From an uncultured Alphaproteobacteria bacterium (lineage in GTDB: Bacteria; Pseudomonadota; Alphaproteobacteria; UBA3830), in NCBI GenBank assembly GCA_944390775.1, contig CALXQQ010000018.1, positions 1 through 59,641 of the forward strand: a DNA stretch of 59,641 nt, in the 5' to 3' direction. Of the stretch, positions 1-59,641 are shown one piece after another. Below the pieces are notes generated by a model, which made no database searches, was not told the DNA's origin, and saw nothing but the letters and a program-made list of their open reading frames with translations. The translations under genes and the position numbers were made by a program. Numbering within the stretch: position 1 is the first letter of the stretch; each line of letters opens with the position of its first letter.

Positions 1-5
1 GCGCG

Positions 6-42
6 GCAACGAGTTGCGCAGCGTATGAGTCGCATATATGCG
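6..42. repeat. Two short inverted repeats after lpxI-lpxB
   Basis: Just past the lpxI-lpxB stop lie two small palindromes: GCAAC-GA-GTTGC at 6-17 and the perfect CGCATATATGCG at 31-42. Neither is followed by a T-run on the minus strand, so they are not typical intrinsic terminators. They could be a processing hairpin or part of the next gene beyond the window edge. Confidence 0.3.
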
Positions 43-63
43 CTTCGTACAAAGCCGTCAAAA

Positions 64-2004
64 TTACCGATTCAACGACAAACTATCCAGCACTGCGAGA
101 GCGGCCTGGTTCGTCGGAGCTCGCAACAGATCGACAATGGTCGGCAATTCGGCTCTGATCGAGGCTTCGTGCTGAAGCAAGATTTCGATCTGAGCAACAA
201 TTCCGTCGGCGGAACAGTTTTCCTGCAAAAGCTCAGGGACGACGGATCTTTGTGCAATAATATTCACGAGGCAAACCCATCGAGTACGCAAAAGTCTTCG
301 CACGATCATCGCAGTAACAGGCGATGCCCTGTAGATGACCACCATTGGAAGCCCGACTCTCGCCAATTCCAATGTCACTGTGCCCGACACAGCAACTGCC
401 ACACGCGAGGCGTAGTAGCCCAAAATTTTGTCTCTTTTAGCGCTGACGATCAAAATATTCCAACCACTAGTTTCCCGTTCGACATCTTTTCTCAGAGAAT
501 CTGTGACGGGCATAATAAACTGGGCTGTAGGATATTTTTTTCTAAGTATTTCAACGACTTCTTTCAAAATAGGAAGGTGCCTTTCCAGCTCGCCTTTGCG
601 ACTGCCGGGCAACAGAGTAATAAGCATATTTCCTATGGAGTGGGTCTTTCGAAACGTGGCCAATTCCTCATCCGAGGGTTGAGCAAAATCCTCATCGGAA
701 GCGATGGGATGGCCGACAAACACGCTATCCAACCCATGACATCTAAACAATTCAGGTTCAAAAGGAAAAAGCGTCAACAATTTGTCGACGATGCGGCTGA
801 GTTTCTTGGCTCGACCTTTGCGCCATGCCCAGACAGATGGCGCAACATAATGAATGATTGGATTTGTAAAGCCTTTGCGCTTCAATCTTCGGTTTACAAT
901 ATTGGTAAAGCCGGGAGAATCTATTGTGATCACAAGATCGGGCTTATATTTATCTATGGCGGAAATTGTTTTATTAATCAATCGCTTAAAGTGAAAAATT
1001 TTCCCGACAATTTCAACCAATCCCATCACAGCCAATTCGTCCGAAGGAAATATTTGTCTCAATCCGGCATGAGACATATGCACACCACCAATGCCACAAA
1101 ATTCGATAGGGGTAGGGGAGATGCGTCGCAAATCTTCCATGAGTTTGCCGCCCAGATAGTCCCCGGAGGCTTCTCCTGCGATGAGAAAAATTTTGTGGAT
1201 GGGCACAGAGCGGCTGACCAAAAACATATTGTAACTATTGACTTTTCGAATGACCTCTTCCTTATCCAAAACGATGCATTTTTCTGCTTCTATAGCGAGG
1301 CCGGAAAACCCACTAAGATGCAATTGCTCGATTGTATCCGGGCCGATAGTGGGCAAATCGAGTCGCAAGTCTTGTTGCGGTTTGGAGACTTTGGTCAAAA
1401 TTCCGCCCGAAGAGGTTGTTCTAAGCGAAGCACTGCGTTTAATAAGCGATTCAGTTCCGGATATATCTTCCTGTGCCAAGATTTGGTCGCCGATCATCGT
1501 AACTGCTTGACCAACGTCTGCAAAACCAAGTTTTTTTGCCGCGATAAGCCCGATATCAATGGATCTGTTTTCTTCCGGAGAGGGGTGTCGTGCAGAAAAA
1601 ATACCAGCCGGCAAAAAGATATTTTGCAGATAATCGGTGCCGGATACGATCTCAAACCCTTCGTCACGAAACAGAGATTCAATACATCGTAGTAGCTGAT
1701 CATCGCCTGCATAGATTGCTTTTCCACAACGTAACAACCATGTTGTTCCGGTTTTATCTAAAGATATTTGTGAAAAATCAGGACGTTTTACCCAGCCAGC
1801 AAAGACAATCTTATCTACCTTATTTTGATGAAGAAAATCGAGAGCTTTTTCAACCTCACCAAATTTTATGGACAATTGTGGCACGGAAGGCCAGCCTTCA
1901 GTATCGCAAAATCCATCTAAAAAGAGTAAACAAAACGGCTCTTTGTCGCAGGATTGTGCTACCATTTTCGGATAGGCACCACCTCCGCAAATAATGCATA
2001 ACAT
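64..2004 (-). CDS. lpxI-lpxB: Fused UDP-2,3-diacylglucosamine pyrophosphatase (LpxI) and lipid-A-disaccharide synthase (LpxB)
   Basis: A single 646-residue frame joins two successive lipid A enzymes. Residues 1-265 are LpxI-like (start MLCIICGGGAYP, then LPTIGPDTIE near 218-227, which carries the Asp expected to be catalytic in LpxI). This half hydrolyses UDP-2,3-diacylglucosamine to lipid X. Residues 270-646 are LpxB-like, with IAGEASGD, DSPGF, HYVAPSVWAWRKGRA, FVGHPI, LLPGSRKGE and SGTVTLELA. This half condenses lipid X with its UDP precursor into the disaccharide. Each half has about the usual length of the separate enzyme, so neither looks truncated. The ATG overlaps the lpxA stop by one base (TAATG), making it the distal gene of the lpx operon. 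GC rises towards the LpxB half (about 50 percent in sampled lines, against about 35-40 percent elsewhere). Function is confident from motifs; that the fusion is active is inferred. Confidence 0.93.
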   Translation of the reverse strand: MLCIICGGGAYPKMVAQSCDKEPFCLLFLDGFCDTEGWPSVPQLSIKFGEVEKALDFLHQNKVDKIVFAGWVKRPDFSQISLDKTGTTWLLRCGKAIYAGDDQLLRCIESLFRDEGFEIVSGTDYLQNIFLPAGIFSARHPSPEENRSIDIGLIAAKKLGFADVGQAVTMIGDQILAQEDISGTESLIKRSASLRTTSSGGILTKVSKPQQDLRLDLPTIGPDTIEQLHLSGFSGLAIEAEKCIVLDKEEVIRKVNSYNMFLVSRSVPIHKIFLIAGEASGDYLGGKLMEDLRRISPTPIEFCGIGGVHMSHAGLRQIFPSDELAVMGLVEIVGKIFHFKRLINKTISAIDKYKPDLVITIDSPGFTNIVNRRLKRKGFTNPIIHYVAPSVWAWRKGRAKKLSRIVDKLLTLFPFEPELFRCHGLDSVFVGHPIASDEDFAQPSDEELATFRKTHSIGNMLITLLPGSRKGELERHLPILKEVVEILRKKYPTAQFIMPVTDSLRKDVERETSGWNILIVSAKRDKILGYYASRVAVAVSGTVTLELARVGLPMVVIYRASPVTAMIVRRLLRTRWVCLVNIIAQRSVVPELLQENCSADGIVAQIEILLQHEASIRAELPTIVDLLRAPTNQAALAVLDSLSLNR

Positions 2005-2789
2005 TATTTACTCTTTGGTAGGCAAAATGAACGTTTGCTATCCTGATGCATAAATTCCAATAGATATTTTACGCAAGTCCATTGAGATAACTTTTGTTCA
2101 ACTTGTTTTATATTATCAGATATAGGAGCCTCCTCAGAAAATAACATTTCATATGCTTTTTGCAATGCGACTATTTCTTGACGTTCGATATTTGCACGTT
2201 TTAGACCAATGAGGTTTATATCATACAAATGGGCACGTTCTCCTTTGACAGCACCAAACGGAATAACATCTCTCTCAACACCGGACATTCCTCCGATTAC
2301 TGCGTTTTTTCCGACTCGAACAAATTGATGAATAGCAGCCAATCCACCTATTATAACATTATCTTCTATGGTGACATGTCCGGCAAGAGTCGCATTATTG
2401 CCCATCACAATGTGATTTCCAACGACACAATCATGTGCTATATGTACTCCGACCATAAACAAATTATGATCACCAACGACAGTTTTCATAGAACCGCCTT
2501 GGGTGCCTATATGCATTGTGACATATTCACGAATCGTATTATAACACCCGATTTGCAAAGAGGCTTTTTCTCCGCGATATTTTAAATCTTGGGGAGGATG
2601 GCCCAGCGAAGCAAAGGGGAAAATCTTGGTGCCTGTGCCGATTGTGGTTATGCCATCAATACACACATGAGACATAATTTCTACATCGTCACCGATGACA
2701 ACATTATCGCCAATAATAGAGTAGGGACCAATTTTTACATTCTTACCAATTTGTGCAGATGGCGAGACTATAGCTGAATCATGTATCAT
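2004..2789 (-). CDS. lpxA: Acyl-ACP--UDP-N-acetylglucosamine O-acyltransferase LpxA
   Basis: First enzyme of lipid A synthesis: it transfers an R-3-hydroxyacyl chain from ACP to the 3-OH of UDP-GlcNAc in the cytosol. The 261-residue protein (E. coli LpxA is 262) is made of left-handed beta-helix hexapeptide repeats over residues 1-190 (for example IGPYSIIGDNVVIGDDVEI), then a helical C-terminus. The catalytic His sits in GVHIAHDCVVGNH, and GGLAAIHQFVRVG matches the family. It lies 6 bases after fabZ and shares one base with lpxI-lpxB, so the three are almost certainly co-translated. No unusual features. Confidence 0.97.
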   Translation of the reverse strand: MIHDSAIVSPSAQIGKNVKIGPYSIIGDNVVIGDDVEIMSHVCIDGITTIGTGTKIFPFASLGHPPQDLKYRGEKASLQIGCYNTIREYVTMHIGTQGGSMKTVVGDHNLFMVGVHIAHDCVVGNHIVMGNNATLAGHVTIEDNVIIGGLAAIHQFVRVGKNAVIGGMSGVERDVIPFGAVKGERAHLYDINLIGLKRANIERQEIVALQKAYEMLFSEEAPISDNIKQVEQKLSQWTCVKYLLEFMHQDSKRSFCLPKSK

Positions 2790-2795
2790 CTTACC

Positions 2796-3242
2796 TCACA
2801 GAACTATCATGGCTGTGAAAACGGCTTCTGCCACCAATGATCCATCTACGCGAGCTTCGCCACGAAAACGCCAGACATTACCATGCTGCTTTTCTTTTTG
2901 AACATGCAGTTTTAATACGTCTCCGGGCTGCACCAATTTACGGAATTTCACATTGTCCATGGACATGAAGTACACTAGACCGCCATTTTGCTCAATTCCC
3001 ATAGTTTTGGCGACCAAAGCTCCTGCGGTTTGTCCCATAGCCTCTACAATCAAGACACCGGGCATAATTGGTCGTTGCGGAAAATGGCCCTGGAAAAACG
3101 GCTCATTATTCGTAACATTTTTTATCCCAACTGCACTTTCACCCAATATGATATCTTCCATACGATCTATCATTAACATGGGATAGCGATGAGGTAGACA
3201 CTCTTTTATAGCATTAATATCGAGACTAAATGGTTCAGACAT
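2796..3242 (-). CDS. fabZ: 3-hydroxyacyl-[ACP] dehydratase FabZ
   Basis: Dehydrates 3-hydroxyacyl-ACP in type II fatty acid synthesis. It draws on the same 3-hydroxyacyl-ACP pool used by LpxA and LpxD, which explains its place between them. The 148-residue hot-dog-fold protein shows [12 protein letters not shown] near residue 15 and the catalytic His/Glu block [20 protein letters not shown] around 53-72. Length is normal. The ATG at 3240-3242 is one base past the lpxD stop, indicating translational coupling. Confidence 0.97.
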
Positions 3243-3243
3243 G

Positions 3244-4263
3244 TTAATTTTTCCTCTTCTTTGTTACAGACATTTTTAAAAATGCAGCTTGTCGTTTCCA
3301 GGTATTGATGTCGACAGCAGGAATGCCACCAACTATTTGGCCAGCAGGAATATTCCCTGCAATACCGCTCTTAGCCGCAACAACAACTCCATCACCAATA
3401 TCCAAATGACCCGCGACTCCGACTTGTCCTGCCAGAACAACGCCATCGCCAATATGGGTGCTGCCAGATATTCCAACTTGAGCCACAATAATGCAGCTTT
3501 TACCAATGTGTACGTTATGACCAATCTGCACTAAATTATCAATAATAGTGTCGTCTCCAATGACTGTATCATCTACACTACCTCTGTCAATTGTGGTATT
3601 TGCTCCAATTCGCACACGATCACCAATCAATACGCGTCCGAGCTGCTTGATATATACCATGCGTCCTTCGTGCGGAATAATACCAAAGCCAGATTCGCCG
3701 ATGCGCGCACCCGAATTAATTATCGCGTTATCTCCAATAATAGCATGAGAAATCGTGACATTACTTCTAATGCGACTGCCACTTCCAATGCGACATCCTT
3801 TGCCGATTATTGTGTTAGAGCCAATAATTACATCATTGCCAATAACAACATCTTCTCCAATTGATGTGTTATCGCAAATGTAGCAATCTCGACCCAATTT
3901 TGCAGATTCATGAATTTTCGCAGTTGCAGAAATATGATGCACATGTCCCTCATCTGGGTATAGAACATCCAGCACTTGCGCATATCGTACAAGAACATTG
4001 TCCGCAACTAATCCCACAACGCCTTCTGGCAGATCATCTATGTCAGATTCTCCTATAATTACAGCGCCAGCCTTAGTATTGCGAAATTCTAAAAGGTGTT
4101 TGCGATTTCCAAAAAATGCTATTTCTCCTGCTTGAGCTTTTTCCAGAGTCGCTACTCCGGTAATTGTAAAGTCAGCATCACCAATAGGTTTCAGACCACA
4201 AATGACAGCCAATTCTGATAACTGCACTCGTCTAATTGCTGGGAAAAATTTGGTATCTATCAT
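3244..4263 (-). CDS. lpxD: UDP-3-O-(3-hydroxyacyl)glucosamine N-acyltransferase LpxD
   Basis: Third lipid A enzyme, adding the N-linked hydroxyacyl chain. The start is set at the ATG at 4261-4263 ([12 protein letters not shown]) because AAGGG lies just upstream and the codon overlaps the skp stop as TAATG; an in-frame ATG 13 codons upstream would lie inside skp. This gives 339 residues, the family's usual size. Residues 10-100 form the uridine-binding N-terminal domain ([16 protein letters not shown]), residues 105-320 the hexapeptide-repeat beta helix, with the catalytic His in [13 protein letters not shown]. The C-terminal [20 protein letters not shown] is typical. Confidence 0.96.
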
Positions 4264-4844
4264 TAATTCACCCTTTTCAAACATACTTCTATAAATGGAC
4301 ATACACTGTTTAAATGAGCAATTATATTGTCAGTTATATCGATGCAAGTCCCACTGTGATGATGAACTGCGTCAGAATCCAGTACTATATCCAGTTGCAT
4401 TTGTTCGGCTACGGCTTTTACGCTTTCACTGATTTTTATTTTTAAGTGGCTAATCGCATCTTCTGATGCGGCTGCTATTTGATATCGCTTCTCGCGCACA
4501 GAATCATAAAGAGCCATTTGCATATCTTCTATTCTGGATTTGTCTTTTAAACGATCTTTACTACTTTCTTCTTTTTTGATCAGATTTTCTAATTCTAACA
4601 AATTCTTTTTGGATTCATCATTGATGCGAGTGAGCTGCTCATCTATCTGTTTGCCCGCTATGGATGTAGACGCAATTCGCTTGATGTCCATAACCGCAAT
4701 GCGAATATTTTTGTCATGCGTCGGAGGTATAAGCGATATTAGCGATTGCTTGATCGCTGTCATAGAATGATCAACGTACAGTTTTCCTCCAATAACAAAT
4801 ACAACAATTGAAAAAAAAATTATCGTATAAATTTTGCGTATCAT
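4263..4844 (-). CDS. skp: OmpH/Skp family periplasmic chaperone
   Basis: A 193-residue protein with an N-terminal membrane or signal segment (residues 5-23) and a long helical, coiled-coil-prone middle (residues 65-150, rich in E, K, S and L), as expected for Skp/OmpH chaperones that hold unfolded outer-membrane proteins after Sec export. Family assignment depends on IRIAVMDIKRI and the helical arms, and on position: bamA-skp-lpxD is a conserved order. The N-terminal segment lacks an obvious cleavage site, so the protein may stay anchored. The stop overlaps the lpxD ATG, and its own ATG overlaps the bamA stop. Longer than the mature E. coli protein. Confidence 0.85.
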   Translation of the reverse strand: MIRKIYTIIFFSIVVFVIGGKLYVDHSMTAIKQSLISLIPPTHDKNIRIAVMDIKRIASTSIAGKQIDEQLTRINDESKKNLLELENLIKKEESSKDRLKDKSRIEDMQMALYDSVREKRYQIAAASEDAISHLKIKISESVKAVAEQMQLDIVLDSDAVHHHSGTCIDITDNIIAHLNSVCPFIEVCLKRVN

Positions 4845-7195
4845 TACATCAATCCGGTCAAAGTGAATGTTTGTGTATCATCAAATGACTTCTTCTTCAG
4901 AGGGAATCCAAAGATAAAGGCCATCGGCATTCCAAGCGGAGAATGCTCCCACTCTATGGCAACACCAACAGAAGCACGAATTGCACTTGAATCACGAATC
5001 AAGGTGCGGTCATATTTGGACCCCCATGCACTACCGAAATCCAAGAAAGCTACTCCATTCATTCCCATCTCTCGCGTCGACAGAGGAGTTTTTACCTTAA
5101 AGCTAAGTGTCCAAAACTTATTACCGCCGATGCTGTTGCCTCTCATATCTTTTGGACCAACACCAAACGAATCGAATCCACGCATATCTTGACCATCTCC
5201 GCCTAATGCATATCTATTAAGGCTGCGAGTATTGCGTATTTCCTTAATGTAGCCAACCTTAGCATCTGCGATAAACGTGAATCTTTCAGAGAGAGGATAA
5301 AAATAGGTCCCGCTTAGCTCGTTTTTAAAATAACGTACTCCGCCACCAAGACCAGCATAAGCATTGCTTATGGCTAATTCATAGCCAGAACGTGGACGAT
5401 ACGGATTGTCTACCTTAACGTAGTGCAGCACAGATCCTAGTTCAAACGTCGTGTATTTTCCATATTCATCGCGCATAATAGGAGGAATATACCACGCATG
5501 ATCAGGAACATTGTCATACAACTTATTGTTTTCTCTATCCCACCAGCAACGAGAATTCATGGATATACTATAGGAAATCTTGTGATAAAGATTCTTCGTA
5601 ATTGCATAACGAATGTATGGCGCGACAAAAATAGAACGCAAAACGCTCTCGTTGTATTTTTTCCGGTCATAGTTGTTAGCACCAACAGCTAAACCTGCTC
5701 CGAAACTCTTGTCCATAAAACGAGGTTCATATATATCGAATTTTAAACCGTATAGTTTTTGTGCCCAGTATCCTTCTACAGCTAAAGATCGCCCCGTACC
5801 AAAAAGGTTGTTTTCTACCAGACCGACGAAGCCACCAAAACCATCCGCATCGCTGACACTTAATCCAAAACGCATTTGCGCAGTACTATCTTTTTCTTTC
5901 ACAGTGACTTGTAAAACGCGTTTATCTTCAGCAGAGCCGGCAATATCATTGACTTGAACATCATCAAAATATTCCAGTCCCTTGAGTCGCTCTACCGTAT
6001 GCTGAATTTTATACATGTTAAATGCATCACCTTCATGGATAGAAAATTCTCGCCGAATTACCCTATCAAGAGTACGTGAATTGCCGATAATGTCGATTCG
6101 TTCTATGAAAGCATGAGGAGAATTTTGCACAATATATTTGATATGCGCAATTTTCTTTTCTTTATCATATTCTATTTGTTCAACGACATCTATGAAAGGA
6201 TTGTCCTGCAGCGCTAACTCTCTACGAATGCGATCTTTGTTTTCGTTGATCGCACTTTCGTTGAAAACAGTGCCGCTTTTTAAATCAATAAAAGATGGGA
6301 ATTTGTCCGCAGAAAATACCTTTTTGGGATTTCCATTGTTCAATTGCATGAGTTCTGGTGAATCAGAGATAATCTTTTCTACACGAGACTCAACACTGAT
6401 ATTACCTATCTTATATAAATCGCCTTCTTCAAGGGTAAAGGTACAGTAATGAGCAGTTTTATCGTAGTCCAATTCTGCAGAAGTCGATGTCACAATGAAA
6501 AACGGATAACCATTGTTTCTATAGAATTTTGTGAGATGATCTATGTCAACCTCAACCTTATCTGGTCTGAAAATATGACTGTCTCCATCCCAAAAACGCC
6601 AAACTTTTTTCTCCTTAATTGATAGCAGATCTTTTAATTCATCATCACTAAATTGCTTATTACCAACAAAAATAATCTTTTTTATAGACGTGCGTTCTCC
6701 TTCTTGAATTTCAAATACAAGATCAATCCTATTGCCTGGATGCTTGATAACTTTGGGAGTAATAATCGCAGAAAAATAACCGATCGATTTGTACGCTAAT
6801 TGTATGTCTGATAGGACATCTTTGATTATGTGCAAATTGTAAAGCTTGCCTTCTCCAATGCGATCGTTCACTATGTTTTTTAGCATTTCTTCACTGGCGG
6901 CATCGTTTCCTTCAAACGCCACTTTATCTATAATGGGTTTTTCTGTGCAGCAAACAACTAAAGTGTCTCCGCGCTTTACAAATCTAACATACGAAAAAAA
7001 ATCCTTTTTGAATAAGGCTTTTAAAGAGTCATCAATGTCTTTCTGACTGTAAGGACGATGCGGAACAATAGTTACACAATCTTTAATAGCATCAACCTCA
7101 ACCCTATCGAGTCCTTCATACTCTATCTTGCTGACGACATCTGCAAACAAAGGAGAATTCAAAATTAAAAACGCTAAACCCAAAAACTTCTTCAT
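4844..7195 (-). CDS. bamA: Outer membrane protein assembly factor BamA
   Basis: Central component of the BAM complex, which inserts beta-barrel proteins into the outer membrane. The 783-residue protein has a signal peptide (1-18, ending LFADV), POTRA domains over roughly 20-440, and a 16-strand barrel to the end. The conserved loop motif appears as DMRGFDSFGVGP (usually VRGF). The last residues are TFTLTGLM: the beta-signal pattern is present, but the terminal residue is Met instead of the usual Phe or Trp. It lies between rseP and skp in the classical order, with a 4-base gap to rseP and a one-base overlap with skp. Confidence 0.96.
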   Translation of the reverse strand: MKKFLGLAFLILNSPLFADVVSKIEYEGLDRVEVDAIKDCVTIVPHRPYSQKDIDDSLKALFKKDFFSYVRFVKRGDTLVVCCTEKPIIDKVAFEGNDAASEEMLKNIVNDRIGEGKLYNLHIIKDVLSDIQLAYKSIGYFSAIITPKVIKHPGNRIDLVFEIQEGERTSIKKIIFVGNKQFSDDELKDLLSIKEKKVWRFWDGDSHIFRPDKVEVDIDHLTKFYRNNGYPFFIVTSTSAELDYDKTAHYCTFTLEEGDLYKIGNISVESRVEKIISDSPELMQLNNGNPKKVFSADKFPSFIDLKSGTVFNESAINENKDRIRRELALQDNPFIDVVEQIEYDKEKKIAHIKYIVQNSPHAFIERIDIIGNSRTLDRVIRREFSIHEGDAFNMYKIQHTVERLKGLEYFDDVQVNDIAGSAEDKRVLQVTVKEKDSTAQMRFGLSVSDADGFGGFVGLVENNLFGTGRSLAVEGYWAQKLYGLKFDIYEPRFMDKSFGAGLAVGANNYDRKKYNESVLRSIFVAPYIRYAITKNLYHKISYSISMNSRCWWDRENNKLYDNVPDHAWYIPPIMRDEYGKYTTFELGSVLHYVKVDNPYRPRSGYELAISNAYAGLGGGVRYFKNELSGTYFYPLSERFTFIADAKVGYIKEIRNTRSLNRYALGGDGQDMRGFDSFGVGPKDMRGNSIGGNKFWTLSFKVKTPLSTREMGMNGVAFLDFGSAWGSKYDRTLIRDSSAIRASVGVAIEWEHSPLGMPMAFIFGFPLKKKSFDDTQTFTLTGLM

Positions 7196-7199
7196 AGAC

Positions 7200-8333
7200 C
7201 TATCCTATGATATTCATAAAAAACTTATTCACTACTTCCAACCGCAATATATCATTTACTGTCGTTAGCAACATCAATAATACTAGCAGAATTGCACAGC
7301 CAATCATAATATATTCTTGTATCTTTGGGGGAAATTTTCTACCAAATATGTATTCTACAAAACAAATTAGGATGCGTCCTCCATCAAGTACGGGTAATGG
7401 AAATAAATTAATGAAGCCAAGATTCAGTGATAAAGTTACAGTGAACATGATCAACAAAGCAAAATTACCTGCCCTGGACAAATCTCCCGCAATCTCCGCC
7501 ATTCGCACGACGCCGCCAAAGTTGTCCAACGATTGTTTCCCTGCGAATAACTTTCCAAACATGCCAAACATTTCTTTTGTAGCATTAACGCATAATGAGA
7601 AAGCACTCCCCATAGCATCAATGAAAGATTTGCGAGCAAAAACCGGTGCACCAGATGCAATACCGACCATCTTGGTTTGAGATTCCCTTCCAAACGCCCT
7701 TTTTTGCGTAGTGATTTTAGGCTGCACAAGAAAACTTTTCTGTTCGCCATTTCTATCTATCAGAAAGTTCAATTGTCCGGTTTCATCCTCTAAAATTGCG
7801 ATGGAAACATCTCTAAAGCGCTGCACAGGACGATCATTTACAGACAGTATACGGTCTCCTTTTTGTAACCCAACTATTGCGGCTGGACTATCCGCTACAA
7901 CATTGCCTATCACGGCATCGTAAGTAGGTAATCCATGGAAAAAAGCCATGAAAGTCGCTACTACAAACGCGTATATATAATTGAAAAATGGTCCACCAAA
8001 TGCTATCCAGATTTTTGCCCATTCACCTTTGGAGGTGATGGCCATTTTTTTTTCTTCCTCAGATAAATCTTTTATCGCGTCAGGATTTTCTGTTGTAGAT
8101 GACGCATCTCCATCTCCTAACATCATCACATATCCGCCTACAGGCAGGAGCGAAAAACACCAGCGAGTACCATTTTTATCATTAAAACCAAAAATCTCCG
8201 GACCCATTCCGATCGAAAATGTTTCGACCTTAACACCCATTTGTCGAGCAGCCAAATAGTGTCCAAATTCATGCACAACCACAATGATATTTATTATCAG
8301 AAGGAACGAAACTATATAGTATATAAAACTCAT
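7200..8333 (-). CDS. rseP: RseP-type site-2 zinc protease
   Basis: Inner-membrane metalloprotease that cleaves transmembrane segments, classically anti-sigma factors in envelope stress. Visible elements: the zinc motif HEFGH at residues 21-25 in the first membrane helix, GGYVMMLGD, one PDZ domain near 130-205 (DSPAAIVGLQKGDRI), and the third-helix NLFPLPVLDGG motif carrying the metal-binding Asp. I chose the ATG at 8331-8333, which has AGG five bases upstream. A GTG two codons earlier (8337-8339) would overlap the cdsA stop as GTGA and is the alternative. dxr, usually between cdsA and rseP, is missing. Confidence 0.94.
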   Translation of the reverse strand: MSFIYYIVSFLLIINIIVVVHEFGHYLAARQMGVKVETFSIGMGPEIFGFNDKNGTRWCFSLLPVGGYVMMLGDGDASSTTENPDAIKDLSEEEKKMAITSKGEWAKIWIAFGGPFFNYIYAFVVATFMAFFHGLPTYDAVIGNVVADSPAAIVGLQKGDRILSVNDRPVQRFRDVSIAILEDETGQLNFLIDRNGEQKSFLVQPKITTQKRAFGRESQTKMVGIASGAPVFARKSFIDAMGSAFSLCVNATKEMFGMFGKLFAGKQSLDNFGGVVRMAEIAGDLSRAGNFALLIMFTVTLSLNLGFINLFPLPVLDGGRILICFVEYIFGRKFPPKIQEYIMIGCAILLVLLMLLTTVNDILRLEVVNKFFMNIIG

Positions 8334-8335
8334 AC

Positions 8336-9025
8336 TCACCTAGAATAAACGTTTATAATATAAAACACAATCGATACCATGAGAATACTGTCTAATCTAT
8401 CCAAAACACCACCGTGTCCAGGGAATAGATTTCCCATGTCTTTTACTTTGAGGCGCCTCTTGAAGTAGGATTCAATGAGATCACCAAAAATAGCCGATAG
8501 AATCAAAATTTGTAACACAAATAGGTTGTTCCAATAGAGGCTAATCGGATTGCTCATAATAGATGGACAGAGCTTGCTTATGAGCAGCATGAATATATTT
8601 GTCGTAGCAATGCCTCCAAAAAATCCCGCCCAAGTTTTTAACGGACTAATGCGCGGACATAACTTGGGGCCTTTCAGAGTTTTACCAATGACATAGGCGC
8701 CTATGTCCGTCAGACTCGCAATGCAGATTAAAAAGCAGGTTCCCAACGGACCAAATTCATGACGTTGTAGAATGAAGGTAACCGTACCAAAAAAACAAAA
8801 CGATAAAGCCGCAATTCGTATCAACCAATTCCCGCGTATTTTGCGAGAAAGAATCTCAGCCACGACAACCAAATATATTCCCCAACACAAAAACTCAAAT
8901 ACATGCGATGGTATCAAGAATACAAATAAAATGAATGGAATGAAAAATAAAGAGGAAACTAACCTGGTGACAAATTCTCCTCGTTCTTCTTTCGGCATTA
9001 AAAGCTTCATAACCCTACTCGCCAT
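8336..9025 (-). CDS. cdsA: Phosphatidate cytidylyltransferase CdsA
   Basis: Makes CDP-diacylglycerol from CTP and phosphatidic acid, the branch point of phospholipid synthesis, in the inner membrane. The 229-residue protein has about six hydrophobic helices and the full family signature near the C-terminus: SYFKRRLKVKDMGNLFPGHG followed by GVLDRLDS. LTDIGAYVIGK near 107 is the other conserved block. The ATG at 9025 has AAGGCGG just upstream; a second ATG five codons in has a poorly spaced site. It overlaps the end of uppS by 11 bases and abuts rseP directly. Slightly short for the family, the loss being at the N-terminus. Confidence 0.94.
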   Translation of the reverse strand: MASRVMKLLMPKEERGEFVTRLVSSLFFIPFILFVFLIPSHVFEFLCWGIYLVVVAEILSRKIRGNWLIRIAALSFCFFGTVTFILQRHEFGPLGTCFLICIASLTDIGAYVIGKTLKGPKLCPRISPLKTWAGFFGGIATTNIFMLLISKLCPSIMSNPISLYWNNLFVLQILILSAIFGDLIESYFKRRLKVKDMGNLFPGHGGVLDRLDSILMVSIVFYIINVYSR

Positions 9026-9713
9026 ACCGCCTTTTCCGATTTAAAAACTCTTCCAATATATTATGCAAATCTTGTTGAGTAAATTCAGGCCAGAGCTTAT
9101 CTACAAAAAATATCTCAGAATAAGCTGACTGCCATAGTAAAAAATTGCTTAGACGATGTTCGCTTGTCCTTACAAGAATGTCGGGAGGAGGCAATCCTAC
9201 AGTATCCAGATAGCTCTCAAAACACTGTTCTGTTATGCTGTTCGGATCAAGCTTGCCTGCAACAGCATCTTGGGCTATTTTTCGAGCAACCCTCGTGATT
9301 TCATCTCGACCACCATATCCCATCGCCGCAACCAAAGTCAGCCTATCGTTGTTTTTGGTTTTCTCGGCCATTTCTTGTAAATGATCTCTTATGTCCGGCG
9401 GTAGCTTATCAATGTCACCAATGGCAACCATCCTTATGCCATTTTTATTGCAGGATTTCATGATATCTCGACAGACTTCTCTGTATAGATCAAATATGTT
9501 GTTTACTTCGCTGGGATCCCTTTGCCAGTTTTCTGTCGAAAAAAGATAAAAGGTTCCATACTGAATCCCATACTCAAGTAGCCAACGATAGACATTGCGA
9601 ATCGTTTCAAATCCTTCCCGATGCCCAACGAATACGTGTTGATGATGGCCTCTAGCCCAACGACGATTACCATCAGGAATAAAAGCTATGTGCTTTACCG
9701 GGTAACGCTGCAT
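9015..9713 (-). CDS. uppS: Undecaprenyl diphosphate synthase UppS
   Basis: Cis-prenyltransferase that extends farnesyl diphosphate to the C55 lipid carrier needed for peptidoglycan and surface polysaccharides. The 232-residue protein has HIAFIPDGNRRWA (catalytic Asp, residues 8-20), FSTENW, AMGYGGRDEI and SNFLLWQSAYSE. One oddity: the isopentenyl-diphosphate binding motif normally written RTGGE/RTSGE reads RTSEHRLSN here, one residue shorter. Its substrate comes from the isoprenoid pathway, whose dxr gene is absent from this operon. Starts 4 bases after frr. Confidence 0.95.
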   Translation of the reverse strand: MQRYPVKHIAFIPDGNRRWARGHHQHVFVGHREGFETIRNVYRWLLEYGIQYGTFYLFSTENWQRDPSEVNNIFDLYREVCRDIMKSCNKNGIRMVAIGDIDKLPPDIRDHLQEMAEKTKNNDRLTLVAAMGYGGRDEITRVARKIAQDAVAGKLDPNSITEQCFESYLDTVGLPPPDILVRTSEHRLSNFLLWQSAYSEIFFVDKLWPEFTQQDLHNILEEFLNRKRRYGE

Positions 9714-9717
9714 AAGC

Positions 9718-10263
9718 TTAGACTTTCATTATCTCTTTTTCTTTCACTGATAGGGCAGAATCAATCTTTTGCACAAATTCATCAGTTAATTTCTGGACCT
9801 CATTTGAAAGACGTTTCTGTTCATCTTCGGAAATCTCTTTGTTGCTTTCCATCTTTTTCAGATCCGTCATGCCTTCTCTGCGAACATTTCTTACAGACAC
9901 TTTCGCTTGTTCTGCATATTTGCTGGCTAGCTTGCAGATTTCTTTTCTGCGCTCCTCGCTCAATTCCGGTATGGATATCCTGATGATTTGTCCGTCTACA
10001 ACAGGACTTAATCCCATAGGAGAATTCCTTATGGCAATTTCTGCTGGTTTAATTAATCCCGAATCCCAGACTTGAATCGTTATTAGTCTTGCTTCGGGCA
10101 CGCTAATCGTTCCAACTTGCTGCAAAGGCACTTTGCTTCCATAAGCCTCAACATATATGTCATCTAATAGAGACATAGACGCTCTTCCAGTCCTTAAAGT
10201 ACCATAGTCCTTGAGTAAGCAATTCAGACTATCATTCATTTTTTTCTTTAGTTTTTCTAGCAC
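9718..10263 (-). CDS. frr: Ribosome recycling factor
   Basis: With EF-G, splits post-termination ribosomes. The 181-residue length and the sequence (LRTGRASMSLLDDIYVEAYG, LSEERRKEICKLASKYAEQA, VRNVRREGMTDLKKME) are typical of RRF throughout. The start codon is GTG at 10261-10263, supported by GAGGAG six bases upstream. Sits between pyrH and uppS, as in most alphaproteobacteria. Confidence 0.97.
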   Translation of the reverse strand: MLEKLKKKMNDSLNCLLKDYGTLRTGRASMSLLDDIYVEAYGSKVPLQQVGTISVPEARLITIQVWDSGLIKPAEIAIRNSPMGLSPVVDGQIIRISIPELSEERRKEICKLASKYAEQAKVSVRNVRREGMTDLKKMESNKEISEDEQKRLSNEVQKLTDEFVQKIDSALSVKEKEIMKV

Positions 10264-10296
10264 GACGCACTCCTCACTTTATCAACCAAGAATAAC

Positions 10297-11007
10297 TTAA
10301 CTTATCATAGAAAATATACCTTCCCCTGCTAGCACTTTTTCAAGGTTGCCTTTTTCCTTTAATGAGAATACTACAACAGGCATGTTGTTGTCACGCGCTA
10401 GAGCAATGGCAGTTTGATCCATGACTTTCAGCTCTTTGTCTAAAACATCTTTATAGGAAATCTTCTCGTAAAATTCTGTGTCGGGAAATTTCTCAGGATC
10501 TTGAGCATAAACCCCATTGACTTTTGTGGCTTTTAAAAGAAGATCACAATTCATCTCTAGAGCCCTTAATACAGCAGCTGTATCTGTAGTGAAATATGGA
10601 TTTCCAGAGCCAGCAGCAAAAATCACAACCCTTCCTTTATCAAGATGTTTTAGCGCTCTGCGAGATACATATAACTCGCATATGTTAGGCATAGCAATGG
10701 CCGATAATACGCGAACAGAAACATCAAGCCGCTCAAGAGAATTTTGTAGAGCAATGCAATTCATCACAGTAGCAAGCATCCCCATGCCATCTGCTACAGA
10801 ACGCTGCATGCCCATCTCCGCGACAGTGGCGCCACGCAGTATATTTCCACCGCCAATGACGATGCAAACCTCGACACCACTGTCATGAACAGATTTCACT
10901 TCACTAGCAATACGATCAACAGTTTTTACATCAATCCCAAAGCCAAGATCTCCCATTAAAAACTCACCCGATAGTTTTAACAGGATGCGACGTCTCTGCT
11001 CACTCAT
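10297..11007 (-). CDS. pyrH: UMP kinase PyrH
   Basis: Phosphorylates UMP to UDP, feeding RNA synthesis and UDP-sugar formation (including UDP-GlcNAc for LpxA and MurA). Amino-acid-kinase fold with RILLKLSGE at the N-terminus, VIGGGNILRG, AAGSGNPYFTTDTAAVLRA and ATKVNGVYAQDP. The ATG at 11005-11007 (MSEQRRRILL) gives 236 residues. A TTG three codons upstream overlapping the tsf stop is possible but less likely. The Shine-Dalgarno region is weak, so translation may be coupled to tsf. Confidence 0.95.
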   Translation of the reverse strand: MSEQRRRILLKLSGEFLMGDLGFGIDVKTVDRIASEVKSVHDSGVEVCIVIGGGNILRGATVAEMGMQRSVADGMGMLATVMNCIALQNSLERLDVSVRVLSAIAMPNICELYVSRRALKHLDKGRVVIFAAGSGNPYFTTDTAAVLRALEMNCDLLLKATKVNGVYAQDPEKFPDTEFYEKISYKDVLDKELKVMDQTAIALARDNNMPVVVFSLKEKGNLEKVLAGEGIFSMIS

Positions 11008-11012
11008 AATTA

Positions 11013-11936
11013 TCAACTCAATTGGGCAGCAACTTCTGCGGCAAAGTCAACTACTTGCTTCTCAATGCCTTCACCCAACACAAATTTGATGAAACCTGTG
11101 ATCTTGATCGGTGCACCAAACTCCTTTTCTGCAGAGCTGATTACATCTTTCACACGGCTTTCACCGTCCAATGCATAAACTTGCTCTAACAAAACAGATT
11201 CTTCGTAGAATTTGCGTAGACGCCCCTTAACAATTTGCGCAATAAATTCTTCTTTTTTGCCTGTAGCGCGAGCCTGCTCTTCGACGATCGCAGATTCTCT
11301 TTCTAGTAATTTCGGATCTACAGATTCAATGCTTACAGAACATGGATTGGACGCTGCTATGTGCATTGCAATCTTTTTGCCAAGTTCGCGTAATTTGTCT
11401 GCATTTGCGCCGGATTCAAGAGCAACCAACACGCCAATTTTTCCCAAGTTGTCGGATACTTTGTTGTGTACATAGGCCGCTACTGCCCCTTGCTCAACTG
11501 ATAAATATGATACCCTGCGTAATGCCATATTCTCACCGATGTTCGCAATGAGACTGATCAACTCCTCAGATACAGTGCGATCTGTGTTAGGATAGGGGAG
11601 TGTGCCCAGCTTCTCCAAATCTGCTTTGTGAGATAGGGCCAAATCTACTGTTGTGCTAACATAGGACTTGAATAAATCATTGCGAGCAACGAAGTCAGTT
11701 TCCGCGTTGACTTCTAATATAGCACCACAACGCTCATTCACAGCTAAACCAACTAGACCTTCTGCAGCAACTCGACCAGCTTTTTTCGCAGCCGCTGCTA
11801 ATCCTTTTTTGCGCAGCCAATCGATGGCATTTTCTAAATCGCCTTCACACTCAACCAGAGCTTTTTTGCAATCCATCATGCCTGCGCCTGTACGATCACG
11901 TAATTTTTTTACATCTGAAGCTGTTATTTCTGCCAT
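11013..11936 (-). CDS. tsf: Elongation factor Ts
   Basis: Guanine nucleotide exchange factor for EF-Tu. The 307-residue protein starts with the UBA-like domain ([26 protein letters not shown]) and has the core block [15 protein letters not shown] near residue 74, followed by the two EF-Tu-binding subdomains and HIAASNP near 190. Length is normal for alphaproteobacteria. It lies 14 bases downstream of rpsB, the universal rpsB-tsf pairing, with AGGAGG ahead of the ATG. Confidence 0.97.
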
Positions 11937-11950
11937 ATCTTCCTCCTTGA

Positions 11951-12751
11951 TTATTTGCTTTCTTCTGATGAACCTTCTGCTACGGCAGCTGCAAATTCTG
12001 CTGCGAATGCATTTGATTGCTCAGTAACCGGATTCTCTAACGAACCAATATCTACACCTGCAGAGCTTAAACCTTTTTGAATGCCTGCAATAATTACATC
12101 TTCCATAGCTGAACAATAGAGATCGATTGCTCTTGTAGAATCGTCGTTGCCCGGAATTGGATAATCGATTTTTGTTGGATCAGAATTCGTATCGCAAATT
12201 CCAATTACAGGAATTCCCAGAGTCTTTGCCTCATCAACCGCTGTTTTATCTACGTTCACATCGAGAACAAATAATAGCGATGGCAATGCACCCATGTTGC
12301 GTACACCTCCGAGAGCATTGTTGATCTTTTTAATGCGACGCTCAATGCCAAGAATTTCTTTCTTTTTCAGAACTACATCTTCATCAGCTAAACGTTTTTC
12401 CAAAGTCTCTAACTTTTTGATGGATGTTGACACAGTCTTCCAGTTTGTAAGCATGCCTCCAAGCCATCTGTGATTTACATAATATTGTCCACAACGAGTA
12501 GCCGCTTCTGCAACCCTTTCCGATGCTTGACGCTTGGTTCCTATGAACAAGATGCGTCCACCACTTGCTGCAGCTTCTTCCGCCACTTTTAATGCGGTTT
12601 TTAACTTGGCTAAAGTGATGTCTAGATTGATAATGTGAATCTTGTCCCTGACACCATAAATGTATGGAGCCATTTTCGGATTCCATCTCTTTGTTTGGTG
12701 ACCAAAGTGAACACCACACTCTAATAATGATTGAATAGTAACGCTTTTCAT
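11951..12751 (-). CDS. rpsB: 30S ribosomal protein S2
   Basis: Small-subunit ribosomal protein. The 266-residue sequence has the signature blocks [20 protein letters not shown] (residues 9-28), [33 protein letters not shown] and [11 protein letters not shown]. The C-terminus carries an Ala/Glu-rich tail. It is the first gene of the long minus-strand operon, preceded by GAAAGGAG, a structured leader and a strong promoter, so its expression probably sets the level of the whole cluster. Confidence 0.97.
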
Positions 12752-12779
12752 AAATTCTCCTTTCTTCGGTTATGCGAAA

Positions 12780-12848
12780 ATCGCAACAGGCGATCTTCCC
12801 TCCGTGGAACCGCCGGAACCATTCCGGACCGAATACCAACATCCCACG
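12780..12848 (-). promoter_or_regulatory. Structured rpsB 5' leader
   Basis: The roughly 110-base untranslated region ahead of rpsB can fold into a compact structure. A CGTGG/CCACG stem (12803-12807 with 12844-12848) encloses the perfect inner hairpin CCGGAA-CCA-TTCCGG at 12813-12827. A second hairpin, ATCGC-AACAG-GCGAT, lies at 12780-12794, close to the start codon. Ribosomal protein leaders that bind their own product are well known, including for S2. That this one is autoregulatory is inferred from position and pairing. Confidence 0.6.
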
Positions 12849-12870
12849 TGCGTTAAATAATCAAAACTAT

Positions 12871-12899
12871 TGTATACACGACTATCGGCTCTACTGCAA
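12871..12899 (-). promoter_or_regulatory. Sigma-70-type promoter of the rpsB operon
   Basis: On the minus strand TTGCAG (12894-12899) and TATACA (12871-12876) are separated by exactly 17 bases and lie immediately upstream of the structured leader. This is one of the best promoter matches in the window and fits a highly expressed translation operon. Confidence 0.75.
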
Positions 12900-12947
12900 G
12901 AAAATTTTCTGCATCTTTTATATGAAAAATACAGAATTACGGAGATC

Positions 12948-14009
12948 TTATTTGCGTTTCGTGACCACATTGACAGTCATGCCTTCGGATACTAATCCAG
13001 CACCTTCAACTATTACTTTTAGTCCCGGTGTGATCCCTTTCGTAATCTCAACGTAGCCTTTGTAGTGTTCCCCAACAGAGACTTCTTGACGTTTAACCTT
13101 ATTCTTGTCAGTTAGAATATATACAAAATATTGATCTCCGATGGTTATTATGGATTTCTCAGGTATCTTTATCCCAATACGTTCTTTCAATTGGAGCGAA
13201 ATTTTTAGCATCATGCCGGGTTTTAAAATTGCATTCGGATTATCAATAGTTCCTCGTACAGATATGCTGCGCGAAATAGAGGAAATTCTCGGTAAAATAG
13301 ATAAAATTTGTCCGGAAAATATCTTGTCAGGAACAGCTATACATGTGGCCTTTATCATCATGCCCGAATGTATAAGTTGACTGTATTTTTCAGGTATGGT
13401 GAAGTCGATTTTTAAACGACTAATGTCGTCAATGGTGGTTATGACAGTTCCGGCAGTGAGCAAAGATCCTACACTAACTCGTCGAAAACCTAATACTCCG
13501 TCAAATGGGGCGACTATTGTGCTTTCCTTTATCTCTGCCTCTATCGCTTCTAATGACGCCTTGGCCTTAAGCCATGCAGAATATTGCGTATCGTAATCTT
13601 TGCCTTGCGCTAATTTTTTGGCCTTTAGTAGTTCTTGACGCCTTAATTCTCTTTGTTGCTCTTGTAGATTGGCTTCTATTTGTTTTTTTTCTGCATTTTT
13701 TCTATCTACATTTAGCTGTACAAGAACATCTCCTTTTTTTACTGTTTGACAGTCATCGAAGTGAATGGATGCAATCGTTTGTGTTACATTCGATATTATA
13801 TCTGCAGATTCGTTAGATACCGCCGTACCAATGGATTCTAGCTTAGTCACTATCGGAGCTGTCGTGACTTCTAGTACGGTAACAGCGATAGGCGGACGTG
13901 GCGATTTTGCTTTTTTAGGAGCCATCATTCGCCAGGCAATTCCTGCTGCTATACACGCTAGGAATACAGGGATTAATTTGCTTTTTGTTACATAAGTCGC
14001 TCTATTCAT
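12948..14009 (-). CDS. RND/HlyD-family periplasmic adaptor, orphan
   Basis: A 353-residue membrane fusion protein: membrane anchor at residues 12-28, lipoyl/barrel-sandwich halves around residues 68-105 and 170-205 (IVAPFDGVLGFRRVSVGSLL), a coiled-coil hairpin rich in Q, E, K and R between them (105-165), then beta-barrel and membrane-proximal domains. Such adaptors link inner-membrane RND pumps to outer-membrane channels. No pump gene lies beside it: mutS is divergent upstream and the rpsB operon is downstream. It may partner with the RND system at 36-42 kb or one elsewhere. The site ahead of the ATG is weak. Substrate unknown. Confidence 0.85.
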   Translation of the reverse strand: MNRATYVTKSKLIPVFLACIAAGIAWRMMAPKKAKSPRPPIAVTVLEVTTAPIVTKLESIGTAVSNESADIISNVTQTIASIHFDDCQTVKKGDVLVQLNVDRKNAEKKQIEANLQEQQRELRRQELLKAKKLAQGKDYDTQYSAWLKAKASLEAIEAEIKESTIVAPFDGVLGFRRVSVGSLLTAGTVITTIDDISRLKIDFTIPEKYSQLIHSGMMIKATCIAVPDKIFSGQILSILPRISSISRSISVRGTIDNPNAILKPGMMLKISLQLKERIGIKIPEKSIITIGDQYFVYILTDKNKVKRQEVSVGEHYKGYVEITKGITPGLKVIVEGAGLVSEGMTVNVVTKRK

Positions 14010-14052
14010 GAAATGTAGTATAGCACATTATAGGTTAATTATTTCAAAAACT

Positions 14053-14080
14053 TTGTAATGAAGTTGGTGTAGATTATTAT
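14053..14080 (+). promoter_or_regulatory. Putative mutS promoter
   Basis: TTGTAA (14053-14058) and TATTAT (14075-14080) are spaced by 16 bases in the short divergent region between the orphan adaptor and mutS, about 45 bases upstream of the chosen mutS start. Match and spacing are moderate. Confidence 0.45.
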
Positions 14081-14122
14081 GCCAGAGTGTGGTTTGATGT
14101 TACTAAAACAGGTGAATATTGT

Positions 14123-16735
14123 ATGGATGATTTATTTATTAGCTCTATGAAAGATGTAACTCCAATGATGAGTCAATATCTTACTGTTAAGGCTCAATAT
14201 CAGGATTGTTTGTTGCTATTTCGTTTGGGGGATTTCTACGAGTTGTTTTTTGATGATGCAAAGATAGCTTCATCTCTGCTAAATATCACATTAACTCATC
14301 GAGGCAAACATCAGGGGAGTGATATTCCAATGTGTGGTATACCTGTTGCTACGCTTGATACTTACATGGCACGATTGGTGCAACAAGGTCAGAGAGTCGT
14401 GATATGTGATCAGGTGGAAGATCCGGAAATTGCGAAGGAAAGAGGATACAAAGCTATTATTAAAAGGGAGGTTACGAGAGTTGTAACTTCAGGTACTTTG
14501 ATCGAGGATAGTTTGCTAAATTCTGCAAAGCATAACTACCTGATGGCAGTTACAGCAGATATGGATAAAAAATCCAAAATCAAAACGGTTAGTTTTGCTG
14601 TAATTGATATCTCAACTGGGGATTTTTTTCTGAATACAGTTACGGAAAGAGAGTTTTTTTCTGTGTTGGATACATATGCGCCTCGAGAAATATTGATCCC
14701 ATCTAATTTTGAATCAACAGAATTTTTGCGTCTTGTTGGAGAAGGCCGAGACGCGACCATTACCACATTACCGGCGTCAAAGTTCAATCCAATGATGGAG
14801 CGTGAACGATTAGAGCGTTATTTTCAGGTTGCAACGCTTGATGGATTTGGTGATTTTATGCCGCGTGAACTTGCTGTTTGCGGGGCGATAGTAGAGTATT
14901 TACGCATTACGCAACGAGAAAATTTTTCAACTCTTCCGATCCCTAAAAAACTGCAGCTTGGAAAATATTTGATAGTTGATCCTGCAACGTGTCGAAGTTT
15001 AGAAATTATTATATCGACAGGAGGGGAATTCAAACGTAGCTTACTGGGTGTGTTAGATAATACGGTGACAGCTTTTGGCGCGCGCGAATTAGCAACTCGT
15101 GTTGCATTGCCTCTAACGGATATGAATCAGTTGAATAGGCGACTCGAATGTGTAAAGTTTTTTCATTCACAAGAGAGAATTTGCAAAATATTGAGAGATC
15201 TGTTAAGAGGGTGTCCGGATTTTGAGCGAGCTCTGAACAGGATAAAATTCAAAAAATTTAGTCCAAGAGACATCGGAGAGATACGAGTAGCAACTCATAT
15301 TATAGAGGATGTGCGAGCGCAACTTTGCGGAGCTGATCTGCCGTGGGAGGATGAATATTCTCTGGATAAGGTTCGAGATTTTTCATCGTTGCATGATTTA
15401 TTGAAAAGAGCGCTTGTTGATCAGTTGCCAGCATCGGGTAATGGCAGAGTAATTCGCGAAGGTTATTCCAAGCATCTTGATAAGTTGGCCTATGACTTGG
15501 CCCATAGCGAGGAAATAGTCCGAGATCTTCAAGATAGGTACATACAAGAAACAGGGATTTCGACTTTAAGAATTAAAAGTAACAATATTATTGGATGGTT
15601 TATAGAAATTCCGTCATCCCAGCGCGGTAAGATAACGGTGAAATTCCTTCATCGTCAAACGCTTGTGAATAACATGCGATTTGTGACTCAGGAGCTCATG
15701 GAGTTGCAATCCCAGTTGGAGCAAATCGGAGGGCTATTTGCAGAAGAAGAGCAAAAACTATACGGGGAATTAGTATCGGAAATTTTGAATAATTACGATC
15801 AATTATCCTATGCTGTAAAGGTATTGGCCTACATAGATGTATATGCTAATTTTGCCACTATCGCATCAGAACGCAACTATGTGTGTCCTACAATTAGTAA
15901 TGAACCGATTTTGCAAATTGAAAATGGAAAGCATCCAGTTTTGATGATGCATGAAGAAAACTTCACGCCAAACGACTGTGAGCTTTCACAGCAAAATCGC
16001 ATTTGTCTATTGACGGGACCAAACATGGCGGGGAAAAGTACATATTTGCGTCAGAACGCTCTTATGGTGATTATGACTCAAATCGGTTGTTATGTTCCTG
16101 CGACAAAAGCTCATATCGGCATAGTAGATAGACTGTTTTCGCGTATAGGCGCGTCGGATGACATATCTAGAGGTCGTTCGACATTTATGGTTGAGATGAT
16201 TGAAACTGCCGCTATTTTGAATCAGGCTACAGAGCGCTCATTTGTGATTTTAGATGAAGTTGGACGAGGAACGGCTACATATGATGGTTTGTCTATTGCA
16301 TGGGCTGTAGTTGAACATCTTTTTAACACGAATAAATGCAGAGTTCTGTTTGCAACACATTATGGCGAATTAACAGCATTGCAAACGAGTCTGAAGAATA
16401 TATTGTGCAGAACTATGAAAGTGCAAGAATGGCAGGGAGAAGTCATTTTTTATCACAAAATTATCGAAGGTAGTGCTGATAAGTCATATGGATTGCACGT
16501 TGCTAGTTTAGCAGGTGTGCCTAAGAGTGTAATTCGTAGAGCGGGGGAATTGTTGAAAAAATTCGAAAAACAATCGAAAAAAGAAACATTTGATTCTGTT
16601 CAATTGGCAGATCAGATGGAACTCGTATATGCCCCTGTACAAGACGAGCTGCGCGCTCGAGTTGCAAGCATTGATCCGAATAATTTGACTCCAATCGAAG
16701 CATTACAATTAATCTATGAATTAAAGAAAATATAG
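14123..16735 (+). CDS. mutS: DNA mismatch repair protein MutS
   Basis: Recognises base mismatches and starts repair. The 870-residue protein begins with the mismatch-reading domain, whose conserved Phe-x-Glu is in GDFYELFFDDA near residue 40, then connector, lever and clamp domains, and a C-terminal ATPase with Walker A LTGPNMAGKSTYLRQ, the DDISRGRSTFMVEM block, Walker B FVILDEVGRGTATYDGLS and ATHYGELT. The start is placed at ATG 14123, which has AGGTGA seven bases upstream; an in-frame GTG 12 codons earlier lacks a site. All key residues are present, so mismatch repair should be functional. Confidence 0.97.
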   Translation: MDDLFISSMKDVTPMMSQYLTVKAQYQDCLLLFRLGDFYELFFDDAKIASSLLNITLTHRGKHQGSDIPMCGIPVATLDTYMARLVQQGQRVVICDQVEDPEIAKERGYKAIIKREVTRVVTSGTLIEDSLLNSAKHNYLMAVTADMDKKSKIKTVSFAVIDISTGDFFLNTVTEREFFSVLDTYAPREILIPSNFESTEFLRLVGEGRDATITTLPASKFNPMMERERLERYFQVATLDGFGDFMPRELAVCGAIVEYLRITQRENFSTLPIPKKLQLGKYLIVDPATCRSLEIIISTGGEFKRSLLGVLDNTVTAFGARELATRVALPLTDMNQLNRRLECVKFFHSQERICKILRDLLRGCPDFERALNRIKFKKFSPRDIGEIRVATHIIEDVRAQLCGADLPWEDEYSLDKVRDFSSLHDLLKRALVDQLPASGNGRVIREGYSKHLDKLAYDLAHSEEIVRDLQDRYIQETGISTLRIKSNNIIGWFIEIPSSQRGKITVKFLHRQTLVNNMRFVTQELMELQSQLEQIGGLFAEEEQKLYGELVSEILNNYDQLSYAVKVLAYIDVYANFATIASERNYVCPTISNEPILQIENGKHPVLMMHEENFTPNDCELSQQNRICLLTGPNMAGKSTYLRQNALMVIMTQIGCYVPATKAHIGIVDRLFSRIGASDDISRGRSTFMVEMIETAAILNQATERSFVILDEVGRGTATYDGLSIAWAVVEHLFNTNKCRVLFATHYGELTALQTSLKNILCRTMKVQEWQGEVIFYHKIIEGSADKSYGLHVASLAGVPKSVIRRAGELLKKFEKQSKKETFDSVQLADQMELVYAPVQDELRARVASIDPNNLTPIEALQLIYELKKI

Positions 16736-16806
16736 TCATTAGTTCTGTTGATTCTTGTCGAGAAATATATTATTAACATTAGCGTATTAATTTGAAGGAA
16801 TATGAT

Positions 16807-18489
16807 ATGAAAAACTTAATTTTGTGTAATATTTTTGCGGCATTTACCGTGTTTGGTGCGACAGCAATGCAAGATGGCGCGTCTAGTACAGGCGAACCGG
16901 CAGGATCACCTTTGAGAAGAATAAATTCACAGACACAATTATTATTGCAAGCAGAAGGTGATGAGTTGAAATCTTCTAGCGGTGTTACTTTTTCTAAGAA
17001 GCAATATATCGAGGCTAATAAAGAGATGATGGGCCGGATGTGTAATGGTCTTCGGCATTGTTGTTCTCGTTTAGGGGTTAAAAAGATGACCATTTATGAT
17101 AAGTCGGGTGAGAAATTTACAACGGTGGGTGCACTAGATATTTCGTGGGGATCGATTCGTTCATATGCCCACAAAGTTTTGGACGAAGATAAGATTTGTC
17201 TAGAGCTTAAAGAGAGATTGGGTGATTATTTATCAATTTTAGATAATGTTACTGAGAGAACACGAGCAAATAAAGAATGTAATAGTACTGCTTTTGAAGG
17301 CGATGAATTAGAAAGACTGTGTGCAATGTGTTTTCACGAAGGAAAGGATAGCTTGTTTGAATGTGGAATCAATTCCGATAGATATGATCCCAATATATTT
17401 AAAGAAAAGTTTCTCGTTCCTACTTTATGTAATTTTACAGGTTTTCAAACAATTGCATCTTTGATGGTTATATCTATATTGAATCAAGATTCAAATGTTG
17501 GATTTAATGGTATATCTCGCATAGTGGTTAGTGATGATAAGAAGTATAGCCTTATTTTGGTTTCTCCTATGGTGCCTCCATTATTATCCTTTAATCCGGC
17601 GGATATATCTGATCCTCATATAAAGTTTACTCATGAATGCTTACACGCGGTAATCGAGATGTTGGGTATTGCTTCAGATTCTGATATGTGGGATACTATA
17701 GTCACTCATAGTGTGTTGGGGACACCTCAGCTAGATTATTTTGGCTTGTTTGCGCCCATTATGAAATGCAAGGATCTTCATGAGAGGCTTGTATCAAGTC
17801 TTTTTGGTACAATAACGAATGGAGGGCAATGTGAGGCTAAAACAGTAAATCAAACAGTAAATCAAAAAGCACTTCAAGAAGAGCTGAACTTTCTAGCTAT
17901 GCATGGTGTGGGATATGAGTGTAATAACTTTTTTGATGAAGTTGAAGAACTAAGACTAGAAGAACTAATACTAAAGATGGCAATAAAGACTGCTTGTTTG
18001 AGTGGTTTGTTGTATGCGACATCTTGTCCGGCAACCGATAAATTAGTAATGTACGGCATTTTACCTCTGCAGTATGAGAAGAGATCTTTTGTGATATGCT
18101 CAAACCAAAATGAATGTATTATGACTAAGCGTGAAATTTTGTCTAAAGATGTAGATAGGATTCACGATAGCGAACAAGATTGGGGTATTTATAGATATCA
18201 TGCTGTATTAAGCGCTGATGGGACTGTGTTGTCAATGCTAGAATTTGTAAACGTTGTAATTGAATGCATGGTTAGGCAATTATCATATATAGGATTGGGT
18301 GAATATGAAGATTTAAAACGGATAGTTCGAGACTGTTTTTCAAAAGAGGATTCCTCATCCTTGTTAGCTTCATTTTATCCTAGTTCATTGCTACATCGTA
18401 TGGCTACGGATGAAGGAAGTGTATCTATATCTGAAGAAGCTAATACTGACATAGGTACTATTTTTCAAGATTATAGTAAATTGTTGTAA
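16807..18489 (+). CDS. Secreted protein of unknown family with a zinc-protease-like HECLH motif
   Basis: Family not recognised. The ATG at 16807 has GAAGGA seven bases upstream and gives 560 residues. Residues 1-20 form a clear signal peptide (MKNLILCNIFAAFTVFGATA), so export is likely. Residues 276-280 read HECLH in the context IKFTHECLHAVIEMLG, which fits the HExxH zinc-protease pattern with hydrophobic flanks. A third metal ligand cannot be assigned by eye. The protein is Cys-rich, with short low-complexity duplications near 340 (QTVNQTVNQ) and 375. It ends in a strong terminator and sits alone between mutS and the convergent recD2. A candidate promoter (TTGATT-N17-TATTAA) lies in 16748-16776. 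Secreted protease or effector is a hypothesis; hypothetical protein is the safe call. Confidence 0.7.
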   Translation: MKNLILCNIFAAFTVFGATAMQDGASSTGEPAGSPLRRINSQTQLLLQAEGDELKSSSGVTFSKKQYIEANKEMMGRMCNGLRHCCSRLGVKKMTIYDKSGEKFTTVGALDISWGSIRSYAHKVLDEDKICLELKERLGDYLSILDNVTERTRANKECNSTAFEGDELERLCAMCFHEGKDSLFECGINSDRYDPNIFKEKFLVPTLCNFTGFQTIASLMVISILNQDSNVGFNGISRIVVSDDKKYSLILVSPMVPPLLSFNPADISDPHIKFTHECLHAVIEMLGIASDSDMWDTIVTHSVLGTPQLDYFGLFAPIMKCKDLHERLVSSLFGTITNGGQCEAKTVNQTVNQKALQEELNFLAMHGVGYECNNFFDEVEELRLEELILKMAIKTACLSGLLYATSCPATDKLVMYGILPLQYEKRSFVICSNQNECIMTKREILSKDVDRIHDSEQDWGIYRYHAVLSADGTVLSMLEFVNVVIECMVRQLSYIGLGEYEDLKRIVRDCFSKEDSSSLLASFYPSSLLHRMATDEGSVSISEEANTDIGTIFQDYSKLL

Positions 18490-18504
18490 TTGGGCAAATT
18501 TACA

Positions 18505-18532
18505 GCAGCCTTCGTATGGGGGCTGCTTTTTA
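18505..18532 (+). terminator. Intrinsic terminator
   Basis: GCAGCC (18505-18510) pairs with GGCTGC (18521-18526) across a 10-base loop and is followed by a run of T. It ends transcription of the secreted-protein gene at 16807-18489. It faces the recD2 stop, but the opposite strand has no T-run. Confidence 0.8.
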
Positions 18533-20725
18533 AAAATCAATCATTGGGCTATTGAAACCATCTTTTATTCTTTGTTTTAGCCGAGTGTTTCTTGTTGCAA
18601 CTGTATTGTTTTGTATGGCGGTCTGTAATGCGTTGGGGCTGCCGATAATGACAACCAGCTTTTTTCCTCGAGTGATTCCCGTATAAAGCAGATTGCGCTG
18701 CAGCATCATATAATGATGTATTGATAGGGGAATGACAACGGCGGGATATTCGCTTCCTTGTGATTTGTGAATAGATATGGAGTAGGCTAGCACTAGCTCG
18801 TCTAACTCTGAGAATTCATAATTAACGATGTTTTCGTCTATTGAGACTTGTACTATCTGGTTATCCAAGTCGATATTATGAACAAAACCGATATCTCCGT
18901 TATAGGTATTTTTGTCATAATTGTTGCGAATTTGCATGACCTTATCTCCAACGCGATATTTTTGTCCATTACGATTTATCTCTGTGCCATCTGGGTTTAG
19001 TTTGTTTTGCAGAGCTTCATTTAGCCTGATTGTGCCTAAACTACCTCTATTCATTGGGGACAAAACTTGTATTTCTTGCATCGGATCGAATCCAAATTTT
19101 TGAGGAATACGTTCGCTAACCATTAACAAGATTTTATCGATTACTCTCTCTGATTCTTCCTCTTCTATAAAGAAAAAATCGGTATTATCACTATTGTTTA
19201 CATATATATTTTCTCCACATATGATTCTATGTGCATTTACTATTATTTGAGATGAGCCAGCTTGTCGGAAAATTTCGTTTAATTCAATTACCGGATATGC
19301 TTGTGATGCGATTATGTCGTGTAACACATTACCAGCGCCAACGGAAGGAAGTTGGTTGGTATCTCCAATGAAAATGACTATTGCGTGTTCAGGTATCGCT
19401 TTTAGTAAATGGTAAGCCAATAGGTTATCAATCATAGATGCTTCATCGATAATAATCACTTCACATTCAAGAGGATTTTCACTATTTCTTTTGAAGGCTC
19501 CATCTGCAGGATTAAATTCGAGAAGGCGATGTATCGTTTTAGCGATTTTGCCTGTTGTTTCAGTCATGCGTTTAGCAGCACGTCCTGTAGGTGCGGCAAG
19601 AACAATCTTGTTGGTCGCTAGTGAGAATATTTCCAATATCGCTTTTGTGATAGTGGTTTTTCCTGTGCCGGGACCTCCTGTGATGACAGTGATTTTGTTG
19701 GTAATGGCAGATTTTACTGCTTCAATCTGTTTTTCTGCTAGCTTGAGCTGTAGTCTTCCTTGTGCGTACTGGATGCATGAATCTGCATAAAATTTGTTAA
19801 ATGTTGTTGGGGTGTTATATATCTCTTGTAATTTCGACGCGATGCGTACTTCAGCTAGACGATAACCAGATAGATATACTGCTGTGAATGAAATATCATC
19901 ATCATTTATTTCTTCAACGTATATTTTTCCACTATTTTGAAGGTTTTGTATTGAATCAAGTATGATACTGTCATCTGTTTTTAATAGCTGAGATGCTCTT
20001 GCTAGCAAAGTGCCATGTTCAATGAAGACGTGTCCTTCTTCTATGGAATGCTGCAGAATGAACATAATACCAGCTTCTGCGCGTTGTGTGGATTGTGCAT
20101 CAAAGCCGAGATTTTGTGCGATTTTATCTGCTGTGACGAATCCAACTCCCCATATATCGTGAGATAAGCGATATGGGTTTTCTTTCACAATCGCTATTGA
20201 TTCATTGCCATATTTTTTATATATCTTTGAAGCGTAAGCAGAGCTAACGCCGTGTGATTGGAGAAAAATCATCACAGAGCGGATTTCTTTTTGTTCTTTC
20301 CAAGCATCAAAAATCATTTTTACGCGATGTTTGCCTATACCTTCTATTGTGCATAGTTTATCTGGAGATTCTTCGATTATTTCCAATGTCTTATCTCCAA
20401 AGGCTTCAATAATGCGTTTCGCCATGACAGGTCCGATACCTTTTATCAGGCCGCCACCTAGGTATTTTTCAATTCCCATTATGGTAGTTGGTACAGAACT
20501 TTTGCATGATACAGCTTTAAACTGTTTTCCAAATTGCGGATGGCTTGTCCATTCTCCAGTTATGTGCAAAATTTCGCCCAGAATAGGGGAGAGTATATTA
20601 CCCACTACTGTTACCAGATCATGATGGCCTTTTACTTTCACCTTTAACACAGCGTAGGTTGTTTCTTCGTTGTAATAGGTTACTCTTTCGAGTTGGCCGA
20701 TTATTTCGTCTAATTTTGCGCACAT
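18530..20725 (-). CDS. recD2: RecD2-type ATP-dependent DNA helicase
   Basis: Superfamily 1B 5'-3' helicase. The 731-residue protein has the extended N-terminal region with helix-hairpin-helix repeats typical of RecD2 and absent from E. coli RecD (GLIKGIGPVMAKRI near 95, LCTIEGIGKHRV near 125). It also has Walker A TGGPGTGKTTI near 350, AAPTGRAAKRM, Walker B IIIDEASMID, IGDTNQLPSVGAGNVL and the C-terminal SIHKSQGSEYPAVVIP and YTGITRGK. RecD2 works without RecBC, in replication-fork or mismatch-related repair. No recB or recC lies nearby. Convergent to the secreted-protein gene and divergent from murA. Confidence 0.93.
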   Translation of the reverse strand: MCAKLDEIIGQLERVTYYNEETTYAVLKVKVKGHHDLVTVVGNILSPILGEILHITGEWTSHPQFGKQFKAVSCKSSVPTTIMGIEKYLGGGLIKGIGPVMAKRIIEAFGDKTLEIIEESPDKLCTIEGIGKHRVKMIFDAWKEQKEIRSVMIFLQSHGVSSAYASKIYKKYGNESIAIVKENPYRLSHDIWGVGFVTADKIAQNLGFDAQSTQRAEAGIMFILQHSIEEGHVFIEHGTLLARASQLLKTDDSIILDSIQNLQNSGKIYVEEINDDDISFTAVYLSGYRLAEVRIASKLQEIYNTPTTFNKFYADSCIQYAQGRLQLKLAEKQIEAVKSAITNKITVITGGPGTGKTTITKAILEIFSLATNKIVLAAPTGRAAKRMTETTGKIAKTIHRLLEFNPADGAFKRNSENPLECEVIIIDEASMIDNLLAYHLLKAIPEHAIVIFIGDTNQLPSVGAGNVLHDIIASQAYPVIELNEIFRQAGSSQIIVNAHRIICGENIYVNNSDNTDFFFIEEEESERVIDKILLMVSERIPQKFGFDPMQEIQVLSPMNRGSLGTIRLNEALQNKLNPDGTEINRNGQKYRVGDKVMQIRNNYDKNTYNGDIGFVHNIDLDNQIVQVSIDENIVNYEFSELDELVLAYSISIHKSQGSEYPAVVIPLSIHHYMMLQRNLLYTGITRGKKLVVIIGSPNALQTAIQNNTVATRNTRLKQRIKDGFNSPMIDF

Positions 20726-20769
20726 TACTTATACTAAACTATATTTCTGTAAGCAGTATATAACTCTTA

Positions 20770-20781
20770 GGACAATTGTCC
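20770..20781. promoter_or_regulatory. Perfect 12-base palindrome between recD2 and murA
   Basis: GGACAATTGTCC is a perfect palindrome about 45 bases upstream of the recD2 start and 53 bases upstream of the murA -35 element. It could be an operator for a dimeric regulator. No regulator can be named from the sequence. Confidence 0.3.
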
Positions 20782-20833
20782 ATAAATAAACCTAGCTAAT
20801 TTTTATGTGAAATTATTAAGCACGGTGTATAAG

Positions 20834-20862
20834 TTGCGTTTATTGTGTATTTACAGTACCAT
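20834..20862 (+). promoter_or_regulatory. Putative murA promoter
   Basis: TTGCGT (20834-20839) and TACCAT (20857-20862) are exactly 17 bases apart, about 65 bases upstream of the murA ATG. The same TTGCGT -35 hexamer recurs upstream of birA, rpsO and the duplicated cassette at the end of the window. Confidence 0.55.
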
Positions 20863-20927
20863 CACTGCGGTGAAAGTAGTTTTCAGAGCGATGTTTTTTC
20901 GTTTGTTGTGTCTGGTGAAGGATTGTT

Positions 20928-22202
20928 ATGGATAAGTTATTAGTATATGGCCAACAGAAGTTGATGGGGAAAATTCCAATATCTGGAGCCAAAAATGCGG
21001 CTTTGCCATTGTTTGCGGCTAGCTTGCTCACGTCAGAAGTGCTTACTTTACACAATGTGCCGCCTTTATCAGATATTGCAACCATGGCGGAACTTTTGAC
21101 CTGTCTAGGGACTCACTATAAATCGGATAATTTATCTCGTGATGAAATGACTGTTCATTTGCAAGCTGATCATGTAGAAAATTTGGTGGCCAAATATGAG
21201 TTGGTGAAAAAAATGCGAGCATCAATTTTGGTATTGGGACCTCTTCTTGCTCGTTATGGTCATTGTCGTGTATCGGCACCTGGTGGGTGTGCTATTGGTG
21301 TGCGTCCGATAGATCTCCATTTGAAGGGGCTAGAGGCTATGGGAGCAGTGTTTGAATTGCAAGATGGATACATAGATGCAAAAGCGCCACATGGCTTAAA
21401 TGGAGCAGTTTTTGAATTTCCTATCGTAACAGTTACAGGTACTGAAAATCTATTAATGGCAGCGACGTTAGCTAACGGTACGACCACTCTCATTAACGCA
21501 GCTCAAGAGCCTGAAATAGTAGATTTAGCTGAATGTTTGATATCTATGGGGGCGGAAATTAGTGGTCACGGTACATCCACCATTACAATAAAAGGCTGCG
21601 GAGAATTGCATGGTGCGACTCATAAGATTATATCAGACAGAATCGAAGCCGGAACATATGCGCTGGCAGCAGGTATATCGGGTGGAGATGTCGAGCTTGT
21701 TGGAGAGAATTTGTCATCATTACTTCCAACATTTTTGGAGACAATTTCACGTATAGGGTTAGATGTTACGCCAACTGAAGCAGGGCTGCGTGTAAGGTCG
21801 ACAGGTTCTTTGCAGCCGATCGATATCACTACTGCTGCGTTTCCCGGTTTTCCTACTGATCTTCAAGCACAAACAATGGCAATATTGTGTTTAGCGAACG
21901 GTGTGTCGAATATTTGGGAAAATATATGGGAAAATCGCTTTATTCACGTGGCAGAACTACATAGGATGGGAGCGAACATAACGGTTTCCGGAGCGCATGC
22001 TCAGATAAAGGGAGTGCAGCAGCTGACAGGAGCGCAGGTCATGGCTACGGATTTGCGAGCCTCATTCAGTTTGGTTCTGGCTGCATTGTCTGCAAAGGGT
22101 GAAACATTGATAGATCGTATTTATCATCTTGATCGTGGCTATTGCAATGTGACGGAAAAATTGGCAGACTGTGGCGTATGCGTTCAGAGAGTAAGAGGGT
22201 GA
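20928..22202 (+). CDS. murA: UDP-N-acetylglucosamine 1-carboxyvinyltransferase MurA
   Basis: First committed step of peptidoglycan synthesis: transfers enolpyruvate from PEP to UDP-GlcNAc in the cytosol. The 424-residue protein has SGAKNAALPLFAASLL near residue 20, the active-site Cys in APGGCAIGVRPIDLH, the block FPTDLQAQTMA and a C-terminal ENRFIHVAEL. Keeping Cys rather than Asp predicts fosfomycin sensitivity. The ATG has AAGGA five bases upstream. A small IWENIWEN duplication sits in the ENRF region. First gene of a murA-trxA-rsmG run. Confidence 0.96.
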   Translation: MDKLLVYGQQKLMGKIPISGAKNAALPLFAASLLTSEVLTLHNVPPLSDIATMAELLTCLGTHYKSDNLSRDEMTVHLQADHVENLVAKYELVKKMRASILVLGPLLARYGHCRVSAPGGCAIGVRPIDLHLKGLEAMGAVFELQDGYIDAKAPHGLNGAVFEFPIVTVTGTENLLMAATLANGTTTLINAAQEPEIVDLAECLISMGAEISGHGTSTITIKGCGELHGATHKIISDRIEAGTYALAAGISGGDVELVGENLSSLLPTFLETISRIGLDVTPTEAGLRVRSTGSLQPIDITTAAFPGFPTDLQAQTMAILCLANGVSNIWENIWENRFIHVAELHRMGANITVSGAHAQIKGVQQLTGAQVMATDLRASFSLVLAALSAKGETLIDRIYHLDRGYCNVTEKLADCGVCVQRVRG

Positions 22203-22204
22203 AC

Positions 22205-22513
22205 ATGAAAGTTATAGGTGGCAAGGATTTTGAAGCAGAGGTTTTGAGCAAGGATTTTATCGTTGTGGACTTTTATGCTGATTGGTGTGGTCCGTGTCGT
22301 ATGATTTCTCCTGTGTTGGAAGAAGTTGCACAAGAGATGTCGGTTGAGATCGTTAAGGTTAATATTGATCATGCTTCTGACGTAGCAACTCAGTACGGAG
22401 TTATGAGCATTCCCACATTGATGATTTTCAAAAATGGTGAGAAGATTTCTACAAGTGTTGGTGCTGCGTCCAAAGCTCGTATTATTGATTGGATTAATTC
22501 TCATAAAGGTTAG
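22205..22513 (+). CDS. trxA: Thioredoxin
   Basis: Small cytosolic disulfide reductase. The 102-residue protein contains the redox motif WCGPC in VVDFYADWCGPCRMISPVLE and the cis-Pro loop SIPTLMIFKNGE. The start is at the ATG two bases after the murA stop, with GAGGGTGA upstream. There is no signal peptide, so this is cytoplasmic thioredoxin. It is probably translated together with murA. Confidence 0.95.
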   Translation: MKVIGGKDFEAEVLSKDFIVVDFYADWCGPCRMISPVLEEVAQEMSVEIVKVNIDHASDVATQYGVMSIPTLMIFKNGEKISTSVGAASKARIIDWINSHKG

Positions 22514-22516
22514 TCA

Positions 22517-23107
22517 TTGTTAGCAGAGTGCAAGCCAGAATTACGTGAGCGGTTTGAGACTTACCGCGCGCTATTGGAAAAATGGCAGAATGTTGTAAAT
22601 TTGGTAGGGCGAAGTACTCTGCATGATTTTTGGCAACGTCATATAGAAGATAGTTTGCAGTTGTTACCTTATTTGAGGGGACCAACTGTGTTAGATATCG
22701 GATCTGGTGGTGGCTTTCCCGGTATGGTCATTGCTATGGCATCTGATATGCGAGTGACTTGTTTGGATTCTAATAGCAGAAAAATTGAGTTTTTATCAGA
22801 GGTGGCTCGGCAGACAAATACTAAAGTCGAGTTGGTTAATGATCGCTTGGAAAATTACATAAAGAGCTATCAGGAAGATGCTCATCAGACATTTTTTAGT
22901 ACTGTGTGCGCTCGTGGTTTTGCGTCGTTGGATGTGCTTGTAGATGCAACAAGTCATTTGAGCAAACCTTCATATGGTGTGTTTTTAAAAGGGAAAAATG
23001 CCGCTGATGAGATAAAGCTCGCACAGCAGCGTATGCAGTTTAATTATCGAACGATTACAAGTGTGACGAATGCAGATAGTTCAATTGTTATTGTGGAAAT
23101 TCTCTGA
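22517..23107 (+). CDS. rsmG: 16S rRNA (guanine(527)-N7)-methyltransferase RsmG
   Basis: Methylates G527 of 16S rRNA using S-adenosylmethionine. The 196-residue protein shows the RsmG N-terminus (YRALLEKWQNVVNLVGRSTL), the binding loop VLDIGSGGGFPGMVIA near residue 60 and RKIEFLSEVARQ. The start codon is TTG at 22517, with AAAGG seven bases upstream overlapping the trxA end. In many bacteria rsmG follows mnmG; here it is attached to trxA instead. Confidence 0.93.
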   Translation: MLAECKPELRERFETYRALLEKWQNVVNLVGRSTLHDFWQRHIEDSLQLLPYLRGPTVLDIGSGGGFPGMVIAMASDMRVTCLDSNSRKIEFLSEVARQTNTKVELVNDRLENYIKSYQEDAHQTFFSTVCARGFASLDVLVDATSHLSKPSYGVFLKGKNAADEIKLAQQRMQFNYRTITSVTNADSSIVIVEIL

Positions 23108-23166
23108 TAAACATATTGTATTTGAAATATGTAAAACATATGCTCCTATATAAATCTCATCTACTA

Positions 23167-23195
23167 TTGACTTTTATCGAGAGCTACTTTAGACT
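23167..23195 (+). promoter_or_regulatory. tRNA promoter
   Basis: TTGACT (23167-23172) and TAGACT (23190-23195) are 17 bases apart, ending 17 bases before the tRNA-Cys 5' end. This is a strong sigma-70-like match with the close spacing expected for a stable RNA promoter. It probably also drives tRNA-Gly and leuS. Confidence 0.75.
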
Positions 23196-23212
23196 GCATT
23201 TTGTTTGGATGA

Positions 23213-23286
23213 GGCCGGATGGCAGAGCGGTTATGCAGAGGATTGCAAATCCTTGGAGGTCGGTTCGACTCCGGCTCCGGCCTCCA
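23213..23286 (+). tRNA. tRNA-Cys (GCA)
   Basis: Cloverleaf of 74 bases with CCA encoded. The acceptor GGCCGGA (23213-23219) pairs with TCCGGCC (23276-23282), followed by discriminator T and CCA. The anticodon stem GAGGA/TCCTT holds the loop TTGCAAA with anticodon GCA. The T arm contains GGTTCGACTCC. Discriminator T73 is the known identity element for cysteine. Confidence 0.95.
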
Positions 23287-23355
23287 AACAACTGCAGCGG
23301 TGCTTGTCTTGTTGTGGCGTTGTTGCAGATGTGGTGTAGCTTTTTGCTTATGTGC

Positions 23356-23429
23356 GCGGGTGTAGCTCAATGGTAGAGCATCGGCCTTCCAAGCCGAGTA
23401 CGTGGGTCCGATTCCCATCACCCGCTCCA
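23356..23429 (+). tRNA. tRNA-Gly (TCC)
   Basis: Cloverleaf of 74 bases with encoded CCA. The acceptor GCGGGTG (23356-23362) pairs with CACCCGC (23419-23425), then T and CCA. The D arm is AGCTCAATGGTAGAGC, the anticodon loop CTTCCAA has anticodon TCC, and the T arm is GTGGGTCCGATTCCCAT. It is 69 bases after tRNA-Cys and probably on the same transcript. Confidence 0.95.
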
Positions 23430-23502
23430 TTTTGGCTCGTCACGTTTCAAGTCAGTGAGTTCGCCGTTGTGTAAGCAGTTAAGTTGGCTGTGGAAGGTTT
23501 TT

Positions 23503-26076
23503 ATGTCGTCAGATATTTCAAATATTGCTCAATATAATTTTTCAGCTGTTGAAGAGAAGTGGCAATCTCGATGGAAGAATAGCGGGGTTTTTGCAGCAAA
23601 TGTTAAGAAGAACAAATATTATGTTTTAGAGATGTTTCCTTATCCCTCTGGAAATATTCACATGGGACATGTACGAAATTACGTACTTGGAGATATCGTA
23701 GCACGTTATCGTAAAAGCTGTGGATATTCGGTGCTACATCCTTTTGGATGGGATGCTTTTGGCTTACCGGCTGAAAATGCAGCATTAAAAAACGGTTTGC
23801 ATCCTCGTCAGTGGACAGAATCAAACATAGAAACCATGAAAAAGCAAATTGCCGCAATGGGTTTAAGTTATGATTGGTCAAGAGAGTTGTCCACATGCAG
23901 TGAGCAGTACTACGCTTTTCAGCAAAAATTGTTTTTACTCTTATATAAGCAGGGGTTGGTCTATAGAAAAGAGTCGGAAGTCAATTGGGATCCAGTTGAT
24001 AATTGCGTATTAGCAAACGAGCAGGTGATTGATGGACGCGGATGGCGTTCAGGAGCGGTTGTTGAGAAAAAGATGCTGTCCCAATGGTTTTTTAAAATTA
24101 CCGATTATGCTGAAGAATTATTATCAGGGCTTGATCATCTGGAAGGGTGGCCTGAAAAGGTTAAGCTCATGCAGCGTAATTGGATAGGTCGGTCTGAGGG
24201 ATGTCTGTTGTCATTTTCGATTACCAACGGCGGAACATTGGATGTATTTTCCACAAGGCCTGAGACTTTATTCGGAGCGACTTTTTTGGCTATATCTCCG
24301 GATCATCCGTTGGCGAAAGAGATTGCGGCTACTAATTCATCTGTGAAGCAATTTTTAGAACAGTGGAAAGTTGGAGCGGTTTCTCGAGAATTTATTGAAA
24401 CCCAAACAAAAGAAGGAGTAGATACAGGTCTGACTGCTATTCATCCATTTTTGCCTTCTGTTTGCTTGCCAATTTACGTTGCTAATTTCGTTTTGATGGA
24501 TTATGGAACAGGAGCAATTTTTGCTACACCTGCTCATGATGAAAGAGATTACGATTTTGCTGTGAAATATCATTTACCCATTAAACAGGTTGTGGAGAGT
24601 GATTCGGACAGTCTTCCTTATACCGGTGAAGGGCATATGATTAATTCAGATTTTTTGAATGGCCTAACTATTGCTGAAGCACGTGAAAAGGCAATAGAAC
24701 GCTTATGTGAACAAGGTGTTGGACAAAGGAGGATATTTTTCCGTCTCAAAGATTGGGGTGTATCTCGCCAAAGATATTGGGGCTGTCCTATTCCTATGGT
24801 GCATTGCGACACATGTGGTATTGTGCCTCTTCGCGAGCAAGATTTACCTGTGTTATTACCTGCAGATCCGGTTTTTTCTGGTAGCGGGAATCCGTTGGAT
24901 GCGCATCCTACCTGGAAGCATGTTAGTTGTCCCGTATGTGGCAAGCCGGCTGTTCGAGAAACTGATACATTGGATACTTTTGTAGATTCATCTTGGTATT
25001 TTTTACGTTATTGTGCTTCGGATTTCAATGATAGTAATTTGTTGGATAAGGAGGCTATTTCTCACTGGTTGCCTGTAGATCAGTATGTTGGTGGTGTGGA
25101 GCATGCTATTTTACATTTACTATATGCGCGTTTTTTCACCAAAGCTTTGGCTGATTGTGGTTTAATTTCCGTTCGAGAACCCTTCAATAATTTGCTTACG
25201 CAGGGTATGGTATGTAAGTCAACATTCCAGACTGAGAATGGAGAGTGGCTATATCCGGAACAAGTGCGCAAAAATTCAGATGGTCGCTATGAAACTATAG
25301 ATTCTCATGAGCGGGTTATTGTTGGAAAATCCGAAAAAATGAGTAAATCCAAAAAGAATATAGTTTCTCCCGATGCTATTATGTCAGAGTATGGAGTTGA
25401 TGCCATGCGTTTGTTTATAGTATCAGACAGCCCACCCGACAAAGATTTTCAGTGGAACGATGAAGGATTGGAAGGTTGCTGGCGCTTTGTCAATCGGGTA
25501 TGGCGTCTTTTTAAATATGCAAGTGAGTGTGGTGTTTCTGCTAATATGGCGGAGCATGGTGTAGATGTGAAGGTTTTGAGTGAGAATCTTGTTGCATTTT
25601 ACAGAGAATTTCAGTTAATCATCAAGAATATTACCGCAGCATTGCAAAGCCATGCGATGAATAAAATGGTTGCCTACTTGAGGGATGCTGTAAATAAAAT
25701 TTACAATGAGTTAGAAGAATTGCAGTCACAGCAATCTTTGTTTGGCTCTGTATTAGGTGATCTTGCACAATTGATGGCGCCAGTTATGCCTCATATTAGT
25801 GAGGAAGTATGGCAATTGTTAGGATTTGATGGATTTGTTGTTGAAGCAGAATGGCCTAAATATGACGAGACTTTGTTGCCGCAAACTCAGTTGATTAAAT
25901 TGCCTGTACAGGTTAATGGTAAGTTGCGTGGAACGATAGAAGTTGATCCTGCTTTAGCAGAAGAAGAGATTTTCACTCAAGCTTTAATGGTGCCAAATGT
26001 AAAATTTGCGATTGGAGATAAACCCATCAAGAAAAGGTTTTTTATCAAAGGGAAGGTTGTAAATTTTGTGGTATAA
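23503..26076 (+). CDS. leuS: Leucyl-tRNA synthetase
   Basis: Class I synthetase charging tRNA-Leu. The 857-residue bacterial-type enzyme has the HIGH-like motif HMGH in [18 protein letters not shown] near residue 45, the editing domain around 225-410 with [12 protein letters not shown], and KMSKS in [14 protein letters not shown] near 620, followed by the anticodon-binding domain. The ATG at 23503 has AAGG five bases upstream; an upstream in-frame TTG would run into the tRNA region. Heads the conserved leuS-lptE-holA cluster. Confidence 0.97.
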
Positions 26077-26536
26077 ACTACTTTGTTTATTGCTATGCTG
26101 CAGTTGTTCTATCAGGCCGCTTCACAAGGAGGTAGAAGGCGATAGGAGAGATAGCATATATGTTGATGTTATTGCTGAGCGTGATGGGCAGTTATTGCGG
26201 CGATATTTGAGAGATATCATTAGGGATTGGTGCTTAGTCGGTGAGGGCTATCACTTAAATGTTAGATTATTGACATTTGAACAAGGCTTTTCTCCCACTG
26301 TAAATGATAATATGCAACGAAGAAAAGTGACCTATAGGGCTTACGTTGTTCTTACAGATCATGATAAGAAAGTGTTGCTATCTAAGCAATGTGAAGTAGC
26401 TTCCAGCTATAATATTGCGAGCGGTCAGGGTAGTGTGATTTATGCCGTATATGGTCGTAATAACCGAGATGCAATATATGAGTTAAGTTTACGTATTGGA
26501 GAGATGGTGCGAATGGTTTTGCAGCATGAAAGTTGA
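26066..26536 (+). CDS. lptE: LPS-assembly lipoprotein LptE-like
   Basis: Outer-membrane lipoprotein that plugs the LptD channel in lipopolysaccharide export. Assignment is partly from context: leuS-lptE-holA is a conserved alphaproteobacterial order. The 156-residue protein has a short hydrophobic leader (residues 3-13) ending in a Cys-rich lipobox-like stretch (LLLCCSCS), then a mixed alpha/beta domain that includes [14 protein letters not shown] and a C-terminal helix. The start is TTG inside the leuS end (11-base overlap), with GGAAGG upstream. Sequence similarity is weak, as is usual for LptE. Confidence 0.78.
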
Positions 26537-27293
26537 TTTTAAAGCGGTTTTGAAAAGTGTCATAGAACCAGGGATACACTTTTTTTTATATGGAAACAAT
26601 AAGCGAACTTTTCATGTATTTTGTGATTATGTTGTATGTCGCTTGAAGAATGTATATCAAAATTTAGATGTAAGATTCTGCAAGCCAGGTGAAGACCCTA
26701 TGGTGCAAGAAGATGATTTGTTTGATAGGAGAATAACTTGCGTCTGTATTAGGGACATTGAAGATCGTCATCAAAAATATCTGCAACCATTATTGGATAA
26801 TACGAATGTTGTTTTAATATTAGAAGCTGGTAATTTTACTCAAAGCAAGACAATAACCGAGTATTTTGTTCAGAGTAGGTTGCACTATGCTGTTGCTTCA
26901 TTTAAAAACGAATTAACTTTTAGATCTTTATGTAGTTTATTATTTCCCGAAATGAATTTGGATCAGCAGAGAGCTATTGCAAGCTTTATGGAATCGACAG
27001 ATGAGGAGTTGTTTTCCTTAAGCCGAAAAATATCTCTTTTGGATCGAGAATTATTAAATAATTATCTGGCTTATAAGGTTAAATCGATTGAAAATGTCGA
27101 AATGATTCCTTTGATAAGATATTTTCTGAAAATAGCTTTACAAATGCATATAAATGGAAGTGATTCTAATTTTAAAAAACTGCCTAAAGATATGTTGAGC
27201 TTTCTTTTAGAAACTGAAGCAAAGATAAAATCAGGCATAGATTTGCCTAGGAGTTTTATTTATCATAAAATAAGCTGTGAACAAAACACTTAA
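26526..27293 (+). CDS. holA: DNA polymerase III delta subunit HolA-like
   Basis: Delta subunit of the clamp loader, which opens the sliding clamp. Called mainly from its place after leuS-lptE and from the overall pattern ([46 protein letters not shown]-like LLFPEMNLD, LDRELLNNYLAYK). At 255 residues it is much shorter than the usual 330-340, mostly in the C-terminal collar domain. It starts at ATG 26526, overlapping lptE by 11 bases, with a weak ribosome site. A reduced but probably real HolA. Confidence 0.72.
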   Translation: MKVDFKAVLKSVIEPGIHFFLYGNNKRTFHVFCDYVVCRLKNVYQNLDVRFCKPGEDPMVQEDDLFDRRITCVCIRDIEDRHQKYLQPLLDNTNVVLILEAGNFTQSKTITEYFVQSRLHYAVASFKNELTFRSLCSLLFPEMNLDQQRAIASFMESTDEELFSLSRKISLLDRELLNNYLAYKVKSIENVEMIPLIRYFLKIALQMHINGSDSNFKKLPKDMLSFLLETEAKIKSGIDLPRSFIYHKISCEQNT

Positions 27294-27298
27294 ATTGC

Positions 27299-27327
27299 TT
27301 GCGTTTTATGTTGTTTTGGTGTACAAT
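27299..27327 (+). promoter_or_regulatory. birA-rnj promoter
   Basis: TTGCGT (27299-27304) and TACAAT (27322-27327) are separated by exactly 17 bases and lie about 27 bases upstream of the birA start. A strong match in the -10 region; the -35 uses the recurrent TTGCGT form. Confidence 0.7.
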
Positions 27328-27353
27328 AAAGGGATGTCGTTAGAGGATTCCAT

Positions 27354-28067
27354 TTGGCTAAAATAATACATTTCTCGTGTTTGGATAGTACACACAAACA
27401 AGCTATACGCATGATAGAGCAATCTAGTTGTAGTGATGGCGATGTTATTGTGGCCGATATGCAAACTGCAGGTGTAGGGCGTTATGACAGAAAATGGGAA
27501 TCTGTTAGAGGCAATGTTTTTCTGAGTATTTTGAAGAATACGCGTTGCGATAATGTTGGACAGTTATCGCTGACAGTAGCATGTGCTGTGCATGATGTAT
27601 TGAATCAGTTCGTTCATGAAAAAGAACGGTTGCAGTTGCATTGGCCTAATGATGTGTTTTTTTCTGGGAAAAAACTTTGTGGAGTTCTTATCTCGGTAAT
27701 AGATGATTGGATAGTTATTAGCATAGGAATTAACATAGTTCCGGTTGGGGCTATAGATAGAGCAATATCTTTACAAGAAATTGTAGAGAATAAGGTTGTT
27801 GATACGACTGATATTGTTAGGTTATTAGTGGATAAGGTATTGGTTTGGCTTCAATTGCTTACTGAAAAAGGCTTTTCAAGCGTTAAGCAATATTGGTTAG
27901 AACATGCATTTGGATTGGCAGAAGATATAGAAATTAATAATAGTTCTCAGATAGTAAGAGGGATATTTAGTGCCATAGATGACAAGGGGTCAGCTATGGT
28001 TGAAACCACAGATGGTATTGTTTATGTAACAAGTGGAGATTTTCAATTAGGAGGGTTTAACAAATGA
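27354..28067 (+). CDS. birA: Biotin--[acetyl-CoA-carboxylase] ligase BirA, ligase domain only
   Basis: Attaches biotin to the carrier protein of acetyl-CoA carboxylase through biotinyl-AMP. The 237-residue protein has only the catalytic and C-terminal domains: LDSTHKQA, the biotinyl-AMP loop AGVGRYDRKWES near residue 40, GNVFLSIL, LHWPNDVFFSGKKLCGVLI and ISIGINIV. There is no DNA-binding N-terminus, so it is not a biotin-operon repressor. Starts at TTG 27354, with AGAGGA six bases upstream. Overlaps rnj by four bases (ATGA); birA-rnj is a conserved alphaproteobacterial pair. Confidence 0.93.
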   Translation: MAKIIHFSCLDSTHKQAIRMIEQSSCSDGDVIVADMQTAGVGRYDRKWESVRGNVFLSILKNTRCDNVGQLSLTVACAVHDVLNQFVHEKERLQLHWPNDVFFSGKKLCGVLISVIDDWIVISIGINIVPVGAIDRAISLQEIVENKVVDTTDIVRLLVDKVLVWLQLLTEKGFSSVKQYWLEHAFGLAEDIEINNSSQIVRGIFSAIDDKGSAMVETTDGIVYVTSGDFQLGGFNK

Positions 28068-29683
28068 AAAATGGTGTGAAGTTTGTGTCAATTGGTGGCT
28101 GTGCAGAAGTTGGCATGAATTTATATGCGTACATATATAAGGATTCATGGCTTTTGATCGATATGGGCATGGGGTTTGGAAAAGCTCTTGGGCAAGAATT
28201 GATTGTACCATATTCGGAAGTGTTAGAAGCAAACAAATCAAAAATTAAAGGATTAGTTATTACACACTCGCATGAAGATCATATAGGAGCTTTACCTTAT
28301 ATATGGCCTTTATTGGCATGTCCTATTTACGGTCGTCCATTTGCGATTGAGATGATTCGTGATAAGTTATCGCAATTTGGTTTGAAAAATATTGCCCCTA
28401 TAATATCGGCAGCTCCGAACAAAAAGTTCAACATAGGAGAATTTGGAATTGAATTTATACCTGTGGCACATTCAACGCCTGAGTCATCGGCCATAGCGAT
28501 TACAACTCCATCAGGGGTAGTTATTCATTCCGGGGATTGGCGACTTGATGATGATCCTGTATTGGGTTCTAAAACCGATGAAAGCACTTTAACACGTTAT
28601 GGAAATGATGGCGTATTAGCTTTTGTATGTGATTCTACTAATTCTATATATGAAGAACAATTTTCATCAGAAAAAGAGGTGAGAAAACACCTGATAGAAT
28701 TAGTAAAGCAACATAAGAAGAGGCGGGTGATTATTACATGTTTTGCGTCAAATTTGGCCAGGCTCGAAAGTTGTTATAAAGCAGCAAAGGCATCGAATAG
28801 GCAAATGGTAGTGCTTGGCAGATCGCTTAAGAAAATTGAAAAAGTAGCACGCAATTCTGGTTATTTTTCGGATATTCCGGCATTTCTTTCTGATACAAAT
28901 TTAAAATCATTAGATCCTGCAAAAACACTAATAGTGTGTACAGGTAGCCAAGGAGAGCCGCGATCTGCTTTGCGCAAAATAGCAAATGATGCTCATAAAA
29001 GTGTTACCCTTTGTCCTGATGATGTTGTTATTTTTTCGTCGCGTGTTATTCCGGGAAATGAAAAAGCTGTATTAGGTGTACAGAATGCTTTGGTTGAAAA
29101 AGGTGTTAAGGTTATCATGGACGTGAATCATACTATTCACGCATCTGGGCATCCAAGTGCGATGGAATTAAAACAAATGTATGAATGGATTCGTCCCAAC
29201 ATATTGATTCCAATACATGGAGAAAGTGTGCATCTGTATAGGCAAGCCGAGATTGCACAAGAGTGCGGTATAAAGAACGTGATTGTACCCAAACCTGGTG
29301 ATGTTATCAGCTTAGCGAAGAATGCTCCTCGAGTAGTAGAGAATATTCCAGTAGAAGTTTTAGCTGTGGATGGTTCTCGTTTAATTCCTGTTGAAAGCGC
29401 TCTTTATCGTGAAAGGGAATCTATTGCAGCAAACGGTATTATCAGTATTTGCGTGCAAATACGAGGTGATGATGTTCATATTGTAGGTTTGGAGCACTGT
29501 GGGGTATTTCAGAAAGGCAAAGAAGACCAGTTAATTAAAGAAATACACTCAGATTTGGAAGATGCCATAGCTAAGGACAGCAATGGTGATTATAGCAAAA
29601 ACAATATCAAGAAAATCGCGCAGAGCGTCATATTCGAAATGTTATACAAAAGACCAACTATAATTGTTCACCAAGTGCGATAA
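28064..29683 (+). CDS. rnj: Ribonuclease J
   Basis: Metallo-beta-lactamase/beta-CASP nuclease with endonuclease and 5'-3' exonuclease activity in RNA decay and maturation. The 539-residue protein has the zinc motif HSHEDHIGALPYIWP near residue 70, PVAHSTPESSA, HSGDWRLDDDPV, the beta-CASP region CFASNLARLESCYKAAK, HTIHASGHPSAMELKQMYEW and IPIHGES, then the C-terminal domain. All metal ligands look intact. Overlaps birA by ATGA and ends at a good terminator. RNase J is usual in alphaproteobacteria. Confidence 0.95.
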   Translation: MKNGVKFVSIGGCAEVGMNLYAYIYKDSWLLIDMGMGFGKALGQELIVPYSEVLEANKSKIKGLVITHSHEDHIGALPYIWPLLACPIYGRPFAIEMIRDKLSQFGLKNIAPIISAAPNKKFNIGEFGIEFIPVAHSTPESSAIAITTPSGVVIHSGDWRLDDDPVLGSKTDESTLTRYGNDGVLAFVCDSTNSIYEEQFSSEKEVRKHLIELVKQHKKRRVIITCFASNLARLESCYKAAKASNRQMVVLGRSLKKIEKVARNSGYFSDIPAFLSDTNLKSLDPAKTLIVCTGSQGEPRSALRKIANDAHKSVTLCPDDVVIFSSRVIPGNEKAVLGVQNALVEKGVKVIMDVNHTIHASGHPSAMELKQMYEWIRPNILIPIHGESVHLYRQAEIAQECGIKNVIVPKPGDVISLAKNAPRVVENIPVEVLAVDGSRLIPVESALYRERESIAANGIISICVQIRGDDVHIVGLEHCGVFQKGKEDQLIKEIHSDLEDAIAKDSNGDYSKNNIKKIAQSVIFEMLYKRPTIIVHQVR

Positions 29684-29687
29684 GAGC

Positions 29688-29713
29688 AGCCGTTGCAATG
29701 CAACGGCTTTTGT
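29688..29713 (+). terminator. Intrinsic terminator after rnj
   Basis: AGCCGTTG (29688-29695) pairs perfectly with CAACGGCT (29701-29708) over a 5-base loop and is followed by TTTTGTTT. It ends the birA-rnj transcript directly ahead of the convergent Bax-inhibitor gene. Confidence 0.85.
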
Positions 29714-30421
29714 TTAGTCGCGTCGTCCGACTAATTTTAATATCATTAAGAATAGATTTATAAAATCTAGATAAAGGCGCAAAGCTCCGAGAATGGCTTT
29801 TTTTTCGCCAACTTCAGCTGTATCGGATTCGAAATAATAGCTCTTTATTAGCTGAGCATCAAAAGCAGTTAGACCTGTAAAGATCAGCACGCCCAATATT
29901 GATAATACGAAACTAAATGTGGAATTATGAAAAAACATATTTACAATAGTTGCCACTATCAATCCTATTAAGCCCATGAATAAGAAAGAGCCCCATCCGA
30001 TTAATGATTTATCCGTGCTATATCCATATATCACCATTGAGAGAAACATCGCGGATGCGACAAAAAAAGTAGTTGCGATGCTTGTGAGTGAATATACTAG
30101 GAATACTGATGATAGCGTTACACCATTCAGCAGTGCATAGCCTAAAAACATCAGTAGTGCACTCTGTGAAGACATTGTATGTATGCGCGCACTCAGATAA
30201 AACACCATGCCCAAAGTGACCAGCATCAACAAGATTGACACCATTGGTGAACTGTAAATTACGCTTAGAAATGCCGGAGAAGAAGCTGTTAAATAAGCGA
30301 TCAATGCAGTTAACGCTAATCCCCAAGACATGTTGGAAAATACGCTAATCATATAGCGCCGCAATCCGCCATCTACAGAACTCGCGACACCATTATAAAA
30401 CGGAGTAGATTCATCCTTCAT
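29714..30421 (-). CDS. Bax inhibitor-1 / YccA family membrane protein
   Basis: A 235-residue polytopic protein with about seven hydrophobic helices between residues 25 and 230. The family pattern is clear: FYNGVASSVDGGLRRYM before the first helix, STDKSLIGWGSFLFMGLIGL, FTGLTAFDAQLIKSYYF in the fifth-to-sixth helix region and GALRLYLDFINLFLMIL at the end. These proteins are thought to act as pH- or calcium-sensitive channels, or as inhibitors of the FtsH protease, in the inner membrane. Excellent AAGGAGG upstream of the ATG. Stands alone, with its own extended -10 promoter. Confidence 0.92.
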   Translation of the reverse strand: MKDESTPFYNGVASSVDGGLRRYMISVFSNMSWGLALTALIAYLTASSPAFLSVIYSSPMVSILLMLVTLGMVFYLSARIHTMSSQSALLMFLGYALLNGVTLSSVFLVYSLTSIATTFFVASAMFLSMVIYGYSTDKSLIGWGSFLFMGLIGLIVATIVNMFFHNSTFSFVLSILGVLIFTGLTAFDAQLIKSYYFESDTAEVGEKKAILGALRLYLDFINLFLMILKLVGRRD

Positions 30422-30448
30422 TACTTTACCTCCTTACAACCAAACTTC

Positions 30449-30457
30449 ATTATATCA
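30449..30457 (-). promoter_or_regulatory. Extended -10 promoter for the Bax-inhibitor gene
   Basis: The minus strand reads TGATATAAT: a consensus TATAAT (30449-30454) with the TG extension one base upstream. No good -35 hexamer is visible at normal spacing, consistent with an extended -10 promoter. It lies about 28 bases upstream of the ATG. Confidence 0.55.
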
Positions 30458-30675
30458 CAAAAATCGACAAATATCCATTTGTGCTTATTTATTAGTAGGT
30501 AGTAGGGAAAGGCTGAGTATATAAAAATAATATATTCTCTATGCGGAATGCAAATGATAAATTTTTAATGTTATGCGGGATTAGTTATTATGTTTTAACT
30601 TATTATATGTTAGTATTTATGCAATAGTGTATCGAGTTTGTGTAGTTAGGTTGTGTTATATAGAGGAGACGTTTC

Positions 30676-31335
30676 ATGTGGAATGCAGCAAGTACGCCAG
30701 GACGAATAAAGGGCAAACGTCTGCAAATGGTGCGAGCGCTTGCTGGGCTGACACGTCAACAGATGCAAGATATAACGGGTGTACCTCTATCAACGATCAA
30801 TAGTTGGGAGATTGGACGTGTTGAGCTTAACGACAAAAGTGCCAATCGATATTGTACGGCGTTACGTAAAATAGGCATCTACTGCACTTCCGAATGGTTA
30901 TTAACAGGGAATGACATTCCTCCCAGGCTTATGAACAGCATGGAGAAATCGATATTTGCAACATTAGATGATGGTAAAAGAGACCATGATGATGGAGTGA
31001 AACCGATTGTTGAATTGCCATCTGGATTATCAGAAGATATGCGTAGAGAGCTAATGTTTTTCCTAAGTTTACATGATAAAACTCTTTTTCATTTTATCAC
31101 TCAAGATATTGCATCATATAAAAAAGGCGATTGTGTTGCAGGAATCATAGTGCAAAACCCAGCAATTTTAATTAATCAGCCTGTAATTTTCCAAGTAGAT
31201 GAACATACGAATGCAGTTGGTGTGTTGCTAGAATATGCGCACGAGTCGTGTTTGGCCTCGTTCGGAGATGGAGCGTCGCATGTGAAAGCTCTAAACATAG
31301 CCAAAATTGTATGGCATCGAGCATCGATCAATTAG
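30676..31335 (+). CDS. XRE-family helix-turn-helix transcriptional regulator
   Basis: A 219-residue DNA-binding protein. Residues 12-60 form an XRE helix-turn-helix (MVRALAGLTRQQMQDITGVP, then LSTINSWEIGR). The C-terminal part (110-219) is an alpha/beta domain that resembles a repressor C-terminal domain in layout, but I see no Ser/Lys LexA-type pair and no self-cleavage site. ATG 30676 has GAGGAG seven bases upstream. The 250-base region before it is very AT-rich, with no clear promoter. Divergent from the Bax-inhibitor gene and convergent with xseA; targets unknown. Confidence 0.8.
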   Translation: MWNAASTPGRIKGKRLQMVRALAGLTRQQMQDITGVPLSTINSWEIGRVELNDKSANRYCTALRKIGIYCTSEWLLTGNDIPPRLMNSMEKSIFATLDDGKRDHDDGVKPIVELPSGLSEDMRRELMFFLSLHDKTLFHFITQDIASYKKGDCVAGIIVQNPAILINQPVIFQVDEHTNAVGVLLEYAHESCLASFGDGASHVKALNIAKIVWHRASIN

Positions 31336-31349
31336 TTGTGTCATGTGAT

Positions 31350-32654
31350 CTATTCGAAACGTAATTCTTGTTGAATTTTTGTGTAAACAGTTACCTTTCC
31401 ATCAGAAAATGATAAGTGCAAAGAACGAGCTTTATTTGCTTCAGAAGCAGTAGTGACAGGTGTATCTGTACCATCAGTAACCAATGCAAATCCTCGTTGT
31501 AATATCTTATTATAAGAATTAGCCTCTAGATTAGTGCTTACAACAGATAAACGACCATTTAGATTATCTACGTATCTATATATTTGAAATTTAATTTTTT
31601 GGAAAATTTCATCAGTATTGGTTGGTAGTGTTGGAGGTGTAATAGTGATTTTCGCCAATGTGAGTTTTAATTTGGCCAGTAAGTTACTTACTGAAGCTGA
31701 GCATCTTTCAGAAGCGAAATCAACCTGTTGAATTTTTTGCTCCAGTATGTTTTGAGGAGTTAGTATTTTGTGCACTTGTAATACTAGCCGTTTTTTTTCT
31801 AGTTGTTTGAAAAATGAAAGACTTAAACAAGAGTATAAACGCGTAATTTCTCCATGTAGCTTTGTTCTTTCTGGTACAGCAAATTCTGCAGCTGCAGTTG
31901 GAGTAGGGGCTCGTAAATCTGCTGCATAATCTATTAGTGTGGTATCAGTTTCATGTCCTATTGCAGATATAACTGGAATATCGCTAGCGGCCACTGCTCT
32001 CACTACGCTTTCTTCATTGAAGGGCATGAGATCTTCTAAGCTGCCTCCACCACGTGCCACGATTAGCAGGTCTGGTTTTTGTTCGGCGGGCAGATTATTC
32101 ATAGAGGTAACAGCTGTTACAACCTGATCCGCTGCATATACTCCTTGTACGGCTACAGGCCACAACAAAATTTCTCGAGGAAAGCGCTCTCTGATTCTAT
32201 GTAGCATATCCTGAATTACCGCACCTGTTGGAGATGTGATCACTCCAATGAGACGTGGAATTTTGGGAATGGGTTTTTTGCGATTTGCATCAAATAAGCC
32301 TTCTGCTGCGAGTCGTTTTTTTCGTTCTTCCAGTATTTTGAGCAATTCACCGATTCCAGCTGTTTCGAAGTGTTCCACAACGAATTGATATTGGGATTGC
32401 ATGGGATAAGTTGTTACCTGTCCGATACATTTGACATCCATTCCTTCTACTAATTTAATGGTGTGTTTTTGTGCAACACTTTTCCAGCAGATAGCTCGTA
32501 TAATCGCGCCTTCATCTTTCAAGCAAAAATATATATGGCCAGATGAATGTGCTTTAAGAGCGCTTACTTCGCCCCTGAGAAGAACTTTACTAAAATTTTG
32601 ATCAATTGTGCGTTTTATATAAGCGGATAACTTGGATACGGTGAATTCTTCCAC
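31350..32654 (-). CDS. xseA: Exodeoxyribonuclease VII large subunit
   Basis: Large subunit of the single-strand exonuclease ExoVII. The start is placed at GTG 32652-32654 (MEEFTVSKLSAYIKRTI), which has GAGAG six bases upstream and matches the usual XseA N-terminus; the frame stays open much further upstream but would then overlap ffh. The 434 residues show the OB-fold domain (VLLRGEVSALKAHSSGHIYF), then the catalytic core with GVITSPTGAVIQDMLHRIRERFP, VARGGGSLEDLMPFNEE and SAIGHETDTTLIDYAADLRA, then coiled coil. Divergent from ffh. xseB is not in the window. Confidence 0.93.
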   Translation of the reverse strand: MEEFTVSKLSAYIKRTIDQNFSKVLLRGEVSALKAHSSGHIYFCLKDEGAIIRAICWKSVAQKHTIKLVEGMDVKCIGQVTTYPMQSQYQFVVEHFETAGIGELLKILEERKKRLAAEGLFDANRKKPIPKIPRLIGVITSPTGAVIQDMLHRIRERFPREILLWPVAVQGVYAADQVVTAVTSMNNLPAEQKPDLLIVARGGGSLEDLMPFNEESVVRAVAASDIPVISAIGHETDTTLIDYAADLRAPTPTAAAEFAVPERTKLHGEITRLYSCLSLSFFKQLEKKRLVLQVHKILTPQNILEQKIQQVDFASERCSASVSNLLAKLKLTLAKITITPPTLPTNTDEIFQKIKFQIYRYVDNLNGRLSVVSTNLEANSYNKILQRGFALVTDGTDTPVTTASEANKARSLHLSFSDGKVTVYTKIQQELRFE

Positions 32655-32739
32655 GATACACTCTCTAATTGCTTCTTCGATGGTATCAAATTTTGTGCAA
32701 ATGTGGTAGCATTTGGTTTGTGAGTAGGAGGATTCTGCC

Positions 32740-34077
32740 TTGTTTGATTTTCTCTCAAATAAGTTAACAGAGGTTTTTGGGAAATTACGCGGTAGTGCTG
32801 TACTAAAAGAGAGTGATGTAGATATGGCATTGCGAGAGATTCGTTTAGCTTTATTAGATGCAGATGTTTCTCTTGAAGTGGCTAAGACATTTATAAGCAA
32901 GGTAAAAGAAAAAGCAATAGGTCAGGAGGTTATACGATCTGTTTCTCCGGCGCAAATGGTTATTAAGATTGTGCATGATCAGCTTGTAGAGTTGTTGGGT
33001 GAGCGAGTCGAGCCTAAAATTGCGGGTCGTCCTCATAAGATTCTATTGGTAGGATTGCAAGGAGCCGGAAAGACTACTACGGCTGCGAAATTAGCTCATT
33101 ACTGGGCAGGGATGGCGAAGAAAGTCTTGCTATGTTCGGCGGATATTTATAGGCCGGCAGCGATGGAACAATTGCAGATTTTATCTACAAAAATTGCAGG
33201 TGCAAATTTCTATGATGAAGGGTTAGGACAGAGTTCTGTGGAGAAGATAATAAATGGAGCGATGTCCAAATCAACCGAGTATGATGTTTTTATCATTGAT
33301 ACTGCTGGACGTTTGCAGATAGATGATATGAAAATGGCGGAATTGCAAACAATTAACAATATCGTGCAGGCAGATGAAATACTATTAGTTGCTGATATGA
33401 TGACAGGACAAGAAGCGCTGAGTATTGCATCTGCTTTTTCGAGCAAGCTACCGGTTACTGGTGTCATTCTAACCAGAGCGGATGGAGATGCTCGAGGGGG
33501 AGTAGCCTTATCTATGAGAGAAGTTACGGGTTGTCCGATACGTTTTATTGGTACTGGTGAGCAGCTGGATAGCTTATCTATTTTTGACGCGGAACGTATG
33601 GCAGGTCGTCTGCTTGGTATGGGGGATGTCGTAGCGTTAGTTGAGAAAGCACGACAGGCTTTTTCACAGCAAGAGACTGAGAAAGCGGCGCAGCTATTGC
33701 AGTCTGGTAATTTTACGTTAGATGATTTCGTGCATCAAATGGAAAAAATGTCAACCATGGGAGGTCTCAAGACAATTGTTAAGATGCTACCTCAAGGGCA
33801 AAAAATCAATAGTATGATGGAGCAAGTTGGAGTATCGGATAAAACTATCGCGCACCATATAGCAATAGTACGTTCCATGACGGCTAAAGAAAGGGCGAAT
33901 CACAAGTTGTTAAATGGTAGTCGGCGGAAGAGAATAGCGTTAGGTTCTGGAACATCTGTTCAGCAGGTTAATCAGCTGATTAAACAGTATGAATCCATGT
34001 GTAAATTTTTTCGGCAAATACAGAGTGGAGGCTTTATGAAATCCATTGCGTCACTTATGAAAGGGAGAGTTAAATGA
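32740..34077 (+). CDS. ffh: Signal recognition particle protein Ffh
   Basis: GTPase of the signal recognition particle, binding 4.5S RNA and nascent membrane-protein signals. The 445-residue protein has the N domain (1-90), the G domain with GLQGAGKTTTAAKLA near 108, DTAGRLQIDD, TRADGDARGGVALS and GTGE, and the methionine-rich M domain (GGLKTIVKMLPQ, LNGSRRKRIALGSGTSVQQV) with the RNA-binding helix. The start is TTG at 32740, preceded by AGGAGG eight bases upstream. Its usual followers (rpsP, rimM, trmD) are replaced by an acyltransferase and a TPR lipoprotein. Confidence 0.96.
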   Translation: MFDFLSNKLTEVFGKLRGSAVLKESDVDMALREIRLALLDADVSLEVAKTFISKVKEKAIGQEVIRSVSPAQMVIKIVHDQLVELLGERVEPKIAGRPHKILLVGLQGAGKTTTAAKLAHYWAGMAKKVLLCSADIYRPAAMEQLQILSTKIAGANFYDEGLGQSSVEKIINGAMSKSTEYDVFIIDTAGRLQIDDMKMAELQTINNIVQADEILLVADMMTGQEALSIASAFSSKLPVTGVILTRADGDARGGVALSMREVTGCPIRFIGTGEQLDSLSIFDAERMAGRLLGMGDVVALVEKARQAFSQQETEKAAQLLQSGNFTLDDFVHQMEKMSTMGGLKTIVKMLPQGQKINSMMEQVGVSDKTIAHHIAIVRSMTAKERANHKLLNGSRRKRIALGSGTSVQQVNQLIKQYESMCKFFRQIQSGGFMKSIASLMKGRVK

Positions 34078-35165
34078 AAAACTTTTTGGTAGATATACAA
34101 CGTTTACGTGGTGTTGCATGTTTGTTGGTTCTATTGCAGCACATTGCTTTGATTTGTCCATTGGTATGGTTGGTTATGCATGTACCTCCTCACTTTAGAG
34201 TTGGGAGCGGTGCAGTTCACATATTTTTTGCTATTTCTGGATTTGTTATTACTTTATCTATTAAGGATAAATTACCTACAGGCGGTACTTTTTTAGAGCG
34301 TGTAAAGGGATCTGGCTCATTTTTGGGAGAGTTCTATGTAAAGCGTTTTTTTAGAATTGTGCCTGTGATGATGTTTGTTTTGCTTTTGGCTGCTGTTTTC
34401 TTTGGCATGACTGAATCAAACACGGCTTGGCTTTCGACATTGTGTAGGATACCTGCTGAAGTTTTTGCGGGCGTATATAATTACTCTGTAGAGAAATTTG
34501 TTACAGTTGAAAAGCTGCATTTATCAGGTACAGGGCCATTTTGGACTTTGGGTTTGGAAATGCAATTTTACTTGCTATGGCCATTGGTATTGATGATGTT
34601 ACCAAGCCATAGTGATAGGGCATGTTTATCATTATCATTAGGTTTGTTATTTTTGCTAGTGATACAACCGGTATGTGTTTTGTTTTTCGGTTATTATTAC
34701 TATGCAATTTATCAGAACATTTCTGCGATCTTTTTAGGAGCGTTTTTAGCATATCTTTATACGGGAGAAAAAATAAAGGTTAATGCTTTTTACTCGACTA
34801 TTGCTATGTTGTTTTTAATTGCTACGGTTTGGTTGTATCCGAACGTCATGCCTTTGTCTGTGTTTTATTCTCAAATTGTTGTCAGTCTTGCATCTGTTGC
34901 TGCAGTTGCTTTGGCGGTGTTTGTGGGAAATAGTTTCGCTATACCATTAGTGGGACAGTTTTTGGAGTATTTAGGAAATCGCTCCTATTCATTTTACGCT
35001 GTGCAGTTAGTTTTAGCTTCAGTAGTGGTTTATTTTACTCAGGCAGATTGTTATGCGGATTATGGTTTGAAACAATTTCTGATATTTATAGTTGTATTGT
35101 ATTTAACTACCGAATTTGTTTATAATTGTATAGAAAAACCGTTAAGGAATTTTGGAAACAAGTAG
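34074..35165 (+). CDS. Acyltransferase-3 (OafA/YrhL-like) membrane protein
   Basis: A 363-residue polytopic protein with about ten hydrophobic helices. Family landmarks: DIQRLRGVACLLVLLQH near the N-terminus (catalytic-type His), FFAISGFVIT, the YVKRFFRIVPVMM motif (RxxRIxP-like), and GTGPFWTLGLEMQFYLLWPL. Such enzymes move acetyl or other acyl groups across the inner membrane onto surface glycans such as O-antigen or peptidoglycan. Overlaps ffh by ATGA, so it is expressed with it. A surface-modification role is inferred from the family; the substrate is unknown. Confidence 0.88.
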   Translation: MKNFLVDIQRLRGVACLLVLLQHIALICPLVWLVMHVPPHFRVGSGAVHIFFAISGFVITLSIKDKLPTGGTFLERVKGSGSFLGEFYVKRFFRIVPVMMFVLLLAAVFFGMTESNTAWLSTLCRIPAEVFAGVYNYSVEKFVTVEKLHLSGTGPFWTLGLEMQFYLLWPLVLMMLPSHSDRACLSLSLGLLFLLVIQPVCVLFFGYYYYAIYQNISAIFLGAFLAYLYTGEKIKVNAFYSTIAMLFLIATVWLYPNVMPLSVFYSQIVVSLASVAAVALAVFVGNSFAIPLVGQFLEYLGNRSYSFYAVQLVLASVVVYFTQADCYADYGLKQFLIFIVVLYLTTEFVYNCIEKPLRNFGNK

Positions 35166-35179
35166 GGGAGTGGTGCAGT

Positions 35180-35899
35180 ATGAAAAAGAGTTTTCTATAT
35201 CTACTAGCTATGGGAGTGGCTTTGGTAGGTTGTGCTGGTTCAGATACTGTGTCAGCTCCTTATGTTCGGATTGGTCAGAAAGCTCGTAGCAGTGGTAATC
35301 CAGAAGCGGCGATTAATTTTTATAACAAAGCAATAGAAGTAGAGCCTAGTAATCCGGCGCCATATCTTGGTTTGGCAGAAGTTTATGTTGATATGAAATT
35401 GCTAGATGCAGCAAAGGAATATCTGGTTAAAGCCGAGAGAAATGGTGCTGATCCATCTAGGGTTGCTTACATAAGGGGTAAGATTTACTTGTTACTAGAT
35501 GATAATGCAAACGCGGAAAAAGAATTCAAGAAGTATGAGACGGCTGATTCTTTGAATGCATTAGGGGCGTTATACGATAGCAAAGGAGATCATAAGCAGG
35601 CGCAGATGTTATATCGCCGTGTTATATCTATGGAGCCGAAATATATAGATGCATATAACAATATGGGATTGTCCTTGTTATTGTGCGATGCTTACAAGGA
35701 AGCGATTTTTTATCTAGAAAACGCGTGTGCTCTTCCAGATTCAAATCCTACTTATCGTGGAAATTTAGCTTTTGCTTATGGATTGGCTGGGCAAATAGCC
35801 AAGGCAAAGGCTATTTATGCGCAGGATTATGAAGGTGCTGAGCTAGAGCAAAAGGTCGCTTATTTAGAAGATATTATTGCCTCTAGATCGGATAAGTAG
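35180..35899 (+). CDS. TPR-repeat lipoprotein (TadD/PilF-like)
   Basis: A 239-residue protein with a lipoprotein signal (MKKSFLYLLAMGVALVGC, acylated Cys at 18) followed by about five tetratricopeptide repeats over residues 30-220 (for example AAINFYNKAIEVEPSNPAPY and YNNMGLSLLLCDAYKEAIFY). TPR lipoproteins of this kind act as scaffolds, for instance in pilus assembly (TadD, PilF). No pilus genes are visible here. ATG 35180 is chosen because the lipobox follows directly and AGGGGAG lies nine bases upstream. It is 14 bases after the acyltransferase gene and probably the third gene of the ffh transcript. Confidence 0.82.
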   Translation: MKKSFLYLLAMGVALVGCAGSDTVSAPYVRIGQKARSSGNPEAAINFYNKAIEVEPSNPAPYLGLAEVYVDMKLLDAAKEYLVKAERNGADPSRVAYIRGKIYLLLDDNANAEKEFKKYETADSLNALGALYDSKGDHKQAQMLYRRVISMEPKYIDAYNNMGLSLLLCDAYKEAIFYLENACALPDSNPTYRGNLAFAYGLAGQIAKAKAIYAQDYEGAELEQKVAYLEDIIASRSDK

Positions 35900-35993
35900 A
35901 GTTGAGCAACGACGGTTGTCTAGTACTATCTACTAGCGAGAGATGGCTTTATGCATTTAGTCGATGTGGTTTGTTGGTAAAGAGTGACTTTGC

Positions 35994-36022
35994 TTGACAT
36001 TCGCAATGGGTTGTGTGAATAT
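35994..36022 (+). promoter_or_regulatory. Putative promoter of the RND efflux operon
   Basis: A consensus TTGACA (35994-35999) lies 17 bases before GAATAT (36017-36022), in the 170-base gap ahead of the efflux adaptor gene. The -35 is perfect and the -10 weak, a pattern often seen at regulated promoters. No regulator gene is adjacent. Confidence 0.45.
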
Positions 36023-36068
36023 CGTTCATCCTCTGGTAGGATAGTCGCTTGAGTAGTCAGGAGAGCGT

Positions 36069-37211
36069 ATGCGTAGTTGTGTTTTTTGGTGTTCTTTCGG
36101 TTCGTTGTTGTTGTGTTGTGGTTGCAGAGAGGAAAAGCGCGTACAGGCGCCGGCTCCTTTGGTCAAAGCTTTTAAAGCTATCAGAAAAGATATTCCATGC
36201 ACCTTTGAAGCTCCGGCGAAAATTACAGGTTCTTTAGAAATCCAGGTCAGAGCACAGGTTAGCGGCATATTGAAAGCTCGTCTATTCCAAGAGGGACAAT
36301 ATGTACACGAAGGTGATAAGTTGTTCATTATTGATAAGGCTCCGTATGAAGCAGCTCTTACACAAGCCAATGGAAATTTAGCTCAGGCGGAATCAGAGCA
36401 ACGTCGTACTTATCGTGATTATGGGCGAATGAGCAAGTTGTTTAAGGATGGGGCTATTAGCCAAAAAGAGCATGATGACTCACTGTCTGCATACGAGAAG
36501 GCAGAAGCAAATCTCAAAGTAGCAAGGGGTGCGCTTCATCAAGCGGAAATTAATTTGGGTTATACTGATGTTAAAGCTCCTATTTCTGGTATTGTTCGTA
36601 AAGAAGCTCAATCTGTTGGTAATTTGGTGACTGCAGGAGCGAACAGCAGTTTACTGACATCAATGGTGAAAATTTGTCCTCTTCATGCGGACTTTTCTTT
36701 TTCAGGTTCTGTATGGAGCAAGTTTTATCAGAAGCGCAATGAAGGCAAGTTGGAGGTTGCGGATCTATCGGATGTACGTGTAGAGGTTACTACGTCTGAT
36801 GGGGTTGTATACCCACATGAAGGAAGAATTATATTTATTGATAGTAGCGAGGATGAACTAACATCCAGTATATCGGCAAAAGCAGAAATACCTGCAGATA
36901 AGGAGCAGAAGATTCTTCGTCCTGGGCAATTCGTTAGAATTAAGGTGAAAGGCGCTACATACTCTAATGCGTTGGTAATTCCAGCGTCTGCACTTATTTC
37001 TACTAGCCTTGGTTTTTCAGTTTATGTAATTAATGAAGATAAAACTGTGAAAGTTCGCCCTGTTAAGGCTGAAATTATCGAAAATTATGCTGTTGTATCA
37101 GAAGGGTTAAGTGAAGGAGAGGTTGTTGTAAGCGAAGGTCTTGTAAAAGTAAGACCTGGATCTGCAGTCAATCCATTATTTTCCGATACTAAGAATACTA
37201 CGGAAGGTTAA
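36069..37211 (+). CDS. RND efflux periplasmic adaptor (AcrA-like lipoprotein)
   Basis: Membrane fusion protein of a tripartite multidrug pump. The 380-residue sequence begins with a lipoprotein-type leader (CSFGSLLLCCGC, Cys at 19). It then has barrel-sandwich halves near 55-90 (AQVSGILKARLFQEGQYVHE) and 160-195 (YTDVKAPISGIVRKEAQSVG), a coiled-coil hairpin between them, and beta-barrel and membrane-proximal domains. ATG 36069 has AGGAGA just upstream. First gene of adaptor-pump-channel, 19 bases before the pump. Substrates not predictable. Confidence 0.93.
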   Translation: MRSCVFWCSFGSLLLCCGCREEKRVQAPAPLVKAFKAIRKDIPCTFEAPAKITGSLEIQVRAQVSGILKARLFQEGQYVHEGDKLFIIDKAPYEAALTQANGNLAQAESEQRRTYRDYGRMSKLFKDGAISQKEHDDSLSAYEKAEANLKVARGALHQAEINLGYTDVKAPISGIVRKEAQSVGNLVTAGANSSLLTSMVKICPLHADFSFSGSVWSKFYQKRNEGKLEVADLSDVRVEVTTSDGVVYPHEGRIIFIDSSEDELTSSISAKAEIPADKEQKILRPGQFVRIKVKGATYSNALVIPASALISTSLGFSVYVINEDKTVKVRPVKAEIIENYAVVSEGLSEGEVVVSEGLVKVRPGSAVNPLFSDTKNTTEG

Positions 37212-37230
37212 AGTCTAAATAGGAGGGCTT

Positions 37231-40200
37231 ATGATATCCCGTTTTTTTATAGACCGACCGGTTTTTGCTACGGTTGTGTCTATCCTGATCGTGCTTGCTG
37301 GTTTGGTATCGATGGGGCAGCTCGCGGTAGAGCGCTATCCTGATTTGACTCCTCCAACGATTGTTGTGGAAGCTCAATATCCCGGTGCAAGTGCTGAGAC
37401 TTTATCGGAAACTGTGGTGGCACCTCTAGAGCAAAAAATTAATGGTGTTGAGAACATGATATACATGAGCTCTGTGACATCATCTAATAGCGGTAAAGCG
37501 ACAACTAGCGTGTTTTTTGAGGTAGGTACCGATCCTGACATGGCTATGATCAATGTAAACAACCGTGTGCAGCAAGCAAATTCTGCTCTTCCTGAGATGG
37601 TGAAAAAGTATGGTGTGACTGTCTTGAAACGTTCTCCTGCAATTTTAACGGTTTTATCCTTTTACTGTGATAATGGCAGATATGACTCAACCTATGTTGG
37701 AAATTACGTATTGTTGAATGTCGTGGACGAGTTAAAGCGTACCAAGGGAGTAGGTGACGCATCTATAATGGCGGGTAATGACTATTCGATTCGTGTATGG
37801 TTAAAGCCTGATAAACTTGCAAAGCTGGGATTGAGTGCTTCGGAGATTGTTGCTGCAATTTCTGAACAAAATACTCAACGCGCAGCTGGTGCAATTGGAA
37901 AGCAGCCGATGTCGATTAAGGTTGATCGTAATTACATGATCACTGCAAAAGGGCGATTGTCTTCGGTAGAGGAATTTCGCAAAATCATTATTCGCGCTAA
38001 TAAAAATGGGACAGCTCTGCGTTTAGAAGATGTGGCTGACGTGGAGTTGGGAGCTCAGTCATATGATGTGCTAGCAAAATCGGAAAAAGGTTATGAGGTA
38101 ACGCCAGTGATGATTTCGCTGGCTCCTGGCGCAAATGCTTTAGCAACAGCTAAGTTGGTTAATCAAAAATTGGAGCAGCTATCTCAATCGTTTCCGGAAG
38201 GGATTCGTTATAGTGTTTCTATGGACACAACCACTTTCGTAGAACATTCTATTCAAGAAGTGGTGAAGACATTATTTGAAGCTATTTTGCTGGTATTGGT
38301 TGTCATATTACTCTTTTTAAAAAATTGGCGAGCCACGTTGATTCCTAGTTTGGCAGTACCTGTTTCTATTATAGGAGCGTTTGCTGGTATGCTCTTACTA
38401 GACTTTTCGATAAATACTCTTACTTTGTTTGGATTGGTATTAGCTATAGGTATAGTTGTAGATGATGCTATTATCGTTATTGAAAATGTTGAAAGGATTC
38501 AGCGTACAGAGAAAATAGGGATTCGTGAGGCGACCATTAAGGCTATGGATGAGGTATCTGGAGCCCTGGTTGCGATTGTGTTAGTACTCTGTGCTGTTTT
38601 CGTTCCGGTTTCATTTTTAGGAGGAATGGCTGGTACGATGTATAAGCAGTTTGCTATCACTATTGCTGTTTCTGTTGTATTATCAGGTATCTGTGCTTTA
38701 ACTCTTACACCTGCTTTATCTGTGGTATTTTTGGAAGGCGAACACAAATCTGCTAATGCAATAAAAGCGAATCGTTTTGTTCAAATGTTTGATAGTTTTT
38801 TTGATTGGTTGACTGCTCGCTATGTAAGTGTTGTTAGTTTCTTTTTGCGTAATATTAAAGTTGCTGTATTGTTATTAGCGGCTATGGTAACGGGTATTGT
38901 ACTACTATTTCGTATTACGCCTACTGCATTAGTACCGGAAGAAGATCAAGGTAATTTCATTGTATGTACGACTATGGATCCTGCTACAACACTGCCTAAT
39001 GTTGGCAAGGCTATGAGTTATGTCACAGGAGAATTTAAGAAGAATAATGCCATTGTTGGGTTTATGTATGCTGCTGGATACGATATGCTCAGCGGTACAA
39101 TTGCTTCAAATTCTGCAACTATGTTTGTAACATTGGCAGACTGGGATAAGAGATCTGATGATAGTCAATCGGTATCAGCGCTTGTACGGCAAGCTAATAT
39201 GATTGGCGCGACCGTACCTGGCGGAATAGTATATGCTTTTTCGTTACCTGCTATAGTGGGAATGGACACTACAGGTGGTGTTACTGGTTATATTCAGCAA
39301 ACGGGAAATTTGAACAGTAAAGCGCTAGAGGAAAAAGCTGGTGAATTTGCTCGTGTGGCAGCTCAAAGACCAGAGATAGCCAGTGTGCGCTCGACTTTCA
39401 GTGCAAGCATTCCTCAGCTGTATTTGGATGTTGATGAATTGAAGGTCATGTCATTTGGCGTATCGTTGAGTGAGGTATATACGGTCATAGGTGCCATGTT
39501 CAACACATATTATGTTAATGATTTTTCAAAATCCGGTCGTGGTTTCAAGGTAATGATACAAGCAAAAGATAAGTATCGTGCTTATACACAGAATATTAAT
39601 GAAATTTATGTGAAATCCAATAGTGGAAGTATGATTCCGTTATCAGCTTTTGCATCTTTAAAAACCATTGTTGGACCGATAGTTACTGAGCGATTTAATA
39701 TATTTCCAGCTGCTAGAGTTATAGGTATACCTTCTCCTGGTTATTCTTCTGGACAGGTCATTAAGGCTATGGAACAGGTGGCACGAGAAGTGTTAGGAGA
39801 TGGCTATTCTCTTTCCTGGACTGGATCGGCATATCAGGAGAAGTTAAATTCTGGTTCTGCCTATGTAGCTATAATATTGGGTTTGTTGGTCGTGTTCCTT
39901 ATATTAGCTGCATTGTATGAAAGATGGACATTGCCAATTGCCGTGTTACTATCTGTTCCATTTGCGTTGTTTGGAGCTATTGGTGCGATTGCAATGCGTT
40001 CGATCAATAATGATATCTACTTCCAGGTTGCGCTTATAACGCTGGTCGGATTAGCATCCAAAAATGCCATTCTCATTGTAGAATTCGCAGCAATGTTGCG
40101 ACAGGAAGGGGCATCATTAATAGACGCAGCTATGGAAGCTGCTCGGCTTAGGTTCCGTCCTATAGTTATGACATCGTTGGCTTTTATTTTAGGATGTATA

Positions 40201-40383
40201 CCGTTGGCAATTAGCAGTGGAGCGGGAAGTGCAAGTCGGCAAGAAATTGGTACCAGTGTTATTGGAGGAATGTTAAGTGCAACGATATTAGCACCACTTT
40301 TTATTCCGCTATTTTATGTGATTGTTACTAGATTAAGTGAAGGACGTAAGAGCAAAAAGGCAGCACGGAGAGGATATGCGTAA
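37231..40383 (+). CDS. RND multidrug efflux pump (AcrB/MexB-like, HAE-1 family)
   Basis: Proton-driven inner-membrane transporter. The 1050-residue length matches AcrB. Landmarks: MISRFFIDRPVFATVVSI at the N-terminus, the proton-relay Asp pair in AIGIVVDDAIIVIENVERI near 408, FVPVSFLGGMAGTMYKQFAI, the second-half PTALVPEEDQGNF, and GLASKNAILIVEFA with the conserved Lys. Twelve helices with two large periplasmic loops are evident. AGGAGGG precedes the ATG. All proton-relay residues are present, so it should be active. Lies between its adaptor and channel genes. Confidence 0.96.
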   Translation: MISRFFIDRPVFATVVSILIVLAGLVSMGQLAVERYPDLTPPTIVVEAQYPGASAETLSETVVAPLEQKINGVENMIYMSSVTSSNSGKATTSVFFEVGTDPDMAMINVNNRVQQANSALPEMVKKYGVTVLKRSPAILTVLSFYCDNGRYDSTYVGNYVLLNVVDELKRTKGVGDASIMAGNDYSIRVWLKPDKLAKLGLSASEIVAAISEQNTQRAAGAIGKQPMSIKVDRNYMITAKGRLSSVEEFRKIIIRANKNGTALRLEDVADVELGAQSYDVLAKSEKGYEVTPVMISLAPGANALATAKLVNQKLEQLSQSFPEGIRYSVSMDTTTFVEHSIQEVVKTLFEAILLVLVVILLFLKNWRATLIPSLAVPVSIIGAFAGMLLLDFSINTLTLFGLVLAIGIVVDDAIIVIENVERIQRTEKIGIREATIKAMDEVSGALVAIVLVLCAVFVPVSFLGGMAGTMYKQFAITIAVSVVLSGICALTLTPALSVVFLEGEHKSANAIKANRFVQMFDSFFDWLTARYVSVVSFFLRNIKVAVLLLAAMVTGIVLLFRITPTALVPEEDQGNFIVCTTMDPATTLPNVGKAMSYVTGEFKKNNAIVGFMYAAGYDMLSGTIASNSATMFVTLADWDKRSDDSQSVSALVRQANMIGATVPGGIVYAFSLPAIVGMDTTGGVTGYIQQTGNLNSKALEEKAGEFARVAAQRPEIASVRSTFSASIPQLYLDVDELKVMSFGVSLSEVYTVIGAMFNTYYVNDFSKSGRGFKVMIQAKDKYRAYTQNINEIYVKSNSGSMIPLSAFASLKTIVGPIVTERFNIFPAARVIGIPSPGYSSGQVIKAMEQVAREVLGDGYSLSWTGSAYQEKLNSGSAYVAIILGLLVVFLILAALYERWTLPIAVLLSVPFALFGAIGAIAMRSINNDIYFQVALITLVGLASKNAILIVEFAAMLRQEGASLIDAAMEAARLRFRPIVMTSLAFILGCIPLAISSGAGSASRQEIGTSVIGGMLSATILAPLFIPLFYVIVTRLSEGRKSKKAARRGYA

Positions 40384-41788
40384 GAGTTATATATTTGCTT
40401 GTATATTTTTAGTTGGATGTTCTGTAGGACCGGATTACGAGAAGCCAAAGTTGGATGTTCCTGAGTTGCAAGAACAAAAGGAGATATCGGCTTTTACTCA
40501 GGACAAATGGTGGTCAATATTCAACAGTAAAGTTCTTAATGAGCTGGAAGAGTATGCTTTGAAAAACAATGCAGATTTGGAACAAGCTGTTGCTAATTTA
40601 GCGGTTGCACGCGCGGCTGTAGATCAAGCTTTTGGAGATTTATTGCCATCGATCGGAGCATCGGCATCTGGTTCGAAAAATTTTATATCGACGAGGGGCA
40701 ATCAATATTTTGAAGGGTTGAGTCGTTCTCGTCATGCATTAAGTTATCTCACTAGTGTGGGATTATCCTATGAGATAGATTTTTTCGGTAAGTATCGTCG
40801 TGCTAATGAAGCAGCTAGAGCGATGATGTTATCGACAGAAACCGCGGGCAAGGCAATATACTTAAGTGTAACATCTGAGGTTGCAAAAGGGTATTTTCTG
40901 ATTCGTGCTTTGGACGCTAAATTATCTATAGCGCGTCGTACGCTAAAGAGTCGTGAAGATGCTTATAAGGTATATCAAAGTCGTTTTAAGAATGGCTATT
41001 GCACTGAGTTAGATTTGCGTCGTGTTGAGGCGGAGATGAGATCTGTCGAAACAATGGTACTGCAAATAGAAAATCAATTAGCTAAGGCTGAGACTGCTCT
41101 TAGCGTATTGATTGGATGTAGTCCTAGGATGATTGTTGAGAGAAAAACTGCTACAGGGCGAGCAATTGATAAGTTAAAGATCAATGCTCCTATTCCAAGT
41201 GGTATACCATCAGATATTTTAGAGCGTAGACCGGATATTGCATCTGCAGAAAGTGCTCTTATTGCAGCTAATGCTCAGATAGGAGTGGCAGAAGCAGCTC
41301 ATTTCCCTTCTTTTTCTCTTACTGGTGCTTTAGGTTTTGAAAGCAAAAATCTTGCAAACTTGTGTATGCCGAAATCTGATATGTGGAGTTTTGGTGGAAG
41401 TATATCGTTGCCAATATTTGCTGGCGGAAAGTTGAGTGCTTTAACAGATTCTGCAAAAGCTCAATATGAAGCTCAGTTGGCTATTTATAAGAAAACAGTT
41501 CAAACAGCATTTAAAGAGGTTTTAGATGCCTTGGTTACAACACGAAAAAGCCGAGCGATATGTGTCGCGAAAAATCAACAGGTTCAAGCTTTGCAAGTGA
41601 GTTATAATTTGGCTTTAAAACAGGAAAGTGCAGGACTGATTGGGCTTATAGATTTACTTGATGTTGAGCGTAGTCTGTTAAATGTTCAAATGGAATTGGT
41701 AGAAGCGTTACAAAATCAGCTAAATGCTACTGTTGATCTTTGTAAAGCATTGGGAGGCGGATGGCATACGTCACAACTGCTTAAATAG
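40376..41788 (+). CDS. Outer membrane efflux lipoprotein (NodT/OprM family)
   Basis: TolC-like outer-membrane channel completing the tripartite pump. From ATG 40376 it has 470 residues, with lipobox FLVGC (Cys near 14) followed by SVGPDYEKPKLDVP, the standard start of NodT-type channels. Two repeated helical-hairpin halves follow (WWSIFNSKVLNELEEYALKN; PSDILERRPDIASAESALIA; AAHFPSFSLTGALGF; SLPIFAGGKL). The start overlaps the pump stop by 8 bases. Ends 28 bases before the rpsO -10 element. Confidence 0.95.
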   Translation: MRKSYIFACIFLVGCSVGPDYEKPKLDVPELQEQKEISAFTQDKWWSIFNSKVLNELEEYALKNNADLEQAVANLAVARAAVDQAFGDLLPSIGASASGSKNFISTRGNQYFEGLSRSRHALSYLTSVGLSYEIDFFGKYRRANEAARAMMLSTETAGKAIYLSVTSEVAKGYFLIRALDAKLSIARRTLKSREDAYKVYQSRFKNGYCTELDLRRVEAEMRSVETMVLQIENQLAKAETALSVLIGCSPRMIVERKTATGRAIDKLKINAPIPSGIPSDILERRPDIASAESALIAANAQIGVAEAAHFPSFSLTGALGFESKNLANLCMPKSDMWSFGGSISLPIFAGGKLSALTDSAKAQYEAQLAIYKKTVQTAFKEVLDALVTTRKSRAICVAKNQQVQALQVSYNLALKQESAGLIGLIDLLDVERSLLNVQMELVEALQNQLNATVDLCKALGGGWHTSQLLK

Positions 41789-41817
41789 TTGCGTTTTAAT
41801 GAAAGTGTAATTATACT
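41789..41817 (+). promoter_or_regulatory. rpsO-pnp promoter
   Basis: TTGCGT (41789-41794) and TATACT (41812-41817) are exactly 17 bases apart, about 53 bases upstream of the rpsO ATG. Its -35 overlaps the last base of the efflux channel stop region. Same TTGCGT -35 form as birA and murA. Confidence 0.7.
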
Positions 41818-41869
41818 GGTGCAGGCTGAGCGACATTTCGGCTGTTAATAAAGAGAATAGGAGAGTATT

Positions 41870-42139
41870 ATGACAATGTCGAGTCAAGAAAAAACTGAAA
41901 TTATTAAAAAATTCGCTACTCATGCGGGAGATACGGGTTCTCCTGAGGTTCAGGTAGCTATTCTAACATCTCGCATCAATATGTTGGGAGAACATATGAA
42001 TGAGCATCCTAAAGATTTTCATTCTAGGAGAGGGTTGTTAGCGATGGTTAGTCGTCGTCGTAAATTGTTGAACTACTTAAAAAAGACTGCCACAGTACGT
42101 TATGTTGAGTTGATAAAAACTCTTGGTCTCAGAGGTTAA
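41870..42139 (+). CDS. rpsO: 30S ribosomal protein S15
   Basis: Small-subunit protein binding the central domain of 16S rRNA. The 89-residue sequence is canonical: [40 protein letters not shown] and [21 protein letters not shown] 41870 is favoured over a second ATG two codons on, because AGGAG lies six bases before it. Followed by pnp after 19 bases, the conserved rpsO-pnp pair. Confidence 0.97.
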
Positions 42140-42158
42140 TCTCGGAGGTAGAGTAATA

Positions 42159-44228
42159 ATGGTGGTTACGAAAGAAATAGTATGGGGAGGACGTCCTCTA
42201 TCCATAGAAGTGGGACGTTGGGCTAAACAAGCGACAGGTTCAGCTGTTGTGCGTTATGGTGGAACAACGGTTCTGTGTACAGTTGTCGCTGGAGCAAAGC
42301 CTGCATCGGATGATGATTTTTTCCCGCTTACCGTAAATTATATAGAAAAGTTTTACGCTGCCGGAAAGATTCCTGGTGGGTTTGTTAAGCGAGAAGGACG
42401 TCCATCTGAAAGAGAAACTTTGGTATCGCGTCTGATTGATAGGCCGATTCGTCCTTTGTTTCATAAAAACTTTCGTAATGAAACTCAAGTAGTTTGTACT
42501 GTGCTTAGTTTTGATGGTACTAATGAAAGCGATATCATATCTATTGTCGGGACATCTGCTGCTTTGGCAGTTTCGGGCTTGCCATTTTTATCGACAATTG
42601 CTGCTGTTCGTATTGGTTATGAAAACGGAGAATTTATATTAAATCCACCCGTTGGTCATACATCCGAGCTTGATTTGGTTATGGCAGCCTCAAAAGATGG
42701 GATACTGATGGTAGAGTCAGGTGCAAGAGAATTATCCGAAGGACAAATGCTTGCTGCTTTGAAATTTGGACATGAGGCATGTCAACCTGTAATAGATATG
42801 ATTGATAGCATCAGTCGAGAGTGTGCCAAATCTGAGTGGTCTATCGCGGAGGATAATCCTTTGCGTGCTGAAGCAATACAAATCATACAAAAGAATTACA
42901 ATGATCGGATTGCTGAGGCATATAGGGGTGCAACTAAGCATGATCGTAATGAATCATTAGCTAAACTCAAGGAAGCGGTTATAAGCGAGATAACAGAAGA
43001 TGCTCGTTTTTCGTCTGAGCTGGTTGAGCAGGCTTTTTTTGATTCTTGTTCTCTTTTTGTGCGAGAAAAGATTTTGAGCACAGGTCATCGTATAGATGAG
43101 AGAGGTACAAAGGATATAAGGCCGATTTCTATTGATGTCGGTGTGCTACCTGGCGTGCATGGAACAGCCGTGTTTATGCGTGGCGAAACACAGGTTTTGG
43201 CAGTGACCACATTGGGTACAGCTCAAGATGAACAAGTGATAGATGGATTAATAAACGAGTACAGCGAGTCGTTTCTGCTGCATTATAACTTTCCACCATT
43301 TTCTGTGGGAGAAATTGGTAGACTTGGTGCTCCAGGAAGGCGTGAAATTGGTCATGGTCGTTTGGCATGGAGAGCGGTTAGTCCGGTTTTGCCACCGAAA
43401 CAGGATTTTCCTTATACTGTTCGTGTCGTATCTGAGGTGTTATCATGCAATGGTTCATCTTCAATGGCAACAGTATGCGGTGCATCATTATCGATGATGG
43501 ATGCTGGTGTTCCGATAAAAAGTGCTGTAGCTGGTATTGCAATGGGATTGATATTGAGTGACGATCGGTATGAAATTCTAAGCGATATCATGGGAGAAGA
43601 AGACCATCTTGGGGATATGGATTTCAAAGTTGCCGGAACGCGAGAAGGCATTACTGCATTGCAGATGGATATAAAGGTCACCGGTGTTACTTTTGAAATT
43701 ATGGAAAAGGCTTTGCAGCAAGCTCGTGATGGTCGAATTTTTATATTGGATGAAATGGCTAAGGTATTGCCAACTGCTAGAGAGCAGCTTAGTCAATATG
43801 CGCCTAAGATGGTTACATTTGCTGTGCCTAGGGATAAGATTCGCGAAATTATTGGATCTGGAGGTAAGGTTATTCGCGGGATTATCGAACAGACAGGAGC
43901 AAAAGTCGATATTGATGATGATGGTAATATTGCTGTGGCAGCAAAAAATAGTGAAGCGTTAAATGCTGCTGTCCAGATGATTAATGAAATTGCATTCGAT
44001 CCTGAAGTTGGAGCTATATATTCTGCTACGGTCGTAAAGATTACGGAATTTGGTGCTTTTGTGCGGTATTATGGTGCTCGTGAAGGACTGGTTCATATCA
44101 GTGAAATGTCAGAGGAACGAGTTGAAAAAGTATCAGATGTTATGCAGGAAGGAGATACGATTTCCGTTAAATATCTTGGTATGGATAATAAAGGCCGAGC
44201 AAAATTAACGATGAAATTTAAGCGATAA
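42159..44228 (+). CDS. pnp: Polyribonucleotide nucleotidyltransferase (PNPase)
   Basis: Phosphorolytic 3'-5' exoribonuclease. The 689-residue protein (ATG 42159, GGAGGT nine bases upstream) has two RNase PH cores (VRYGGTTVLCTVVAGAKP and FFPLTVNYIEKFYAAGKIPG; then RGETQVLAVTTLGTAQDEQ and YNFPPFSVGEIGR, with GEEDHLGDMDFKVAGT), a KH domain (IREIIGSGGKVIRGIIEQTG) and an S1 domain (FGAFVRYYGAREGLVHISE). It stops right after S1, with no acidic tail. With RNase J it supplies both directions of RNA decay in this window. Confidence 0.97.
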   Translation: MVVTKEIVWGGRPLSIEVGRWAKQATGSAVVRYGGTTVLCTVVAGAKPASDDDFFPLTVNYIEKFYAAGKIPGGFVKREGRPSERETLVSRLIDRPIRPLFHKNFRNETQVVCTVLSFDGTNESDIISIVGTSAALAVSGLPFLSTIAAVRIGYENGEFILNPPVGHTSELDLVMAASKDGILMVESGARELSEGQMLAALKFGHEACQPVIDMIDSISRECAKSEWSIAEDNPLRAEAIQIIQKNYNDRIAEAYRGATKHDRNESLAKLKEAVISEITEDARFSSELVEQAFFDSCSLFVREKILSTGHRIDERGTKDIRPISIDVGVLPGVHGTAVFMRGETQVLAVTTLGTAQDEQVIDGLINEYSESFLLHYNFPPFSVGEIGRLGAPGRREIGHGRLAWRAVSPVLPPKQDFPYTVRVVSEVLSCNGSSSMATVCGASLSMMDAGVPIKSAVAGIAMGLILSDDRYEILSDIMGEEDHLGDMDFKVAGTREGITALQMDIKVTGVTFEIMEKALQQARDGRIFILDEMAKVLPTAREQLSQYAPKMVTFAVPRDKIREIIGSGGKVIRGIIEQTGAKVDIDDDGNIAVAAKNSEALNAAVQMINEIAFDPEVGAIYSATVVKITEFGAFVRYYGAREGLVHISEMSEERVEKVSDVMQEGDTISVKYLGMDNKGRAKLTMKFKR

Positions 44229-44233
44229 AGGGT

Positions 44234-44252
44234 AGGGGAAGGGCATCTTCCC
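44234..44252 (+). terminator. GC-rich hairpin after pnp
   Basis: GGGGAA (44234-44239) pairs with TTCCCC (44247-44252) across a 7-base loop, 6 bases past the pnp stop. No T-run follows, so it may stabilise the 3' end or act as a weak terminator. Confidence 0.45.
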
Positions 44253-44421
44253 CAGCGTTAGATTAAGTATTTGTAGATCATTATTTTTTCTTAGTTATAT
44301 ATTCATTAACTTATATTCATGTAGTTTAAGTACGAAAAATTAGAATTAACTGTTGATTTTGTCAATTTTTGAATACATATAATAATTGTACTAATTGACT
44401 GTTAAAATGGAGGCTGAGGGT

Positions 44422-44886
44422 ATGATAAGGTATCTGTTATTACTAACGAGTTTATTTGCTGTTGCAACGTCTAATGCATGGCAGAAAGCAAAAAAGCCAA
44501 CTAAATCTAGAGATTCGGTTGTGATTATACATAACGGTAAATCAGTAACTTATGATAAAAGACGTGCAATGCAAAATAGCACTCTTAAATATCAGCAATT
44601 AAAATCAATTACAAGAGCGCGCAGCAATGTTCTTTTGCAAAAATATATTCAGCAAAACAAAAATCAGAAAAAGGCTAGGGACGCAGTTGTAATTGTGCAT
44701 AATGGAAAGCTATTAACAAATGATAAAAAACGTGCAGAACGCAATAATGCTTTTAAATATCAGCAACTAAAAGCAATAACACAAAAGCGTACTAATGCCC
44801 TTTTACAAAAACACATTCAGCAGAACAGAGCGCAAGCAAGAAAGATAGCTCAGTATCGTAATCTTCTGATGAGACCTGGTTGTTAG
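44422..44886 (+). CDS. Small basic secreted protein with an internal 56-residue tandem duplication
   Basis: Family not recognised. The 154-residue protein starts at ATG 44422 (GGAGG eight bases upstream) with a signal peptide (residues 1-19, LLTSLFAVATSNA). The mature part is two copies of one unit: residues about 30-85 and 86-141 align with a period of 56 residues (168 bases). Shared elements are RD-VVI-HNGK, YDK/NDK-R, KYQQLK-IT and LLQK-IQQN. It is strongly basic (many K and R) with almost no acidic residues. That fits nucleic-acid or envelope-polymer binding outside the cytoplasm, but this is only inference. Preceded by 190 AT-rich bases containing a possible TATAAT and followed at once by comF. 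Confidence 0.72.
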   Translation: MIRYLLLLTSLFAVATSNAWQKAKKPTKSRDSVVIIHNGKSVTYDKRRAMQNSTLKYQQLKSITRARSNVLLQKYIQQNKNQKKARDAVVIVHNGKLLTNDKKRAERNNAFKYQQLKAITQKRTNALLQKHIQQNRAQARKIAQYRNLLMRPGC

Positions 44887-44899
44887 TTAATTTGTGGTA

Positions 44900-45601
44900 A
44901 TGATGGGGTTTTTAAAATTTGTACAGGATTTTTGTTACCCACCTTTATGTTATCTGTGTGGAAACTTTTTGGCAGAGCATGGCTTATGCGCAAATTGTTG
45001 GGGACGGATAAAATGGATTTCCGCCCCTTATTGTAATGTTTGTGGTAGACCGTTTGATATTGCAATGCATCAAACATGTGCTGGTTGTTTGCATAAGATG
45101 CCACATTTTGATCATGTAGTATCGGTATGTTGTTATGACGAAATATCTCGCAACATGATTATACGCTTTAAGTATGCTGATGATACCTATTTAACCCAGT
45201 TGTTTGCAAAATGGATGATACGCGCAGGTGAAGAAATATTATCAAGTGCCGATATGTTGATTCCTGTTCCAATGACGCTTTTGAAACGTTTAAAACGCAA
45301 ATATAATCAGGCAGAATTATTAGCAATGGAAATATCTAAGCATGCTAAAATTCTGTATCAGCCAGAGCTGCTCTATAAATCGAAAAATACATCTCCTCAA
45401 GAATCTTTAACAAAAAAACAACGAGAGAAGAATCTGAAAAATGTATTTTCCATAAAAGAAGAGTATGCAGTGCAAGGAAAGAACATAGTTCTCATTGACG
45501 ATGTTATGACTACTGGTTCTACTCTTAATGAATGTGCAAAAATTCTCAAAATTCATGGAGCAAAAACTGTTTGTGCTATTACAATAGCGACAGTAGTATA
45601 A
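44900..45601 (+). CDS. comF: ComF family phosphoribosyltransferase-like protein
   Basis: ComF/GntX family protein linked to DNA uptake in transformable bacteria. The N-terminus has paired zinc-finger-type Cys (LCYLCG near 18, LCANCWGRI, YCNVCGRPF and CAGCLHK). It is followed by a phosphoribosyltransferase domain with ADMLIPVPMTLLKRLKRKYNQAE and the PRPP loop IVLIDDVMTTGSTLNECA near 200. About 233 residues, normal length. Start uncertain: ATG 44900 or 44903 (GTG 44894 is possible), none with a good ribosome site, so translation may be coupled to the preceding gene. Other competence genes are not visible here. Confidence 0.88.
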   Translation: MMGFLKFVQDFCYPPLCYLCGNFLAEHGLCANCWGRIKWISAPYCNVCGRPFDIAMHQTCAGCLHKMPHFDHVVSVCCYDEISRNMIIRFKYADDTYLTQLFAKWMIRAGEEILSSADMLIPVPMTLLKRLKRKYNQAELLAMEISKHAKILYQPELLYKSKNTSPQESLTKKQREKNLKNVFSIKEEYAVQGKNIVLIDDVMTTGSTLNECAKILKIHGAKTVCAITIATVV

Positions 45602-45691
45602 ACGTTATTTTACGCTAATAGTCTGATGATTTTGAGTATCGCTTTATAGAAACATTATGTGTTATGATGAATCTATATAGGGAGGGAAGTA

Positions 45692-45949
45692 ATGGGTGAA
45701 ATTTTTGGTCTTATAGCTTTAATCACATCGATCATCGGCTTATGTCCACAAGTTTACAAATCATACAGAACTAAGTCTACGGATGACATATCGATGTTCA
45801 TGTTAATCAATTATTTGGTATGTTCAATTGCGTGGGTAATTCATGGAATTTCGATAGCATCTCAATGTGTGGTATGGAGCAATATCTTTGGTACTGTAAT
45901 AGTATGCATTTCTATTTGGCAGAAGAGACATTATGAGCGACGTGCTTGA
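45692..45949 (+). CDS. SemiSWEET-like PQ-loop membrane transporter
   Basis: An 85-residue protein with three hydrophobic helices (about 4-20, 34-52, 58-76) and the PQ-loop signature GLCPQVYKSYRTKSTDDISM. SemiSWEETs work as dimers that move sugars or other small solutes across the inner membrane. GGGAGGG precedes the ATG. A possible promoter (TTGAGT-N17-TTATGT) lies in 45631-45660. The 3' end overlaps the thiamine pyrophosphokinase start by 17 bases, so the two are translated together; this points to a substrate in the thiamine pathway (inference). Confidence 0.85.
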   Translation: MGEIFGLIALITSIIGLCPQVYKSYRTKSTDDISMFMLINYLVCSIAWVIHGISIASQCVVWSNIFGTVIVCISIWQKRHYERRA

Positions 45950-46577
45950 AAAACTGCTAGATGGTTATCGTTCTATTATTTGTTTAAACGGAGAATGTCC
46001 AGGACACTTTTTGAAAAAGACTAGTTTGCCGATTATTGCTGCGGATGGTGCGGCGAACAGTCTTGTATCAATGGGCATTTCTCCATCTGTAATTGTGGGC
46101 GATTTAGACAGTGTAGATCCTCTTCTTTTACAACAGTACGAATATAGGTTGGTTAAGGATCAAAATTCCTCTGATTTTGAGAAAGCTATTTGTTATGTAA
46201 AAGATAATCAGTTGAATCCATCGATTGTCACTGGCGTAGGTGGTGGTTTTTTAGATCATATATTGAACAACCTCTCCATATGGCAGAAAGAGGAAAAGCT
46301 CCTATATATTGCTGAATCTATGATTGGAATAATTATTCAGCATGATATAGAGATTAGTTTGCCTTTACACACAAAATTATCAATTTTTGGCATGCCAAAC
46401 GCCATTGTACAATCGACTGGACTGAAGTGGGAGCTAAACGACTATAGCTTAGATTTTTGGCAGCAGAATTCATGCTACAATCGTACTATTTCTGATGTGA
46501 TATCGCTTCAAGTTAAATCTGGGCGAATTCTCGTACTATTTTACACTACTCCAATTATGGACTGTGGTAGCGCCTAA
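45933..46577 (+). CDS. Thiamine pyrophosphokinase
   Basis: Converts thiamine plus ATP to thiamine diphosphate in the cytosol. The 214-residue protein has the family blocks IAADGAANSL near 33, VGDLDSVDP near 53, KDQNSSDFEKAI near 75 and a C-terminal beta domain. The enzyme uses preformed thiamine, so its presence implies uptake from outside, probably the host. Overlaps the SemiSWEET gene by 17 bases and is convergent with the KimA-like gene, with a gap of only 16 bases. Confidence 0.9.
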   Translation: MSDVLEKLLDGYRSIICLNGECPGHFLKKTSLPIIAADGAANSLVSMGISPSVIVGDLDSVDPLLLQQYEYRLVKDQNSSDFEKAICYVKDNQLNPSIVTGVGGGFLDHILNNLSIWQKEEKLLYIAESMIGIIIQHDIEISLPLHTKLSIFGMPNAIVQSTGLKWELNDYSLDFWQQNSCYNRTISDVISLQVKSGRILVLFYTTPIMDCGSA

Positions 46578-46593
46578 TCTTTTGTGCATATTA

Positions 46594-48420
46594 CTACATT
46601 TTCATTTGATACGGTATTTCGACAATTATACGTGTTTGTTCGCTTTTTCGCCGTCTATATAAGAGTGCGGTTTTAAAGATTCTGGCAGTTTGGTTATGTA
46701 GAATATTCTGCCAAAATCTTCCTGGCACGAAGCTAGGCATAACGACTATTGCCTTACCTCTATCTGGTTCTCTTTCGTCCTGCTCATATAAAAAGTCCAA
46801 AAATGGATTAACTACCGATCTATATGGAGAATCCAAAATAACTAATGGAATATCAAAGCTCATGGCTCTCCATGTTAACTTCAAACGATTCACTTCCAGC
46901 TGATCAGTTTTGACGACAACTGCTGCCACATCGTTTGATAAAGATTTAGCAAAGCGCAATGCAGCCAATGTTCCTCTATGAATTCTCGACACGGGAACAA
47001 CAACTTTGGGAGGCAGATCTTTTATTGGCCTTAGCAAATCGCTGAGACCTCCTTTTTTTAAATCCAGTTCGGTATTGGTTGCCTTATATCTATGATTAAT
47101 TGTACGAAATGCATAAAAAAGAGATGGAATAAGAATAAGAAGTATCCATATTGTTTTAAAAAACTGCCATTCTACGATAATTAGCATTGTTACTGCGGTT
47201 GCTATTGCTCCAGCAGCACTGATAATTGCTTTAAGCACCCAGTATTCTTTCTTTTCTCTTATCAAATGACAGACCATGCCTGCTTGGGACAATGTGAAGG
47301 AGATAAACACGCATAGTGCGTATATTGGGAGCAGCCCCTGTGTGCTACTGCCAAACATATATAGCAGGAAAAATGCGACGACAGCTAAGGCTATTATACC
47401 ATTAGAAAATGCCAATCTATCTCCGAGATTTGCAAAGCTAGTTGGTATATACTTTTCCTGTGCTAACACACTAGCCAATCGTGGAAAACCTGCGAATGAT
47501 GTATTTGCGGCGAGGAATAAAATACATGCCGTCATAAATTGCAATCCATAATACGCGATCCCATCTCCGAAGACCTGATGCGCGATCTGAGATAATACTG
47601 TTTCTGTATTGCTGGGTAAGATACTGAATTTCTTTGCTAAAAATGTAATCCCCCCGAACAATGTAGACAATATAATGCCCATTAACAGCAATGTAATACG
47701 AGCATTTCGATACTGAGGATTTTGGAATGCAGTCACTCCGCTTGCAATAGCTTCTATTCCGGTGAGTGCAGAACATCCCGAAGCAAAAGCTCGCATCAAC
47801 AGCAGTGGAGCTACTGTTTGAGCGATCATATTATCTGATATTGGATTTTCACTGACTGGAACGAAAAATCCGCTAACAATAAGAGCCAACAATATTCCTA
47901 TAAAGCAGTATGTTGGAATTGAAAGCAAAGTTGCTGATTCACGTGTTCCTCGCAGATTTGTGATAGTGATTGCAGATAAACCGATCCAACAAATTGCCAT
48001 ATTCCAATTTGATAGTGACGGACAAGCAGAGGTTATTGCTCGTGCTCCTGCCGACAAGCTAACAGCAACTGTAAGAGCATAAGCTATCAACAAAGATGCA
48101 GCAGCGATCAATCCGCACACTTCTCCAAGATTTTTGTGCGCTACGGCGAATGCTCCTCCACCATTGGGATACTCTTTAATTGTCTGCCAATAGGAACTGA
48201 TCAAAGCAAAAAGCAGCATTATGATAGCGCCGGCAATTGGAAGAGACCATTCTGTGGCATACACAACAGTCAGTGTTATAAGAATAGACTCTGTAGCATA
48301 GGCGACTGATGACAATACATCCGACGCAAATATTGCGAGAGCACGCCCTTTATTCAGCTTCTGAGCGGCAATATTATCGGTTTTTAGCGGATCCCCTAAG
48401 ACGAATTTACCTATTTTCAT
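46594..48420 (-). CDS. KimA-like APC-superfamily potassium transporter
   Basis: A 608-residue inner-membrane protein. Residues 20-435 hold about twelve helices of the APC fold, starting with LNKGRALAIFASDVLSSVAY and including YPNGGGAFAVAHKNLGEVCG and FASGCSALTGIEAIASGV. Residues 465-608 form a cytoplasmic USP-like domain (PPKVVVPVSRIHRGTLAALR). This length and layout match KimA, the proton-coupled high-affinity potassium importer of Bacillus, rather than Kup or an ordinary amino-acid permease. In Firmicutes the soluble domain binds c-di-AMP; whether it does so here is unknown. No partner genes are adjacent. A small hairpin lies in its upstream region. Confidence 0.8.
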   Translation of the reverse strand: MKIGKFVLGDPLKTDNIAAQKLNKGRALAIFASDVLSSVAYATESILITLTVVYATEWSLPIAGAIIMLLFALISSYWQTIKEYPNGGGAFAVAHKNLGEVCGLIAAASLLIAYALTVAVSLSAGARAITSACPSLSNWNMAICWIGLSAITITNLRGTRESATLLSIPTYCFIGILLALIVSGFFVPVSENPISDNMIAQTVAPLLLMRAFASGCSALTGIEAIASGVTAFQNPQYRNARITLLLMGIILSTLFGGITFLAKKFSILPSNTETVLSQIAHQVFGDGIAYYGLQFMTACILFLAANTSFAGFPRLASVLAQEKYIPTSFANLGDRLAFSNGIIALAVVAFFLLYMFGSSTQGLLPIYALCVFISFTLSQAGMVCHLIREKKEYWVLKAIISAAGAIATAVTMLIIVEWQFFKTIWILLILIPSLFYAFRTINHRYKATNTELDLKKGGLSDLLRPIKDLPPKVVVPVSRIHRGTLAALRFAKSLSNDVAAVVVKTDQLEVNRLKLTWRAMSFDIPLVILDSPYRSVVNPFLDFLYEQDEREPDRGKAIVVMPSFVPGRFWQNILHNQTARIFKTALLYRRRKSEQTRIIVEIPYQMKM

Positions 48421-48483
48421 GCAAATACTACGTTCATTCGTCTAACTCTACTATCTGCTTTTGGATATTTCAACAGCTAATAT

Positions 48484-48515
48484 GGAGCAGGGGAGATATC
48501 TTCTACACCCGCTCC
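48484..48515 (-). other. Hairpin ahead of the KimA-like gene
   Basis: GGAGC (48484-48488) pairs with GCTCC (48511-48515), extended by GGG/CCC with one bulged base; the loop holds AGATATCT. It lies 64 bases upstream of the transporter start and 25 bases past the preceding stop. It could be a weak terminator or a leader structure; no T-run follows. Confidence 0.35.
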
Positions 48516-48539
48516 ATCTACAAAACTATCAAGCAAGTT

Positions 48540-48962
48540 TTAATATGCTTGTAGTCCAATATTAGGAGTGCGGAATATTCCACTGGAGCTATCTCGCAGC
48601 AAGTTGCACAGATAAAACATATTGTGTCCAAGCTGCTGAGATATTTCTGCAAACACTTGAGGATTCACTGAATAGTTCGCTAGTAATGCGAAGTTATTCA
48701 TTATTTTGCGCATCTTAGCTACCTGATCAAAGTACTGACATTTACTTTTATCTGGATCAATAAGAGTATTTAAGTTCTCTATAATAACCTTACGAGCATA
48801 ATCAATATAATTTTGTTGCTCTTGGTCGATTCCTGCAGGAATTTGCTGCAGCAATGATACTATCCCATTAGCACATTCACATACTTCTGTTGTGTTAGGA
48901 ACCATCGCATGTATGGGGCATGTTGAGCTCATCAACATAATTGCAATAATGATATTTTTCAC
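48540..48962 (-). CDS. Small secreted protein of unknown function
   Basis: Family not recognised. Starts at GTG 48960-48962, supported by GAGGAG seven bases upstream (an in-frame TTG further up overlaps that site). The 140 residues open with a signal peptide (MKNIIIAIMLMSSTCPIHA). The mature domain is helical with four Cys, possibly two disulfides. A TTGCGT hexamer lies about 75 bases upstream (49035-49040 on the minus strand), but with a poor -10. Located at the edge of the accessory region, 120 bases before the KimA-like gene and in the same direction. Confidence 0.65.
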   Translation of the reverse strand: MKNIIIAIMLMSSTCPIHAMVPNTTEVCECANGIVSLLQQIPAGIDQEQQNYIDYARKVIIENLNTLIDPDKSKCQYFDQVAKMRKIMNNFALLANYSVNPQVFAEISQQLGHNMFYLCNLLRDSSSGIFRTPNIGLQAY

Positions 48963-49144
48963 TTTCAATCTCCTCAACTATCAATTTTACACTTAATACC
49001 ACAAAGACACTTATCACTATATGCTAGAGATTTTACGCAACCACTCTTGCTTAAAACTCAAGCAGGAGGAAAGATTAATACGAGACGCACAAAAAACATT
49101 TTTTACAACAACTAATGTCTCTACTATCATTTCCGTGCGGGATC

Positions 49145-49384
49145 CTAGCATAAATCATTTATAAAAGCTAATATGAATTGTACAGAAATGAGACGATTAG
49201 CATCAAAATTATGCTGATGAATATACTTCATAGGAGTTGATCCTTTCAAGCCTGCATGCGGCTGGTATTTATTGTATTTGTGCAATGCATTTTTTATGCA
49301 GTTCCTATTTATCCGATGAAATTGGTCTAAAGTGTCGTACTGGAGTACAAATCCTTTTGCATGATTTTGTTGCATGCTCAACAC
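49145..49384 (-). pseudogene. 3' remnant of a DDE transposase
   Basis: About 79 codons resemble the C-terminal end of IS3/IS481-type transposases: the block KYNKYQPHAGLKGSTPMKYI matches the YNxxRPHxxLxGxTPxxY pattern near the end of the integrase core. The catalytic DDE part is missing and no terminal inverted repeats are visible, so this is a decayed fragment. Sequence upstream of its first codon does not continue the transposase, giving a breakpoint near 49385. Confidence 0.7.
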
Positions 49385-50082
49385 TACTGTTGTGTTTCAG
49401 CCTGGTTTGAAGCGTGCAAACAGTGATATTACAAAGCTTTCGCACGCTTGCTTAAATTATCTTATAAATTCAGAAATGCCGTCTACTTGGATCGATTTGA
49501 TTGGGTATTGTGCTAATGAAACAAATGCTTGCAGAAATTTTATACTATCTAAACTTCGTGCACAGCTATAAATTTGAGAAAACAAAAATTTACGGTCCTA
49601 AGCTTGAAAACGCTTAAATTTTAAGATGTTTTTGTTTATTTAGTAAAAAAAATCCCGAACTGCCACGATAAAAAACAAAACACGATAATTTTTTTACAAC
49701 TTTTTCTATTCACAAACGAGTTTAGAATACTTATTTCGCAATTCGTTCAGCACATTTTTTCTGGGCGAGTAGTCAAAATTGCTTCGGAAAGAATAATGCT
49801 TGCATATAGTTTCCTTTGATTAACCATTTGAGGCGACATTTGCTATTAAAATTATGTTCATTATTCCACGACTTTTACTTTATTTGTTTCGTTTCTTGCT
49901 GACCCTGGACCTTGTGATGATTAAAACATGGAAAAGAGCTATGTGAAGTAACAAGATATAGAAGACACGTCTTATTTGTAGAATTTTTGTTAAGAATAAA
50001 ACTCTTTAAGCGCATTTTAACTCTTATATTTTTATTAACAAATTAATATAATTTGTATTGGTTTTAGGGATGGAACAGCGTT
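49385..50082. other. Gene-poor AT-rich gap with a possible gene fragment
   Basis: About 700 bases without a convincing gene. A 65-codon plus-strand frame at 49374-49571 (ending CRNFILSKLRAQL) reads like protein but has no ribosome site or recognisable domain; it may be the 3' end of a gene cut by the insertion event. The rest (49572-50082) is AT-rich with homopolymer runs. A TATAAT at about 50048-50053, with a poor -35, may serve the large gene that follows. Confidence 0.4.
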
Positions 50083-53000
50083 ATGAAAAAATTCATGTAC
50101 AATTGTATGTTAGTGACTTTTACAATCTGTGGAGGTGCTAATTGCCTTTTAGAGAGGGATATGCAACCACTTCGCATGTTATATGGAGGTGGAATAGAAG
50201 ATGTTTCTATATCGTTCGAACGAGATAGCTCAGAATCGGAAATATTGATGCAATCTGAATCAGATTACAGTTATGAACTGACTTCGTCATCTTCCAGTCA
50301 GTATATGTCTGTTAACTGTATGCCTAGTGATGTGTATAAATCCTGGACAATTATATCTGAAATGTTACTGCAAAATGCTCCTTGTACTTCTTTGTTAGAA
50401 AAATTAAAAACATTACCGCAAGATCAAAAGGCTCAATTGGGAATACAAAAAGATAGGGAAAACGATTATATAGCTCGTTTAATGCATCCTGCGATTGCCA
50501 GATCTGATATATCTCATGTACAACGCTTGTTAGACGAAATGAAAGGATTGAGCATGGCTTATGCGAGATTCTATAAACAAGAGCATCGGGATATTATAAG
50601 AATATTGTTTGATCAGTCATTGCATGATTTGCAAAGGCATTTTTTCAATAGATTAAGTGCTAATGAAATCCGGGAATTAGGTTGTTTGGAAAAAGACCTA
50701 CAGCATAGCGATCTTATAAGAGGATATGGTCCCAATGGTGATTTAGCATTGAATGATTGGATAAATGTTGTACAGAAAATAGCTAATGGAATGAGAGAGC
50801 TATTGGAGAATGATATTTATGACATCGCACATATTATAGGCAGAATGAATCTATTAGAACGCAGATCTTTAATATTTGTTATTGATAGACAGTCTATTGA
50901 AAGACATTTTGATTGTGAATGGTTTAATTTAGATCTCTCCACAAATGAAAACATTGCAAAAATGTTAATGCCCAATATATACGATTCACTAAGGCATTTT
51001 CCAACATTGCAGCATTGTTTAATGAAATCTCAGATAGGAGGAATGCTGCATACAGCGTTATTCGTTCAATTAGCAGCATTGCAAGCAAGGCGTGTGTTAC
51101 ATATTTCATTTGATGAGCCAGATTTTGTGAGTTGTAGTGCATGCTTGTTATTGGATTGTGATAGCCCAATGAAAGGGGTAGAGTTGTCCAAATTTATTCG
51201 AGAGATGCATGACAAGGATGTTATACAGGTCAATGATTCGCCGTATTTTTCATTTAGTGTTAACAAGCAAAATATGACTCAACAATGCAGGTTATATGAC
51301 GATAAACTTTGTGCTTATGCAGATCTTATGGATATATTAAATACGATATCAGATCTTGATAAAAACTTAATAGTTTTAAAAAGCGATTTGCAAAATTATG
51401 TTCCGACTAATTTGACAGGCTTACGTATATATCATCGTATTGCACAAATGACTGGATATGCTGTTACTGCACAACCCGCAGAGTTTGATATGTTAGCATG
51501 GCTCGGAGATTTGGCGAAAAATCATATGAGATTTTTTAAGAAGAGGTGGAGAAGCAGAATAAAACAAGATAAAACTCTAAGAGGTATAATATTAGAGCAT
51601 TTGCAGAATTTGTATGGTGTTGGTGTTGCTCATTTAAATATCAATAGACTTGTATCAAGTGCACTTGAAAGTTATTGTAAAGAACTGGGTAGCGTGAAAA
51701 AGCTTTCTCATAAGATGTATCAAGTGGAGCAAGATATGCTTGCACAACGTGCAATAGGCGATCTGATTTTTGCTTCATTAACTGATGAAGAGCAAAGTGA
51801 AATCATACAAACTACGTCTGCAAAGCAGTGTCTGTTAATGCTATGCGAACGTATTGAGCAAATTCAAGATTTTAGCCGCGCAGTGAGATCTAACATACAG
51901 CAGATGGTAACTACCGATTACACAAAGGATGTTTTTTCGCATATGACAGCAGAAGAATTAGAAGAAGCATGGATAGGAGAATTAGGAGATGGTTTAATCT
52001 TTGCTCAAGGTGCAAATTCAATTTTCAATGGATGTGATTCATCTGGCTTTTTTCCAGATATAATATCACGAGATTATTTTGCGCAACGATTTAGTGCTTT
52101 ATTGGATACAGCTCCTATTGGAGAAATCCCTATGTTTCGAGCACCCATTTTTTATGAAGAGCCTTATATGCCTTTTTGTTCAATACACGAAGGAACAGTA
52201 TTAAAACACATAAAACAAGAGAGAGAACGAGATCATTTACTCTATTCTATCTACAATATTAACTTTTATCGTTTTGCATGTTTTGATAAGCAAGATAGTG
52301 CAGATTCTATGTGGCATTCACATATTAAATGGCTTAAGCTTAGAGCTGAAAAAATGCGCAACTATCAACCTATTATATCAAGATGTGAATGGAGAGATTA
52401 TAGTGTATTATCAGATAACAAATATTATGCATTAGATGCGCTAAATTCTTTGTGTTCTTCTACTACTCGGGATGTGAGTTCAACAAAAAAATTTCACTCA
52501 TATGTTGCTATTAATTTAAAAACCGGTTTGTTAAGGTTGCTATATGCCATAATACGCTGCGATGAAGTTGATAGTCCTATGCAAATTTATGAAGGTATTG
52601 TGTCTGACAAATTGGATGTAATGACGCGTTTGGTAAAAGATAAGTTAAAAATGACAAGTACTCGAGGCACAGCGGAACATTACAGTTGCTTATCGACCTT
52701 GGCATTTTATAACGGAGATATTAAGCGTAACTCATCATGGAGAGATTTGGTTGAGTGTATACATAGTGATCTTTTGAGCAGTATGTCTAATATCGATCAT
52801 GATAGGGGAAGATTGGGAAAACAAGGTATATTTTTAGAACCCAATATTGTTGCATTTGCGGCTGATGAATTAAATCGTCTAGCTGATAGCATTGGACGTT
52901 TTGAAACTAAACAAGATGTGGCTTACTGTGAAATGATATCTGAGGCATGTGAAAAAGTCGGATGTTTGCTTAATCGTTTTGCTCATTGTAATGATGGTAG

Positions 53001-53922
53001 ATATCAGGGGATTTTCTATATATTTAGCAGTTTTATTCATGGATATCTCAATAATTCAAGATGCGATATAGATATTAAATTTCATGATATCGCAGCTATA
53101 TTATCTAATCTTTTGGCTCGTCAGCTAATTACTGATGGTGTAACTTTTTATCAATCGGGTGTATTTTCTGATTTGCAAAAAGCATTAGAAAGCGAAGATG
53201 GGGTTAACCTTTCTTTAGAACAACAAAAATTTTATCACAGTTTAGGAGATATGTCTGAGCAAATGAGAGATATAGCAATTCTTGTTGCGGATAATGCGAA
53301 TAAATTAGCAACTAATAGTGAAGAAGCGACATTTTTTGGTGGATATATTGCTCTTTTGGGAGATCATTATGGCATCAAGCAACATAGTTCTGAAAATGCA
53401 TGGTTTAGTGTAAAAAAACTAGCCTGTAGCGTGATTGATCATATTTATAGATTATATCCGATGGATCTAGAAACTTTAATCAGTATTGCAAAACATTTCC
53501 TGTCCGATACGGACGAAGATAGCGCACTTGACGATATACTAGATAATCTGGGGAGAGTTGCTTTTGTATCTGATATGACAGATTACAATAAAGCTTTAGT
53601 TAATGGATTGTTTAATATATTAAGACGGATAAATAGAGATTGCTCTGATAAAACAACAACAGCATGTGATATTGCAGGGTGTATGATGGATATTCCATTG
53701 ATTGTTGCAAAGCTGAGCAATGATGAAACTCTAACGCCATTGTTATCATTACTTCAGCGCTTATATATTGAGTGGCAATGCGAACAACCAAATCGAGGTA
53801 CTCCTCAAAATGTGCGTTTTGATTTGCTGGATAGTGACTCTAAAAAAGCTGTCGTATTTGATATGTTAGCAGCTAGTGGTTTATTGGCAAAAACTGGAAC
53901 GGCAATCAGAGGATCGCTATAG
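50083..53922 (+). CDS. Very large secreted protein of unknown family (1279 residues)
   Basis: Family not recognised. It begins with a signal peptide (residues 1-20, MLVTFTICGGA), so the mature protein is exported. A Ser/Glu-rich segment follows (residues 40-75), then a long, mostly helical sequence with no visible repeats, membrane segments or catalytic signatures. The frame is intact over 3.8 kb, so it is under selection. Base composition is AT-rich like its neighbours. It sits in the accessory region after a transposase remnant and ends at a hairpin. Its leader resembles that of the secreted protein at 16.8 kb (KNLILCN against KKFMYNC), but the bodies do not obviously align. A secreted effector or surface protein is a hypothesis. 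Confidence 0.75.
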   Translation: MKKFMYNCMLVTFTICGGANCLLERDMQPLRMLYGGGIEDVSISFERDSSESEILMQSESDYSYELTSSSSSQYMSVNCMPSDVYKSWTIISEMLLQNAPCTSLLEKLKTLPQDQKAQLGIQKDRENDYIARLMHPAIARSDISHVQRLLDEMKGLSMAYARFYKQEHRDIIRILFDQSLHDLQRHFFNRLSANEIRELGCLEKDLQHSDLIRGYGPNGDLALNDWINVVQKIANGMRELLENDIYDIAHIIGRMNLLERRSLIFVIDRQSIERHFDCEWFNLDLSTNENIAKMLMPNIYDSLRHFPTLQHCLMKSQIGGMLHTALFVQLAALQARRVLHISFDEPDFVSCSACLLLDCDSPMKGVELSKFIREMHDKDVIQVNDSPYFSFSVNKQNMTQQCRLYDDKLCAYADLMDILNTISDLDKNLIVLKSDLQNYVPTNLTGLRIYHRIAQMTGYAVTAQPAEFDMLAWLGDLAKNHMRFFKKRWRSRIKQDKTLRGIILEHLQNLYGVGVAHLNINRLVSSALESYCKELGSVKKLSHKMYQVEQDMLAQRAIGDLIFASLTDEEQSEIIQTTSAKQCLLMLCERIEQIQDFSRAVRSNIQQMVTTDYTKDVFSHMTAEELEEAWIGELGDGLIFAQGANSIFNGCDSSGFFPDIISRDYFAQRFSALLDTAPIGEIPMFRAPIFYEEPYMPFCSIHEGTVLKHIKQERERDHLLYSIYNINFYRFACFDKQDSADSMWHSHIKWLKLRAEKMRNYQPIISRCEWRDYSVLSDNKYYALDALNSLCSSTTRDVSSTKKFHSYVAINLKTGLLRLLYAIIRCDEVDSPMQIYEGIVSDKLDVMTRLVKDKLKMTSTRGTAEHYSCLSTLAFYNGDIKRNSSWRDLVECIHSDLLSSMSNIDHDRGRLGKQGIFLEPNIVAFAADELNRLADSIGRFETKQDVAYCEMISEACEKVGCLLNRFAHCNDGRYQGIFYIFSSFIHGYLNNSRCDIDIKFHDIAAILSNLLARQLITDGVTFYQSGVFSDLQKALESEDGVNLSLEQQKFYHSLGDMSEQMRDIAILVADNANKLATNSEEATFFGGYIALLGDHYGIKQHSSENAWFSVKKLACSVIDHIYRLYPMDLETLISIAKHFLSDTDEDSALDDILDNLGRVAFVSDMTDYNKALVNGLFNILRRINRDCSDKTTTACDIAGCMMDIPLIVAKLSNDETLTPLLSLLQRLYIEWQCEQPNRGTPQNVRFDLLDSDSKKAVVFDMLAASGLLAKTGTAIRGSL

Positions 53923-53931
53923 CTGATTTTA

Positions 53932-53964
53932 GGGCATCCACTTGGCAATTTCATTTGGATGCCC
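53932..53964. terminator. Bidirectional hairpin between convergent genes
   Basis: GGGCATCCA (53932-53940) pairs perfectly with TGGATGCCC (53956-53964) over a 15-base loop, between the stops of two convergent genes. Neither strand has a clear T-run, so termination efficiency is uncertain. Confidence 0.55.
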
Positions 53965-53976
53965 GTAGCTATCAGG

Positions 53977-55059
53977 TTAATTAATTTTTTGCGTGAAAAA
54001 CTTTGTTATTTCATCGCTAATTTCTGCCTCTGCAATTCCTTTTTCTGATACGATTTTGTTGAATTCTTGGACAGCTGTACTCAGGCTTTGTTCCCTACTT
54101 GCAGGAGATGCATTCCGATTGCGAACAGCCATTCGAGCCTTTTCTAATGTTTTATACGCAGCACTTGTTCTTGTATAACCAAGAATTTCTATGTATCTTT
54201 GTAGGCTTTCTACTAGATCAATTGGTGCTGTTATATCTTTTTTCATATCTCTTACATCTACAAAATCGATAGCTTTTTTGTTTTGTATTTTTTGCAGCGA
54301 GTTATAGTGTTTGAACACTTCATCGAGAGCAGTGCTAATTGCAGCAGATTTGGCCTCTTTGTCGTTCAAAATCTTCATCGCATTTTCGATAGCATCTTTT
54401 ACATTTTTTACATAGCTTTTCAATTTTGGATTGCTAGTCGAATTAACAGAATGCTCTAATATTTTTAAGCAACTGACCTTAGGGCCATGGGCAGGATCAC
54501 CCGTAAAAGCAGGTTGCGATACATCAGCTTCTTTGTCTGTTGCTGAATCAGTGTCGCTAGCAGGTTTGTCAGGAGCAACATCGCCTGGCTCGCTAGGAGC
54601 AACATCACCCGGTCCATTAGGCGCAATATCGCCTGGTCCATTAGGAGCAACATCGCCTGGCTCGCTAGGAGCAATATCGCCTGGTCCATTAGGAACAACA
54701 TCGCCCGGTCCATTAGGAACAACATCGCCTGGTCCATTAGGGGCAACATTATAAGGCAGTTCCGGAACAACATTGTCGGGAGTGCTTATATCAATTGGTA
54801 TGTTGATTCCGCTACTATCTTGCGAGCCACGATGTCTAGGATGAATATCTAGTTGATTTAGCACCATCATGCTATTTTGCAGATCAACGAGAGCTTTTTG
54901 TAGCTGTGCGGCGTAATGTTTTACAAATCTTACAGCATGAGTAACCTTTACATCATCTACCAATGCTGCGCCTTTGGAATGGGGGGTGTGTTGTGCTCCA
55001 ATTGAATCAAATGCTATACAAGTGGTACTCAATACTATCAAGCTTAGAATTTTTTTCAT
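53977..55059 (-). CDS. Secreted two-domain protein with an octapeptide PGD repeat linker
   Basis: Family not recognised. ATG 55057-55059 has GGAGG eight bases upstream, giving 360 residues. Signal peptide at 1-22 (MKKILSLIVLSTTCIAFDS), then a helical domain (about 40-80). Next comes a Pro/Gly/Asp-rich linker made of eight octapeptides of the form VAPNGPGD or VAPSEPGD (about 108-171, the last degenerate), an acidic spacer (DTDSATDKEAD), and a larger helical C-terminal domain (190-360). The linker is probably extended and flexible. The arrangement suggests a periplasmic or surface protein spanning a distance. A possible promoter TTGCTG-N15-TAGAAT lies just upstream. Confidence 0.72.
   Translation of the reverse strand: MKKILSLIVLSTTCIAFDSIGAQHTPHSKGAALVDDVKVTHAVRFVKHYAAQLQKALVDLQNSMMVLNQLDIHPRHRGSQDSSGINIPIDISTPDNVVPELPYNVAPNGPGDVVPNGPGDVVPNGPGDIAPSEPGDVAPNGPGDIAPNGPGDVAPSEPGDVAPDKPASDTDSATDKEADVSQPAFTGDPAHGPKVSCLKILEHSVNSTSNPKLKSYVKNVKDAIENAMKILNDKEAKSAAISTALDEVFKHYNSLQKIQNKKAIDFVDVRDMKKDITAPIDLVESLQRYIEILGYTRTSAAYKTLEKARMAVRNRNASPASREQSLSTAVQEFNKIVSEKGIAEAEISDEITKFFTQKIN
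54572..54748 (-). repeat. 24-base coding tandem repeat (octapeptide array)
   Basis: Seven consecutive 24-base units and one partial, differing at a few positions, encode the octapeptide array of the secreted protein at 53977-55059. Units alternate between an NG type and an SE type at the two variable residues (PNGPGD or PSEPGD). All units keep frame. Confidence 0.9.
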
Positions 55060-55114
55060 GTTTTTTTCCTCCAATGAATCATATAAATTCTAAGCGCTAT
55101 AGATTAACAGCAAG

Positions 55115-56017
55115 TTAACATATTTCAATTTTTGGATGGCCGTTCAAAAAAGCGCTCGCAGACATTGCTTTTTTACCAGGAGGTTGCAACGATATAATTT
55201 GCAAGGTGCCATCTCCGCATTTCACTGCAAGACCATTTGAACATGCAGGTACAACTTGTGCCTCTAAAATTTTAGTACGTTGTCCATTAATATAGCACCA
55301 TGCTCCGGGGGTTGGAGAAAACGCTCGGATTTTGCACCAAATTTCATGTGCACTTTTTGACCAATCGATTTGCAATTCCTGATTTGAGATTTTCCCTGCA
55401 TATGTTGCTCCTTCATCTGGTTGTTTACGTCGTTCCAGATTTCCTTCCAGCAATTTGTATAGGGTGGATACTATCATATTTGCACCGATATCTCCCAACT
55501 TATCAGTTAGCATTTCGGCATTTACGATATCTGCCAGAGGAATAGGTTGCATATCTATTATATCTCCGGTATCGATGCCTGGATCCATTTGCATAATTGT
55601 TACACCGCTATACTCATCGCCGTGCAATAGAGCTGCTTGAATAGGGGAGGCACCTCTCCAGCGTGGCAGAAGAGATGCGTGCACGTTGATACAGCCATAT
55701 TGAGGGATATTTAGTACATTTTCAGGAATGATAAGTCCATATGCAGCGACGATGACGACAGCTGCTCCGAGTTGTCGTAGTTTTTCTTGTTCTTCGGGAT
55801 TTCGCAGCGTTTTAGGAGTGAATAATGGCAAGCCATGATTTTCTGCGAATTGATGAACAACCGTTTGTTGTAATTTATGTCCTCTTCCTGCGGGTTTTGG
55901 AGCACGTGTATACACACCTACTATCGGAAAATTTTCCAGATATATCGCTTGCAAAATCTTAAGAGATAACTCTGTTGTTCCCATGAATATTACTGGTAAT
56001 TCTGTTTTTAATTTCAT
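55115..56017 (-). CDS. fmt: Methionyl-tRNA formyltransferase
   Basis: Formylates initiator Met-tRNA using 10-formyl-tetrahydrofolate. The 300-residue protein has IFMGTTELSLKIL at the N-terminus, APKPAGRGHKLQ, the catalytic region INVHASLLPRWRGASPIQAA near 112 (Asn-His) with GDEYSGVTIMQMDPGIDTGD, and the C-terminal OB-like domain. Slightly short at the C-terminus. Usually paired with def, which is not next to it here. Follows pgeF by 15 bases, in the same direction. Confidence 0.95.
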   Translation of the reverse strand: MKLKTELPVIFMGTTELSLKILQAIYLENFPIVGVYTRAPKPAGRGHKLQQTVVHQFAENHGLPLFTPKTLRNPEEQEKLRQLGAAVVIVAAYGLIIPENVLNIPQYGCINVHASLLPRWRGASPIQAALLHGDEYSGVTIMQMDPGIDTGDIIDMQPIPLADIVNAEMLTDKLGDIGANMIVSTLYKLLEGNLERRKQPDEGATYAGKISNQELQIDWSKSAHEIWCKIRAFSPTPGAWCYINGQRTKILEAQVVPACSNGLAVKCGDGTLQIISLQPPGKKAMSASAFLNGHPKIEIC

Positions 56018-56032
56018 AATGTTTTTCCAATT

Positions 56033-56752
56033 TTATAACACGATAGCTGATAAATTTCTGCCACAACATTGCTTGCTATATTCGTTGTTATAGCGAAAAC
56101 TAAAAAAATGCTCTGGATCGGAATAGGTATCCAGTGGACATATTTCTACATTGGTAACGCCAATTTTATGGAGCTGCTGTGAGCAATACTTTGGTAAATT
56201 AAGATGCAATTGATTATTTTGTTTCCAGAAGCAATCTTCTGGAAAGACATCCAGCATTTCCTCAGTTACTTTATAGCTTGACATTTGTATGCTAGGTCCG
56301 AGGAGTGCAGAAATATTATTTGCGCCCAATGCATGCATGGAATGCACTACAGACTCCAGTACATTATTACAAGCTCCTCGCCATCCGGCATGAGCTGCGC
56401 CTATGACCTGTTGCTGCGTATCATATAATAGGACTGGAACGCAATCTGCAGTTAATATTCCAAGAGCGATTTTAGCATTGCATGTTACCAATGCATCTGC
56501 TTCGAATATAGCATTTTCATCTATTGATGAATCTACAGTGACACAACGATTTCCATGGACCTGACGCAAAATAATCAGCTTATCTGCTCCTATTTCTTGT
56601 CGAGCTATGTTCAAATTTTGCTGCACCGATTGAGGATCATCATTAACAAATGGGCTGCAATTCAGGGAAGCGAAGTTACCTACGCTTGTTCCTCCATTGC
56701 GCCCGAAAAAACGCATTTTTGCTGCGGCTCTTACGATTATATTGTTCCACAC
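56033..56752 (-). CDS. pgeF: Peptidoglycan editing factor PgeF (YfiH/LACC1 family)
   Basis: Multicopper-oxidase-like fold enzyme proposed to remove wrongly built peptidoglycan precursors or act as a purine nucleoside hydrolase/phosphorylase. The 239-residue protein has the three metal-ligand blocks QVHGN near 65, TADCVPVLLYD near 100 and GAAHAGWRGACNNVL near 118, and FGRNGGTSVGNFASLN. The start is GTG 56750-56752, two bases past the gapR stop, with a weak site, so translation is probably coupled. Confidence 0.9.
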   Translation of the reverse strand: MWNNIIVRAAAKMRFFGRNGGTSVGNFASLNCSPFVNDDPQSVQQNLNIARQEIGADKLIILRQVHGNRCVTVDSSIDENAIFEADALVTCNAKIALGILTADCVPVLLYDTQQQVIGAAHAGWRGACNNVLESVVHSMHALGANNISALLGPSIQMSSYKVTEEMLDVFPEDCFWKQNNQLHLNLPKYCSQQLHKIGVTNVEICPLDTYSDPEHFFSFRYNNEYSKQCCGRNLSAIVL

Positions 56753-56753
56753 G

Positions 56754-57017
56754 TTACTGCTCTGATTCTCTTTCGAAGCTAGGAATTAATCCCAAAGCGG
56801 CCATATAGGTATCTAGGAGTAGATCTTCACTTTCTCTATCTTCTGTTTTCATTTTTTTCAATCTCAGGACTTTTTTCATTACTTTAGGATCGAAACCATC
56901 ATTTTTAGCCTGTTTATATGTATCGGAAATATTATCTTGGACTTCTGCTTTTTCTGCTTCAAGATTTTCAATTCTCTCCATATATTGTCTTAATTTATTT
57001 ACATCGCTACTGTGCAT
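56754..57017 (-). CDS. gapR: GapR-family DNA-binding protein (DUF2312)
   Basis: Nucleoid-associated protein that binds overtwisted DNA, essential in Caulobacter. The 87-residue sequence is the DUF2312 pattern: LRQYMERIENLEAEKAEVQD, then QAKNDGFDPKVMKKVLRLKK and DTYMAALGLIP. ATG 57015-57017 has GGGGG five bases upstream; an ATG further up lacks a site. The family is nearly restricted to alphaproteobacteria, which supports the taxonomic placement. First gene of gapR-pgeF-fmt, divergent from lpxC. Confidence 0.94.
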   Translation of the reverse strand: MHSSDVNKLRQYMERIENLEAEKAEVQDNISDTYKQAKNDGFDPKVMKKVLRLKKMKTEDRESEDLLLDTYMAALGLIPSFERESEQ

Positions 57018-57041
57018 ACTAACCCCCTTTATCATCACACA

Positions 57042-57085
57042 CTAATATAATAAATGTTGATAAAAATCAATAATGACACTAGAAT
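57042..57085. promoter_or_regulatory. Back-to-back promoters of gapR and lpxC sharing an inverted repeat
   Basis: Plus strand: TTGATA (57057-57062) and TAGAAT (57080-57085) with a 17-base spacer serve lpxC. Minus strand: TTGATT (57065-57070) and TATTAG (57042-57047) with a 17-base spacer serve gapR. The two -35 elements form the inverted repeat TTGAT-AAAA-ATCAA, so polymerase binding to one side should exclude the other. The lpxC promoter is the better match. Confidence 0.6.
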
Positions 57086-57112
57086 GGCGTCATATCAAAG
57101 AGGATAGTTACT

Positions 57113-57952
57113 ATGCAGCAGGCAACAATTTCTGCTGAATTTACACTTGAGGGCGTAGGGACTCATAGTGGGGATTTATGTCGCATTAGGGTGAAACCGG
57201 CGGACATAAACAATGGTATAGGCTTTCAGGTACAAGATACATATATTGCGGCTAATTATCACAATGTTGTGAACACTGAAATGTGTACGCAGCTTGCCTG
57301 TGATGGAGTATCGATTGCGACAGTTGAGCATCTGATGGCGGCTTTTTTTGGAACAGGTGTTACGAATGCTGTTGTATATGTTGAGGGCAAAGAAATACCT
57401 ATTATGGATGGCAGTGCGCGTCCATTTGTCGATGCTATTAAGCGAGTTGGGATAGAGCAGCAAAATTCTCACAGGTCATGCATAAGAGTTATGCAAGAAG
57501 TTGCTGTTGTTGAGGAGGGCAGATGGATTATGCTGGCGCCATCTGACGATTTTAATATTCATGTTGTGTGTGATTTTTCCAAGAGGCAGCTTCATACAGA
57601 GCCGAAATTATTTCAATTTTCCTGTGAGAAGTTTGCGGATGAAATTGCGCCTGCGAGAACGTTTGGTTTTCAATCTGATGTAGAGGAGATGAGGCGTCGA
57701 GGTTTGGGGCGAGGATCTTCTCTTGAGAATGTTGTAGTTTTTGATGATAGTGGCGGAGTGATTAATTCGGAAGGCTTACGTTTTCCTCAAGAGCCTGTGC
57801 ATCATAAAATACTTGATTTGATTGGCGATTTATCTTTGAGTGGATATTACATTTTGGGGAAATGTTCTGCATATTGTCCGGGGCATAGGATGAACCACAG
57901 GTTATTGCAGGAATTATTTTCAGATGCTTCTAATTATGCGGTTATTATCTAA
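57113..57952 (+). CDS. lpxC: UDP-3-O-acyl-N-acetylglucosamine deacetylase LpxC
   Basis: Zinc deacetylase and committed step of lipid A synthesis. The 279-residue protein has EGVGTHSGD at the N-terminus, the first zinc His in VEHLMAAFFGTGVTN near 70, PIMDGSARPF, the His/Asp ligands in EPVHHKILDLIGDLSL near 230 and the catalytic His in CPGHRMNHRLLQEL. Somewhat shorter than the usual 300-305. With the lpxI-lpxB, lpxA and lpxD genes at the other end of the window it covers lipid A synthesis through the disaccharide. Its stop overlaps the tsaD ATG (TAATG). Confidence 0.96.
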   Translation: MQQATISAEFTLEGVGTHSGDLCRIRVKPADINNGIGFQVQDTYIAANYHNVVNTEMCTQLACDGVSIATVEHLMAAFFGTGVTNAVVYVEGKEIPIMDGSARPFVDAIKRVGIEQQNSHRSCIRVMQEVAVVEEGRWIMLAPSDDFNIHVVCDFSKRQLHTEPKLFQFSCEKFADEIAPARTFGFQSDVEEMRRRGLGRGSSLENVVVFDDSGGVINSEGLRFPQEPVHHKILDLIGDLSLSGYYILGKCSAYCPGHRMNHRLLQELFSDASNYAVII

Positions 57953-58953
57953 TGTTAATTTTAGGCATTGAGACCAGCTGTGATGAAACAGCGGCGGCGG
58001 TAGTATCTGATAAAAAAGAGATTTTATCTAATGTGATTTATTCGCAAATTGACGAGCATCGTGTATACAATGGGGTTGTTCCGGAGGTTGCAGCGCGTGC
58101 TCATTTAGAAAAAATAGAAGTGATTGTCGACAATGCTTTGAGTGATGCTGGCGTAGGCTTGAACGACATTGATGCTATTGCTGGCACTTGTGGACCAGGT
58201 TTAATTGGCGGGCTAATAGTTGGAGCAACTTTTGCAAAAAGCATGGCTATGGCCTTACAGTTACCGTTTATAGCGGTAAATCATATTGCGGCTCATGCTC
58301 TATCGATAAGATTAGTTGAGGAGATACAGTTTCCCTATTTATTATTATTAGTATCTGGAGGGCACTGTATTTTTTGTTGTGTACGCAGTTTTTCTGAGTA
58401 TGAAATTTTGGGTCAAACTGTGGATGATTCTGCAGGAGAAGCTTTTGATAAAGTTTCGAAATTATTAGGGTTTGGCTATCCGGGAGGTCCACAAATTGAA
58501 AAATTTGCTCGTTTAGGTGATCCTAAAAGATTTCTTTTACCTCGACCTTTATGTCATGGTAATTCGTATGATTTTTCATTTTCTGGATTGAAAACAGCGG
58601 TATTATTAGCTTCCAAAGATTGTGTAGATGAGCAGGATAAATTTGATTTATGTGCATCTTTTCAGCAAGCTGTTACGGATGTATTTGTTTATAAAGCGCG
58701 GAAGTATTTGCAGCATTGTGATGTATCGGCCTATTCTGCATTAGTGATGGCGGGAGGTGTTGCGGCTAACCGATATATCAGATCTGCTTTAGAGTCGGTA
58801 TGTTGTGATTATCGTTTGAAATTTTGTGCTCCTCCTTTATCTCTTTGTACAGATAATGGAGCGATGATTGCATGGCTTGGAGTGGAAAAATTGAAGACAT
58901 CTCAAGCTGATAGTTTATATTTTCGTCCTAATCCTCGATGGAGATTAGTTTAG
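57952..58953 (+). CDS. tsaD: tRNA threonylcarbamoyladenosine transferase TsaD
   Basis: Catalytic subunit that places threonylcarbamoyl on A37 of ANN-decoding tRNAs. The 333-residue ASKHA-fold protein begins LILGIETSCDETAAAVV and has PEVAARAHLE, the metal-binding HIAAHAL near 111, LLVSGGHC, DDSAGEAFDKVSKLLGFGYP and GGPQIE, then VMAGGVAANRYIR and LCTDNGAMIAW. Normal length. Translated together with lpxC through a one-base stop/start overlap. Partners tsaB, tsaC and tsaE are not in the window. Confidence 0.97.
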   Translation: MLILGIETSCDETAAAVVSDKKEILSNVIYSQIDEHRVYNGVVPEVAARAHLEKIEVIVDNALSDAGVGLNDIDAIAGTCGPGLIGGLIVGATFAKSMAMALQLPFIAVNHIAAHALSIRLVEEIQFPYLLLLVSGGHCIFCCVRSFSEYEILGQTVDDSAGEAFDKVSKLLGFGYPGGPQIEKFARLGDPKRFLLPRPLCHGNSYDFSFSGLKTAVLLASKDCVDEQDKFDLCASFQQAVTDVFVYKARKYLQHCDVSAYSALVMAGGVAANRYIRSALESVCCDYRLKFCAPPLSLCTDNGAMIAWLGVEKLKTSQADSLYFRPNPRWRLV

Positions 58954-58984
58954 GCACATTGCTTCTTGAGAGTTATGTTGGATG

Positions 58985-59138
58985 GATAGCAAAATTATGT
59001 ATTAACCTATTGATTTCCAACATAAAAAAATAAAAGTGTTGCGTGATAAAAAAGTGCGTGATATATTATAAACATAATCTAGATTAGTCTTTTTTTCTTA
59101 GTCTTTTTTCCAATCAACAAAGGAGAACCATTATGAAA
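58985..59138 (+). repeat. Promoter cassette repeat, copy A
   Basis: About 154 bases that recur at 59174-59326 with roughly 90 percent identity by eye. The unit carries TTGCGT (59039-59044), a 17-base spacer, TATATT (59062-59067), a T-rich stretch with two TTAGTCTTTTTT motifs, AAAGGAG and an ATG (59133). It is a complete promoter plus translation start. In this copy the ATG opens a short rpmH-like frame. Confidence 0.85.
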
Positions 59139-59201
59139 CGAAGAATTTACCCATCGAATTTATGTCAGTTTTTGATAGCAAAATATGCATTAACCCATTG
59201 A
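59133..59201 (+). pseudogene. Short rpmH-like 5' fragment (22 codons)
   Basis: From the ATG of promoter copy A the frame reads MKRRIYPSNLCQ, close to the conserved start of ribosomal protein L34 (MKRTYQPSNLVR), with 7 of the first 10 residues matching. After about 12 codons it runs into the next cassette copy and stops at 59199-59201. It looks like the beginning of rpmH cut off at a tandem-duplication junction. Matching such a short piece to L34 is tentative; it could also be an unrelated small peptide. Confidence 0.4.
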
Positions 59202-59326
59202 TTTACAACGTAAAAAAATAAAAGTGTTGCGCGACAAAAAAGCGTGTGATATATTATAAATACAATCTAGATTAGTCTTTTTTTATTAGTCTTTTTTCAA
59301 ATCAACAAAGGAGAATTATTATGAAA
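59174..59326 (+). repeat. Promoter cassette repeat, copy B
   Basis: Second copy of the cassette, offset by 188-189 bases. It carries TTGCGC (59227-59232), a 17-base spacer, TATATT (59250-59255), the same double TTAGTC-T-run segment, AAAGGAG and the ATG of the 75-codon gene at 59321. Differences from copy A are mostly transitions in spacers, so -10, ribosome site and start are conserved. Confidence 0.85.
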
Positions 59327-59548
59327 CAGAAAAATCGTTCACACATTTTATTTAGGCTTCATAAAAGTTTCTTGCAATTTAAGCAGCAAGTTTTGGAGCC
59401 GGTTTCGAAGCAAATTTCAAAGCATATCTTGAGCAATTTAAAATTAAGCGAGTTATTATTTCAAGCATACGATGAACTTCTGCAATTATGTCTTGTTTCT
59501 TATCGAAGAACAGGGCCTCCACATTTATCCAAGTTTAGCAGAAAGTGA
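59321..59548 (+). CDS. Small basic protein of unknown function
   Basis: Family not recognised. A 75-residue frame that starts inside promoter copy B with AAAGGAG upstream, so it should be expressed. It is basic and helical (FLQFKQQVLEPVSKQISKHI), with a C-terminal RRTGPPHLSKFSRK, and has no signal peptide or membrane segment. Codons look like those of neighbouring genes. It may be a real small protein or the front part of a gene brought under the duplicated promoter. The remaining 93 bases of the window after it show nothing I can identify. Confidence 0.45.
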   Translation: MKQKNRSHILFRLHKSFLQFKQQVLEPVSKQISKHILSNLKLSELLFQAYDELLQLCLVSYRRTGPPHLSKFSRK

Positions 59549-59641
59549 AACGGAATGAATTATATAAAAGGTATGTAATTTTGACTCTAAACGTCTTATT
59601 TCTGTGGAATGTATAACTCAATCATCAATAATAGCTTGCAA

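Follow-up and report, generated by a model that had tools for sequence, protein, structure and literature searches.

A single minus-strand open reading frame (64..2004) carries LpxI and LpxB together in the window, by which we mean the whole 59,641-nucleotide stretch of DNA analyzed. The frame is real, neither a chance reading nor a sequencing slip, and specifies a protein of 646 amino acids. By domain family, its N-terminal half is a predicted UDP-2,3-diacylglucosamine pyrophosphohydrolase (LpxI) and its C-terminal half a predicted lipid-A-disaccharide synthase (LpxB). At least five genera of small-genome, gut-associated alphaproteobacteria have retained the fusion, and more than once the gene order of the lipid A operon has become the architecture of a protein.

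The lpxI-lpxB reading frame and its genomic setting

The frame begins with ATG and has no internal stop. Pfam domains LpxI_N (PF17930; residues 2-128, E 2e-20, 73.5 bits versus a cut-off of 25), LpxI_C (PF06230; residues 132-263, E 3.8e-36, 124.3 bits versus 25), and LpxB (PF02684; residues 272-613, E 8.3e-90, 301.8 bits versus 22.6) follow one another along the protein, which also passes the LpxB model TIGR00215 (240.5 bits versus 190.25). The LpxI equivalog model NF047836 aligned over its full length with 162.4 bits, below its curated cut-off of 400. We therefore consider the LpxI half a divergent member and restrict our assignment to the LpxI domain family, rather than to that equivalog model. 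Searching solved structures by sequence returned only LpxI (4GGM and 4J6E) and LpxB (5W8N, 5W8S, and 5W8X). Both halves are nearly complete when aligned to them, covering positions 7-275 of 283 in 4GGM and positions 9-361 of 382 in 5W8S.

From the LpxI_N and LpxI_C matches, the alignment with 4GGM and 4J6E, and residue invariance, we delimited the LpxI domain to residues 1-263 (1216..2004, minus strand). The LpxB match, TIGR00215, and residue mapping place the LpxB domain at residues 271-646 plus the stop codon (64..1194, minus strand). The linker between them, residues 264-270 (1195..1215, minus strand), is only about 7 residues long and was delimited by comparing 28 junctions codon by codon, by a scan for start codons, and from predicted strands. 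The last strand of LpxI (261-265) and the first of LpxB (270-276) have almost nothing between them. Thus, the open reading frame, Pfam, and structure alignments bear out the preliminary description, which had read one 646-residue frame with full-length LpxI and LpxB, and its estimate of 1180-1215 for the junction holds. A plus-strand frame antisense to the gene (25-1692, 555 amino acids) was rejected as a second gene; since it matches nothing in Pfam and 27 relatives show no antisense frame like it, it probably arises as a side effect of codon usage.

Upstream of the fused gene, and on the same strand, are lpxA (2004..2789; TIGR01852, 343 bits, cut-off 231), which overlaps the start of the fusion by 1 nt (TAATG), fabZ (2796..3242; TIGR01750, 186.8 bits, cut-off 155), lpxD (3244..4302; TIGR01853, 344.8 bits, cut-off 242.5), one further gene, bamA (4844..7195; POTRA and Omp85 domains), and an rseP-like site-2 protease gene (7200..8339; Peptidase_M50 and PDZ domains). 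This is the usual alphaproteobacterial gene order, but with lpxI and lpxB merged into one gene. Elsewhere in the window, lpxC lies on the plus strand (57113..57952; PF03331, 313.9 bits). The window corresponds to contig C18 of a 1.01-Mb genome that is 97.9% complete and contains both lpxK and lpxC. We found neither lpxH (no match to TIGR01854) nor a second copy of lpxI or lpxB in this genome. Because lpxH is absent and the fused gene is the sole copy of both lpxI and lpxB, the bacterium appears to rely on this one gene to make lipid A. The LpxI half is also in the context expected for LpxI, with lpxA immediately upstream and a genome that lacks lpxH.

Distribution, origin, and relocation of the fusion

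Searching related genomes for the two-domain architecture, we found the single frame in 28 of the 41 genomes of the family (the window included), spread over five genera (g1, g2, g3, g5, and g6). In two of these (L018 and L028) the gene is cut by a contig end that still leaves the junction spanned. Every genome outside genus g4 in which the gene was found (28 of 28) carries it as one frame, whereas none of the 11 g4 genomes with a match does; there, six genomes have lpxI and lpxB side by side, four have them on separate contigs, and one yielded a match to lpxI alone. The family search gave no match in one g6 genome and one g4 genome, the latter 55% complete. The genomes of the relatives were assembled from metagenomes and bear the titles Holosporaceae bacterium, Alphaproteobacteria bacterium, or uncultured proteobacterium; several titles mention ruminant-gut samples. 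Genomes in the family are about 1 Mb in size. Holosporales include gut-derived, especially termite-gut, bacteria (PMC11909080). The fused members share 44-53% identity with the window protein, which argues that the fusion is old.

A careful tree of 42 rows united all 26 fused family members used into one clade (support 88/98), apart from both the outgroups and genus g4 with its split genes. A single origin of the family fusion, in an ancestor shared by at least five genera, is therefore likely. A faster mixture-model tree of 81 rows disagrees in that g4 falls inside the fused group; the corresponding scenario, one gain with a later re-split in g4, is the less probable of the two. In split relatives the lpxI and lpxB genes abut or overlap, and the fusion probably began as the loss of a stop codon or a small indel between abutting genes. 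Two genomes of family f2 in the same order (G041 and G044; L029 and L030) have the arrangement LpxI-TAG-TTG-LpxB in one frame, a single base change away from fusion. These two, G083, G087, and others had been candidate fusions and were rejected, as those examined have two in-frame neighboring genes with one stop between them. Family f186, from the phylum-wide sample, likewise has lpxI and lpxB in one frame that a stop divides, an arrangement ready for fusion.

Outside the family, five of the best 80 named loci are single frames. Three of them form a clade (L085, L089, and L092) and two a pair (L086 and L087) with linkers of about 45-50 residues; on the 81-row tree split genes separate these fusions from the family and from each other. 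The tree indicates that at least two further LpxI-LpxB fusions arose in other alphaproteobacteria. The same tree requires a minimum of five changes between the fused and split states, three of which are forced by strongly supported branches. One more single frame, in G247 (L151), was rejected as an independent origin and left uncounted because its congeners are split and an assembly indel is possible. Among the matches listed, G247 and the family members were the only stop-free frames in a class-wide sample of 385 genomes, in agreement with the earlier statement that the two genes are separate neighbors in most alphaproteobacteria, and a phylum-wide sample of 299 genomes gave no single frame beyond the window among the matches listed.

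The fused gene has also moved as a unit. It lies between lepA and dnaN-recF in G015 (genus g3), and after lepA and away from lpxA in G002 and G007, and is still one gene in all three (loci L007, L008, L009 / L074, L076, L078 for G015, G002, and G007). In the split genus g4, lpxI remains with lpxA in most genomes, and lpxB is on another contig than lpxI in 4 of 10. The fused gene of G005 (L016) has no lpxA within 1.5 kb upstream, so that another relocation is likely in this genome.

Predicted function and comparison with known systems

LpxB consumes one molecule each of the substrate and the product of the LpxH/LpxI step and is therefore in competition with LpxH or LpxI for UDP-diacylglucosamine. 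In the fused protein, the N-terminal half would convert UDP-2,3-diacylglucosamine to lipid X and UMP, and the C-terminal half would join this lipid X to a second UDP-2,3-diacylglucosamine, yielding lipid A disaccharide-1-phosphate and UDP. One chain would then turn two UDP-diacylglucosamine molecules into one disaccharide-1-phosphate. Judged from sequence, the protein is very probably a bifunctional LpxI-LpxB with both halves active in one chain. We infer that it is made as one chain, from which equal amounts and co-location follow directly; the fusion would hold both activities in a 1:1 ratio on a single membrane-associated protein, which would limit the amount of free lipid X and favor its hand-over between the LpxI and LpxB sites.

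Whether the fusion serves this hand-over is a separate matter. It is plausible, though less likely than not, that lipid X channeling evolved here, with lipid X passing between the sites without release, the 1:1 ratio setting how the substrate pool is split, and the arrangement arising several times in Alphaproteobacteria. Channeling is attractive because it has been suggested for LpxH and LpxB in a model of the E. coli pathway (PMC4412817). In that model LpxB consumes its two substrates, lipid X and UDP-diacylglucosamine, in a 1:1 ratio, and LpxH diverts the shared substrate to lipid X; the low level of lipid X found by measurement was reproduced only with strong product inhibition, which made a bottleneck (PMC4412817). 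By analogy, the fusion might be the natural counterpart of this LpxH-LpxB channeling, and it is conceivable, if doubtful, that channeling gives a measurable kinetic benefit. A natural LpxI-LpxB fusion is a direct test case for lipid X hand-over, so far predicted by modeling only, and presents two lipid A steps in one object for structural work.

The main rival explanation also assumes a bifunctional protein and departs from this view only in the significance given to the fusion. According to it, the fusion arose in a shrinking genome when the stop between two genes that overlapped or abutted was lost; each enzyme would work as it does on its own, with no channeling benefit. We put the probability of this explanation not far below one half. 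It fits well with relatives whose genes already overlap or abut, in some cases in frame with one stop between them (G041 and G044), with genomes of about 1 Mb, and with a linker that is short and mostly evolves faster than both domains. It explains less readily why five genera have retained the fusion, with no re-split on the better tree, why it has persisted outside the operon, and why it recurs in other lineages, including with longer linkers. Long retention is nevertheless compatible with neutrality, because re-splitting requires a new stop and a new start.

The predicted bifunctional LpxI-LpxB can be compared with its stand-alone counterparts. With LpxI of Caulobacter (4GGM and 4J6E) it shares both LpxI domains, the catalytic residues, and the neighboring lpxA. 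Known LpxI stands alone, whereas in the window protein the C-terminus of LpxI continues into LpxB through about 7 extra residues. Its C-terminal half has every listed active-site residue of E. coli LpxB (5W8N, 5W8S, and 5W8X) and differs from that enzyme in an N-terminus covalently tied to LpxI.

The nearest described case is the LpxC-FabZ fusion known from Bacteroidetes, Chlorobi, and Verrucomicrobia (PMC3087551; NCBIfam NF009667). There, too, two neighboring genes of the lipid A operon are fused, but their products LpxC and FabZ belong to two branches, in contrast to the consecutive steps of LpxI and LpxB, which draw on one substrate pool. The long LpxB model NF002173/PRK01021 (610 positions) also describes an LpxB with a long N-terminal extension. 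However, the window protein aligns to it by the LpxB part alone (227-575 of 610) and far under the cut-off, and thus gives no sign that the extension in that model is LpxI. We found no description of an LpxI-LpxB fusion in the part of the literature that was searched, where the matches were mentions of the operon or concerned unrelated topics.

The junction and the integrity of both halves

The gene might be fused at the DNA level only and yield two proteins, through an internal start or proteolysis at the junction. ATG, TTG, and GTG codons are indeed present in the vicinity of the window junction. However, linker length and sequence vary across the 28 fused genes, and their junctions share no internal start codon at a common position; several have none within 12 codons. 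Nor is there a Shine-Dalgarno-like motif at any of the 28 junctions, or a stop that would permit coupled re-initiation. The missing Shine-Dalgarno motif is weak evidence, as the fusion's own start has no obvious Shine-Dalgarno site either. Taken with the junction comparisons, the production of two proteins is improbable.

A second alternative, that one half is degenerate and the fusion is a relic with the other half active, could appeal to the LpxI score below the NF047836 cut-off. We consider it very improbable in view of the residues conserved in both halves. In the LpxI half the putative catalytic aspartate D216 is equivalent to D225 of Caulobacter LpxI, so that the D225A mutation site maps on it, and Q166, T184, and K205 are equivalent to Q169, T187, and K214. 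All four are invariant in 26 of 26 fused sequences, the set over which invariance was scored for both active sites, as is T224 of this half. In the LpxB half E278, S280, D362, S468, R469, E546, and N581, corresponding to E15, S17, D98, S200, R201, E281, and N316 of E. coli LpxB, are likewise invariant. The matched residues are reported to be catalytic or substrate-binding, and N316 is needed for full activity (PMC6286764, PMC5785501; for the roles of the LpxB active-site residues, PMC5785501).

Other positions differ in part. The hydrophobic membrane patch of LpxB (V66/V68/L69/L72/L75/L76) is hydrophobic at five of six positions in the window protein; the sixth, L76, is K340, a change that the split sister genus shares, and most sequences of the fused and sister groups have Lys or Arg here. 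At the position of the ribose-contact residue D188 of LpxI the window protein has E185, where relatives have D or N, and at that of N74 it has W71; neither position is constant among split LpxI proteins.

For close pairs with estimable dS, dN/dS was 0.06-0.12 in the LpxI half and 0.04-0.17 in the LpxB half, which indicates purifying selection on both. An AlphaFold monomer model of the window protein had a mean pLDDT of 84. Its LpxI part matched 4J6E with a target TM of 0.88, and its LpxB part matched 5W8N/5W8X with a target TM of about 0.64 and a high rmsd. The values for the LpxB part may come from the swapped domains of the solved dimer or from low-confidence stretches of the model (326-333 and 388-412). 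From the invariant active-site residues, the dN/dS values far below 1, and the lack of any other lpxH, lpxI, or lpxB gene in the genome, we concluded that both halves are very probably active, which leaves little room for the inactive half that the preliminary description had named as grounds for refuting the fusion.

An assembly or sequencing artifact at the junction, the other such ground, has a negligible probability even though the gene is close to one end of contig C18 and metagenome assemblies make up most of the genomes compared, since 27 other genomes assembled from different samples also have the open junction, and with 28 such genomes a sequencing error is excluded. Four g4 genomes (L033, L034, L035, and L036) have an insertion of about 55 residues in LpxB, near the equivalent of window residues 447-459.
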